Source: a virus
IMG/VR virus record: IMGVR_UViG_3300025241_000078
Span: 1-41,408 of that record
Strand: one strand, 5' to 3'
DNA: 41,408 bases
Shown here one piece after another: positions 1 through 41,408 of this stretch (position 1 is the first letter of the stretch; every line of letters begins with the position of its first letter). Position numbers and translations under genes: made by a program. Under the pieces are notes generated by a model. It saw only the letters and a list, made by a program, of their open reading frames with translations. It did no database searches and was not told where the DNA came from.

Positions 1-195
1 TCAATGACGACGGCGCATGCCGACGATCAGCCAGAACACCAGCCCGAGAATCGGAAAGATGGCGATACCCAGCGCCCATAGGGCTTTCGCACCGACGCTT
101 CGATCGCTTTTGAACACGCTGATGATGGCCAACAGATCCAGCACGATCACCGCACCAGCAAGCGCAATTGCAAGGTAGCTCATCGCATCTGACAT
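1..195 (-). CDS. Small PLDc_N-type membrane protein (host flank)
   Basis: A 64-residue protein made almost wholly of two membrane helices (about residues 7-28 and 39-58) ending in a basic tail, MRRRH. The second helix carries the WALGI..FPxxGxxFW pattern typical of the phospholipase D nuclease N-terminal (PLDc_N) family, a two-helix domain without catalytic residues. Start at 195 is preceded by AAGGAG at good spacing; a second ATG lies four codons in. Because it lies outside the tRNA-Cys remnant and terminator, I take it as chromosomal rather than phage. Its role is unknown; membrane anchoring or stress functions have been suggested for relatives but nothing here tests that. Confidence 0.75.
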   Translation of the reverse strand: MSDAMSYLAIALAGAVIVLDLLAIISVFKSDRSVGAKALWALGIAIFPILGLVFWLIVGMRRRH

Positions 196-320
196 AGAGG
201 ACTCCTTAATAGACTCTCTATGTTTCAGTCACCGTCCGAGGCGCTACAGTTCCGGCTAGAGAGGATGCTCACCAGACCAGACCAAGCTACAGTGTCACGA
301 ATCACAAACTGAGCGCGCAT

Positions 321-354
321 AAAAAAACCGCAAGCTTTCGCTTGCGGTTTTTTT
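321..354. terminator. Strong bidirectional intrinsic terminator
   Basis: The arms ACCGCAAGC and GCTTGCGGT flank a TTTC loop, with seven A on the left and seven T on the right, so it can end transcription from both strands. It lies immediately downstream of the 3' end of the tRNA-Cys remnant, as expected for the terminator of the original tRNA transcript, and also faces the leftward membrane protein gene. Confidence 0.85.
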
Positions 355-359
355 ATTAC

Positions 360-409
360 TGGAGGCCGATGTCGGAATCGAACCGGCGTACACGGATTTG
401 CAATCCGCT
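360..409 (-). pseudogene. 3' part of a tRNA-Cys gene, probable phage attachment scar
   Basis: Read on the minus strand this is the 3' part of a tRNA-Cys: an anticodon arm with GCA anticodon (GCGGATTGCAAATCCGT), the T arm with GTTCGATTC, the acceptor 3' strand ATCGGCC, a discriminator base and CCA. The expected acceptor 5' strand (GGCCGAT-like) is not found upstream, so the gene is incomplete. Weak resemblance to a D loop (GGTT) continues to about 420. Temperate phages commonly integrate in tRNA 3' ends, keep one side intact and leave such a fragment at the other; the intact copy would be expected to the right, beyond this window. Inference: this is attL or attR. Confidence 0.7.
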
Positions 410-644
410 ATTACAACCCTCGCCGCGCGGGCGTCTCGCTTGGTTTGGCGTTCCAAAACAGAACATCAAACCGTGCTCTACAGGCCGCGCACTGTCTAGG
501 TGTGCTTTTCTGTTTTAGCACTCTTTTTCGCCCCCTCTCGCCCGTTCTGGGCACCACTTCCCCTTGCCCTAAAACCTAGGGACTGGCGTTTTGCCAGCCC
601 CGAATCTACCCTTGCGAAGTTAACTCAACGTCACGGGACAAACG

Positions 645-992
645 ATGAAAAGGACTCTCGCAATTGTCGCGCTTTCATTGGCGGCGCAATCGGCCGTCGC
701 CGGATGTTTCGGTACCGGATCGTTCAAGAGCTGCACGGATGACAGTGGCAACACGTACAACGTCCAGAAGTTCGGTAACACGACGCACCTTGACGGCTAC
801 AGCACCGATGGCTCGCATTGGAGCCAGAACAGCAACACGGTTGGAAACACCACCTATCACGACGGCTATTCCGCCGATGGCGATAGCTGGAACGGGACCA
901 CCACCAGAATCGGCGACACGCTCTACAACTCTGGTACCGACTCCGACGGCAACTACTACCAGTCGACCTGCAACGACTACGGCTGCTACTGA
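645..992 (+). CDS. Secreted repeat protein, possible lipoprotein
   Basis: A 115-residue protein with a clear N-terminal signal (basic KR, then hydrophobic residues 5-18). The sequence VAGC at residues 18-21 could be a lipobox with Cys21 as the lipidated residue, or cleavage may follow AVA. The mature part has three tandem repeats of exactly 23 residues starting at about 44, 67 and 90 with the pattern GxTxxxxGxxxDGxxW, and it ends with a CNDYGCY tail. Asn, Thr, Gly, Asp and aromatic residues dominate, as in beta-rich extracellular repeats. The next gene starts inside its stop codon (TGATG), so the two are probably cotranslated. Rightward against the leftward late genes, next to the attachment scar, it looks like phage cargo. 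No function is recognised. Confidence 0.75.
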   Translation: MKRTLAIVALSLAAQSAVAGCFGTGSFKSCTDDSGNTYNVQKFGNTTHLDGYSTDGSHWSQNSNTVGNTTYHDGYSADGDSWNGTTTRIGDTLYNSGTDSDGNYYQSTCNDYGCY

Positions 993-1225
993 TGGACGCG
1001 ACCGAGATCGTCGGCGGCATCATCGGCTTCCTTGTCCTCGGCGGGCTGGTGATGACGCAGATGCCGCGCCCATGGCAGACAACTGGTGGCTGGCTGACCG
1101 TGAGCCTGGCGGGTATTCCATTGTTCGTAATGCTCATCGGTCTGCTGATCAACGTGCCCGCCCTGCTCTTCGGTGCCCTGGTGCTGACCGGCTTGTATGC
1201 CGGTCAGCCCAGACGCAAACGCTGA
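992..1225 (+). CDS. Small two-helix membrane protein
   Basis: A 77-residue protein with two strong membrane segments (about residues 7-22 and 36-68, the latter possibly two helices) and a basic C-terminal tail, QPRRKR. It overlaps the stop of the secreted repeat protein gene by one base, so it is likely translationally coupled and may assist or anchor it. Its stop lies back to back with the stop of the giant late gene within TGATCA (1223-1228). No family is recognised; a superinfection-exclusion or host-surface role is only speculation. Confidence 0.65.
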   Translation: MDATEIVGGIIGFLVLGGLVMTQMPRPWQTTGGWLTVSLAGIPLFVMLIGLLINVPALLFGALVLTGLYAGQPRRKR

Positions 1226-4200
1226 TCAACGCTTCGCTCGTATATCCTCTACCCGCTTACCGGCCATCTCCGTCAGACGACTCTTGATCACCACAAGGCG
1301 ATCCAGTTCGCGCCGTTTGGCATCGGCATCAAGCTCGCCCAGACGCACCGCATCCATGCGACCATTGATCGCTGACAAGCGCCGCTGCACCTGGTTGAGC
1401 TGCTTGCGCAGCCCAAGCACGTCGCGCTTCCCGCGGATCACCCCGCGCGCTTCTTCCATGCGGCCAAGCTCCTGTAGCTCCTTCACGTCGGCATAAGCCT
1501 TGCCCGCTTCGCGCAGACCTTCATAGAAGATCGTGCTGTATCGGGTGTATGCCGCTGGCGTGTCCAGATCACGGTAGAAACGACGGATCGGTTGATACTC
1601 GTGCCAGTGCTTTGCTGGCTGGCTTTCTCCATTGGCTGCGCGCCACATCGTATCGACCATACCTGCTCCCCACGCGCCGACCTGGCCCAAGTAGCCAGCA
1701 ATCAGGTGGTCGGCTTGGATGGGAGATACAGCAAGCGGGAACTCATCACCGAACACGCGGCTGACAGCCGATGCCGCGCGCGCCGGGGCCGTGGTGGTCG
1801 CTCGGGTGCGCAGCCCCTTGCTTAGGCGGTCCATTCCGGTCGACTCGATCGGGCGACCCGTGAAGGCATCCACGTTCGAGTACACGTCAAGCACCGGCTG
1901 GAACATGTGCGGTACCGGCGAAAAGGAAAAGGTCTGCGTCAGGGTGTGCCCCAGGCGCTGCGCGAACAGCTTGCCGGTCGCCTTGTCGTCAATGGCCTGC
2001 TGCAACAGACGCTCGGCCATAGTGGCGATCGCGCCGACCTCGAACGGCTTCGGGATGAAGAAGGCCTTGCCACCTACGCGGACGAACCAGTAGGTATCCT
2101 TCTGCCATTCTTCGAGCTTGCGGTATTCCTCGTCGTCGTTGTTCACCAGCATGAGCGCCATGCTCGCCATGGATAGCGCACCCACGACTGTCATGAAGCG
2201 CGCTGCAGCTTGCTTGTCAGAGGCATTGCCCTGGCCGAACGCGGTCAACAGAGAAGGCTTCACGCCGGCACGGTAGAGTTTGTCCAAACCCTGGAGGCGC
2301 GCATTGAGGAACGGCACCACGCGGATCAAAAAGCGAACCGCCGGCCAGGCGCCATGCATGGAGAAGTCCATCAGGTCACGCGCCTCGAAGGCTGCCGCCA
2401 GTTTTCCGCTGCCCTGCTCGTTCTGCTCGAAAATTGCCGCCCGGTTCGCATTTTCTGCGGTGTTGGCTACGGCGTTCCAAGCATCCCAGCCAGCCTTCAA
2501 CGCTTGCGGTACCAGCTTCGGTCCGTCGATCAATTTGGCGCTTCGCAGGTTGCGCGTGATGTGCGCTTTCACTTCGTCCGGATCGTTGCTATAGATATGC
2601 CCGAAACTGAAGGCGCCACCGCTGGCGAGCATGCGCGCCCGCTTACGGGTGTCGGTCCAATTGGCGCCGCCCACCGCGATGTTCTTCAGGAAGTTCTTGC
2701 TCACTGGTGATGTTGCGGTAGCCGACATCGAGTCGCGCAGCAAGTTGGCGATGATGAACTGTGGCGTGATGGTGGTCATGTTCGTAAACAGGCGCTTGAA
2801 GAAACTCATCGCGTGCACAGCAGCGTTGTTCAGGCCGGCATCGCTGAGCGAGCTTAGCGCTTCGAACACCAACGGATCGCCGATGTTGTACCACTGTTTA
2901 ACGCCCGCCTTGAGCACGAAGGTGCTCGCCTTCTTGTCCCGCGCCGCTTCGCTCACTGGCTGAGCAATCCCAAGCTGCTCGGCATTGTTGATCGCTTGCG
3001 CAGCCGCCTGGTTCCTCAGGCTTGCCTGCAGCAAGTGGTTGAAGTTCAGCAGCGTGTTCTGCAGTAGATCGTTCAGGTTCTGGCTACCACCCTTAAGCTT
3101 CTTGTAAGCCTCCTGGCGGGTCAGCCCTTTGGACGCCATCGGGCCGGTGGCTGCAGCGTCTTCGTCCATCACCCGGTAAAAAGGCACGTAGAACTCGTCG
3201 CGCCAGAGTGCGCGGCTTTCCGAGGTGATAACGCCCGTTTGCTCGGCGATCGCCAGCACGTCGTCCCGGTATTGCTGAAACTCGGCGAACACCTCGGTGT
3301 ACAGCGTGCCGCGTGCCTTCCCATGCTGAGTCGTGCCGCTATTGAGGGTGCGCAGCGCATCGATCTCGGCGGCGTCGAACAGGTTTTCCCGGCCTTCGGC
3401 GGCAAGCTTGGCGGAGCGGTTGCCGGCGATCCAGCCCATGAAGCGCTCGATCTCCGCCGCGGAGCCCAGGCGCGCCAGCGTCGCGCCCAGGCCGAGCGCA
3501 TCGCCGTCCTGGATGTCGATCACCTTCTGCTGCTGGTCCAGGTAAATGCGCCCGTTGTTCAGCATCGCATGCAGTGCGCCGCTGGCTGCCGACGACATGC
3601 GCGCCAGCACCCAGGCACTGCTTGTGATGTCGGTGCCCAGGACATCGTCCCCATGCACGGCCACGTCCAGCTCTCGCAGCGCCGCGTAGCGATCGACAAT
3701 GCCTTGGCGGATCTTGAGTAGCGCACGATCCGAGTGCTGGCGGAACCAATCGATCGCCTGCTGCTTCGCCGTGCGTGGCGCGATCTTGTTCAGCGCATCC
3801 TTCTGCTTGGCGGTAAGGTCGCTGAACGCTTCGGAGGTGTGCTGACGCTTCCCGGCCAACGCGTATCGGGTGCTTTCGTCCTCGGTAACCCCGGCCTGAC
3901 TGTCGCGCAGCCAGCGGCGAGACTGCTCGCCCAGCGCCAGGATGTCGGTGTAGGTCCATGGCACCTGCGGGAACAACGCTCGCAGCAGTTCTCGGGCTTT
4001 GGACAGCACGCGCTGCAGCGCGGTAGGCCGCTCTCCATCCTCGATCAAGTGCGCAACCATCTCCTCGGCGATCATCAGGTGCTGCTTGCGAGCATCGAGC
4101 TTCTTCAGGACCTTGGCATAAGCCTGGCGAATTTGCGCGATGCGCTGGCGGCCCTTGGCCGTTGCTGCCTGGCTGGCATACAACCGTTCCATGGTCGCGT

Positions 4201-7200
4201 CCAGTTGGTCGCCTAGCAGGCCATGAATGCCGCGGTGGCCAACCTCTTCGTGCACGGCCGTAAAGACCGCGTCGGCAATGCTGGCGTGGTTGCCGGCGAC
4301 AACATAAGTCGCCCCGCTGCTGAAAATCCCGCGCAGCTCATCCGGCGCGATGCCGTCACGCTTGGCTCGGATCCTCGCTGACAGGGGAAGGTCATCGAAC
4401 GTTTGCACGACCTTCACACCGGCAAGTTCAGAAACCCCCGATAGTGCATCCGTGACATGTTCGGCCTTCGTTCCAGAGCCTTCACCCAGCCGGTAAAGGC
4501 TGACACCCTCGTCCGTTTCGCGGGCTTCGATGGTCGAGAACAGCTTGTCGAAGGCTTCGTTAACCGGGCCTTGCTCGTCCGGGGTCAGGTACGGGTACCG
4601 ATCCTGGCTACGTGAAAACTCTTCAAGGCTGCGCACGTTGGCCAGGTAATCATTGCGATAGCCGCGATCGGCCAGCTTCGCAATCACGTAGGTTTCAAAG
4701 GAGCGAGCGCCGCGCTCGATGATGCGCGACCAGTACCCATCTGCGGCTCCCTTATCCAGAACGGCCGAGCGTTTCGCCATCGGCGACTGATCGAGCGTGG
4801 CAACCACTTCGGCGAAAGCCTTCTCCACCTTCGGCCTCACCCCTTCTGGGTGCGCAGGATCGGGCATCCAGTTCGCCTCGGCGTACATCGGTGCGTTCGG
4901 ATGGTTCGCCTGGTACATGTCCAGCTTGGCGCGGGTCAGGCTTTGCGCCGGGTACTTCTTGTTGACGAGGACCGGCTCCGGCCGATAGGTGATATACGAC
5001 GCCTCGCGCGCCGTCTTGGCTTCGCTAGCCTCTCGCTTGCCGGCAAAGTAGTTGTCGAGCGCATGAAACCACTCATGCGCCAACGAGCCAGCCCCTTTCG
5101 TCTTGGTCAGGTTGATGACAACGGCGTCCGGCTCGAAGTGGGCACTGGCCCGGCCTCGCCCGCGAGAACCGAAGCCGATGCCCAGCCGCCCTTCCAGACT
5201 CAATGCCTTCGGCGGTACGCCCACCACCTCAGCCAAATCCATGAAGGCATCATAGGCATCATTGAGCATGCCCTGGCGGCCTTTACTGCCATCGCCCTGC
5301 GCAACCCAGTTACCGAACTCGACGCCTCTGAATCCGAACGCCTCGAGGAACTGTTCGGGCGTGATGTCCGCTCCGCCGCGGTGATCGGTGCCAGTGCGAA
5401 CCTCGTTCAAGCTGCGGCGCATATCCGCCTTGGTCACGTTGTCTCGGTTCTTAACCGCGTCCCACGCTGCGACCAAGCTGTCATGTTCGTTGGCGATGTG
5501 ATCCCTGGCCTCTGCCACGCTCTTGAAGGTTGCCAGCCGGCGGGTCTCTCGGTCGCCGCTTTTGGCGATGAAGACCTGTCCGGTCGCTCGGTCTGAGTAG
5601 ACGTCGAACTGCATCTTCTTCTCAGGGGCCGATTTGAGATTCAGCGCCAGGCGGACATCGTTAATTGCCTCAGCAATAGAACCCTTACCGTAGAAGTGCT
5701 TGCCTCGGCCGTCGATTTCCACCTCGGCCCAAGACCCCGGCACCATCTGCCCGTCCTTGCTGTAGCTGCCGGTTGCCATGCTCACCCGGCCGATCCGCGC
5801 CCACTGCGCCCGATCAATCCCCATCAGCAGCTCAATCTTGTCGGCTACCGACCGCAGTGAAGGGCTGAATGCTCGCATCTTGGCGACCGTCGAATCGCCG
5901 CCCATCCGCGACAGCTCCGCAAGCAGCTCGCGCGCCGCCTTCACTTTGTTCACCCAGCCGGCAATCCTGTACGGAGCCCGGGGTTTCGTGGGGATGAAGT
6001 CCCGCACGGTCTGGTAAGCAGCCGCGTGGAAGTTGTCTTCTATGCGGTCAATCTCGCCCTTTGGCCATAGCTCGCTGAGCTTGCTGTTCGCAATGCTCTG
6101 GTCGTCCATGTTGTCCAGGCGCTCCCGCAGGCCGCGCAGCTCATCTTTGCGCGCGCCGCCTAGCTTCTCGCCGAAGTCTTCGACCTTGGCGGGCTTGGGC
6201 TCAGTGGCTGGTTCTGCAGGGCTCGGCTTCTTCTTGGCCAGCTGGGTGGCTTGTTGTTTCGCTTTACTGGCTGGAGTGGTCGGCTGGGCACCGAACATAT
6301 CATTCTGCCCGCGCGCGGCGGCAATGTCCGATATCCGGTCTGAGCCGGTCAGGGTGAAATCTTTACGGTCGCGGTCGGCCTGAGCCTTCTGCTCTGTCTC
6401 GCGCTCCTGATCGGCACGAGCCTTCTCGGCGGCAGCATTGCGCTCCGCCTGCTCTTTCAGTCCTGCTTCGGTTTGCTGTTCGAGGCTGAACGACGCGCCG
6501 CGATCTTGTCCAGCAGATCCAGCTTCTGCTGCATCAGCTGCCCGTACCTCGTCATCGCGCCGGACGGCTGCGTCCTCATCGAGCGGATTTCCGTCAATGA
6601 AAGTTTCGGTTCTTTCTGGCTCATCAGAGATGAACTCCTCATACCTTAAAGCGTCTTCGTCGAAAGCAGCGTCTTGGGATCTTGCGTGTGCCGCAGCCTC
6701 GGCGCCGTGCTCGGCCTCGATGCGGGCGTATTCAGCTTCGAGCTGCTCACGCTCAACGGCCAATTGCTCGTTGATACGCTCGAGCATTTCCAGCTCGTAC
6801 TGTTCCAGCTGCCGAACAGAGTCTGGCGCATAGTGTGTCTTTCTGCCAGCCAGTTCATCTCGCAAGGCTTCCTGCAGCCAGCTCACGCCACCGTCTCGGT
6901 CCATTTCGCCAGCTGGAACATAGCCGTGCTGGTCAAGCAGGGATGCCATGTCATCCAGGCTGGTCCCGGTGTTGTCGCTCCATAGCGCTCCGACACCTGG
7001 AATGTTCTTGTTGCCCTTGGTGTCGCCGGTCGTGTCCTGTTTCCACTGTTTGGTAATGCCGCCGAGCCTGATGGCTGCTTGCACTACGCTATCGCGGTCT
7101 CGATCAACGGCTCGCCGACTGCCCTTTGGCCTGGGCTGATCGGGCGGTGCCTGGTGCGCAGAGGCAGCCGTTTTCGGTTGAGGCGGCTTGACGCCCGGGC

Positions 7201-9451
7201 TCGGCAGCGCGAGCGGCTTGGAAAGCGCACCGCCTTTCAGCCATGATTTGAACTCGGTCACCGGCATGGCGGTGACCGGGCCCACCTTCCAGCCTTCGTC
7301 AAAGTTGGCACTGTAGGCTTGCACTGCCGTCGCCTGGTCGGAATAGCCCAGCATGACTTTGTGTTCGTCGAAGCTTCCGTCCTGCTGATTGAGCTGGTCG
7401 ACCACGAATACCTGATCGCTGTCCTGCTGCGGCCCAACGTAGACGTCCACCTGCTCGCCGTCGGCGCCCGTGGTGCGCTTGATGTAGCCGTAATGGTCGC
7501 CCATCGTGCGCCGCCATGGCGTACCGTCCGGCCCGGTACCGCTCCGCTCGGAACCCCGCGGATTCTCAATGGAGATATCCAGGCCCTGAACGCGGACGCG
7601 ACCCTTTTTGTAGTTTCCGGCCTCAATCTGCGCGGGTGTCGGCGCAGGTAGATCGTTGGTCGGCGAGGTCGCGGCCTGGTTGGCTGCCTGATCGATCGGC
7701 CGCATCTGGTACCGCTTCGGATCCGCCGGCACGCGTACGGCGAAGCCGCCATCGACCTTAGCGACCGTCGGGTTACGGCCTACCTTCCTAGCCTCGCGGA
7801 AAGCCTTGCTGGCCTTCGCTGCGCCGTGCGCCTGGAACGGCTCGCCATTGCTGCGGGCCATGTACTCAAAGTCATCGTCGCGGCGAATTGCGGTCGGCGC
7901 CTGCTGATCCATGCCGCGCCCACCAGTGGGAGCCCGGTCAAAGATTTGCGGCTTAGTGGCGCCACGCTGGGCATTGCCCTGCCCGTCCACCACGAACGCA
8001 TCGGGCGCAGGCAGTGCCGGCTGCAGGGTTTCGCCATCCAAGGTCAGACCTTCCTGCGCTTGGCTATCGGCAACCTGCTGGCGGCTTCCATGCTGGAACT
8101 GTCCCTCAAGCGGCGCCGGCTCACCGCGAGCCACCTGGCGCTCCATGCCCTCTCCGCCCACGGAGCGATCGGCACGGTTGCGCGGGTTGATCCATTGCCG
8201 CCCCTGCTGGTCGGGCTGCATTTCGCCGTCAACATTGCGTACCGGGCCGACGTCCTGCATGTTGCCCTGGCTGTCGGCGTAGAAGGTCGGCTCGGGCTTG
8301 GGGAGGCCCTGCAGCCCTGGCGCCGGCAATGCGGCAGGCTCTGGCGCATCCTCAAAGGTGGCATCAGGCTCGGCGGCCGAATCGGCTGGCCGCGCAGCGT
8401 GCTCCGGGCGGCCGAGCACTGCGCCAAGGCTCGCATGGCCTGCGCCACCCATGGCGCCCAGCAGGGCGTCGCCGAAGGTATCCTCGGTCAGGGAGCGCTG
8501 CTCACCGATCGCCTGGTTCGTCGCAGCGCGAGCCGCCACGGACTCGCCCACCTCTTGCGCACCTTCAGCCGGAGCATCCAGCGCCAGGCCACCAGCCAGG
8601 CGCCGGCCTGCGCTTCCTCCGATCTGCCGCTGCAGCGGCCCCAGCGCGTAATGAGTCATGGCACCGCCAACTGCACCCACCGGAGCCGCCCCCTGAAACG
8701 CGGCTGCGCGTGCGGTAGCGGACACCTGGGCGCGAGCAGCAGCCTCATCCAAGCCGTTCGCGCGCAGCTGGCGGTACAGGTCCGAAGCCTGCTGCAGGTC
8801 AGCGTCTGGCATGGCTGCAAGGCGCTGCTCGACTTCGTTGCCCGCCGCGCCGCCAGCCTGGAGGCCGCCAATGCCTGCCATTCCTACCATGCGCGCCTGA
8901 CCGCCGGGGATTGCCAGCGCAGCGGCCTGAGGCACGAACTGGCCCACCAGGTTCGCACCATGCAGCCCGTAGCCGGCGAGCGTAGGATCGTCGCCCATGC
9001 TCCAGCTGGACGGGTCAAGAACGTCACCTTGTGGCGTGCTGGCTTCCAGCGTCTGCTTGGCCGCCTCGGTCTTAGCGGCCTGAATTTGCTTACCCGCAGC
9101 GTCGATCTGGCGACCTGCCGGACGAAACAGTAGGTCGCTCGGTGCCGGAATGCTCTTCAGCGCATCCACGGCTCCGGCGGGCAATACCGCACGAGCGCCT
9201 CGCTCAACAGCATTTCCCGCCGTTGTCAGCAGGTCGCCGAAGCCGCTGACGACCGCGCCGGTGCCAACCAACGCGCCACCCGCCATCTCCTTGCCGTAAT
9301 CCATGGCTTCGATGCCGCCCCGCTCGGCTGCCGCATCGTTGGTCGGCTCGACGGGCTCCGCTGGCTGATACTTAGCCCATGGCCCGGCCTGCTCTGGCTG
9401 AGGCCGTTCAATGGCGGATTGCTGCTGGTACTTCTCCCAAGGGCCCGCCAT
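1226..9451 (-). CDS. Giant polyvalent virion protein (InPase-like, LPD1-like zincin, LPD38-like)
   Basis: A 2741-residue protein, the largest gene here and the last of the late region, of the polyvalent-protein type thought to be ejected into the host with phage DNA. The N-terminus has two GPWxKYQ motifs (residues 2-8 and 22-28) and then a Gly/Ala-rich hydrophobic region to about 350. Around 620-735 is an inorganic-pyrophosphatase-like domain (GDHYGYIKR, VDVYVG, DEHKVMLGY). A charged linker follows near 850-1090. Around 1290-1600 is an LPD1-like region with the zinc motif HEWFH at about 1459-1463. A second motif, HEEVGH, is at about 1734-1739. Around 1880-2540 is an LPD38-like region (TTITPQFIIANLLRDS near 2225), followed by a helical, probably coiled-coil tail. 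The ATG at 9451 overlaps the previous stop (TGATG); a GTG one codon earlier is possible. Domain names rest on motif recognition only. Confidence 0.85.
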   Translation of the reverse strand: MAGPWEKYQQQSAIERPQPEQAGPWAKYQPAEPVEPTNDAAAERGGIEAMDYGKEMAGGALVGTGAVVSGFGDLLTTAGNAVERGARAVLPAGAVDALKSIPAPSDLLFRPAGRQIDAAGKQIQAAKTEAAKQTLEASTPQGDVLDPSSWSMGDDPTLAGYGLHGANLVGQFVPQAAALAIPGGQARMVGMAGIGGLQAGGAAGNEVEQRLAAMPDADLQQASDLYRQLRANGLDEAAARAQVSATARAAAFQGAAPVGAVGGAMTHYALGPLQRQIGGSAGRRLAGGLALDAPAEGAQEVGESVAARAATNQAIGEQRSLTEDTFGDALLGAMGGAGHASLGAVLGRPEHAARPADSAAEPDATFEDAPEPAALPAPGLQGLPKPEPTFYADSQGNMQDVGPVRNVDGEMQPDQQGRQWINPRNRADRSVGGEGMERQVARGEPAPLEGQFQHGSRQQVADSQAQEGLTLDGETLQPALPAPDAFVVDGQGNAQRGATKPQIFDRAPTGGRGMDQQAPTAIRRDDDFEYMARSNGEPFQAHGAAKASKAFREARKVGRNPTVAKVDGGFAVRVPADPKRYQMRPIDQAANQAATSPTNDLPAPTPAQIEAGNYKKGRVRVQGLDISIENPRGSERSGTGPDGTPWRRTMGDHYGYIKRTTGADGEQVDVYVGPQQDSDQVFVVDQLNQQDGSFDEHKVMLGYSDQATAVQAYSANFDEGWKVGPVTAMPVTEFKSWLKGGALSKPLALPSPGVKPPQPKTAASAHQAPPDQPRPKGSRRAVDRDRDSVVQAAIRLGGITKQWKQDTTGDTKGNKNIPGVGALWSDNTGTSLDDMASLLDQHGYVPAGEMDRDGGVSWLQEALRDELAGRKTHYAPDSVRQLEQYELEMLERINEQLAVEREQLEAEYARIEAEHGAEAAAHARSQDAAFDEDALRYEEFISDEPERTETFIDGNPLDEDAAVRRDDEVRAADAAEAGSAGQDRGASFSLEQQTEAGLKEQAERNAAAEKARADQERETEQKAQADRDRKDFTLTGSDRISDIAAARGQNDMFGAQPTTPASKAKQQATQLAKKKPSPAEPATEPKPAKVEDFGEKLGGARKDELRGLRERLDNMDDQSIANSKLSELWPKGEIDRIEDNFHAAAYQTVRDFIPTKPRAPYRIAGWVNKVKAARELLAELSRMGGDSTVAKMRAFSPSLRSVADKIELLMGIDRAQWARIGRVSMATGSYSKDGQMVPGSWAEVEIDGRGKHFYGKGSIAEAINDVRLALNLKSAPEKKMQFDVYSDRATGQVFIAKSGDRETRRLATFKSVAEARDHIANEHDSLVAAWDAVKNRDNVTKADMRRSLNEVRTGTDHRGGADITPEQFLEAFGFRGVEFGNWVAQGDGSKGRQGMLNDAYDAFMDLAEVVGVPPKALSLEGRLGIGFGSRGRGRASAHFEPDAVVINLTKTKGAGSLAHEWFHALDNYFAGKREASEAKTAREASYITYRPEPVLVNKKYPAQSLTRAKLDMYQANHPNAPMYAEANWMPDPAHPEGVRPKVEKAFAEVVATLDQSPMAKRSAVLDKGAADGYWSRIIERGARSFETYVIAKLADRGYRNDYLANVRSLEEFSRSQDRYPYLTPDEQGPVNEAFDKLFSTIEARETDEGVSLYRLGEGSGTKAEHVTDALSGVSELAGVKVVQTFDDLPLSARIRAKRDGIAPDELRGIFSSGATYVVAGNHASIADAVFTAVHEEVGHRGIHGLLGDQLDATMERLYASQAATAKGRQRIAQIRQAYAKVLKKLDARKQHLMIAEEMVAHLIEDGERPTALQRVLSKARELLRALFPQVPWTYTDILALGEQSRRWLRDSQAGVTEDESTRYALAGKRQHTSEAFSDLTAKQKDALNKIAPRTAKQQAIDWFRQHSDRALLKIRQGIVDRYAALRELDVAVHGDDVLGTDITSSAWVLARMSSAASGALHAMLNNGRIYLDQQQKVIDIQDGDALGLGATLARLGSAAEIERFMGWIAGNRSAKLAAEGRENLFDAAEIDALRTLNSGTTQHGKARGTLYTEVFAEFQQYRDDVLAIAEQTGVITSESRALWRDEFYVPFYRVMDEDAAATGPMASKGLTRQEAYKKLKGGSQNLNDLLQNTLLNFNHLLQASLRNQAAAQAINNAEQLGIAQPVSEAARDKKASTFVLKAGVKQWYNIGDPLVFEALSSLSDAGLNNAAVHAMSFFKRLFTNMTTITPQFIIANLLRDSMSATATSPVSKNFLKNIAVGGANWTDTRKRARMLASGGAFSFGHIYSNDPDEVKAHITRNLRSAKLIDGPKLVPQALKAGWDAWNAVANTAENANRAAIFEQNEQGSGKLAAAFEARDLMDFSMHGAWPAVRFLIRVVPFLNARLQGLDKLYRAGVKPSLLTAFGQGNASDKQAAARFMTVVGALSMASMALMLVNNDDEEYRKLEEWQKDTYWFVRVGGKAFFIPKPFEVGAIATMAERLLQQAIDDKATGKLFAQRLGHTLTQTFSFSPVPHMFQPVLDVYSNVDAFTGRPIESTGMDRLSKGLRTRATTTAPARAASAVSRVFGDEFPLAVSPIQADHLIAGYLGQVGAWGAGMVDTMWRAANGESQPAKHWHEYQPIRRFYRDLDTPAAYTRYSTIFYEGLREAGKAYADVKELQELGRMEEARGVIRGKRDVLGLRKQLNQVQRRLSAINGRMDAVRLGELDADAKRRELDRLVVIKSRLTEMAGKRVEDIRAKR

Positions 9452-10692
9452 CACTTCTTACTCCAGTTTTCAGGGTTGGCAGGGTCGCCACCAAGGAACT
9501 CGTAGCCGTCTTCGACGTGACCCACCTTCGGCCCCTGCTGCGGCGCTGAAGGCTTGGGCTCCTGCCGGGCTTGCTGCTGACCAGGAACGCCGACAAGGCC
9601 CAGATCGCTGGCGAGCCCTTGCCGCGCCTGCACAAGCTGCTCGCGCTGTTGACGCAACGCTGCTTCCGCATCGGGCTCCGGAAAGGCTTCGAGCTGCGAA
9701 TCGATTTCCTTAATCTGGTTGGTGAGGAAGGTCACCCGGTACCGGTCGCCGGCGCTGATGCTGCTGTCGCTACCGCCTCGTTTCAGGCGCACCAGTTCGT
9801 CACGGGCCTGCTGGTCGCTCATGCCGTTGGATTTGAGATATTCGAGGGTCTTCACGTCGCTGCTCGGCGCATAGGCGCCGCCCGCACCGATCGATTTGCG
9901 GCCAACGACGCTCTTCATTTCACCGGTTCGATTGTTGCGCTGCAGAATGGCGCCGTCGGGGCCCTCGACCTGTTCCCACTTATCGGCTTCCTTCGGCAGG
10001 TAGCCGGAGCTGCGCAGATAGCCCAACATCTTCTCGCGATTCTGGCCGAGCGCCTGGTAGATCGACTTGGCACCCATTACCGGGGCGATCGCCTGATCGA
10101 TCTCGTACTGCGCTACCTCGTCGTCCTCGCCTTCCAGGCCCCGATTCACCGTCATCGGCGCCAGCCGCTTGTTGCCCTGTTCGTCCTCAACTTCCAGCTC
10201 GAAAACGAACGAGCCTTCCTTTTGCCCGGGGTACATGCCGGCCAGCCGCTTCTTGCCGCCATTGCCGCGGTTCACGCGGGGCGCGTAGAAGTCGTTCATG
10301 GCGTCGACGGTCTGCTTGCTGAACAGCGAACCCTCGCCCTTGGCCAGCTTGTCGGCGTACTGCACAGCTGCCTCGGTCTCAGGTCGGAACAGGTGGCGCG
10401 GATCTGCGAGCTTGTTTCGCTCGAATGCCTTTTCGAGCTCGGGCGTGATGGGCGCATCGATGCCGCTGGCCCACCCGGTATAGAAATGCGCGATATGTTG
10501 TTGGTCCCGCTGGCTTTGGCGCTCATCCTGCTGCGCAGCAAACTCCTGCTCACGCATATCGAGCCCGCGCTGCTGCATCTGCACTTGCTGATCAGCGCGT
10601 GCGCTGGACGCCTTCCGGTGGTTATAGGCGTCCATCATGTTGAAGCCTTGCACGAAGCCGTCGAAGGCCCCGCGCGTATCAAGTCCTGCCAT
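9451..10692 (-). CDS. Internal virion protein (uncharacterised, upstream of giant protein)
   Basis: A 413-residue protein, mostly helical and charged. Residues 25-70 are Gln/Arg-rich and likely coiled coil; the middle has a mixed alpha/beta look; the C-terminal third is another helical, Gln-rich stretch, then a Pro/Gln linker. The start at 10692 is chosen because GGGAGG lies seven bases upstream; a longer frame would need TTG at 10707. It sits directly before, and overlaps by one base, the giant polyvalent protein gene. In podoviruses this position is held by internal core or ejection proteins, so a role in the ejection apparatus is inferred. No enzyme motif is seen. Confidence 0.7.
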   Translation of the reverse strand: MAGLDTRGAFDGFVQGFNMMDAYNHRKASSARADQQVQMQQRGLDMREQEFAAQQDERQSQRDQQHIAHFYTGWASGIDAPITPELEKAFERNKLADPRHLFRPETEAAVQYADKLAKGEGSLFSKQTVDAMNDFYAPRVNRGNGGKKRLAGMYPGQKEGSFVFELEVEDEQGNKRLAPMTVNRGLEGEDDEVAQYEIDQAIAPVMGAKSIYQALGQNREKMLGYLRSSGYLPKEADKWEQVEGPDGAILQRNNRTGEMKSVVGRKSIGAGGAYAPSSDVKTLEYLKSNGMSDQQARDELVRLKRGGSDSSISAGDRYRVTFLTNQIKEIDSQLEAFPEPDAEAALRQQREQLVQARQGLASDLGLVGVPGQQQARQEPKPSAPQQGPKVGHVEDGYEFLGGDPANPENWSKK

Positions 10693-10728
10693 GTTGCCTC
10701 CCGGCAATATGTGAGCCCGAAGGCGTTG

Positions 10729-10980
10729 TTACATGAACGAGCCGGCCGCCAGGCCAATAACGCCTCCAACAACAGCGCCGACTGGCCCGCCTACCGAGGC
10801 GCCGTACATGGCTCCGGTTGCAGCCATGCCGACTTGTGATTGCTTGCGCTGGGCCTTCTGCTGCTGGTCGGCCTGCTCCTTGAACATTCTGTTCTGCTGT
10901 TGCTGCTTATCCAGGTCCTGCAGCCCCTGAACGGCTTCGCCTTGCATCTGATTCTTGAGGCCAAGTAATCCGTATGACAT
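10729..10980 (-). CDS. Small protein with C-terminal glycine-zipper membrane segment
   Basis: An 83-residue protein starting MSYGLLGLKNQ. Residues 10-50 are highly charged and Gln-rich, a likely coiled coil, and residues 50-83 form a Gly/Ala-rich hydrophobic segment with GxxxG spacing (GAxYGASVGGPVGAVVGGVI), like glycine-zipper membrane proteins. The start at 10980 has AGGGG eight bases upstream. The gene lies among internal virion proteins, so a membrane-inserting component of the ejection machinery is a reasonable guess. No family is recognised. Confidence 0.65.
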   Translation of the reverse strand: MSYGLLGLKNQMQGEAVQGLQDLDKQQQQNRMFKEQADQQQKAQRKQSQVGMAATGAMYGASVGGPVGAVVGGVIGLAAGSFM

Positions 10981-10985
10981 AGCGC

Positions 10986-11414
10986 TTACCCCTGCTGCTG
11001 GCCAGTTGTTGGAAGATTCGACAGACCGAAGCCGCCAGCGAGGATCTGGTCCTGCATGTCGCGCGCCGAGACCTTCGCCTCGTTGTAGGCCGAGGCGCCG
11101 TCGGCGGCCTGGCCAAGAGACAGCTGACGCTGCTCGGCGGTCTTTTGTGCATCGGTCAGATTGATGCCCATACCGGCACGCTGCGTTTGCAGGGCCTGTG
11201 CCGTGTTGGCATAGCTTGTATTCACGGCTGCAGCAGCATTCGCGCCCTGGCCGGCGGCATAGGTTTTGTCGCTGGCCAGGTTCGCCAGCTCGTCGATATA
11301 GGGGCTGAAGCGGGTTTTCCAATCGTCCCACTGCGCTCGATACAGCTGTCCAAGCAGCTGCGAAGCGCCTTGGTCGCCGCTGAATGCTGTGCTTGCGTCC
11401 ACATAAATGGCCAT
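10986..11414 (-). CDS. Putative internal virion protein
   Basis: A 142-residue soluble, Ala/Gln-rich protein with no signal or membrane segment, mostly helical by composition. It begins MAIYVDASTAFSGDQ. It lies three bases after the 227-residue protein gene and five bases before the glycine-zipper protein gene, in an unbroken leftward chain. From its position near the end of the late operon I infer a structural or ejection role. Nothing in the sequence identifies a fold. Confidence 0.65.
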   Translation of the reverse strand: MAIYVDASTAFSGDQGASQLLGQLYRAQWDDWKTRFSPYIDELANLASDKTYAAGQGANAAAAVNTSYANTAQALQTQRAGMGINLTDAQKTAEQRQLSLGQAADGASAYNEAKVSARDMQDQILAGGFGLSNLPTTGQQQG

Positions 11415-11416
11415 CG

Positions 11417-12100
11417 TTAGGCTCCGTACTTCATGCCGTTGACCGAGCTGCTACTAAGACCGTAACCGTTGTCGAAACCAGACAGCCCTATGCCGGATGT
11501 CGCACCTGCGGCCGGAGCGGCGCTGCTGCCGAACTGGCTCATTCCGTAATTTGTCGCGGCACCTGCGGCGGTGCCGAGCAACTGCAGGTTGGCACTGCGG
11601 CGATTGAAATTATTCGTCGCCTCGCTGCGCGCATCTGCAGCAGAGGTTGCGGCAATATCGCTCAATCCGGCCTGCGACTGTGTCGACTCGCCGGAGCCCA
11701 TCGCGACGATGTTTTGCATCCCCTTGATCTGCTCAGACTTCTGCTGGAACTGGGCTCGCCCCATCGTTTCACCGCCCTGCTGCGCGTTCTGCTCGGAAAA
11801 ATCTGCCTGAGTGCCAAGCCAGCGCCCACTGTTCGGATTGATACCGGCCTGGCCCAGCTGAGCATCTAGCTGCTGCAATCCTTGGCTTAGGTTCCCCATT
11901 GAAGCCTGGTTGGTACGCCCGCGGATGTAGCTCATGCGCCCGGCCGAATCCATATCATCGACGTTGGCCATGTATTGGTCTTCCAGCGGGGCGAGCTTGC
12001 CTTGAGCGAAGTTCCATTTTTCGGCGGCTACCTGCGCCGCATAGCGCTGCTCGGGCGTGTCCTTCACCGTGTTGTCGCTTTCACTTCCTCCGCCACTCAT
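11417..12100 (-). CDS. Putative internal virion protein
   Basis: A 227-residue protein with a helical, Gln-rich first two thirds (about residues 15-175) and a Gly/Ser/Ala-rich low-complexity end (about 175-227). No signal peptide or catalytic motif is seen. It starts inside the stop of the 155-residue gene (ATGA overlap at 12097-12100). It resembles in style the Gln-rich virion proteins next to ejection proteins in podovirus genomes. The function is inferred from position only. Confidence 0.65.
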   Translation of the reverse strand: MSGGGSESDNTVKDTPEQRYAAQVAAEKWNFAQGKLAPLEDQYMANVDDMDSAGRMSYIRGRTNQASMGNLSQGLQQLDAQLGQAGINPNSGRWLGTQADFSEQNAQQGGETMGRAQFQQKSEQIKGMQNIVAMGSGESTQSQAGLSDIAATSAADARSEATNNFNRRSANLQLLGTAAGAATNYGMSQFGSSAAPAAGATSGIGLSGFDNGYGLSSSSVNGMKYGA

Positions 12101-12564
12101 TGCGCCACTCCTGTTCCAAGCTCGTTGAGATAATCGCGCAGCTTGTCCTCATGGAAATGCCGGCGTATTTCGGCAGAGATCCGCTGCATCCAATCAAAGC
12201 CGCCAATCAGGCCGGCGCACTGCACTACCAGGCTGGTCAGCTGGTCGCGCAGCACGAAGGCCAGCGTTCGGCCGTGCTCGTCGCCGTCACGCTCCAGTGT
12301 CACGCTGTCGCGCCAATCCTGCAGAGCGGCTGCCATAAGCGGACGCAGCATCGGCTCGTGAGCTCGATAGAAAGTATTTGATGGGATATCGATCATTGCC
12401 TCCCAGAACGCGCGGTAAATCGCGTCGCTGGTGACAGGCTTGTCGCCGTCAAGGAGGTCATCAAGAACTTGTGAGACGCGAAATAGCGCCTCACAGAACA
12501 GAATGGCGGCAGCGTGATCCTTCAGCACATGCTGAAGAAACGCCCGCTCGTTGGGCTGTGGCAT
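12097..12564 (-). CDS. Conserved-looking phage protein of unknown function
   Basis: A 155-residue, mainly helical acidic protein. The stretch VLDDLLDGD at about 32-40 resembles the Asp-rich motif of polyprenyl synthases, but the protein is far too short and lacks a second motif, so I do not call that. There is a gap of about 50 bases after the fibre gene upstream, and it overlaps the following gene by four bases. It sits between the tail-tip or fibre genes and the internal virion proteins. Assembly factor or minor virion protein are both possible. Confidence 0.6.
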   Translation of the reverse strand: MPQPNERAFLQHVLKDHAAAILFCEALFRVSQVLDDLLDGDKPVTSDAIYRAFWEAMIDIPSNTFYRAHEPMLRPLMAAALQDWRDSVTLERDGDEHGRTLAFVLRDQLTSLVVQCAGLIGGFDWMQRISAEIRRHFHEDKLRDYLNELGTGVAQ

Positions 12565-12616
12565 CGTTGTCTCCCGACAATGACATAGAGTGAGTGTAAC
12601 GAAGATCCCGGCGGCG

Positions 12617-13435
12617 CTACATAAGCTTTACGGCAAAGACCTGTGGCCCGCCCGACTGATCTTCAAGGAGGCGGCCAACCCCATCGTTCCAGTCGCCGCC
12701 ATGGCTGCCCATGCGATCCGAGTCGAGCTTGGTTAAACCGCCGACTGCCGAGCGTATGCGGCCCGCGTCAGAGAACCCGAAGCGAGCAGAGCCCATGGCA
12801 AAGTTGAAATTGCCCGTATAGACCTGGAAGCCGGTCATATTGGACACCAGCAGGCCGTGCTTGCGGTCGAAGGGAAAGCTCCAGGGCAGGTCATACTCGC
12901 GGTAACCATAGCCGGAGTAAGTCGTGCGCCATCCCTTAAAGTGCTGCAGCAGGCGAAGCGCCCTTGACCCGCTGTCGAAGGTCACCGCGCCTTGCTCGTT
13001 GAACACGCGGAGCCCCCATCGATCAGCAGAGGTAGGCACCAAGTCCATCCTCACCACGGCGTAAGCCCAGTTGATGTAGGGGATAGAGCCGTATCGACCC
13101 CCGCTCGGGAGATTGAACGTGTGCCGGAACGCGATCTCGAACCCAGTCCATGCGCCAGGAGACCCTACCGGCTGGTAGGAATGTACTGCTCCCTCCGGGC
13201 CGTCTGGAATCATTACAACTAAGGGGGGCTCAATCGAGGTGATGACCTGAGCAAACGACGCCGCAATGAGCATGCCGTACAGGTGATCGTTGTAGACGTA
13301 ATAGCCCCCGTTCGAGTTGAAGAACAACCCATTGGCATAACTCATGCGCCCCTGAGCGATAACCGAAAGTGTGATGTGCTGGTCGTCGACAATGACCGAG
13401 CCCCTGTCGCTTACCAGCTTGAATCCATAGCTCAT
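12617..13435 (-). CDS. Putative tail/fibre protein (MSYGF type)
   Basis: A 272-residue protein, beta-rich by composition (many Gly, Tyr, Trp, Ser and alternating hydrophobics), starting MSYGFKLVSDRGSVIVDD. The start at 13435 has GGAG five bases upstream and overlaps the preceding stop (ATGA). The opening motif, a self-contained strand pair with YGF..V.D, is shared with its upstream neighbour (SGIRVYDSGGALVFDE), which suggests that the two carry related N-terminal strands that dock to the same tail partner. It lies directly downstream of the DUF1983 fibre gene. A tail-tip or receptor-facing role is inferred. Confidence 0.65.
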   Translation of the reverse strand: MSYGFKLVSDRGSVIVDDQHITLSVIAQGRMSYANGLFFNSNGGYYVYNDHLYGMLIAASFAQVITSIEPPLVVMIPDGPEGAVHSYQPVGSPGAWTGFEIAFRHTFNLPSGGRYGSIPYINWAYAVVRMDLVPTSADRWGLRVFNEQGAVTFDSGSRALRLLQHFKGWRTTYSGYGYREYDLPWSFPFDRKHGLLVSNMTGFQVYTGNFNFAMGSARFGFSDAGRIRSAVGGLTKLDSDRMGSHGGDWNDGVGRLLEDQSGGPQVFAVKLM

Positions 13436-13773
13436 CCGAACTCCACCAGTATCAGGTCGCAGCTGCAATCGATTACACCTGGACTGGTCTGCGAATAAGG
13501 CCAGTCGAGCGGGCTGAGTACTATGTAGCCGTCGTACGGCTTCACGACCGGCGGGTTGTATCCATAGTGGCCGCTGGCGTCGCTATGTGCGTACCGCGCC
13601 CGCGCCTGCACGATGACAGCATGACCTGCCCGGGCTTTTGGGGCGCTCACGGTCAGTGGCGATGAACGCTTTCCGTAGTCGAGCCTGATGATGTCTATTA
13701 CTCGCAGTGAGAGCGAGTTTTCGTCGAAGACCAAAGCTCCGCCGGAATCGTAGACCCGGATTCCAGACGTCAT
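13432..13773 (-). CDS. Small tail-tip/fibre-associated protein
   Basis: A 113-residue beta-rich protein starting MTSGIRVYDSGGALVFDENS. The start at 13773 overlaps the stop of the DUF1983 fibre gene by four bases (ATGA) and has GGAG about twelve bases upstream; a longer frame to 13923 would run into that fibre gene and is rejected. Its own stop overlaps the next start, so the three genes form a tightly coupled unit. The C-terminal part contains a CSCDLILVEFG strand. Probably a small partner of the fibre; no named family. Confidence 0.6.
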   Translation of the reverse strand: MTSGIRVYDSGGALVFDENSLSLRVIDIIRLDYGKRSSPLTVSAPKARAGHAVIVQARARYAHSDASGHYGYNPPVVKPYDGYIVLSPLDWPYSQTSPGVIDCSCDLILVEFG

Positions 13774-15101
13774 GCGTAAAGGTCTCCAATCTGCACGCGA
13801 AGACGCCCAGCTTGATCGAACACCTTGATGACGTTTTCTCGCACCTCCATGCGGCCGGAAGCCGTCGCACCGTTGAGCGTAAGACCGCCATTCTTGTCGA
13901 GGATCCACCGGCGCCGGCCCCATGAGTCGACTGCGCTCGATTGAATGACCCCGCTGATGTTCGCATCGCCAACCCGCAGGCTATCGACGTCGAGGATGTC
14001 CGCGCGCAGCTTGCCCGCCAGCGTCGTGACGGGCCTGCCGGCTGCATCGAATATCTTGCCGAAGGTGATCGGTCCGAGCTGCCCTTCCTGAATCGAAGCC
14101 TCGCGGATAAAGGCGCTATCGATGTAGACCTTGCCCCCAATCACCATGAATGGCTTGACCGCTGAATTCGAGGCACCCGGCCTGGCGATCCAGAAGCGAT
14201 CGGCCAGCACGGCGAAGTCGGCCGTCTTTCCATCGTTATAGGCGCCAAAACCCGCGACATAGCCGTTGACGTCCGTTTTCAGCGTGTACTGCGCCGACAG
14301 GCCGTTGATGCTGGAAGCCTGCTGTTGGATGCTTGCCGTGTTGCCTGATACGGTCGTCTGTAGGGTTGTAACCAGCTGCGCGGTGGCCTGGTCGCCCTTC
14401 ACTCGCTCCGTTCGCTCCTCTGCAATGCGAGCGCTCACCGAGCCAGGCTTTGTTCCGTCGATTAGATCAATACGGTCACGTAGCGACTGCTCAAGCTCGG
14501 ATTCGCCTAGCTGCCCTGAAAGCTGGCCCAGTAGGTAGGCGGCATCGGGCAGCGGCTGGGCGAACGTGCCGTTCGGCGAGTTTGGCGCGCCCTCGATGTC
14601 CGAGGTCGAGCTGAAGGTGATCCAGTAGTAGTAACCCGGCAGGTTCAGCGGATTGTCGACGACCACCGCATCATTGCGCACCACGTCGCTGTAAAACATG
14701 CCGGCTTCACGGCCGATTATTTCCGCCGTGGCGAAGTTGTCCTCTTCGCTACGGTAGATGTTCGTGAACGCGTGGTTGTTGTAAATCTCCTGCGGACGCT
14801 CCCAGGTCATATGGATCATGCCAAAGAAACTGCCTTCAGCAGCGAAGCCGGTCGGCCGCGGCGGGACGGTCATGTCTTGCGGTCCGTCAGGCTGCGTCAG
14901 GCCGCCATCAGGATTGCCGGGCACTCGCAGCTTTGCCAGGCCTCCATCCAGCAGGTCACGCAGGGTCAGCTTGCGATCGAGCTTGTCGCCGCGCACGCCC
15001 TCTCCTGTTTCGAGGATCTCGGCCATGGCCGCAAACAGCGGGCGAAGCTCGGCCGGCGCTTTCGGCGAGAGCGCTGGCAACGTCTTGCGTCGTGGGGTCA
15101 T
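13770..15101 (-). CDS. Tail fibre / tip protein with lambda J-like DUF1983 domain
   Basis: A 443-residue protein. Residues 75-180 look like a fibronectin type III-like beta domain (IHMTWERP, NIYRSEEDNF, YYYWITFSSTSD). Residues 195-265 are a helical coiled coil. Residues 265-400 match the DUF1983 / tip attachment protein J C-terminal pattern (INGLSAQYTLK, VAGFGAYN, DFAVLADRFWIARPG, MVIGGKVYID, FIREASI). The last 60 residues are short beta repeats. In lambdoid siphophages this domain ends the central tail fibre that meets the receptor; here it sits in a short-tailed phage module. The start has GGGAGG seven bases upstream. Likely trimeric and surface exposed. Confidence 0.8.
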   Translation of the reverse strand: MTPRRKTLPALSPKAPAELRPLFAAMAEILETGEGVRGDKLDRKLTLRDLLDGGLAKLRVPGNPDGGLTQPDGPQDMTVPPRPTGFAAEGSFFGMIHMTWERPQEIYNNHAFTNIYRSEEDNFATAEIIGREAGMFYSDVVRNDAVVVDNPLNLPGYYYWITFSSTSDIEGAPNSPNGTFAQPLPDAAYLLGQLSGQLGESELEQSLRDRIDLIDGTKPGSVSARIAEERTERVKGDQATAQLVTTLQTTVSGNTASIQQQASSINGLSAQYTLKTDVNGYVAGFGAYNDGKTADFAVLADRFWIARPGASNSAVKPFMVIGGKVYIDSAFIREASIQEGQLGPITFGKIFDAAGRPVTTLAGKLRADILDVDSLRVGDANISGVIQSSAVDSWGRRRWILDKNGGLTLNGATASGRMEVRENVIKVFDQAGRLRVQIGDLYA

Positions 15102-15121
15102 CGGTGCCTCCCGGCAGGCGA

Positions 15122-16747
15122 TTAAACGATCTCGCTGGGCGAGGATGCGATCTGAACGGACTGTACCTCATGCGCGGATTCAACTTCGACTTCCCAGTCG
15201 CGGCATAGCGCATAGCCGGCAGGCAGGCGGAACAGATCGCGGCTGGCTACGAGTAGCTCCAGCATGGTCACGCCGTCCGCGATCAGCCGTAGCGTGACCG
15301 GGTACTGTCGCGCGATGACCTTACCGCAGGAAAATCCGCCACTTCCGGACGCTAGCTCATGTATTTTCGAGCGCCAGCGCAGCGTCATGGCGGCACCCCC
15401 GCCCCAGGCAGTGATGGCGTTTCCCTGAATCAGGCATAGCTGGTCCTTGGCCAGGTCGTACCAGCCGGCGGCCGCGCTCACGTCGAAGAATTCGAACCCC
15501 TCGCCCGGCGTAAAGGCGAAACAGCCGCCCTCGTAGAACGCCAGGTAGCGACCATCATGGCGGTAAGCATGGATGGTCTCAGGCTTGAGCGCTTTCCATT
15601 GTTCGCGGGAAATCATCGCTTTGGTCAGCAGCTGCGCCGAGCCACCACCGACCGCCACCAAGCCGTTCGGCGAGGCATAAACCGCATACTCGCCCATGTC
15701 GACCAGCGAGCAACCGGCCACGCACGGCTGATCCTCGTCCAGGTGCATATCGGCCATGGCTGCTGGCGACGAGCCAGTGATCATGTGCGGACGCCCGTTA
15801 GTGGCCACTACCAGGCCGCCGGCCACGGCAGCGATGCCTACCACGTCCTCGCTGAAGGCCAGCTGATAGGAGATCGGCCAGGCATGCGGATAGAACGCCT
15901 CACTGAAGCACAGCGTGTTGCCGAAGTAGCCAGCCAAGAAGCCGCCCGGCAGCGCCGTCAGCCCGACTAGGCGATCATCAGGCATATCCCACTCCAGCGA
16001 CGGCAGCGAGACGCCCATGCTTTCGCTCGGCACCGCGTCGGTGAATGAGCCTTGAGCAACCGGCACATCGGCAACGTGCTGGAACACGCCTGAGGACTCG
16101 GCGCGGTAGATGCGTTTGGTGATGATGTCGTGCGCGCCGCTTGGGATGGCCGGCAGGCTCAGCACCACGGCCCCGCCAGCAGGCGCGCCCTCAACCATGT
16201 CCCAACGGATTATCGACGAACTGGCGAAGCTGGGCGGCCCCTCCTCGCCGAAGCGACTGATCATCGTCACCACGTAGGACGTTTGCAGCGCGGTCAGCGG
16301 GTGGTCTTCCGCGCCGACGCGATCCGATGGCGCGGAAACCACGGGCGCATTCGCAGGTGCCGGAATGCCAAGCCGGAAGCTGCGCGCGGGGTACGGCTGT
16401 GCGCCGCCCGTGATCTCGGCAATGCCGCCCATCTTCGGCGGCCCGTCGCCCGTCCAGTAGACGCGCTGCCAGGCGTCATCCGCTAGCGGTGACTTCACGG
16501 CGTGCACGCGCTTGCCGCTGCCCCAGATCATCCAGAAGCCAGCGCCATCGTTGCCGTTCGGGTAGCGGTACAACGATGACGGCGCGATGACGCCGGGCAG
16601 GCCTGTGATTGGACCAGGGGCACGCTCAGGCTTCAGCGTGCCGCGCCTCAGGTAGACGTTACGCGCCACCTGCGCATTGGCATCAGGCAGCAGGCGCTCA
16701 TCCACGATGGGCATTTGACCGCGGAAGCCCGCGAATGCCAGCTTCAT
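15122..16747 (-). CDS. Putative tail nozzle/hub beta-propeller protein
   Basis: A 541-residue protein with many beta segments and repeated Gly/aromatic blade-like motifs (LYRYPNG, GGFLAGYFGNTLCFSE, YRHDGRYLAFYEGG, AWGGGAAMTLRW). It starts MKLAFAGFRGQMPIVDERLLPD, an opening frequent in podoviral tail proteins of the P22 gp10 / nozzle type, which close the tail tube with a propeller fold. It follows the endolysin gene with a four-base overlap and precedes the DUF1983 fibre gene by about 20 bases. The nozzle or packaged-DNA stabilisation assignment is inference from motif style and position. Confidence 0.6.
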   Translation of the reverse strand: MKLAFAGFRGQMPIVDERLLPDANAQVARNVYLRRGTLKPERAPGPITGLPGVIAPSSLYRYPNGNDGAGFWMIWGSGKRVHAVKSPLADDAWQRVYWTGDGPPKMGGIAEITGGAQPYPARSFRLGIPAPANAPVVSAPSDRVGAEDHPLTALQTSYVVTMISRFGEEGPPSFASSSIIRWDMVEGAPAGGAVVLSLPAIPSGAHDIITKRIYRAESSGVFQHVADVPVAQGSFTDAVPSESMGVSLPSLEWDMPDDRLVGLTALPGGFLAGYFGNTLCFSEAFYPHAWPISYQLAFSEDVVGIAAVAGGLVVATNGRPHMITGSSPAAMADMHLDEDQPCVAGCSLVDMGEYAVYASPNGLVAVGGGSAQLLTKAMISREQWKALKPETIHAYRHDGRYLAFYEGGCFAFTPGEGFEFFDVSAAAGWYDLAKDQLCLIQGNAITAWGGGAAMTLRWRSKIHELASGSGGFSCGKVIARQYPVTLRLIADGVTMLELLVASRDLFRLPAGYALCRDWEVEVESAHEVQSVQIASSPSEIV

Positions 16748-17079
16748 TTCCGGCCACCATGCTCGAGGCTAAAGTGATTGCCGTCATTGAAGCGGCCGCC
16801 CCAAGCGCCGCCCAAAGATTCCCAGTATTCGCCGAGCGGCGTGTAATCCTCGGTTCGGGTCAGGTACTGGCCGTCCTTGAACAGGTTGAAGTCCACCGCC
16901 AACCGCTCCTTGTGCAGAGAGACAGCTGAGCTGTAGGACTTCTTGTCCCCGACCGCGCCGTGCACACGCGGGTCGCGGTAGGCATCGCCGAAGGTCAGTT
17001 CATATCCGTTCTCGTACGCCCATTCGATGAGTAGGCCAATCAGGCGGGTAAGGTGTCGCTGCTTCTGGCCAAGGGTCAT
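16744..17079 (-). CDS. M15-family peptidoglycan peptidase (endolysin)
   Basis: A 111-residue protein of the L-alanyl-D-glutamate / D-Ala-D-Ala peptidase M15 type. The zinc ligands are recognisable: His56 and Asp63 in SLHKERLAVDFN and His102 in DGNHFSLEHGG, with the WGGRF motif before it. It cleaves peptide bridges of peptidoglycan to release virions, working with the holin and spanins encoded at 29911-30785. There is no signal peptide, so it needs a holin. The size fits single-domain M15 endolysins. It is unusual in sitting among the tail genes rather than in the lysis cassette, so an alternative role as a virion-associated wall hydrolase is possible. It overlaps the nozzle gene by four bases; a terminator lies just upstream. 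Confidence 0.85.
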   Translation of the reverse strand: MTLGQKQRHLTRLIGLLIEWAYENGYELTFGDAYRDPRVHGAVGDKKSYSSAVSLHKERLAVDFNLFKDGQYLTRTEDYTPLGEYWESLGGAWGGRFNDGNHFSLEHGGRK

Positions 17080-17096
17080 GCAGTTTCTCCAGGCAT

Positions 17097-17121
17097 GAAA
17101 AAGCCCGCGATTTAGCGGGCT
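17097..17121 (-). terminator. Intrinsic terminator before endolysin gene
   Basis: The arms AGCCCGC and GCGGGCT (17102-17108, 17115-17121) enclose a short loop, and the minus strand runs into five T. It would end or attenuate leftward transcription from the fibre genes about 20 bases before the endolysin start, implying read-through or a separate promoter for the endolysin and the remaining late genes. Confidence 0.7.
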
Positions 17122-17293
17122 GTTTGAATGAAGGGCTCTCAGGGACGCTATTTCCGCTTGGCTTTTGTACCGAGACCTAGCGCCAAGCCAGACACCAGCG
17201 CAAATGGTGATATCACAAAGCCATATTCCGCTGTCGATTTGTGATCTGGATCGCTAGAATCCGCGGCTTCAAGGATGACGGAGTTGTTTTGCA

Positions 17294-17671
17294 GTGAATC
17301 AGGAAGAAGATCAGCGCGAGCTTCATGCGCTCAGGAAGCACATAGACTGCCTACTCAGTTCAGGCGCGACTATTATCCAACGCGACCCGCTGACACTTGC
17401 TTTTGAAGGTCGCACTCTTACCGTGCAGCACGGGATGTTGATAAACGATGGCGGTTTTAGAGATCTGGTAGCAGCTATCGCTGACCACGTCTGGCCTAGC
17501 AATCAGCTCCGTAGCTTGGCGATCGAGATCTGCCTCAATCAGCTTGATCAGGCCATCAAGGCAAGCACCGAAGGGCAAGAAGGCTGTTTAGGGCTAGTTG
17601 GTCAAACAGGCCAACCCTCGTCGAGAGACGCAAGGGTAATGGTGCCATCGGCTAAAGCTGCGAGCAGCTGA
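17294..17671 (+). CDS. Opposite-strand small protein of unknown function
   Basis: A 125-residue reading frame, rightward inside the leftward tail region, from a GTG with GGAG about ten bases upstream. It looks like a real soluble protein for its first 90 residues (LAFEGRTLTVQHGMLINDGG, FRDLVAAIADHVW, LAIEICLNQLDQAIKAS), followed by a low-complexity tail overlapping the 3' end of the DUF4376 gene by 70 bases. Wobble positions are less GC-rich than in neighbouring late genes, as in recently acquired morons. A leftward frame in the same stretch (17360-17578) is less convincing. I recognise no family. Confidence 0.5.
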   Translation: MNQEEDQRELHALRKHIDCLLSSGATIIQRDPLTLAFEGRTLTVQHGMLINDGGFRDLVAAIADHVWPSNQLRSLAIEICLNQLDQAIKASTEGQEGCLGLVGQTGQPSSRDARVMVPSAKAASS

Positions 17672-18144
17672 CCTTCCCGGTCAAAACAATCGCTGACATG
17701 GCGATAAGCAGCGGCAGTCAGCTCCAGAATTTCCTCATTAGTAGTCGGCCGGAACACCACTGTCCCGGTGGCCAGGTCCAGGCACTTCCAGCCCTTGCCG
17801 CCGGTGCGCAGGCCGTCCTTAACCGCGTTCCGCTCGTCGCTCATCTTTTGCTGCGAGTCGCGGTCAGTGGCGATGCCATGGCCCTGCCAGACGATACCAG
17901 CCACCTCGGCCTCATAGCGCCGCGCGGCTATTACGTCAGGCCAATCGGTCAGCGGCTCAGGCGCAGGAGGCGGCGCAGTCCAGAGGCCATCGATCAACGA
18001 CCAGCCTGCTTGCACCTCAACCGGTACAGGCTCGAACTGTGCAGCCAGCCCCGGCACGAACACGTCAGTCGGGACAATGCCCAGCCCGCCGTCAGTCCAG
18101 ACCTCTACCGCTACCCCGTCAGTGATGCGCGCGAATGTGCTCAT
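17602..18144 (-). CDS. DUF4376 tail fibre-associated protein
   Basis: A 180-residue protein. The N-terminal half (residues 1-60) is a small beta domain (FARITDGVAVEVW) with a Pro-rich linker. Residues 70-165 match the DUF4376 pattern of phage fibre-assembly proteins (ARRYEAEVAGIVWQGHGIAT, SDERNAVKDGL, GWKCLDLATG). Such proteins are usually encoded just after a fibre or adhesin and help it fold or cap it. Here the gene overlaps the end of the glycine-rich adhesin gene by four bases, which fits a chaperone or cap role. It is the last tail gene before a terminator. Confidence 0.7.
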   Translation of the reverse strand: MSTFARITDGVAVEVWTDGGLGIVPTDVFVPGLAAQFEPVPVEVQAGWSLIDGLWTAPPPAPEPLTDWPDVIAARRYEAEVAGIVWQGHGIATDRDSQQKMSDERNAVKDGLRTGGKGWKCLDLATGTVVFRPTTNEEILELTAAAYRHVSDCFDREGQLLAALADGTITLASLDEGWPV

Positions 18145-18887
18145 GCGATCACCTCGATTCCGACGAGGCCGGGGCCGCCGTTGCTGCCGTTAGAATAAGT
18201 ACCGCCGCCGCCGCCGATTCCGCCATCTAGGGCTAGGCCGTTGCTCCCCGCGCCGCCTGTACCGACGCCTCCGCCCCCCATCCCGGCAGGTTGCGCCGTA
18301 TAAGCTGATGAAGACGCACCGACCCCATAAGCACCGCCAACGGCTCCACCGGGCAGCATGCCTATTTTCCAGCCGTCAACAAACGACTGGTTCCTTGAGC
18401 TGAACCCGCCGCCGTAATAAGAGAGACCGGCCTGTCCGTTTCCATAAGCGTGCCCGGCGCCACCACCTCCGCCTCCTGCTGCGGTTGCCCCCCCTGATTT
18501 GTTAATAGTTCCGCCAGTCCCTGTCCCAGCCGGGGAATAGCGGACCCCTCCTGTAGCAGATATCACGCCACCAAACGAACTTGTGCCCGCCACCGTATAG
18601 GGGGAGTTGGCAAGTCCGCCCGCGCCTACGGTGTAGTTCAATACTTGCCCAGGTGTGACATTCAGGGTTATTTCGGAATAGCCCCCACCCGTCCCGCCAT
18701 AAGAGCTATCTGCGCCGCCCCCGCCACCCACAACAAACGCCCGAATCCTTGACACCCCTTCCGGCACAGTCCAACTCCGGGTTCCGGGGTTGCAGTCGAA
18801 CAGGACGATTGAGGCTTTCAGCGCGGGATAGGCCGCAACCCTCCCTCCTGTCGGCGCTAACGCTTTCGCCAAATCAATGATAGGCAT
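18141..18887 (-). CDS. Glycine-rich tail fibre adhesin
   Basis: A 248-residue protein. Residues 30-75 form a beta domain (FDCNPGTRSWTVPEGVSRIR), and from about 52 on the sequence is dominated by Gly runs (AFVVGGGGGADSS, GGATAAGGGGGGAGH, GMGGGGVGTGGAG) broken by aromatic loops. This is the glycine-rich domain pattern of phage receptor-binding tips, which fold as stacked polyglycine helices with variable loops that set host range. The neighbouring DUF4376 gene overlaps its end. Expected location is the distal tip of the tail fibre. Receptor unknown. Confidence 0.75.
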   Translation of the reverse strand: MPIIDLAKALAPTGGRVAAYPALKASIVLFDCNPGTRSWTVPEGVSRIRAFVVGGGGGADSSYGGTGGGYSEITLNVTPGQVLNYTVGAGGLANSPYTVAGTSSFGGVISATGGVRYSPAGTGTGGTINKSGGATAAGGGGGGAGHAYGNGQAGLSYYGGGFSSRNQSFVDGWKIGMLPGGAVGGAYGVGASSSAYTAQPAGMGGGGVGTGGAGSNGLALDGGIGGGGGTYSNGSNGGPGLVGIEVIA

Positions 18888-18890
18888 GCT

Positions 18891-19451
18891 TCAAATCTCC
18901 CAGGCTGTGCCGTTGAAGACGGCGAGCAGCCGTGCTTCGTAGTTGTAAAGCACCGAGGTATCGGACTGATCCTTCACCTGGATCGGCGTGCCGTCAGTGG
19001 TTTGAATGAGTGGGGTAACGCCCACCAGCTTGATGAACTCGACGGTATCGCCAAGTGAGGGATTGGCAGGCAGAGAGACGGTTATCGAAGCGGTCAGGTT
19101 GTTCCGGCTACCGGCGTCGGCAGTGAGATCAGCTGACTGGTTCGCCCATAGCGAGGACCGTTTGAATTCACCCGCGGTGAGGGACTGATAGCAATAGTCG
19201 CCTGTATTCCAAGCAAACGCCGTTGTGCCCTCGATCCCTCGCTCCAGGCCAAGCAGTGTCTGACCATCGCGTGAGGCATAACGAATGATTTCAACGAAGG
19301 TCGGTTTACCTAGGCTGTCCGCCAGCACCAGCACGCCGCCGTCGGCAGGTGGCAACCGGTAAGGACTTTCGGCAGCAGCAAGCGTCAGGGTGACAGCGGT
19401 CGCTTCAATCGGCGCTGAGAGCTGCGCCTGCACGAGGTTTTCATAACTCAT
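18891..19451 (-). CDS. Tail fibre / tail protein
   Basis: A 186-residue, beta-rich protein starting MSYENLVQAQLSAPIEATAV. It has Thr/Ala/Leu alternation and a C-terminal strand pair ending NGTAWEI, a motif common at the ends of phage fibre knob domains. It overlaps the preceding gene by four bases and ends three bases before the glycine-rich adhesin start. Probably a proximal fibre part joining the adaptor (19448-19765) to the adhesin. Function inferred from order and composition. Confidence 0.6.
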   Translation of the reverse strand: MSYENLVQAQLSAPIEATAVTLTLAAAESPYRLPPADGGVLVLADSLGKPTFVEIIRYASRDGQTLLGLERGIEGTTAFAWNTGDYCYQSLTAGEFKRSSLWANQSADLTADAGSRNNLTASITVSLPANPSLGDTVEFIKLVGVTPLIQTTDGTPIQVKDQSDTSVLYNYEARLLAVFNGTAWEI

Positions 19452-19765
19452 CGGTCACGCACCTTGATCTTGAACTCAACTTCTTTAACCCGGTCCTGCT
19501 CAGTGCGCACGACGCAGGTCACCACGTAGTCCACGAAGTGTGTGCCGCCCCCGAGCCATAGCTTGAAGCGCTGCGGGCTGGCCCCCAGCAATGTGTAGGG
19601 ATTGTGCGGCACTGGGCCCAGCACCAATGCCGGCACCGGCTCCGCTGTGCTGGTGACGGTAATCTCCACTGACTCGATATCGTCGTCCGCGATATCGGCA
19701 AACCAGTCGGTCAGATCCACGTCGTAATCCAGCACGTCGTTTGGTTGCTTGGAAAATACGTCCAT
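19448..19765 (-). CDS. Phage fibre-tail adaptor-like protein
   Basis: A 105-residue protein that begins MDVFSKQPNDVLDYDVDLTDW and continues as an Ig-like beta sandwich (SVEITV, VVTCVVRTEQDRVKEVEFKIKV). The opening QPxDVLDYDxD is a pattern I associate with short proteins annotated as fibre-tail adaptors in podoviruses. It sits between the Ala-rich repeat protein and the fibre genes. Expected to bridge fibre and tail hub. The name is moderately certain. Confidence 0.55.
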   Translation of the reverse strand: MDVFSKQPNDVLDYDVDLTDWFADIADDDIESVEITVTSTAEPVPALVLGPVPHNPYTLLGASPQRFKLWLGGGTHFVDYVVTCVVRTEQDRVKEVEFKIKVRDR

Positions 19766-19766
19766 C

Positions 19767-21026
19767 TCAAATCCTGATTGTGCGAGGCTCAGCCCCGATG
19801 GCGCTCACGCGACCGGCGTAGGTGACCATTGCCGTGCGAGAAGAAGGCGCCCTGGATAGATCATTGATCTGGTTGTAGCCGGATGCCTCGGCAACAGCTT
19901 GAGCGGTGACGCCGCCGGCGATGATGATCCGCTGCGCTCGTCCAGTAGCAGTGGCCAAGGCCTCGGCGGCGGGCTGATTGGCAAGCATGAGATGCATCGT
20001 CTGGGCTTGCGCCTCTGCGCTCAGGGCTGCGCTGCCCGCACCTCGGAACTCGGCCATGGCACTGCCGAAGCCTTGCGCCGTGCACTTCGCCACGCCAGCA
20101 GCGAAAACGTGTCGGACGCAGTAGCCGCTTGCCATTGCGGTGACCGATGCGGGCTCGCCTTCCTGGCCGGTATAGGTCATATCCATGTAGCCGGTAGCCT
20201 TGGCCGTGGCGACCCCTTTGCCGGCGAATCCGCGGATCTGTACGGCGCTGCCGTAAGCGTGAGCGAAGGCCCGCATGACCTGGGGCTGGTAAATCACTAC
20301 GTGACTCAGACTGGCCTGAGCGGTTGCCCTGGCTGTGCCGAACAGCTCGAAGTACCGAACGCCCCCTTTCGTCACCGCGGCGTCGGCGCTGCCCTCAGCG
20401 CTGGCTATGCCCCTGCCGGCAGCGCCGGCGATATAAACCTGGGTGCCGAATCCTGAGGCTTGTGCGTGAGCGAACTGGCGCTCCCCGATCTGCTTCTGAG
20501 CATCGCCGAACAGGGCGGCGGTGGCCTGCGCGATACCTCGCCCGACGTGGTAGGTGGTGCCCACCAGCCTTGCACGGGCATGCGCCGGGCGACCGTAGGC
20601 CAGAACGTAGCTGACCACTTCACCCTGGGCCGAAGCGACCGCCCTGGCTGGCGGCTGAAACGGCATCCGCACACGCCTCTGCAAGCTGCCTGCCGCGTAT
20701 GCGTCGGCTTGCGCTACCCCCGCGCCGAAGAATGAGGCCTGCGCAACGCCTTGAGCCAGGGCACTGACCTGCGCGACGCCGGCGGCGCTGTAGAGCGCTA
20801 CAGGCTGCGCAATGGCCTGGGCGGTTGCCTGAGCGGTGATGGCCCGGCCCGAGGCGTCGCGAATCCCCTCGCCGAAAGCAGAGGCGCGGACTTCTGCAAG
20901 CCCCGCCCCTTTGTAATGAACCTGTGCCTCGCCTGTTGCGGTGGCGCTACAGATCGCCACCCCTGATACGGTGACATACCCCGCAACAAGCGCGCCCCCT
21001 AGTAGTGTCCTACCGAACAGGTGCAT
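19767..21026 (-). CDS. Ala/Gly-rich repetitive virion protein, probable beta-solenoid
   Basis: A 419-residue protein. It starts with a hydrophobic stretch (residues 4-26) and then has about ten imperfect repeats of roughly 36-40 residues. Each carries a GxGxAxAxAxxxG strand motif such as GAGVAQADAYAAG, GRGIASAEGSADA and GKGVATAKATGYM, with an inserted loop of aromatic and polar residues. Alternating small residues with Gly turns suggest a right-handed beta-helix or similar solenoid. The last 30 residues are a different strand pair (MVTYAGRVSAIG, RTIRI). It sits between a tail fibre-type protein and the fibre adaptor, so it is probably part of the fibre or tailspike shaft. No family is recognised with certainty. 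Confidence 0.7.
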   Translation of the reverse strand: MHLFGRTLLGGALVAGYVTVSGVAICSATATGEAQVHYKGAGLAEVRASAFGEGIRDASGRAITAQATAQAIAQPVALYSAAGVAQVSALAQGVAQASFFGAGVAQADAYAAGSLQRRVRMPFQPPARAVASAQGEVVSYVLAYGRPAHARARLVGTTYHVGRGIAQATAALFGDAQKQIGERQFAHAQASGFGTQVYIAGAAGRGIASAEGSADAAVTKGGVRYFELFGTARATAQASLSHVVIYQPQVMRAFAHAYGSAVQIRGFAGKGVATAKATGYMDMTYTGQEGEPASVTAMASGYCVRHVFAAGVAKCTAQGFGSAMAEFRGAGSAALSAEAQAQTMHLMLANQPAAEALATATGRAQRIIIAGGVTAQAVAEASGYNQINDLSRAPSSRTAMVTYAGRVSAIGAEPRTIRI

Positions 21027-21030
21027 GGGC

Positions 21031-21435
21031 TTAGCTCAGCACAACAGAGAGCGAGCCGATCGGGAAGGACACCACGTCAGTCGGGTCCAGCGTTTTCGGG
21101 TTGAGCATCGCCGAGTGGTACAGCAGGTTGCCAGCGGCCTGAGCATCGAAGATGCCCCAGTGGGTAACTGTGGTTTGAGCATCGACGATGGCCGGGAAGA
21201 CGACGGTGCGCGTATTACTGCTTGCACCATTTGCGGGAGCAGTGAACCCATCGGAGGTGACGGAGGTATGCGCCTGCTGCCGCTGGTAAGCGGAATCCGC
21301 CACTTCGGCACCGGTTCCAGCATCGGTCGGGTCAGAGGTGAAAAGGCCGATGAACACAGCGCCACCTGAGTAGGTGCCGCCACGCAGTGTCACGTCGGCA
21401 AGTTTGTTTTCAAGGTAATCAGAAAAAGCGGACAT
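21031..21435 (-). CDS. Phage tail fibre-type structural protein
   Basis: A 134-residue protein starting MSAFSDYLENKLADVTLRGG. The pattern SDYLENKL...FIGLFTSDPTDAGTGAEV..AYQRQ is shared by a widespread family of small phage tail/fibre proteins. The rest is beta-rich (TVVFPAIVDAQTTVTHWGIFDA). The start at 21435 is supported by GGGAGGG about seven bases upstream; the longer frame to 21720 runs antisense to nothing and shares bases with the adaptor gene, so it is rejected. It lies between the connector proteins and the repeat protein. Confidence 0.75.
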   Translation of the reverse strand: MSAFSDYLENKLADVTLRGGTYSGGAVFIGLFTSDPTDAGTGAEVADSAYQRQQAHTSVTSDGFTAPANGASSNTRTVVFPAIVDAQTTVTHWGIFDAQAAGNLLYHSAMLNPKTLDPTDVVSFPIGSLSVVLS

Positions 21436-21485
21436 AGGTGGCCCTCCCGGGCTGACATGCAGGATGTGTGGGATGTTTCGTTGAA

Positions 21486-22052
21486 TCAGGCGAAGCTGCG
21501 GGTTCGCATCCGGACGCTGCCAGACTGGTATCCGCTGGCTGCCAGAGACCGCGCGTCGGCCTGGGCGTCGAGAAGCTTTCGGCGGTAATGTTCCGATAGC
21601 TGCGGGTCGCGCCATGGGTAAGGCAGGATCAATAGGCGCGAGCGGGCGCCGTCCTTGATGGCCTCCTCCCAGCGGGCGACCAGTTCGGGCGGCATGTCCC
21701 TGCCCCGTGACGGCTTGCATGCCAGCGAGCCCAGCAGCGTGCTGCTGTCGGGCGCAGCGCGCAGAAACTCGACGCCATTGCTGCCGGTCTGCCGGTAGTC
21801 CAGCCCCGGCTTCAGCTCTCGCCCGCTCTGCAGCAGGCTCACGATACGCAGCGCCTCGGCGCCAGAAGGCACTTCCACCTCAGCAAACGGCGTATCAGCC
21901 CCAACCACAACCGGCCCATCGCTAACGATCCATGCGTTACCTTCCGCGCAGAGCTCACGCTGCGCCCATCGCAGCGCATCCCGCACCGTCGACGCAGGAC
22001 AGCCCGGGACCTCCGGCATCAGGTCATCTACCAAATCGGCAACAGTAGTCAT
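21486..22052 (-). CDS. Head-tail connector / adaptor protein
   Basis: A 188-residue protein starting MTTVADLVDDLMPEVPGCP. The N-terminal helical part and the mixed alpha/beta core (FAEVEVPSGAEALRIVSL, LDYRQTGSNGVEFL) resemble podoviral adaptor or connector subunits that ring the portal. It overlaps the preceding DUF6682-like adaptor gene by four bases. The C-terminal third is helical (LLDAQADARSLAAS). A second ring protein below the portal is the most likely role. Confidence 0.6.
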   Translation of the reverse strand: MTTVADLVDDLMPEVPGCPASTVRDALRWAQRELCAEGNAWIVSDGPVVVGADTPFAEVEVPSGAEALRIVSLLQSGRELKPGLDYRQTGSNGVEFLRAAPDSSTLLGSLACKPSRGRDMPPELVARWEEAIKDGARSRLLILPYPWRDPQLSEHYRRKLLDAQADARSLAASGYQSGSVRMRTRSFA

Positions 22053-22720
22053 CGAGCCCCCGCGCGCGCATTAGGGCTCGCCGTAGCGGCGCCCTGAATC
22101 TTCAGCCCCAGCGCGGCCTGGGCCGACTGCGAGTGTAGGGTGGCGCGCTGCAGGTTGGCGGCGTGCTCGGCGTCTTTGCTGAATGCCCGGGCCAGCACCA
22201 TGTCCAACAGGATCGGGGCATAGCTCTCTGGCAGCCGCAGCAGCTCGGCTGAGTCCGCGCGAGCCTCGCTCTGCGCGTGCGGCTCCGGCACTCGCGAGTA
22301 AATGATTTCCAGCCTGGCGGCGGCAGATGCCGGCGGATAAACGTAGAAGCGCCGCGGGTCCAAGCTGTCGAACATGAAATGCTCAATCACTTCGGTCTGG
22401 GGCTCCCCATGCCAGCGTCGGCGCGTTGCGTCTAGCGTGCCACGGTCGACAGCCGTCACAATCAGTCCTTGCGCCTTGGTGGAGAGGTTGCGTACGACCC
22501 CCAACAGCCGGTCGGCTTCAGTCGGCAACTCCTGGCGGGTACCAACCACACAGGCGAACTTGGCATTGATGGTGTTGGCGCTCGGTCGGATCGCCAGCAC
22601 GGTCGCATAGGCCTCGTTCAACCAATCCAACAGTTCTGCGTTGGTCCAGCGAACCCCATCCTGTGTGATCTCTTGCAGGATAGTGCGCGCCCGTCGCAGC
22701 AGGTCACCGACAGTGGCCAT
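22049..22720 (-). CDS. Phage adaptor protein (DUF6682-like)
   Basis: A 223-residue protein with the opening ATVGDLLRRARTILQEITQDGVRWTNAELL, in which the RWT..ELL.WLNEA block is characteristic of the DUF6682 adaptor family, also seen in gp4-like head-completion proteins. Residues 95-150 are beta-rich (RRFYVYPP, LEIIYSRVPEP). It would dock to the portal after packaging. It is followed by a second connector-like gene with a four-base overlap. Confidence 0.7.
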   Translation of the reverse strand: MATVGDLLRRARTILQEITQDGVRWTNAELLDWLNEAYATVLAIRPSANTINAKFACVVGTRQELPTEADRLLGVVRNLSTKAQGLIVTAVDRGTLDATRRRWHGEPQTEVIEHFMFDSLDPRRFYVYPPASAAARLEIIYSRVPEPHAQSEARADSAELLRLPESYAPILLDMVLARAFSKDAEHAANLQRATLHSQSAQAALGLKIQGAATASPNARAGAR

Positions 22721-22723
22721 GGC

Positions 22724-23221
22724 TTAGACCTCTTCCAGGTCGACCAGCTTGGACAAGGCTGGCGTCCACAAGACGGTGCGGCCGGAGACCTTGTGGCGCA
22801 GCAGGCGATTGCCTACGGTGGGCTCGATCGCCGGCTCGGGCGCCTCGTCCAGGGCGGGCGGGGTTACCGGGGCCGGTGCTGGAGTGGCCGCTGCGACTGG
22901 CTGAATCGCGGCGGCATCGGGCTGAGAGGTTGGCGCAGGCGTTAGGGTGGGCGCAGCTGGTGGCTCAGGCGCTTGCGCAGCAGCGTTGCCGACCTTCTCC
23001 GAGCTTTCGCCAGGACTGCCACTCGCGGTTTCGCCGGCATCGGCATCGTCGTCACCGCCCTCTTCCACGGTCTCGCCCAGGCCCTTCAGCACTTCGGCGC
23101 GCAGCGCCTTGAGTGTTTTACGCTTGTCCAGGTCGAGGGATAGCTCGTCCTTCACCAGCGTTTCGAGCGCATCCTTGGTGGCTGCCGCCTTTACCGCTGC
23201 AATTAGATCAGCTAGGTCCAT
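22724..23221 (-). CDS. Head-associated protein with Pro/Ala linker
   Basis: A 165-residue protein. Residues 2-50 form a small helical domain with a HeH/LEM-like look (LDLDKRKTLKALRAEVLKGL), a DNA-binding-type helix-extension-helix found in many phage head-region proteins. Then come an acidic patch (GGDDDADAGE) and a Pro/Ala-rich linker of about 60 residues, and the conserved-looking end LLRHKVSGRTVLWTPALSKL. A capsid decoration or completion role is plausible from its place between capsid and adaptor genes. The ATG at 23221 follows GGAG; a TTG one codon earlier is possible. Confidence 0.6.
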   Translation of the reverse strand: MDLADLIAAVKAAATKDALETLVKDELSLDLDKRKTLKALRAEVLKGLGETVEEGGDDDADAGETASGSPGESSEKVGNAAAQAPEPPAAPTLTPAPTSQPDAAAIQPVAAATPAPAPVTPPALDEAPEPAIEPTVGNRLLRHKVSGRTVLWTPALSKLVDLEEV

Positions 23222-23240
23222 CAATCGTTACTCCAGAAAC

Positions 23241-23265
23241 GGCAAAGCCGCCCCGAAAGGCGGCT
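23241..23265 (-). terminator. Weak hairpin terminator after capsid gene
   Basis: The arms AGCCGCC and GGCGGCT (23246-23252, 23259-23265) lie about 12 bases downstream of the capsid stop, followed on the minus strand by TTGCC with only two T. It may partly end transcription after the highly expressed capsid gene. Confidence 0.45.
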
Positions 23266-23277
23266 CTGCTGCAGGGG

Positions 23278-24219
23278 TTAGCCGCGAGCGGCGTACAGGT
23301 GGCCCATGGCTTTCGGGTCGATGACCTTGGAGCCGTAGACGTTCAGACCGCGCACCAGCTTGCCGAAGTCCTGCGGGTTGGGCAGGGTCTCCATCTGCGT
23401 CATCTGGCTGGCGAAGGTCAGCGCCTTCTTGTGGCCGAACATGATGTTGGTCGCCTTCTTCGCCGCGGTGGCGTCGTCGACGATGCTCATGTTGTTGCTG
23501 ATGTACACCGTGAAGCGATCCAGGGTGCCAAGCTTGCCGTTACGGAAGACCGACTGCGCGTCGCCCATGATAGAGGCGTCCTTGAGGTCAGACTTCTTCA
23601 GCATGCCGCTCATCCAGGCAGGCAGGATCACCCAGCGGCCGGTTTCCGGAACGTTCTGCTCATCGAGCACCGAGCCGCAGTCCACCAGCACGTCGAGAAC
23701 GTTTTCCTTGGTGATCGCGATCGGCGCACCGGCAGCGCCCAGGTTGTAGCTGGCCGACTTGGCGCCAGCAGCAGCGCCGGCGTTCTCGGCAGCTGCATCG
23801 ACGTAGTGACGCGACAGGATGTCGGTGTCGATGGCGATCTTCATCTGCTCGCCGCCGTCGTCCGAGAACTCGTCCATCAGCTTGATATCGGCCTGGTAGC
23901 GGTCGATGTCGTTGACCTCGAAGGCAAAATACTTCGCCTTGTCGATCTGCAGCTCGACCTTGTCGCTGGTCGGCTTCTCGTAGGTGAGACCGCCACCAAT
24001 CTCGTAGTCCTTGATGGTGATCGAAGGCACGGTGCGGATCTGAACGGTGTCGCCCTTGTTCTTGATCTCGCCTTCGTAATCGGTGTTGGCAATCTCGCCA
24101 AAACAGGTACTTGCGTACAGTTTCTCAACCAGTTTCCCGGACCAGATTTCCGGAATGAAACCGGCGGTACCGGACGAGCTGTAGTTGGGTGCGCCAGCGG
24201 CGCGGGTTGGACCTGCCAT
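23278..24219 (-). CDS. Major capsid protein
   Basis: A 313-residue protein of HK97-fold type. The N-terminal arm (residues 1-40) contains FIPEIWSGKLVEKLYAST, followed by an E-loop-like region (YEGEIKNKGDTVQIRTVPSITIKDYEIGG is spread over 48-76) and a P-domain helix (EFSDDGGEQMKIAIDTDIL). The C-terminal A-domain holds RWVILPAWMSGMLKKSD, GKLGTLDRFTVYISNNM and FGHKKALTFA. The size and motifs match coat proteins of short-tailed phages with a separate scaffold. The gene follows the scaffold gene, the normal order, and has AGGAG about nine bases before its ATG. Confidence 0.9.
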   Translation of the reverse strand: MAGPTRAAGAPNYSSSGTAGFIPEIWSGKLVEKLYASTCFGEIANTDYEGEIKNKGDTVQIRTVPSITIKDYEIGGGLTYEKPTSDKVELQIDKAKYFAFEVNDIDRYQADIKLMDEFSDDGGEQMKIAIDTDILSRHYVDAAAENAGAAAGAKSASYNLGAAGAPIAITKENVLDVLVDCGSVLDEQNVPETGRWVILPAWMSGMLKKSDLKDASIMGDAQSVFRNGKLGTLDRFTVYISNNMSIVDDATAAKKATNIMFGHKKALTFASQMTQMETLPNPQDFGKLVRGLNVYGSKVIDPKAMGHLYAARG

Positions 24220-24266
24220 GTTGTGTTACTCCTGAACGTGACGCCTCACGGCGTTACAGGGCGCTC

Positions 24267-25172
24267 TCAGCGGATGCGGCCCTGAGCCTGAGCGGCAAAG
24301 ATGTCGGTTTCGATTGCGGCGGCCTGATCCTTCGGATAGCTCGCCTTGTTCCGGTAGAACTCGCTGATCTCAGCGCGCGTCCAAACCTTGCCTTGCTGCG
24401 GTTCCGGTGCAGCAGAGCGGGCCTGGCGCGGCTGCACCTGGTCATCCGGAATGGTTTCTTTCTGTGCCCTCGGTGCCGCGGCGACGAAGGACTTGAAGAC
24501 CGCAGCCACTCGATACGCATCGAGCGCTTGCTGAGCACCAACCAGCAGTTGCTGGCGGGGCTGGCCGCTCAGTTGATCGATCTCGGTTAGCCACTGATGG
24601 AATGCCGGATCGGCGTTGACGGCGCGGAAGTTCGGTACCTGCGCTTCGAGGTCGGTCCAGAAACGCGCTTCGGCGTCCTGTCGCTTCTCTTCACGTAGCT
24701 GACCCAGTTCGCTCTTGATCTCCTGCAGGTCGCCGTTGTTGCTTGGGGCGGCGGCGCTGCCGGCGACACGCTTGATCAGGTTCACCAGATCCGGGCCGTA
24801 CTCTTCGATCTCCGCTTCGGTCAGGTCGGACATCGCCTCCTGGGCTCGCTGAACCGCGGACGCCGGCTGTTGCTTGTCGGCGGCGGCCAGCTGGGCTTCC
24901 AGCTTGGCAATCTCCTTGCGCAGCGCGGGAACCTCGGCATTGTATTTGCCTTGCAGCACGTCGAAGCGGTGACGCCAGTAGGCAGCGTCCCGGGTTTCGG
25001 GCTGGGGTTCGGGTGCGGGTTGCGCGGCAGGCTCGGTCGGCGTTGGCTGCGGTTCTGGCTCGGGAGCCGCTGCGGGAGCGGGATTCTCGGGTTCCTCGGT
25101 GGCCGGCTGATTCAGCTGGTCCTGCAGGGCCTTCGCGGCGTTCGCCTGGTCTTGCACTGAACGGGGTAGCAT
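24267..25172 (-). CDS. Capsid scaffolding protein
   Basis: A 301-residue protein lying directly before the capsid gene, as scaffolds do. It has a Pro/Glu/Ala-rich N-terminus (residues 15-60), a long coiled coil (about 70-115, YNAEVPALRKEIAKLEAQLAA), an acidic helix (TEAEIEEYGPDLVNLIKRV), further helices, and a short basic C-terminus likely to bind capsid subunits. The start at 25172 (MLPRSVQDQ) is preferred because GGAG lies ten bases upstream; the frame could extend to 25259 with a less typical Arg-rich start. It is expected to leave the prohead before or during packaging. Confidence 0.8.
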   Translation of the reverse strand: MLPRSVQDQANAAKALQDQLNQPATEEPENPAPAAAPEPEPQPTPTEPAAQPAPEPQPETRDAAYWRHRFDVLQGKYNAEVPALRKEIAKLEAQLAAADKQQPASAVQRAQEAMSDLTEAEIEEYGPDLVNLIKRVAGSAAAPSNNGDLQEIKSELGQLREEKRQDAEARFWTDLEAQVPNFRAVNADPAFHQWLTEIDQLSGQPRQQLLVGAQQALDAYRVAAVFKSFVAAAPRAQKETIPDDQVQPRQARSAAPEPQQGKVWTRAEISEFYRNKASYPKDQAAAIETDIFAAQAQGRIR

Positions 25173-25275
25173 TTGCGGTCTTCTCCAAACGGGGCGAGCC
25201 AGCGTCTTGCTGGGGTTCACGGTGCGGGTTCTGGATTCGCCCATGCCTGGCCGAGGCACGGCGAGCAGTCGCCCA

Positions 25276-25301
25276 TAAAAAAACCGCCTCGGTAGGCGGC
25301 T
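25276..25301 (-). terminator. Strong intrinsic terminator before scaffold gene
   Basis: A GCCGCC/GGCGG stem with a TACC-type loop is followed on the minus strand by seven T. It lies four bases past the stop of the 77-residue gene and about 100 bases before the scaffold start. It separates terminase/portal transcription from the scaffold-capsid block, which would need its own promoter or antitermination. Confidence 0.85.
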
Positions 25302-25304
25302 TTG

Positions 25305-25538
25305 TTATGAGTGCTGTCTGGCAATCTCCCTGCTGTCCTCAATGGCTAGCAGTAGTTCGCGTATGACTCCGGCGCGTCCTTGCAGCCGGTACAGGGTTTC
25401 GGTTGAGCTGGATTGCTCCAACGCATCGCGCTCGGCCTCAATAGCTTGGCGCAGCGCCTGCTTGAGGCATTGCCAATCCGGACTGTTGTTCGCCTCCAGT
25501 CGGGCCAGCGCCTTGTATTGTTCCTGGGATAGCTCCAC
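25305..25538 (-). CDS. Small helical protein overlapping the portal 3' end
   Basis: A 77-residue, highly charged, all-helical protein (ELSQEQYKALARLEANNS to the end). The GTG at 25538 is favoured because GGAGG lies five bases upstream; a TTG at 25550 is the longer alternative. It begins about 100 bases inside the portal coding region in another frame, so the two share sequence over the portal's low-complexity Gly/Gln tail. Small helical proteins after the portal are frequent in podoviruses, sometimes as head accessory factors. The function is unknown. A strong terminator follows. Confidence 0.6.
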   Translation of the reverse strand: MELSQEQYKALARLEANNSPDWQCLKQALRQAIEAERDALEQSSSTETLYRLQGRAGVIRELLLAIEDSREIARQHS

Positions 25539-27588
25539 CCAACCCTCCAAGTACTTGCAGTTGGCCCATCAGGGCCTGGATTTCCAGCAGGATCCGCTGG
25601 GTTTCGGCCTGGCTCTTGCCGGCATCGGCCTGCTTCTTCGCCGCGTCTGCCTGAACCTTGCCGGCCTCCAGCTGCATTTGCTGTTCTTGCTGCTGCGCCT
25701 GCCGCTTGTTCTCCTGCTCGACGCGACCCTTGATCTCGTCGTCTTCGGGAACCAGCCCCGGCATGTCGAGTTGGTCGGCGATGCTGCGCAGCAATCGCGC
25801 GCGGCCTTCCACGCCGATAATCTGCATGTCCGCCTCGTTGCCGGTAGCAGCCAAGAACTGCTGGCGGGCCTGCTGAGTCTGCTCGCGCAGCAGCATCGCG
25901 CTGGCACCGCGCGGCACTACACGGCAGTCTCCCTTGATCGACATGTCCGGGCTGTAGCGCATGTTGAACAGCCAGAGCGCGGCGATCACGCGACTGGTGA
26001 CGCCCCGGTCAATGTGGCGAATGGCGTCCTTAATGCCCTTGTTCGCGCTCTCCAGCAGCATGGACAGGCCACTGGCAGTGTTGCCTGCCCCGCCGACCTT
26101 CTCGTTGCCGTAGGAATAGCGCGGAATGTTCGTCGCGTCGTCCGCGCGCTGCTCCCACTGGGAATAGACCTGCATCAGCTCGCCTGCGCGGCTATCAGGC
26201 TGGTAGAAGCGGATGGCTGGCTGCTGCGATCCGGTGCCGGTGCGATCGCTCTTTGTCCTCCAGCGCTTCATTGGGAAGATTTCGTTGGGGTTCTCTTCCG
26301 GCGCCAGGCGGTCCATGGCGATTTCGATTTGCGGGCCGCTGGCGAAAGCCATGTTGTTCGCTTGCGCCCGGGCCACCGCGCAGCACATGTCCTGCACGTC
26401 TGACATCAATTCAGGAATACCGATACCCCAGAAGGAGCCCGGTACCAGCTGGAACGACGCCTTGTGGTACGGACGCGCCCCCATGGGGTTGCGGTTGATC
26501 ACGCAGCGGATCACATGCCGCCCGATCAGAATGGCATCGATCTCGTACTCGCCCAGCGGATCGTCGACCTGCTCAGGCGTCATGCCCCATTGCAGCAGGA
26601 TCAGCCCTTGGGCGCTGCCCCAGTAATGCAGGCCCTCGATCGTCTCGCCCTGGTTGGTCATCCAGTCGTGACTACGATCTTCGAGGCGGGCACGCTCAGA
26701 GTCGGTCGCCAGCCATTCGCGCAGACCGCCCCGGCCGTGCTCAACCAGCACCTGCTCGATGGCGTCGTCCTTGTAGCCCGGCACGCCGCGCAGTCGGTTC
26801 AGGTGTGCACGGGTGTAACGCTCGCGTTCGATCAGGTAGGCACCGTCATCGATGCCCGACGAATCCGGCGACGGATATAGGTCATACGGCGACACGCGCG
26901 CAAACTGCGGCTTGATCGCCTCCACCTCAATCATCTGCCAGCCTTCCTTCCAGGCGAACTCAGGCACGCGCTGCAGCAGCGGGCCCCGCAGGAACGCGGC
27001 GGGATAGGTCACGAAGTCATCAATGAACGATTCTAGCGCCTCGCTCCAGCCGCCCTCTTCAAGCTGGTCGTTGATCACCTCTTCATGGCGATCAGCGATC
27101 TGCCGAGCCTTGGCCTGCACCTCGCGGCGCAACAGGTCTTCCAACTGCTGCTGGTCCATGCCCTGCGCGCGCTCACCCAGGCGCTGCGCGAAGGCGTTCA
27201 AGTAGCCGGGCGGAATCTCGGCAACCGGCGTTGGGTCCAGCCCCCATGGCCTGCCATTGGCGGGCATCAGGATGTCGCGGATCCATGCTGCTGCCGCACG
27301 GCACTTGGTCGTGGTCAGCTTCGGATAGAGTTCGCTCCCGCCCTCTTCCCGAATTGCGCGGAGCTTGTCAGCGTCGTACTCGCCTTTTTGTCGGCGCGCG
27401 CAGTCCAGCAAGCGCCGCTCAATCGGCTGCTTGGCCGTCTTCGCCGCCTCGAAGGCGCCGCGAATGTGGCCGGACAGCGAGCTTTCCACCGCCTGCATGC
27501 GCCGGGCTTCGTCCTGACGCTGCTGCTCGGCTTCTTCCTCTGCCTTCAGTTCGGAGGCGGGCTTGAAATGCAGCAGACCCAGGCTCAT
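25438..27588 (-). CDS. Portal protein
   Basis: A 716-residue protein of the long podoviral portal type. Recognisable parts are the N-terminal helical region, the clip/stem region (SPYDLYPSPDSSGIDDGAYLIE), the wing (HYWGSAQGLILLQWGM, ILIGRHVIRCVINRNPMGARPYHKASF, PGSFWGIGIPELMSDVQ) and the channel region (SGLSMLLESANKGIKDAIRHID). Residues 610-680 form a long Gln/Lys/Ala coiled coil resembling the C-terminal barrel of P22-like portals, followed by a Gly/Pro/Gln tail. Twelve copies form the DNA entry ring, partner of the terminase and scaffold. It overlaps the preceding gene by four bases. Confidence 0.9.
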   Translation of the reverse strand: MSLGLLHFKPASELKAEEEAEQQRQDEARRMQAVESSLSGHIRGAFEAAKTAKQPIERRLLDCARRQKGEYDADKLRAIREEGGSELYPKLTTTKCRAAAAWIRDILMPANGRPWGLDPTPVAEIPPGYLNAFAQRLGERAQGMDQQQLEDLLRREVQAKARQIADRHEEVINDQLEEGGWSEALESFIDDFVTYPAAFLRGPLLQRVPEFAWKEGWQMIEVEAIKPQFARVSPYDLYPSPDSSGIDDGAYLIERERYTRAHLNRLRGVPGYKDDAIEQVLVEHGRGGLREWLATDSERARLEDRSHDWMTNQGETIEGLHYWGSAQGLILLQWGMTPEQVDDPLGEYEIDAILIGRHVIRCVINRNPMGARPYHKASFQLVPGSFWGIGIPELMSDVQDMCCAVARAQANNMAFASGPQIEIAMDRLAPEENPNEIFPMKRWRTKSDRTGTGSQQPAIRFYQPDSRAGELMQVYSQWEQRADDATNIPRYSYGNEKVGGAGNTASGLSMLLESANKGIKDAIRHIDRGVTSRVIAALWLFNMRYSPDMSIKGDCRVVPRGASAMLLREQTQQARQQFLAATGNEADMQIIGVEGRARLLRSIADQLDMPGLVPEDDEIKGRVEQENKRQAQQQEQQMQLEAGKVQADAAKKQADAGKSQAETQRILLEIQALMGQLQVLGGLGGAIPGTIQGAGPTGGEQQSGLAMPQAGAAPSY

Positions 27589-27950
27589 CGCACGGCCTCC
27601 AACTGCCGGTAGACCTGAGCGACTTCAGCTCGGCGGTCGTTACGGCGCTGCAAGGCAGCAAAGCGAATGCCCTGGACGTTCTCCACCAGCTCGCGCATGT
27701 ACCCGACGGGGTTGGCGGCGAACTCAGCCAGCTTCACTCGCACCTCTAGCCCCATGCCGTCGGCGACGTCGAACTTGAACTGCACGGCCGGGTGCTCGTC
27801 GTAATGCTCACCCACCAGCACCGGATCCACCTGAATGTTGGCCACGTCGTTGCGCACCTGGCGGGACGGAACAGCCAGCGGCGCCAACTTGGACGCGATG
27901 AAGCTCGCCACCTGTCGATGCTCAACGGTGATGAAAAGATTGCTGCTCAT
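27585..27950 (-). CDS. Small protein between large terminase and portal, function unknown
   Basis: A 121-residue mixed alpha/beta protein (LFITVEHRQVASFIASKL, VQFKFDVADGMGLEVRVKLAEF) with a basic helical C-terminus. It starts inside the stop of the terminase C-terminal fragment (ATGA) and ends inside the start of the portal gene, so the three are translationally chained. The position suggests a packaging accessory. No family is recognised. Confidence 0.65.
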   Translation of the reverse strand: MSSNLFITVEHRQVASFIASKLAPLAVPSRQVRNDVANIQVDPVLVGEHYDEHPAVQFKFDVADGMGLEVRVKLAEFAANPVGYMRELVENVQGIRFAALQRRNDRRAEVAQVYRQLEAVR

Positions 27951-29109
27951 GTGTGTGCGTTCCAGTTGCGGCGTCCGCGCTCCGTATTCGGAGCCGTTGG
28001 CGTGCTGTTCATGCCGGTGGACAGTTCAAACAGTCCGCTCCGGGCGAGTGTTTCGAATGCTTTGGCGCCGTGTGACGCCCAGTCGTGACGCGGGGTCGAC
28101 CGGTACACGCCCAGCCGGTCGTCCCATTCCTTGCGGTAGTTGTCGAGACAGTCGATCAGGCGATCTACGCTGACCACCTTGTCATCGCCGCCAGCATCGA
28201 CCTGCTCCGCAAACCAGCACATCGGCAGGAACTGGCGCACCGCCTCGATGCCCTCGGCGTGGTTGCTGATCCGCGGCACGATCTCGAAGCGGATGCCGAA
28301 CTGCGCCGCTTTATCGACACGGCTCTTGCCGGTACCGAGCTCACGCACCGCCAGGTCATGCGGTCCGTAATGTTGCCCGTAGGTGTAGCCCTTCTCGTGC
28401 AGTGCTTCTGCGCTGTGGCGCAGTAGTCGTGGAAGTAGCCTTCACGCCCTTCTGCGGTGCTCTCCAGTGTTACCTGGTTACCAAGGCCGACCGCCTCGAA
28501 CGCGCCGGTAACGATCTCCTGCGCCTTGTCAGGGTACTTGCGGCAGATCTTGCCGAACTCGGAGACGTGCAGGCGCTGCAGCGTGCCGCCCCGGTAACTG
28601 GTCGAGACGCGGATGCTCGAGCCATTGTCGAATACATAGCCTTCGCCGCGATCGCTGGTCGGCGCCGGCAGCTTCAGACCGATGGTGTTGAAGATCGCCA
28701 TCCACGCGCCCTGGCGGAGCTGGTCATAGGCGAACTTGATCTTGTTCCGGAAGATGTCCTTCGCGTCTTCCAGCGCGTGCGCGATGCAGCCAGCCGAAAA
28801 GTTCTCAGTGAACAGGCAATCATCCAGCGCATCGATCATCTCGAAGGTGGTGAAGCCCAGCTGGCGTGCCTTGAGGATCACATTCCGGCAATGCCCGCGG
28901 ATGAACCGCTCGCGCTGCTGCTTGTTCGGACGGAACGTGCGCGTCTTGCCGTTCTTGTCCTTAATCTTGTAGAGCGTGTTGAGGCGGTACCACTTGTTAT
29001 CCAGCGCACGCAGCAGGTCGGCCGGATCGGTCAGCTTGCCCTCACAATGCAACCGCAGCCACCGCTCACCCTCGAAGACGACGGCGGCCGGCGCCCTACT
29101 CTTCGACAC
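27947..29109 (-). pseudogene. terL: Large terminase gene with internal deletion and frameshift
   Basis: The N-terminal part (29109 to about 28402, 236 residues) is a normal terminase ATPase: the Walker A-like region ILKARQLGFTTFEMIDA, the Walker B-like LHVSEFGKI, and TLESTAEGREGYFHDYCATAQKH. Directly after AQKH the frame changes to nonsense (CTRRATPTG) and stops at 28165. The C-terminal part resumes two bases out of frame at about 28402 as LHEKGYTYGQHYGPHDLAVRELGTGKSR and runs to 27947 (about 151 residues) with the usual end (LPMCWF, YRKEWDDRLG, RHDWASHGAKAF). The 150-200 residues usually found between, including the first nuclease aspartates, are absent. Transcription and coupling to neighbours are otherwise intact. 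Inference: an out-of-frame deletion that abolishes packaging. Confidence 0.8.
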
Positions 29110-29671
29110 CTGGCGCGACCTCGGCCAGCAACTCTTTCAGCGTCTTGCCGATATTGTCCTTGTCGTCGGCGTCCAGGCCGTAGCTCTGGCGCTCCATCTT
29201 CACCACGCGCTCCAGCGCCATGGTGGCATTGCCCAGTGTCTTGCCGGCGTAGTCCAGGGGCACGTCAATCTCTGCCGCTTCGCCGCTCTTGAACTGGACG
29301 GTCATCGTGCCCTTCTCCAGCTGCTCTTTCAGCCGCTGCATCAGGGTCTCAGCGAGGCCCTTGGCCTTTCGCAGCAAGCGCTGATGGCCGCGAATCACCT
29401 CGGCGCCCGCCTCGGCAGCCTGCTCGATGATCAGCTCGTCAGAATCAGCCCTCGCTACCTCCTTGGTCACGGCAAGCGTGGTCTTCTCCCGCACGCGCTG
29501 GCGGATCTGCTCAGACAGGTCGCGCTGCCAGCCGTGATCGGTGGCGCGCTTGCGGATTGCACCCTCGGACGGACCATGCAGGCGGGCCAGCTCTCGGTTG
29601 CTGTACTGGCCGGTGCGATAGTCGCGCTCGACCGCGGCCCAGTCGTAACGGGCTCCTTTCTTTGCGGTCAT
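29096..29671 (-). CDS. terS: Terminase small subunit
   Basis: A 191-residue protein. The N-terminal helix-turn-helix (residues 10-50: DWAAVERDYRTGQYSNRELARLHG, SEGAIRKRATDHGW) recognises the packaging site. The central region 55-150 is a long helical oligomerisation part (LLRKAKGLAETLMQRLKEQLEKG), and the C-terminus (LKELLAEVAPGVEE) likely contacts the large subunit. The start at 29671 has GAGGAG seven bases upstream, better than the frame's earlier ATG at 29695. It overlaps the large terminase start by 14 bases. Confidence 0.85.
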   Translation of the reverse strand: MTAKKGARYDWAAVERDYRTGQYSNRELARLHGPSEGAIRKRATDHGWQRDLSEQIRQRVREKTTLAVTKEVARADSDELIIEQAAEAGAEVIRGHQRLLRKAKGLAETLMQRLKEQLEKGTMTVQFKSGEAAEIDVPLDYAGKTLGNATMALERVVKMERQSYGLDADDKDNIGKTLKELLAEVAPGVEE

Positions 29672-29696
29672 GTCTGGCTCCTCGGGGTATCGCAAA

Positions 29697-29719
29697 ATCC
29701 GACAAAAAAATGGTCGGAT
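29697..29719. promoter_or_regulatory. Perfect inverted repeat between terS and a rightward mini-gene
   Basis: Seven-base arms ATCCGAC and GTCGGAT (29697-29703, 29713-29719) surround an A-rich nine-base spacer. It lies between the start of the small terminase gene (leftward) and a rightward 43-residue gene. No T tract follows on either strand, so it is a better candidate for a protein-binding site than a terminator; it might also be part of the packaging (pac/cos) region, which often lies beside terS. Confidence 0.4.
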
Positions 29720-29782
29720 ATCGCCCTTGCAAGTTTGGAAAAGTGTGAAGAATGGGTGACTCCAATCAATAGGAGTACACCC

Positions 29783-29914
29783 ATGATCGAAACCTTAATC
29801 ACCGCAGCCTTGGTTCTCTGCGTTGCCTGGCCTTACCTTCGCTCTTGGCGGACCTGGACCATTCTGGCCCTTGGCAGCGGCGCGTTGTGGTGGGCGTTAT
29901 CGCCGCTGCTCTAG
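29783..29914 (+). CDS. 43-residue two-helix membrane peptide
   Basis: A short rightward gene with a good ribosome site (AGGAG seven bases before the ATG). The product MIETLITAALVLCVAWPYLR... is almost all hydrophobic: helices at about 4-18 and 24-40 with a basic RSWR turn between. It lies on the opposite strand to the lysis/packaging genes, and its TAG stop shares the palindrome CTAG with the TAG stop of Rz. It could be a small holin or antiholin, or cargo. The size and membrane topology are clear; the role is not. Confidence 0.55.
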   Translation: MIETLITAALVLCVAWPYLRSWRTWTILALGSGALWWALSPLL

Positions 29915-30381
29915 TCCAGCGCTGGCCTGCGGCAGAAGAGCTGCACGTACGCCTGCAGGCCTCGCAGCTTCGCTTCATCGAGCGTTACTTGCTCTCGGTG
30001 GGCGAAATAAGGTTGTCGAGCGTCTGCAGCGAGCTCGGCTCCTCCATCATCCACGCGGCCGGCGCCGGTATCGGCGGACACTGCGGGGCAGGAGGCGTTG
30101 ACGAGCAGCCGGCAATTGCCAGTAGCGACACAATCAGCCAAGCGCTTGTTTTCATCACGGAGAACCTTCAGTTCCTTGGTGGTCTTGTCGTCGAAACGGT
30201 CGCGCTCTGCGAATGTCTCTTCGGTGAGCCGGACTGTCTCTTGCAGCAGCGTGACGCCCTGCTGTGACACGTCCAGCTCACCAGCGAGACGGTCACGCTC
30301 GCCATCGAGGTAGTCCAGGCGCAGCCAGACAGCCGCGACGATCGCGAGCAGCGTCGCGCCGATCAGCAGGTACAGCCTCAC
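29911..30381 (-). CDS. Rz: Rz-like inner membrane spanin
   Basis: A 156-residue i-spanin. It has one N-terminal membrane helix (residues 3-20, LYLLIGATLLAIVAAVWL) and then a periplasmic coiled coil (about 25-80, LDGERDRLAGELDVSQQG to RDENKRL), as in lambda Rz. It acts with the lipoprotein Rz1, encoded entirely inside it in another frame, to fuse inner and outer membranes after wall digestion. The C-terminal part past residue 85 is less like Rz because it encodes Rz1 in the other frame. Its start overlaps the holin stop by four bases. Confidence 0.85.
   Translation of the reverse strand: MRLYLLIGATLLAIVAAVWLRLDYLDGERDRLAGELDVSQQGVTLLQETVRLTEETFAERDRFDDKTTKELKVLRDENKRLADCVATGNCRLLVNASCPAVSADTGAGRVDDGGAELAADARQPYFAHREQVTLDEAKLRGLQAYVQLFCRRPALD
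29985..30155 (-). CDS. Rz1: Rz1-like outer membrane spanin lipoprotein, nested in Rz
   Basis: A 56-residue lipoprotein read from the minus strand wholly inside Rz in another frame. The signal peptide MKTSAWLIVSLLAIAGC has a clean lipobox, LAIAGC, with Cys17 as the lipidated residue. The mature part is Pro-rich (SSTPPAPQCPPIPAPAAW), the hallmark of Rz1, and ends TESK. This nested arrangement matches lambda Rz/Rz1 and explains the Pro-poor, odd C-terminal sequence of Rz. It works in the outer membrane by binding the Rz coiled coil. Confidence 0.9.
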   Translation of the reverse strand: MKTSAWLIVSLLAIAGCSSTPPAPQCPPIPAPAAWMMEEPSSLQTLDNLISPTESK

Positions 30382-30785
30382 AGCCCAACCTTGCGCTTCG
30401 CATCCAGCACGGCGTCGACAATCTCATCGATGTGCCTGTCCTTCTTCGCCTCGCTCCAGGCGAACCAAGCGCGCACCACTACCCAAGCCGGCAGGCCGCA
30501 CACGAAGATCAGACCGCCGATGGCAACCATGCCAACGTCATCGTTTGCCCAGTGGCCGATCTCCAGCCAGCGCACCACGAACGCGCCGCCGCAGAGGCTG
30601 GCCACGGTGGTGCTGATCATCGCCACCACGAACTCCCGCACTGTCTTGGGCAGCGTCATCGCCATAACGACAACGGCCGCAAGGATTGCGACGAAGCCGA
30701 AGGCGCCCAGTTTGTACAGCGCGATACCGCCAGCAGCGGTCAACGGGCCTGGTTCGGACATGGAATAGATACCTGCTTGCTTCAC
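30378..30785 (-). CDS. Holin (three membrane helices)
   Basis: A 135-residue protein with three membrane segments (about residues 24-44, 53-73 and 84-109) and a charged C-terminal tail (EAKKDRHIDEIVDAVLDAKRK). It resembles phage holin family members of the LydA/holin superfamily III type. It makes the lethal membrane lesions that release the endolysin. The GTG start at 30785 is supported by GGGAG seven bases upstream; an in-frame ATG at 30761 could give a second product, the dual-start style of holin/antiholin pairs. It overlaps Rz by four bases. Confidence 0.8.
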   Translation of the reverse strand: MKQAGIYSMSEPGPLTAAGGIALYKLGAFGFVAILAAVVVMAMTLPKTVREFVVAMISTTVASLCGGAFVVRWLEIGHWANDDVGMVAIGGLIFVCGLPAWVVVRAWFAWSEAKKDRHIDEIVDAVLDAKRKVGL

Positions 30786-31215
30786 GCGGGCACTCCCGGC
30801 ACAGAGCCTGGTGGTGTCATGTAGAACCGGCGCTCATGCGCTGCGATCCGCCAGGGAGCAAAGACCCAGGCCGAGCGCCGGAAAGAGGTGCCCAGCCGAA
30901 GCCGGGCGGTTTGTGGCAACGTCTCCCGACGTGACCCTGGCGGCGCCTCACGGCGGGACCAGAAACGACAAGGCCCCGCACTTGGCGAGGCCTCAAATTA
31001 GTTGTGCGCGTCTTTCCGCGCTGTCTGCCAAAGGGCGATCTGCTGCTGGCACCCTATCGCACCAGTCTCAGCTGATCATCCTCGCGCCAGACCACCGTAG
31101 GTAGGAGCTGGTTCGCACGGGCTGCCGGTGTTTTTCAATGACCACCCCACCGCCGGCTGGGAATGTCCAGGCTCTCCCAAAGGCCGCCCTGGCTGCGGAC
31201 ACAAATGACGCCAAC
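30786..31215. other. Gene-free region upstream of the late operon
   Basis: No credible gene is seen; rightward frames at 30811-31104 and 31138-31347 have Arg/Pro/Ala-rich shadow composition and the second crosses a terminator. A hairpin with arms AGGCCCCGC and GCGAGGCCT lies at 30971-30993. As the only long gap before the leftward lysis, packaging and structural genes, it is the best place for the late promoter, but I cannot pick convincing -35/-10 boxes. Confidence 0.4.
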
Positions 31216-31241
31216 AAAAAGCCCGGCGCTAGGCCGGGCTT
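31216..31241 (-). terminator. Intrinsic terminator after 71-residue gene
   Basis: The arms AAGCCCGGC and GCCGGGCTT (31219-31227, 31233-31241) run into a T-rich tail on the minus strand (CTTTTTG). It sits seven bases after the 31249 stop and closes the leftward early region. Confidence 0.85.
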
Positions 31242-31248
31242 CATTCAA

Positions 31249-31464
31249 TCAACTGGGACCAGAATCATAACTGGTATCGAACTTTGGTCTCCTGGCCTCT
31301 TCGGCGCGTTCAGCCGCAGCGACCTCCGACAGAGCTTCCGCTTCTGACGCACAATATTTCAGAATGCCGTCGTTTATATAAACCGCCCACAGTTCCCTCA
31401 CCATGGGCCCACGAAGCCCGACCGGAATGTCTTCGCCCTGTATCTTTTCGTATCTGACCGCCAC
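31249..31464 (-). CDS. Small acidic phage protein, unknown
   Basis: A 71-residue soluble protein (VRYEKIQGEDIPVGLRG, MVRELWAVYINDGILKYC, EALSEVAAAERAEEARR) with an acidic helical second half and a short disordered end. The GTG at 31464 has AAGGAG six bases upstream. It stands alone between two terminators (31216-31241 and 31501-31527), so it is probably a separately expressed unit. No family is recognised. Confidence 0.6.
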   Translation of the reverse strand: MAVRYEKIQGEDIPVGLRGPMVRELWAVYINDGILKYCASEAEALSEVAAAERAEEARRPKFDTSYDSGPS

Positions 31465-31500
31465 GTGAAGCTCCTTGTTTTCCCAGCGCTACGTACGCAT

Positions 31501-31527
31501 AAAAAAGCCCAGCGCTTAGGCCGGGCT
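31501..31527 (-). terminator. Intrinsic terminator after DUF6338-like gene
   Basis: The arms AGCCCAGC and GCCGGGCT (31506-31513, 31520-31527, one mismatch) are followed on the minus strand by six T. It ends leftward transcription about 70 bases past the membrane protein gene and is closely related in sequence to the terminator at 31216-31241. Confidence 0.75.
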
Positions 31528-31598
31528 CATTTGGGGTGCTGCTTCACACAATGGGGAAAATTTACTCGAATGCTCGACATGGCGTCAAGCGTTAGGAG

Positions 31599-32345
31599 TC
31601 ATTCGACTTTTTCGCAGGCGGCGGCGATGGTGGTGGGCTCTTGGGCATCACGTTTGTCGTCCTGCCCGGATTCACGTTCAACCCCTCGTTGATGCCCCTT
31701 TGCTCCGTCTGCCCCTGCTTCATCTTGTCTGTCATTGGTTCCCTGGTCCTCTTCAACTGGTTGCAAAAATTCTACCCACGATACTTCTGATCCGCCTATC
31801 AGGTGTGCGGCAATGCTTGGGCTGGAAACAAACCCATCGTCCACTATCCAGCAGGCCCCCTGTAGCAAAAAGTGCCCGGTTCCAGGTTGTGTCGGCCAGA
31901 CAAGGGGGTATCCGCAAATGCGGCGTCCGTCTTGGAGCTGCAGCACAACCAAGCGCTCTCGGTACAGAACAAAACCGTACACCCAGTCAGTGTGTGATGC
32001 ACGCGTCGTAAGCCGACACCGCCTGGCCAGCTTGTAAAACGAATCTGTGCAAGCCGCGAAAGCCAGTGCCAGCCCAAGCAATACGGCCAGGGCGACCGAC
32101 AAAGCCATCGCCCTGTCGTCCGTCCATACCGCCCAAACGAAACAGCATTCACCGATGGCGTGGGCGGCCTTCTTAATGGCCTCTACCATCAGACTAATGA
32201 GCCCCGTACAGATAAGAGCCTGTATCACTCGCTCAAATTGGCCGGGCTTTGGGGCATCAGATAACCAATAAAAAATTACTGTCGAGATGAATCCAGGAAG
32301 AAGCAGTTGGATTGCTGGAAGCAACTCACCGAAGATCTCTCCCAC
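31599..32345 (-). CDS. DUF6338-like membrane protein
   Basis: About 248 residues. Membrane helices lie at about 8-27 (LPAIQLLLPGFISTVIFYWL), 42-60 and 82-100; a cytosolic beta-rich domain follows (WVYGFVLYRERLVVLQL, CGYPLVWPTQPGTGHFLLQ). The tail is disordered and charged (EEDQGTNDRQDEAGAD). The GYPL..WP..GHF block fits the DUF6338 family of prophage and host membrane proteins of unknown role. The start is uncertain: GGAG lies six bases before a GTG at 32345, while GTG 32348 and TTG 32351 are in frame. It has its own terminator. Possible phage-exclusion cargo, but that is speculation. Confidence 0.6.
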   Translation of the reverse strand: MGEIFGELLPAIQLLLPGFISTVIFYWLSDAPKPGQFERVIQALICTGLISLMVEAIKKAAHAIGECCFVWAVWTDDRAMALSVALAVLLGLALAFAACTDSFYKLARRCRLTTRASHTDWVYGFVLYRERLVVLQLQDGRRICGYPLVWPTQPGTGHFLLQGACWIVDDGFVSSPSIAAHLIGGSEVSWVEFLQPVEEDQGTNDRQDEAGADGAKGHQRGVERESGQDDKRDAQEPTTIAAACEKVE

Positions 32346-32404
32346 CACCAACTCCGATTCTCAAGGATCGCAAAGCTGAACAGTAGCACACTGCCATCTA
32401 GCAA

Positions 32405-33082
32405 TTAAGCGGCCCAGTGCTCTTCATTCATGATCTGCTCCACCGGCTCCAGCGCCTTTTGGTCGATCTCGCCAATGGTCCGCTGCAGGCTTTCCCAGAT
32501 CGGCGCCCAGTCACGAGACCACTGGCTGACGGTGATCTTCTCGCCATACCAGTCGGCGACAAATTCGGCGATGCGGCCCGGCGTCCATTCGTCACGTCCG
32601 CCTGTCACAACGCCTTGATATGAGATCAGAGCGGGTAGCACCAGACAGTACGCTCGCGACTCCTTCACCTTCGTCAGACCAGCCGGCTTCTCCCAGCCGA
32701 ACCAAACCAGCGTGCGCGCAACATCCTGATCTCGCGCATTGGCCAACGGCGAGTAGAGGTAATGTCCGAAGTGCTGCAGCGGTTTGTTCAGCGAGGCGAT
32801 CGCGTGCTGGATGCGCCCCATCGTCATCATGTGGGCACACCGCGACGAACTGTTGTCCCGGGCAGAACGGCGCGTTTCCTGCACTTCCATCCGCTGCGCT
32901 ACGACCTTGACCCGGCTTTCCTCCTCGTCACCCACGGCCGCGAACACTGCTTCGATCGTCTTGCGCTTCGCAGCGGCGCGCTTTGTTTCGATCTTTGCGT
33001 GGTCCATGGTTGCTGCGGTAATCGAGCCGCGAGACTCGTACTGCGAATCGTGCCAAGCCTGGCGTGCTGTGATCAGTCGCAT
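32405..33082 (-). CDS. Late early-region protein of unknown function
   Basis: A 225-residue protein, basic in the first 75 residues (IETKRAAAKRKTIEAVFAAV), then mixed, ending in an acidic helical part (IDQKALEPVEQIMNEEHWAA). Its place, after the replication/recombination genes and before the late region, is where lambdoid phages keep the antiterminator Q or another late activator. No Q or zinc-finger motif is visible, so this is only a positional suggestion. Upstream lies a 120-base region with repeated TGCGCA elements. GGAAGGG precedes the start. Confidence 0.55.
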   Translation of the reverse strand: MRLITARQAWHDSQYESRGSITAATMDHAKIETKRAAAKRKTIEAVFAAVGDEEESRVKVVAQRMEVQETRRSARDNSSSRCAHMMTMGRIQHAIASLNKPLQHFGHYLYSPLANARDQDVARTLVWFGWEKPAGLTKVKESRAYCLVLPALISYQGVVTGGRDEWTPGRIAEFVADWYGEKITVSQWSRDWAPIWESLQRTIGEIDQKALEPVEQIMNEEHWAA

Positions 33083-33096
33083 ATCCCTTCCCCTTA

Positions 33097-33193
33097 TTGC
33101 GCAGTGCGTACAAATTGCGCACTTTGCGTACGCAGTGATTCAGTGTTTTCTTCTCAGCGTCGCGCGCCGCCTAGCTTTGCGCAGTGTTCGCAA
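33097..33193. promoter_or_regulatory. Cluster of TTGCGCA repeats, candidate operators
   Basis: Three related elements occur in the gap between the RuvC-like gene and the 225-residue gene: TTGCGCAGTGCGTAC (33097-33111), TTGCGCACTTTGCGTACGCA (33115-33134) and TTGCGCAGTGTTCGCAA (33177-33193). Their TGCGCA half-site matches the half-site of the CI/Cro operators at 38198-38260. This suggests direct control of the downstream leftward genes by one of the two regulators. Confidence 0.5.
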
Positions 33194-33202
33194 GTGCGTA
33201 GT

Positions 33203-33670
33203 TCATGCGCAGTTGGCTCCGTGCCGTGCAATCAGGATCGCGTCGGCTACCGCCTGCCCTTTTCCCTTCAGATCGAGGATGCGAAGGTCTGGGTAGAGCT
33301 GAATGGCACGGCTACGCGCTGCGTCCTTGTCGGTGCCTACTAGGCCCGCGCGCTTCTTCCAGGCTTGTGGGGTAACCAGGGTGTACGGAATGGCCATGCC
33401 CTGCAAAATCCCCTCTACCACTCCAGCTGCGTGGCCAAAGGTGAACATCGACGAAACGCCCTGGCCTGGCATCGCGCCTACCTGCTCGAGGTAGGCGTGA
33501 GCGTTGAACTCCCCAACGGTGTCGCGAACGAACGCAGCCACCGCAGCGCCGTTCACTCGGCTTTTTGTCCCAACCTTGACGGTCGGCATGTTGAGATGAG
33601 CGACGTAGTTGCCCCCGTCGGTCATCACGACGATGGCGCCGGTACAGCCTGGATCGATTCCTAGAATCAC
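33203..33670 (-). CDS. RuvC-like Holliday junction resolvase
   Basis: A 155-residue RNase H-fold nuclease. The first strand MILGIDPGCTGAIVV gives the catalytic Asp6; Glu62 in AYLEQVG is the second acid; Asp143 in KGQAVADAILIA is the last. The usual extra Asp three residues before the final one is not seen (Ala140), so the fourth acid may be supplied elsewhere or be absent. It cleaves branched DNA formed during replication or recombination before packaging. Within the early operon it overlaps the 68-residue gene by four bases. Confidence 0.8.
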   Translation of the reverse strand: MILGIDPGCTGAIVVMTDGGNYVAHLNMPTVKVGTKSRVNGAAVAAFVRDTVGEFNAHAYLEQVGAMPGQGVSSMFTFGHAAGVVEGILQGMAIPYTLVTPQAWKKRAGLVGTDKDAARSRAIQLYPDLRILDLKGKGQAVADAILIARHGANCA

Positions 33671-33873
33671 TGCGCTGCCCCCTGATCGCTCGATATCGCC
33701 CGCACCACCTCGTCACGCGTACCCACGTAGGCAAACGGCGCGGCTCCAGCGGGTCGGCTGATAGCGAATCGCTGCTCCGGCAGCCGGCAGATCGCCACGG
33801 TGTAACCGGCATCCGTAACCCAGCAGTCCTTGATCGGATCGCCATCCCGGTTTTTCTTCTGCGCCCACTTCAT
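33667..33873 (-). CDS. Small early-region protein, unknown
   Basis: A 68-residue beta-rich basic protein (MKWAQKKNRDGDPIKDCWVTDAGYTVAICRLPEQRFAIS) whose order of residues (polar loop, YTVA strand, RFAISR strand) resembles small phage accessory proteins. It overlaps the genes on both sides by four bases (ATGA), so it is translationally coupled to the nuclease-like gene before it and the RuvC-like gene after it. No family is recognised. Confidence 0.65.
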   Translation of the reverse strand: MKWAQKKNRDGDPIKDCWVTDAGYTVAICRLPEQRFAISRPAGAAPFAYVGTRDEVVRAISSDQGAAQ

Positions 33874-34175
33874 GCCACTGCTCCTTTCACCACCAAAAGC
33901 CCGTCCCCTACTAGGGACTCATGTGTTTCTGCGATAGCACGCGGAATGTCCTGCCAGTCCACCTCCCCCTTAGCTCGGCCGTCGATCACGTCATGGCAGC
34001 GACTGCAGGCGTATACCGCTACGGTGTCGAAGCCCTTCATGCCGACGCCCTTCTGCCCGCACGGGATATGCGCAAGCACGGTCGTGGCGGGATCGAAGCT
34101 GCAGATGCCTGGCATCCGGACGGTGCAGTCCTTGCCGCGCGCACTGTCGCGAACTTTCTTGCTGGCGATCTTCAT
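33870..34175 (-). CDS. DUF1364 / YbcO-type putative nuclease
   Basis: A 101-residue protein closely matching the DUF1364 (E. coli YbcO, lambda Nin-region) pattern: KVRDSARGKDCTVRMPGICSF, TVLAHIPCGQKGVGMKG, and AVYACSRCHDVIDGR. Cys17, Cys25 and the CSRCHD motif are likely metal ligands or active-site residues of an HNH-like fold. The family is thought to act on DNA in recombination or replication. It sits in a tightly overlapping chain between a DUF1367-like gene and the RuvC-like resolvase. Confidence 0.85.
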   Translation of the reverse strand: MKIASKKVRDSARGKDCTVRMPGICSFDPATTVLAHIPCGQKGVGMKGFDTVAVYACSRCHDVIDGRAKGEVDWQDIPRAIAETHESLVGDGLLVVKGAVA

Positions 34176-34783
34176 GCCACACGCTCCCGATCCATCAGCT
34201 CGGCCATCTGCTCGATCTGCTCCTGGTCACAATCGGGCCAGTAGCGCTCAGCCAGGTGCTGGCAGATCCCTGCGAAGAACAACTCAAACTCGCCCTGCTC
34301 CATCCGATCGAACGCCAAGCTCTGCGGTACCAGTACGTCGATCTGCTTGATTTCAGGCAGCACGGTCTTGAGCATCCGCGTCGCAACCTCGCCCAGCAGC
34401 GTCTCCGCTGCAGCCAGTATCGCGGTGACCACCGGAGCGGCATCGATCTGCTCCACCTCACAGCAGACGCCCGACTCGCGCTGCAGGCGCTTGATTGCGG
34501 CGTGCTGGTCGAGGCCCTCGAAGCCTTCCAGCTGAGCCACTACCAGGCCCCCAAGTAGGTGCGCCTTGCGGTGCTGGCCCAGGTGCCGCGGCTTGCTTAG
34601 CTCGGCACGCAGGTCATCACCCATCCGGTAACCACGGTCACGCATCAATCGGCGATCCGTGGCGAAGCGCGGTACCAGCGCACCGACCAATTCACCGGTG
34701 CTCTCGACAACAGCGCGCTCTACGCGGAACAGGATGTGCCGACGCTCCTTGCGCTTGCGGCGCGGTGCGAGTTGGTCAGCCAT
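34172..34783 (-). CDS. DUF1367-like Nin-region protein
   Basis: A 203-residue protein with a basic N-terminus (PRRKRKERRH). It has a middle domain with the block HRKAHLLGGLVVAQLEGFE, an RESGVCCE segment, and the C-terminal pattern KQIDVLVPQSLAFDRMEQGEFELFFAG common to DUF1367 proteins of lambdoid replication/recombination regions. The start has a strong AGGAGG. It overlaps the P-like gene by eight bases and the DUF1364 gene by four. The role is unknown; DNA metabolism is inferred from context. Confidence 0.65.
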   Translation of the reverse strand: MADQLAPRRKRKERRHILFRVERAVVESTGELVGALVPRFATDRRLMRDRGYRMGDDLRAELSKPRHLGQHRKAHLLGGLVVAQLEGFEGLDQHAAIKRLQRESGVCCEVEQIDAAPVVTAILAAAETLLGEVATRMLKTVLPEIKQIDVLVPQSLAFDRMEQGEFELFFAGICQHLAERYWPDCDQEQIEQMAELMDRERVA

Positions 34784-35573
34784 GGGGACCTCCTGCCGTC
34801 TTGTTCAACCGCGCCCGGTGGGGTGCGAACTTCGCCAGCAGCGCCTGGCGAGCTTCCTCGCCGCTTTGCGGGATCCCCTGTGCCTCGCGCACACGTAGGG
34901 CGAACTGCAGGCTTTGCTCTTCCGCCAGCATTGCTTCGGGCTTCTGGCTGTCGTGGCCGATGCCGAGCGGTGTCGCCATCCCCAACGCCTCGCCGGCCAT
35001 GGCACGGCGCGTCATCACCGCATAGCTACGGACGAACAACTTCCAGCTCTCTGCGCCCGGCAGCTGCATCAGCACATCCAGGCCAACATCGATCGCCGCG
35101 TGATAGGTCACCGGGTGCGACCAGGTCGCCGAGCTGCGGCAGGAGGGATGCGCGTTGCGACAGGCCTTGTCGTAAGCCCGCTCGGCCGTCTGCAGGCCCA
35201 GCGACTCAGGCGTCGGGCTGCACCACTCGACGAACTTGCCCGGCGCTGGCACGAAGTCACTCGGCTCGGCCCGGAGACGGCGTAGGCCAAGCTCGACCTG
35301 CGCATCCCAGTCGCGCACGCCACCCTCGATCATGGCTTTCACCCAAGTGACCTTCGCAGAGTCCAGCGCCTCCTTGTTCGGCCACGCCTGGCGCCACGCC
35401 GGCCGGGCATTGCGTATCTCGCGGAACAGCCGGTTGATCAGCTCCTCGACCGCCGCTTTCTCGGTGGCGCTCAGGGCAGCGACGATGTCGGCGGCAGCAG
35501 GCACAGGCAGAGACGGAATGGCGGCTGGGCCAGCACGAACGATACGGGCCGAGACGTTCTGGACGGAATTCAT
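34776..35573 (-). CDS. Lambda P-like replication protein (helicase loader)
   Basis: A 265-residue protein starting MNSVQNVSARIV. The block ELINRLFREIRNARPAWRQAWPNKEAL, followed by AKVTWVKAMIEGGV and GLRRLRAEPSDFVPAPGKFVEWC, is typical of lambda P-family replication proteins, which bring the host DnaB helicase to O bound at the origin. The start at 35573 overlaps the O-like gene stop by four bases; the longer frame to 35591 has no ribosome site. The neighbour order O then P matches lambda. Confidence 0.8.
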   Translation of the reverse strand: MNSVQNVSARIVRAGPAAIPSLPVPAAADIVAALSATEKAAVEELINRLFREIRNARPAWRQAWPNKEALDSAKVTWVKAMIEGGVRDWDAQVELGLRRLRAEPSDFVPAPGKFVEWCSPTPESLGLQTAERAYDKACRNAHPSCRSSATWSHPVTYHAAIDVGLDVLMQLPGAESWKLFVRSYAVMTRRAMAGEALGMATPLGIGHDSQKPEAMLAEEQSLQFALRVREAQGIPQSGEEARQALLAKFAPHRARLNKTAGGPHG

Positions 35574-36334
35574 TGCTTGCCCTCCAACCAACCGGTGTCA
35601 TCGAAGTTGGCTTCGGGCCCAGAGCCACGACGCAACGGCGTGACCTTGCCGGTCGCTTGTGCCGCATCCCGCTTGATCCACTTCGTCAGCAGGCTCACCC
35701 AGGCGGCTTGCGTCTCGACTCGGCCGCTGGCGGCGTAGTGGCACACGAATGCGCCGATGGCGTCATGGGTGAACAGGTCGACAGGCATCGCCATGCGCAG
35801 GGCGTAATTTTTCAGCAGGTCGGGGTCTGGTACCCAGTTCAGCGTCATCTCGATCGGAGCGTTTGGGTCGACCGCGAAATCACCTTCCGCGCGTTGTGTG
35901 TTGTGTTGCTCTTTACTCTTCTCTACATCTTCTTTAGGTAACGCATCGCTAACGTTCGCAGCGTTACCATTGGCGTTACCTTTACCGTTAGCGGCCTTGT
36001 GTGCTGCGACCCGCTTAGCCGTGAGAAGCCGATTCTTCGCGGTCTTGCCGTTGTGACGGTCGAAATTGGGCAGGCTTATCACGCCATCGGCCTCCACCAT
36101 CCAACCGACCAATTTCATGTGTTCGCAGAATCCGGTAACGCCCACCATGCGATCGAGTAACCGCTTGCTAACGCTCGGAGCGTTACCATCTGCTGTCTGT
36201 TGGTCGAACCAACCCCATACGCGCAACAGCTTGCCCACCACTGCATCGCAGTCGATGTCTGCAGCGTCGGCGATCTGGCAGACCTCCGGCTTGTCGAGGG
36301 TGATCAGTTCGAACTTGATCCAGTCACCAGCCAT
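35570..36334 (-). CDS. Lambda O-like replication initiator
   Basis: A 254-residue protein. Residues 1-95 form an O-type N-terminal winged helix domain (DWIKFELITLDKPEVCQIAD, AVVGKLLRVWGWFDQQT, FCEHMKLVGWM, ISLPNFDRHNGKTAKNR). Residues 105-160 are a low-complexity Asn/Gly/Ala linker. Residues 160-240 form a DnaT/primosome-like domain (NWVPDPDLLKNYALRMAM, WVSLLTKWIKRD). It would bind the repeated GGTAACG elements lying inside its own gene and recruit the P-like protein. GAGG lies seven bases before the ATG. Confidence 0.8.
   Translation of the reverse strand: MAGDWIKFELITLDKPEVCQIADAADIDCDAVVGKLLRVWGWFDQQTADGNAPSVSKRLLDRMVGVTGFCEHMKLVGWMVEADGVISLPNFDRHNGKTAKNRLLTAKRVAAHKAANGKGNANGNAANVSDALPKEDVEKSKEQHNTQRAEGDFAVDPNAPIEMTLNWVPDPDLLKNYALRMAMPVDLFTHDAIGAFVCHYAASGRVETQAAWVSLLTKWIKRDAAQATGKVTPLRRGSGPEANFDDTGWLEGKQ
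35937..36187. repeat. Iteron-like GSTAACG repeats, candidate replication origin
   Basis: Eight copies of a seven to eight base unit, G(G/C)TAACG(C), occur inside the O-like gene. Cluster one has GGTAACGC at 35937, GCTAACG at 35948, and inverted copies at 35961, 35973 and 35987. Cluster two has GGTAACG at 36134 and the near-palindrome GCTAACGCTCGGAGCGTTACC at 36167-36187. Cluster one falls in the part encoding the low-complexity linker, as in lambda O. Confidence 0.65.
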
Positions 36335-36395
36335 GTTGAAACCTCACGACAGGCCCTTTTAGGGCCTGAAAAGGCGCCCCCGAAGGGAGGCGCTG

Positions 36396-36596
36396 TTATC
36401 CTTTAACCAGCCGCAGACGCCGCCCGGCGATGGGCAGTGCATAGAGCTGCTGCTGCAGGTTCTCTAACGCCACCTGCAACATCGCCTCGTTGATCGAACA
36501 GGCACGGCGTACCGCCTCCTGCCGTAGTGCGCCTTGCTCCGCCTGGTTCAGCCGGCCGATGGCGGCCGTGCATACCTCATTGCTAAACATTGGCAT
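36396..36596 (-). CDS. Small early-region protein, unknown
   Basis: A 66-residue helical protein (FSNEVCTAAIGRLNQAEQG, RRACSINEAMLQVALENLQQQL) with a basic end (GRRLRLVKG). The ATG at 36596 follows GGAGG by only three bases; the ATG two codons later has nine-base spacing and may be the true start. It lies between the ribbon-helix-helix-like gene and the O gene in the early operon. No family is recognised. Confidence 0.6.
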   Translation of the reverse strand: MPMFSNEVCTAAIGRLNQAEQGALRQEAVRRACSINEAMLQVALENLQQQLYALPIAGRRLRLVKG

Positions 36597-36625
36597 TCCC
36601 CTCCCCTTGCCCCTTTCAGGGCCTT

Positions 36626-36985
36626 TTAGGCTGATTTGGCATCGCCCACACTGCTGTGCAGCGACTGCTTGGCCAGATCGAAAAGCAGCCCGCTCAGCTC
36701 TTCCTGGCTGATCGGCTCGCCACGGAACAAGGCCGCCAGCAGGTGCGCCTGCTGCTGCAGCAACAGCCCAGCCAGGATCTGTTCCTGCTGGCCGCCCTGC
36801 TGCAAGCGATGTCCGATGAACATGCAATCGCGCGCGTAGCCCGTCAGGTTCTCCGCGTGGGCCAGGCGTGACGCCTGGATCAGCTCCTCATGGTCTTCGG
36901 TACAGACGCGCACCTTGATCTCTCTGATCAGGTGCGTGCCGGGTGCCCGGCGGCGGCGGTCTTCGTAAAGCTTCGTTTGGGTCAT
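36626..36985 (-). CDS. Putative ribbon-helix-helix DNA-binding protein
   Basis: A 119-residue protein. The basic start (EDRRRRAPGTHLIREIKVRV) is followed by TEDHEELIQASRLAHAENLTGYARDCMF, a strand-helix-helix arrangement typical of Arc/MobC-like ribbon-helix-helix regulators. The rest is a Leu/Gln-rich helical part that could mediate oligomerisation. The start at 36985 has AGGAG about nine bases upstream. As an early gene just upstream of the replication module it could regulate that operon or act at the origin. The family is inferred from pattern only. Confidence 0.6.
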   Translation of the reverse strand: MTQTKLYEDRRRRAPGTHLIREIKVRVCTEDHEELIQASRLAHAENLTGYARDCMFIGHRLQQGGQQEQILAGLLLQQQAHLLAALFRGEPISQEELSGLLFDLAKQSLHSSVGDAKSA

Positions 36986-37098
36986 GGCTGTTTGCTCCTG
37001 GTGATGGATATGAAGATGAAGCGCTACAGAATGGGCGCCGGGCGCCCCGTGATATCGTTTTGCTTCCACACACAACGACGGCCACGGAGGCCCGACAT

Positions 37099-37509
37099 AT
37101 GGAAAAGAGTTACGAATGGTTGCTTGGCGAACTGCTCCAACAGGCAAGCGCCGAGGTAGAAGCGGCAGGGACCCTTAGAGGCGACCATGCCCAGGGGGCA
37201 CAAGCCGTTAGAATTGGTATCGGGCGCCTCAAATTCGAGGCGCTCTGCAGGGACACTAGGGCTCGGCTTGGGAGTCCTTGGGCGCCACTGAACGATCTCG
37301 AGGCCGCTCAGTACCTGGTACTTCAGAAGTACAGCTGGACGATCGAGTACGTGCGGGGCTTGTCCCGTGAACAGTTGATGTTTGCGCTGACGCGAGAGAT
37401 TCACGACTTCCAGCTGCCGGACGACGCGCGATCGGCCGCTAAGGGCTGGGCGACCAGATATGGCGTCTGGGATCAGCTCAGAGATCACCTTGACGACCCT
37501 GCTCAATAA
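37099..37509 (+). CDS. Opposite-strand soluble protein of unknown function
   Basis: A 136-residue mostly helical protein (MEKSYEWLLGELLQQASAEV, LEAAQYLVLQKYSWTIEYVRG, REQLMFALTREIHDF) with no signal or membrane segment. It runs rightward inside the leftward early region, with GGAGG eight bases before the ATG, and its 3' end overlaps the 93-residue leftward gene by 32 bases. The placement, its own ribosome site and reversed direction fit an inserted moron with its own promoter. No family is recognised. Confidence 0.6.
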   Translation: MEKSYEWLLGELLQQASAEVEAAGTLRGDHAQGAQAVRIGIGRLKFEALCRDTRARLGSPWAPLNDLEAAQYLVLQKYSWTIEYVRGLSREQLMFALTREIHDFQLPDDARSAAKGWATRYGVWDQLRDHLDDPAQ

Positions 37510-37759
37510 AAGCCTTTGAGTGCTCGGCCCGCTCACGCTCTACGGCCGCTTGCGCTTCATGCCACGCGGCCTTTTCTGCGTGGCTCATGCCATCGCGCCG
37601 CGCAAACGTTGCGTTACCGAGTGTTTTCGTCCAGACAACAAACGGCGGCGTGTCGCCGCTTAGAAACGCCTCGGCTTCAACCATCTTTCGTGCATGCTCG
37701 AGCGGCTCGCTGCTCCGCCCTGCTGCTTCCAAGGCAATCTCTTTTTCGCGAGGTGTCAT
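37478..37759 (-). CDS. Small early protein downstream of the Cro-like gene
   Basis: A 93-residue, charged helical protein (REKEIALEAAGRSSEPLEHARKMVEA, MSHAEKAAWHEAQAAVERERAEHSKAF) with a short beta stretch between (PPFVVWTKTLGNATFAR). GAGGA precedes the ATG, which lies nine bases after the Cro-like stop, so it is the second gene of the leftward early transcript. In lambdoid order this is the place of cII-like regulators, but no helix-turn-helix is evident. The role is unknown. Confidence 0.6.
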   Translation of the reverse strand: MTPREKEIALEAAGRSSEPLEHARKMVEAEAFLSGDTPPFVVWTKTLGNATFARRDGMSHAEKAAWHEAQAAVERERAEHSKAFIEQGRQGDL

Positions 37760-37768
37760 GACAATTCC

Positions 37769-38161
37769 TCAATCATTGGCGATCCGCTGCAGCGTGCCGG
37801 CGATCTTCTCGGCGCTCTCCAGCAGCTCTTTGGCTTCTTGGGTGGATAGATCGGTGTCGCGCCGGCCCCGGCGGTCGGCTGGCTTGCGCGGCGCTCGAAG
37901 GTCGTTGTGGATCGGCTGGCTGCCGGCGGCACTGCTGTCTTCCGATTGGAAGCGCTCCGGATAGAGCACATGGATCTCCGTGAGCCTCCCTTCGAAGACC
38001 TTGCAGAGGTTTTCCGCTAGCTGGGCTGATGCGCGCTGCTTTCCTCGCTCAACTCGAGAAAGGTTTCCCGTGTCGGTGGAATCGCCAAGCGCAGCTAGCC
38101 GCGCTGTCACGTCAGCGAGGCGCCAACCCTTTTCGGTCCGGGCTTTTTTCAGGGGAGACAT
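37769..38161 (-). CDS. Cro-like XRE-family regulator
   Basis: A 130-residue protein with an N-terminal helix-turn-helix (residues 1-60: SPLKKARTEKGWRLADVTARL, DSTDTGNLSRVERGKQRAS) and a charged C-terminal tail (DTDLSTQEAKELLESAEKIAG). The recognition-helix segment TDTGNLSRVERGKQ is nearly identical to that of the divergent CI-like repressor, so both should read the same operators. It is the first gene of the leftward early transcript, facing the repressor gene over 120 bases. AAGGA lies about seven bases before the ATG. Confidence 0.8.
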   Translation of the reverse strand: MSPLKKARTEKGWRLADVTARLAALGDSTDTGNLSRVERGKQRASAQLAENLCKVFEGRLTEIHVLYPERFQSEDSSAAGSQPIHNDLRAPRKPADRRGRRDTDLSTQEAKELLESAEKIAGTLQRIAND

Positions 38162-38197
38162 TCGTTGTCCTTATGCGCTCTTGCAATGACTGCTGAT

Positions 38198-38260
38198 TCT
38201 GCGCAATGCGCAGATTTACCGCAACCAAAATCTGCGCAGTGCGCTTTGCGCGAGACGCAG
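38198..38260. promoter_or_regulatory. Three operator sites between Cro-like and CI-like genes
   Basis: The perfect 17-base palindrome TCTGCGCAATGCGCAGA is at 38198-38214. Two imperfect copies, TCTGCGCAGTGCGC (38231-38247) and TTTGCGCGAGACGCAGA (38244-38260), overlap in the second half of the gap. They lie between the divergent starts at 38161 and 38282, the usual layout of a three-operator lysogeny switch. Confidence 0.75.
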
Positions 38261-38281
38261 AAAATCCGGACGATTCTCCCC

Positions 38282-38908
38282 ATGGATATAGGGAATACGA
38301 TTCGCAAAGCGAGGAAGGCCAAAGGCTTAACCCTCGAAGTCCTCGCGCTCCAGGTCGGAACGGACACTGGGAACTTGTCGCGCCTGGAAAGAGGCAAGCA
38401 AGGCGCTAGTCGCGAGCTACTTGGGAAGCTAATGGAGGCGCTTGGACTGTCACTCGCTGAAGGCGTCGCCGAGGCGACCAACGTTGGGATGGCTCCTCAG
38501 CCAGACCGCCTGTACCGATATCCGGTCGTCAGCGCCGTCGAGGCCGGCGGCTGGGTCGAAGCCGTTCAGCCTTACGAGCCCGGCGCGGAAGACACCTTCG
38601 AGCTCACCGACTACCAGGCACGCGGTCCAGCGTTCTGGCTGCGGGTCAGCGGTGACTCTATGACCTCGCCCACGCCTCCTAGCATTCCCGAGGGGCACCT
38701 CATTCTGGTCGACACCGGCCTGACGCCGTCACCTGGCGATCTCGTCGTCGCCAAGCTGGACAATGAGAACACCGCAACTTTCAAAAGGCTGGTCAGCGAC
38801 GCGGGCCAGCTTTACTTGAAACCCTTAAATTCCTCGTACCGGATGATCCCAATCGACGGCAGCTGCCGACTGATTGGCGTCGTTAAGGAAGCGAAGGTAA
38901 AGCTGTAA
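38282..38908 (+). CDS. CI/LexA-type prophage repressor
   Basis: A 208-residue repressor. Residues 1-60 form an XRE helix-turn-helix (DIGNTIRKARKAKGLTLEVLA, TDTGNLSRLERGKQGAS). Residues 75-208 form an S24 peptidase domain with the Ala88-Gly89 self-cleavage site in AVEAGGW, nucleophile Ser126 in VSGDSM and general base Lys168 in TATFKRL. RecA-stimulated self-cleavage should induce the prophage. The ATG at 38282 is chosen over the frame's earlier start at 38165, which would run through the operators. No good ribosome site is seen, so translation may be weak or leaderless. Genes downstream are probably expressed in the lysogen. Confidence 0.9.
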   Translation: MDIGNTIRKARKAKGLTLEVLALQVGTDTGNLSRLERGKQGASRELLGKLMEALGLSLAEGVAEATNVGMAPQPDRLYRYPVVSAVEAGGWVEAVQPYEPGAEDTFELTDYQARGPAFWLRVSGDSMTSPTPPSIPEGHLILVDTGLTPSPGDLVVAKLDNENTATFKRLVSDAGQLYLKPLNSSYRMIPIDGSCRLIGVVKEAKVKL

Positions 38909-38938
38909 CAAGGCGCGATGGGCGCAGGGAGGCGTGTC

Positions 38939-39205
38939 ATGAAGATCACCGCAGCGGTACTGGCAGGCTTGCTACCTTTTTCGGCGCTAGCTTGGGATGG
39001 CTATGACTCAGAGTCCGGCGCCTCCGTCGAGATTGAGAGCGGCAATCTGGTCAGGCCTGGCGAAACCATCGAATTCTACGATCACGATTCTGGGGAGTAC
39101 CTGTCCGCGGATGTCGAGTCGATGTCCAGCTATGGCTCATCGGTTGAGGTTGAAGTCTACGACCACGACAGCGGCGAGTACCGAACCCTAGAGATGGACG
39201 ACTGA
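38939..39205 (+). CDS. DUF5334 secreted protein
   Basis: An 88-residue protein with a signal peptide (MKITAAVLAGLLPFSALA, cut before WDGYD). The mature part matches DUF5334: WDGYDSESGASVEIESGNLV, RPGETIEFYDHDSGEYLSADVES, and a repeat of the YDHDSGEY segment (about residues 45-52 and 76-83). It is acidic and likely periplasmic. The start has GGGAGG six bases upstream. It begins 30 bases after the repressor gene, so it is a probable lysogenic-conversion gene. The function of the family is unknown. Confidence 0.8.
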   Translation: MKITAAVLAGLLPFSALAWDGYDSESGASVEIESGNLVRPGETIEFYDHDSGEYLSADVESMSSYGSSVEVEVYDHDSGEYRTLEMDD

Positions 39206-39228
39206 ATCGGAACGGCCTGGGAACAGTA

Positions 39229-39759
39229 ATGATCTGGGAAGCCATACCAGCAATAGTAGCTGTCGCCGGAGCGGCCTGGACGTATGGTTCGGCCGGCGAT
39301 GTCCGCCGGGCAAACTTTCGCGCTTGGCTCTTAGCCCACCTGCAGCGCGCCAAACCGGTAACCGTGAAGATCCTGGCCAAGGCGTTTATCTTTGGGATGG
39401 GAGTCTTGGCGGGCGCGATCGTTTGGACGTCTGCACGCGAAATTTTCGAGTTTCGAACAAGCTTGGAACCCATGACACGCCGCGACGTGTTTCAGTTTTT
39501 GCTGAGCGCCTTCAACCTGGTCTGCTATGCAGCACTGTGCTTCACCTGCGTACTTTTTCTCATAAAGCCTGATCGCAAGAAGATCCCGCTCGTCCTGGCT
39601 GAGGGGCAGGACATCACAGTGACGTTAAAGGGCGAGCCCGACATCGCAGCGTTCACCGAGGCGATGAAGCAAGGCATCTCTGTGACTGTAGGCGTGCGAA
39701 ACGGAGAGTTGCACATCGACGCTCAAAATGTGAAAGGCTTTTCTTTCACTAAGTCCTGA
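39229..39759 (+). CDS. Membrane protein with C-terminal soluble domain
   Basis: A 176-residue protein. Membrane segments lie at about 4-20 (weak), 48-68 (ILAKAFIFGMGVLAGAIVWT) and 91-111 (LLSAFNLVCYAALCFTCVLFL). A soluble 60-residue end follows (LVLAEGQDITVTLKGEPDIAAF, MKQGISVTVGVRNGELHIDA) with a beta-alpha-beta look. It lies in the cargo region between the DUF5334 and RsmN-like genes, all in the same direction with short gaps. No family is recognised. A membrane sensor or exclusion protein is possible, but not shown. Confidence 0.7.
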   Translation: MIWEAIPAIVAVAGAAWTYGSAGDVRRANFRAWLLAHLQRAKPVTVKILAKAFIFGMGVLAGAIVWTSAREIFEFRTSLEPMTRRDVFQFLLSAFNLVCYAALCFTCVLFLIKPDRKKIPLVLAEGQDITVTLKGEPDIAAFTEAMKQGISVTVGVRNGELHIDAQNVKGFSFTKS

Positions 39760-39783
39760 AATCAAACGCAAGGAAGCGAAACC

Positions 39784-39990
39784 ATGAGCAATCTAGTACT
39801 CACCCGCCGCGAAGGCGAAAAGATCACGCTGCGCGTTCAGCCGGGCACAAACGCTGACGACCTGTTAGCTCAGCTTCTGCTGGACGGCATCACCGTGACG
39901 GTAAAAGGCATTGAGGGCAGTCGCGCTCAGATCGCGATCGAAGCACCGCTCGACCTGCAGATATTGCGGAGCGAGCTGGAAGAGGCCTGA
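39784..39990 (+). CDS. CsrA-family RNA-binding protein, RsmN/RsmF-like
   Basis: A 68-residue protein. The start NLVLTRREGEKITL is the CsrA/Rsm first strand. It is followed by an insert of about 20 residues predicted as a helix (NADDLLAQLLLDG) and the end ITVTVKGIEGSRAQIAIEAPLDLQILRSEL. This order, with a helix between strands, is that of Pseudomonas aeruginosa RsmN/RsmF rather than of RsmA/CsrA. The key RNA-contacting arginine (Arg44 of CsrA, Arg62 of RsmN) aligns with Gln49; an Arg lies two residues earlier at 47. AAGGAAGCG precedes the ATG. It may bind GGA motifs in host or phage mRNA, or act as a dominant-negative or RNA-sequestering variant. Confidence 0.8.
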   Translation: MSNLVLTRREGEKITLRVQPGTNADDLLAQLLLDGITVTVKGIEGSRAQIAIEAPLDLQILRSELEEA

Positions 39991-40046
39991 GCGGCGGTGT
40001 GGCGCTCCGCAACAGCACCGCTTGATCAAAACAGAGGTAGCGCGAC

Positions 40047-40133
40047 ATGGAGATGCAAGCCGCGGCGCAGTCCAGCCAAACGGTGATATCAAATTTGCTT
40101 CTATACCTCGGAAGGTATAATGTTCACGCTTAG
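40047..40133 (+). CDS. Possible 28-residue leader peptide before the toxin gene
   Basis: A short frame (MEMQAAAQSSQTVISNLLLY...) with AGAGG about eight bases upstream. It ends 14 bases inside the toxin gene in another frame, so ribosomes translating it would cross the palindrome at 40102-40119. It could act as a leader coupling toxin translation, or be chance. Composition gives no further clue. Confidence 0.3.
   Translation: MEMQAAAQSSQTVISNLLLYLGRYNVHA
40102..40119. promoter_or_regulatory. Palindrome over the toxin ribosome binding site
   Basis: TATACCT-CGGA-AGGTATA is a perfect inverted repeat ending at the base before the toxin ATG. Its right arm and centre include the ribosome site GGAAGG. 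It fits an operator for the antitoxin or toxin-antitoxin complex, or an RNA hairpin hiding the ribosome site. TATAAT overlaps the ATG itself (40116-40121). Confidence 0.55.
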
Positions 40134-40527
40134 TCTTGCGCCTGGCGCGCAGGCCGATCTCAGGCGGCTAGCCACTACAGACGGGCCAGCAGCGGCAATG
40201 ATCGTCGCCGTGTTGCAAGAAATTCAAGGCGACCCATCGCTGCTAGATGCACTGACCATCCATGATTTTGAGGATGTGTTCCCTGAAACTGAACATGATT
40301 TCAATGTCAAACATTGGTGGGAGCACTACAGAAAAGGAAGAAATCTCTGGCGACTTAAGGTTATCGACTCCAAAAGATCTTTACTTCGCTATAGAGTTAT
40401 TTACGGATATGCAATGCGAGAGCAAGCATATTATGTACTCGGAATAGTACATCGAGATCATTGCTATGTTACAAGCCACCCTGATACGCAAAGAATACTC
40501 AGAGAATACTTTGAGTATTGCGAATAA
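40120..40527 (+). CDS. RelE/HigB-type toxin
   Basis: A 135-residue protein starting MFTLSLAPGAQADLRRLATTD. The central pattern WRLKVIDSKRSLLRYRVIYGY and YYVLGIVHRDHCY matches RelE/HigB superfamily mRNA-cleaving toxins. The C-terminal YFEYCE is AT-rich in DNA. It is followed 70 bases later by an XRE antitoxin, the toxin-first order of higBA systems. The DNA of its 3' half and the gap after it is markedly richer in A and T than the rest of the window, which suggests later acquisition. The likely function is stabilisation or phage defence. Confidence 0.8.
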   Translation: MFTLSLAPGAQADLRRLATTDGPAAAMIVAVLQEIQGDPSLLDALTIHDFEDVFPETEHDFNVKHWWEHYRKGRNLWRLKVIDSKRSLLRYRVIYGYAMREQAYYVLGIVHRDHCYVTSHPDTQRILREYFEYCE

Positions 40528-40597
40528 AGAATTTTTCTTCAGCAGTACTGCTATACAGGCTCGGCCGACAACACATTTCGTGCAGCCTGTAACCTAC

Positions 40598-40966
40598 ATG
40601 TTCAAGACGGCCGAAAACTTAAACGCGAATAACACAGGCTTAGTTGGAATCTCCGACTTTGCCGAGCTTCTGACTAAGGAAGTCGATGGCTTTGGGGATT
40701 TGCTTGCAGATGCCACGAAGTCGTTAGGTAAAGAGATTAATAAAGGGCGCATAACTTTACGCTCGTTGCGGATGAATAGAGGAATTTCTCAAACGCAACT
40801 TGCAAAGGAACTCGGGACCAGCCAGTCGCACATAGCCCGTATCGAAAACCGACCAGAAGCAATGATGATAGGCACAGCGATCAAACTTTCGAAAGCACTC
40901 CGCGTAGACGTAAGCATGATCGCAGCCCTAGCGGAAGGCACCGAAATTGGCACTTCAAATGACTAG
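40598..40966 (+). CDS. XRE-type antitoxin
   Basis: A 122-residue protein. The first 50 residues are a helical toxin-binding-type region (ISDFAELLTKEVDGFGDLLADATKSLGKEI). Residues 50-110 are a helix-turn-helix (RITLRSLRMNRGISQTQLAKELGTSQSHIARIE). It should neutralise the toxin encoded just before it and repress through the palindrome at 40102-40119. The ATG at 40598 is preferred because the longer frame (from 40466) overlaps the toxin; its own ribosome site is weak. It ends eight bases inside the following gene. Confidence 0.75.
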   Translation: MFKTAENLNANNTGLVGISDFAELLTKEVDGFGDLLADATKSLGKEINKGRITLRSLRMNRGISQTQLAKELGTSQSHIARIENRPEAMMIGTAIKLSKALRVDVSMIAALAEGTEIGTSND

Positions 40967-41408
40967 ATACATTACTGCTACGTATTGCGACGACATCCGA
41001 CATGAGGTCGGAGGCAAATTTTCTCTAATGGGCATCTATACCGGATCGCTTATGGTTGAAACCATGCCGGTCACGCTCCCAAAGCTGTGCCTTCACGTTG
41101 CCATATCTACACCCGCAGAAAACCCGTTTAAAGAGATGCGCTTTGTCGTGCTTCACAACGACTCGACGCTAGCGGAAGTTTCCGTTTCGGAAGACGAACT
41201 AACTCAGGCGACACCTCCAGCGCCTGACACTGACATCAATCAGCACCAGCTCCGGCAGAAATTATCCTTTAACTTCGTTTTCTCTCCGCTCGTCCTCACG
41301 GAGCCTGGGAAAATCACACTAAGAGCCTATACGGAATCGGGCGAACTTCGCGGCCCGAGCCTACGGTTGGATTTGGCCCCTGATAACACAGTGTTTCCGG
41401 CCGGCTAA
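40959..41408 (+). CDS. DUF6941-like protein overlapping the antitoxin gene
   Basis: A 149-residue protein starting MTRYITATYCDDIRHEVGGK and continuing FSLMGIYTGSLMV..MPVTLPKLCLHV, a pattern I associate with DUF6941 proteins. The body is beta-rich, resembling an immunoglobulin or C2-like sandwich (MRFVVLHNDSTLAEVSV, KITLRAYTESGELRG). It starts eight bases before the antitoxin stop, so translation is coupled and the three genes form one operon. The function of the family is unknown. The window ends on its stop codon. Confidence 0.65.
   Translation: MTRYITATYCDDIRHEVGGKFSLMGIYTGSLMVETMPVTLPKLCLHVAISTPAENPFKEMRFVVLHNDSTLAEVSVSEDELTQATPPAPDTDINQHQLRQKLSFNFVFSPLVLTEPGKITLRAYTESGELRGPSLRLDLAPDNTVFPAG

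Follow-up and report, generated by a model that had tools for sequence, protein, structure and literature searches.

The analysed window, a virus record of 41,408 bases, encodes a large polyvalent protein of the phage type, as seen from its disparate domains and from the place of its gene near virion genes. Within this single polypeptide lie two metallopeptidase-type sites, HEWFH (zincin 1) and HEEVGH (zincin 2), each with every residue of an H-E-H...E zinc site preserved, and judged by their sequences the two are no detectable duplicates of each other. Why carry two such sites in one protein? We consider limited self-processing, action on host proteins and a structural part in head loading, and weigh each where the evidence bears on it.

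Domain architecture and genomic setting

The reading frame runs uninterrupted on the minus strand from 9454 to 1226, giving 2742 codons from a GTG at 9454; the second codon is an ATG at 9451, a start there would yield 2741 residues, and the stop occupies 1226-1228. Over the same coordinates (1226-9454) the plus strand is stop-rich. An earlier note on this DNA had described one protein of 2741 residues at 1226-9451. There is indeed a single frame, and those figures fit the ATG start, but the note omitted that the frame lies on the minus strand. Residue numbers here are counted from the GTG and exceed that note's ATG-based numbers by one. The features are as follows.

1226..9454, minus strand: coding sequence of the polyvalent protein, from the ORF translation
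9425..9448, minus strand: AGPWEKYQ, residues 3-10, first copy of a sequence repeat with a putative head-targeting role
9365..9388, minus strand: AGPWAKYQ, residues 23-30, second copy of the repeat
7235..7633, minus strand: InPase (PF18823), residues 608-740, Pfam E 1.4e-56, profile 2-135 of 135
7475..7501, minus strand: GDHYGYIKR inside InPase, residues 652-660, by motif position
5339..5638, minus strand: LPD5 (PF18799), residues 1273-1372, Pfam E 1.8e-23
4505..5401, minus strand: zincin 1 (CLCA_X-like) with LPD1, residues ~1352-1650, from Pfam, NCBIfam and invariant columns
5063..5077, minus strand: HEWFH, residues 1460-1464, from motif and alignment
4520..4759, minus strand: LPD1 (PF18796), residues 1566-1645, probably the C-terminal half of zincin 1, Pfam E 8e-14
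4715..4717, minus strand: E1580, probable third zinc ligand of zincin 1, invariant in 21/21
3890..4465, minus strand: zincin 2 (HExxxH type), residues ~1664-1855, from motif, alignment and predicted layout
4235..4252, minus strand: HEEVGH, residues 1735-1740, from motif and alignment
4061..4063, minus strand: E1798, probable third zinc ligand of zincin 2, invariant in 27/27 and in the predicted second helix
2141..2197, minus strand: hydrophobic segment, residues 2420-2438, possible membrane helix, Kyte-Doolittle mean 1.77
1592..2134, minus strand: LPD38 (PF18857), residues 2441-2621, Pfam E 8e-41

The InPase match, at 190.5 bits against a Pfam gathering cut-off of 26.8, passes that threshold, and the pyrophosphatase-like domain that the earlier note had recognised by GDHYGYIKR near residue 651 is confirmed at residues 608-740, with the motif at 652. 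That note's positions for HEWFH (near 1459) and HEEVGH (near 1734) likewise agree with ours, at 1460 and 1735. Its LPD38-like region near 2225 was wrongly placed, Pfam putting LPD38 at 2441-2621, and its list of domains lacked LPD5. The "LPD1-like zincin with HEWFH" was roughly right, except that the half bearing HEWFH matches CLCA_X and Pfam LPD1 is the stretch downstream. A model of the C-terminal part was poor (mean pLDDT 56.4), too poor to be used in fold searches.

Two further stretches gave matches of their own. Residues 129-361 (window 8372-9070, minus strand) match PHROG 2206, "virion RNA polymerase", at E 1.5e-9; domain-family profile searches, including Pfam and NCBIfam, found no polymerase domain in the protein, and the stretch may be an ejection or membrane segment that it shares with that family. 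For residues ~1208-1279 (137-208 of the model described below), VIA-align returned mostly dsRBD-like folds, weakly (Z up to 4.4), and a nucleic-acid-binding module before or at LPD5 is possible.

The gene closes a late run as its last long member. Upstream on the same strand are family matches to portal/head-tail adaptor, major head, internal virion, tail-fibre and terminase proteins. From this late-gene position, and from the precedents discussed below, we infer that the protein is very probably packaged and ejected together with the DNA. Close relatives (loci L030-L032) sit in Stutzerimonas and Pseudomonas genomes, so the host probably belongs to that group; L030 is in S. xanthomarina DSM 18231, with 96% identity across zincin 2. 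The large terminase gene itself looks broken (window 27947-29109, minus strand), its two halves lying in different frames. In the relatives G002 and G003 the halves are about 485 bases further apart, while G001, with 100% identity over the query, shares the window's gap, which may be a real deletion or an assembly fault.

Two unlike zincin-type sites

Both motifs are above chance: shuffling the protein 2,000 times gave a mean count of 0.05 for HExxH and 0.05 for HExxxH. Among 21 aligned zincin 1 sequences (alignment A5), the invariant columns include H1439, H1460, E1461, H1464, D1467 and E1580. The last of these is likely the third zinc ligand, as its conservation suggests, and it falls within Pfam LPD1, making LPD1 the apparent C-terminal half of this domain. 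The NCBIfam profile CLCA_X (NF041907) matches this domain, with its best stretch at residues 1352-1487 (E 1.8e-35), at 122.6 bits for the whole protein and 126.8 for the sub-region against a curated cut-off of 260; zincin 1 is CLCA_X-like, and by that cut-off it stands outside formal CLCA_X membership. The feature of CLCA_X in which HExxH is soon followed by Asp is present as HEWFHALD, with D1467 invariant in all 21 sequences, and 24 of the 30 rows of a second alignment (A2) match CLCA_X as well. The A2 profile also matched tetanus toxin chains (E 0.003, bias 6.3), which we took as chance because the match lies at profile positions 115-255, ahead of the two zincin motifs.

Zincin 2 was aligned across 27 proteins that are 18-85% identical to the window (alignment A4), in which A1720, H1735, E1736, H1740 and E1798 are the sole invariant columns. 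An AlphaFold2 model of residues 1072-1880, built on 30 aligned rows (mean pLDDT 72.5, pTM 0.42), predicts for this domain a helix and then strands at model positions 609-612, 638-641 and 644-648. A helix at 655-692 follows in the model and holds H664, E665 and H669, equivalent to H1735, E1736 and H1740 (block pLDDT 87), and another at 717-734 holds E727, equivalent to E1798 (block pLDDT 91); pLDDT was taken per ten-residue block, and the zincin 2 blocks span 68-91. Conservation and model together make E1798 the probable third zinc ligand. At the level of secondary structure only, the order of these elements is the core order set out in Iyer et al. 2017 (PMC5512222), and zincin 2 as predicted pairs HExxxH with a Glu in the core helix that comes next, the marks of a clade described there. 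The earlier note counted HEEVGH outside a zincin fold as a refuting result; the layout predicted around the motif is zincin-like, again as secondary structure only.

For zincin 1 the model is less even, with the block of the motif helix at pLDDT 62-75 and the preceding stretch with strands at 29-49. VIA-align of the whole 1072-1880 model against the PDB gave no row that reaches Z 5 and barely covered the zincin 2 part; its top row was PPEP-1 (6r4w), at Z 4.6 and rmsd 4.0 with 151 aligned residues, 15% identity and model positions 299-569. Foldseek of the model against the PDB returned zero matches at E <= 0.001. The zincin fold of both domains is suggested by the model, not proven.

Might HEEVGH then be a chance match, in a segment that is no zinc site? 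It lies outside every Pfam and NCBIfam family above its cut-off, and a profile search of PDB sequences with zincin 2 gave nothing credible, the best matches being designed helical proteins. Yet only 0.05 HExxxH motifs are expected per shuffled protein, the H, E, H and E are invariant in 27 sequences within a predicted zincin-like layout, and an HExxxH clade is already described in PMC5512222; we consider chance very improbable. Candidate names for zincin 2 did not hold, its Pfam matches being scattered: FmrO appeared in 4 of 27 members (best E 0.0053) and Peptidase_M76 likewise in 4 of 27 (best E 0.045). A zincin 2 scan with a Vibrio phage 1.232.O query found no relatives.

We also considered a tandem duplication of one zincin, and found no support for it: hhalign of A4 against A5 gave a probability of 1.3%, with a weak alignment that leaves the motifs unpaired. 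The earlier reading of two different metallopeptidase-type motifs in one protein is supported, with both residue sets invariant and above shuffle expectation.

Separable modules and an N-terminal doublet

To this pair we can add its distribution in a set of 40 proteins, made up of the window protein and the longest frame of each of 39 loci. HEW[FWY]H and HExxxH occur together in 30 of the 40, the window included, at spacings of 230-529 residues. Seven have HExxxH without HEW[FWY]H (L005, L032, L034, L036, L037, L046, L050), so zincin 1 appears dispensable in some. The remaining three have no HExxxH: L021 breaks off within the first motif, the L049 frame is short, and L023 has two HExxH. The long frame of L023 pairs HEWFH with a second canonical motif, HEWYH, at residues 1487 and 1919. 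These counts are not population frequencies, because the set is redundant and zincin queries were used to gather it: L008-L023 came from a zincin 1 query and others from zincin 2 queries. Of the 16 gathered with zincin 1, 14 also have HExxxH, the exceptions being L021 and L023. Repeat contigs or near-identical entries were left out (L001, L002, L006, L007, L024-L030), and near-identical or same-contig entries still in the set are L004/L031, L019/L040 and L041-L044.

Comparison of the sequences indicates that the modules of the protein are separable. The order LPD5, zincin 1, LPD1, zincin 2 is found again in diverged relatives, and L005 and L032, which lack zincin 1, have N- and C-terminal parts in common with the window or with near relatives of it. 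The HExxxH-LPD38 part is preceded in named phages by ddrB-ParB in L034, by InPase in L036 and by helicase/methylase-type domains in L037. Some part of the protein is matched in 525 of 50,697 phage records, all at <60% identity, and none of the 50,697 covers 80% of it in one place; a BFVD search gave 12 matches with E <= 0.001, several of them to named polyvalent proteins.

This modularity bears on a structural reading, in which zincin 2 belongs mainly to a C-terminal packaging module and serves in head loading, catalytic or not. Zincin 2 and the LPD38 region travel with the varied N-terminal cargo just listed, L005 and L032 retain zincin 2 without zincin 1, and in the N4 virion RNA polymerase a C-terminal region of 1,400 aa with a zincin is needed for encapsidation, as summarised in PMC5512222. 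A purely structural role, however, would not demand four catalytic-type residues invariant in 27 sequences, and we regard this reading as unlikely.

The N terminus carries the short motif doublet listed above. Across 32 proteins, a redundant set, the first 110 residues gave the strongest internal repeat relative to other tested 110-residue segments in 11, with about 1 expected; the repeat in L004 is of another sort and that in L050 is proline-rich. The doublet occurs in the window and in L005, L008, L010, L011, L013, L014, L020, L022 and L037, and Bbp10 of phage BPP-1 (L052) also has one. Its letters vary by phage, and in L011, L020 and L010 both copies change together, giving LLDEFGI, FFDQFD and FDPTSAVLDDD types. 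L011 and L020 are near-identical after the doublet and differ in the doublet itself; the less close L010 has a third kind. This pattern of sequences suggests that the doublet is an exchangeable address, perhaps one for the head. A search of seven relatives' records for the motif elsewhere gave two matches, in G004 and G006, on the strand opposite to the gene, and no partner protein for the doublet was found in those seven; in G008-G010 the motif occurs only in the gene of L014 itself, in two copies.

P1 DarB offers a parallel, being carried into heads by its N-terminal 30 residues according to PMC9024508; in the repeat test above, its first 110 residues hold no doublet that stands out. By comparison with DarB, the doublet could yield head-targeting tags for other tailed phages. 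A more specific proposal joins the doublet to the zincins: the doublet would be a head address fitted to each phage's partner, zincin 2 would act at packaging or maturation, where we place it because it travels with the C-terminal region, and zincin 1 would act after entry. We hold this combination to be improbable.

Function and comparison with known systems

We propose that the protein is made with the late genes, packaged in the head, and enters the next host cell along with the DNA. The InPase domain would remove pyrophosphate or cut an infection-induced nucleotide, the roles put forward in section 23 of PMC5512222. Behind it come the block of LPD5, zincin 1 and LPD1, then the second, unrelated HExxxH zincin, and lastly the long, mostly helical LPD38 region that would form the end of the protein. 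The likeliest use of the zincins would be limited self-proteolysis, freeing the InPase part from the C-terminal part, at head maturation or after entry. This explanation as a whole, an internal head protein that is delivered and self-processed, strikes us as on balance probable. Its parts differ in strength: peptidase activity is likely for at least one of the zincins, and self-processing by at least one of them is plausible at somewhat under an even chance. Two zincins in one protein do not alone imply self-processing. A literature search turned up neither virion nor cleavage data on this protein or on any relative of the same arrangement, and no self-cleavage experiment on its family.

The zincins could instead be effectors that cut host proteins, defence proteins for example, after delivery, with the polypeptide staying whole. 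Host targets are weighed beside self-processing in section 8 of PMC5512222; the full-length delivery of ArdC, TraC1 and the N4 RNA polymerase agrees with an uncut effector, and two unrelated sites could mean two targets. No sequence feature points to a host protein, though, and we rate this alternative a low probability. Should the zincins process the protein instead, as we favour, the family would be a compact test of whether cutting precedes packaging, happens in the head or follows entry, a timing that the treatment of polyvalent proteins in PMC5512222 leaves open.

Known head-packaged proteins provide precedents on both sides. P1 DarB and DdrB are head-packaged antirestriction proteins; DdrB resembles the window protein in having a zincin and is cited in PMC5512222 as processed before packaging, whereas DarB, unlike the window protein, is annotated as a methylase-helicase. 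According to the same survey's account, the N4 virion RNA polymerase, ArdC and TraC1 have a zincin-type domain and yet are packaged or transferred full length. The N4 enzyme is, like the window protein, giant and has a zincin ahead of a C-terminal domain, but in the window protein no polymerase domain is detected. JC1 gp69, a DarB-like protein of 4515 aa, is among the best-detected virion proteins by mass spectrometry in the JC1 data of PMC9144972; gp67-gp70 of BcepIL02, compared with six window proteins, gave no phmmer match, and because gp70 of this JC1 relative lacks a match to the window protein, the JC1 precedent is one of analogy.

Zincin 1 comes closest to CLCA_X (PMC3650047; NF041907), a family whose phage members are known and for which Bbp10 of BPP-1 was one search seed. 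The best stretch matches profile positions 2-133 of 250; the difference is that the match is split in two stretches and scores under the cut-off. PPEP-1 is the top structural neighbour, but at a Z under 5 it is not significant alone.

The closest comparison is with the polyvalent proteins of Iyer et al. 2017, a class whose description in PMC5512222 bears out the earlier note's view of them as established multi-domain effectors. In that account they carry one to five zincin-like MPTases, about 8% of MPTase proteins have more than one, and phage versions combine InPase and LPD38, with self-processing a likely role. One phage clade in section 8 has a conserved His ending strand 2 and an Asp three residues past HExxH, and another has HExxxH; both descriptions fit here, through H1439 and D1467 of zincin 1 and the HExxxH of zincin 2. 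Multiple MPTases, the HExxxH form, InPase with LPD38 and the idea of self-processing are thus already in print for the class. Set against the phage-type members in that paper, the window protein shares the joining of unrelated enzyme domains in one late-gene product and shows no basic difference from them.
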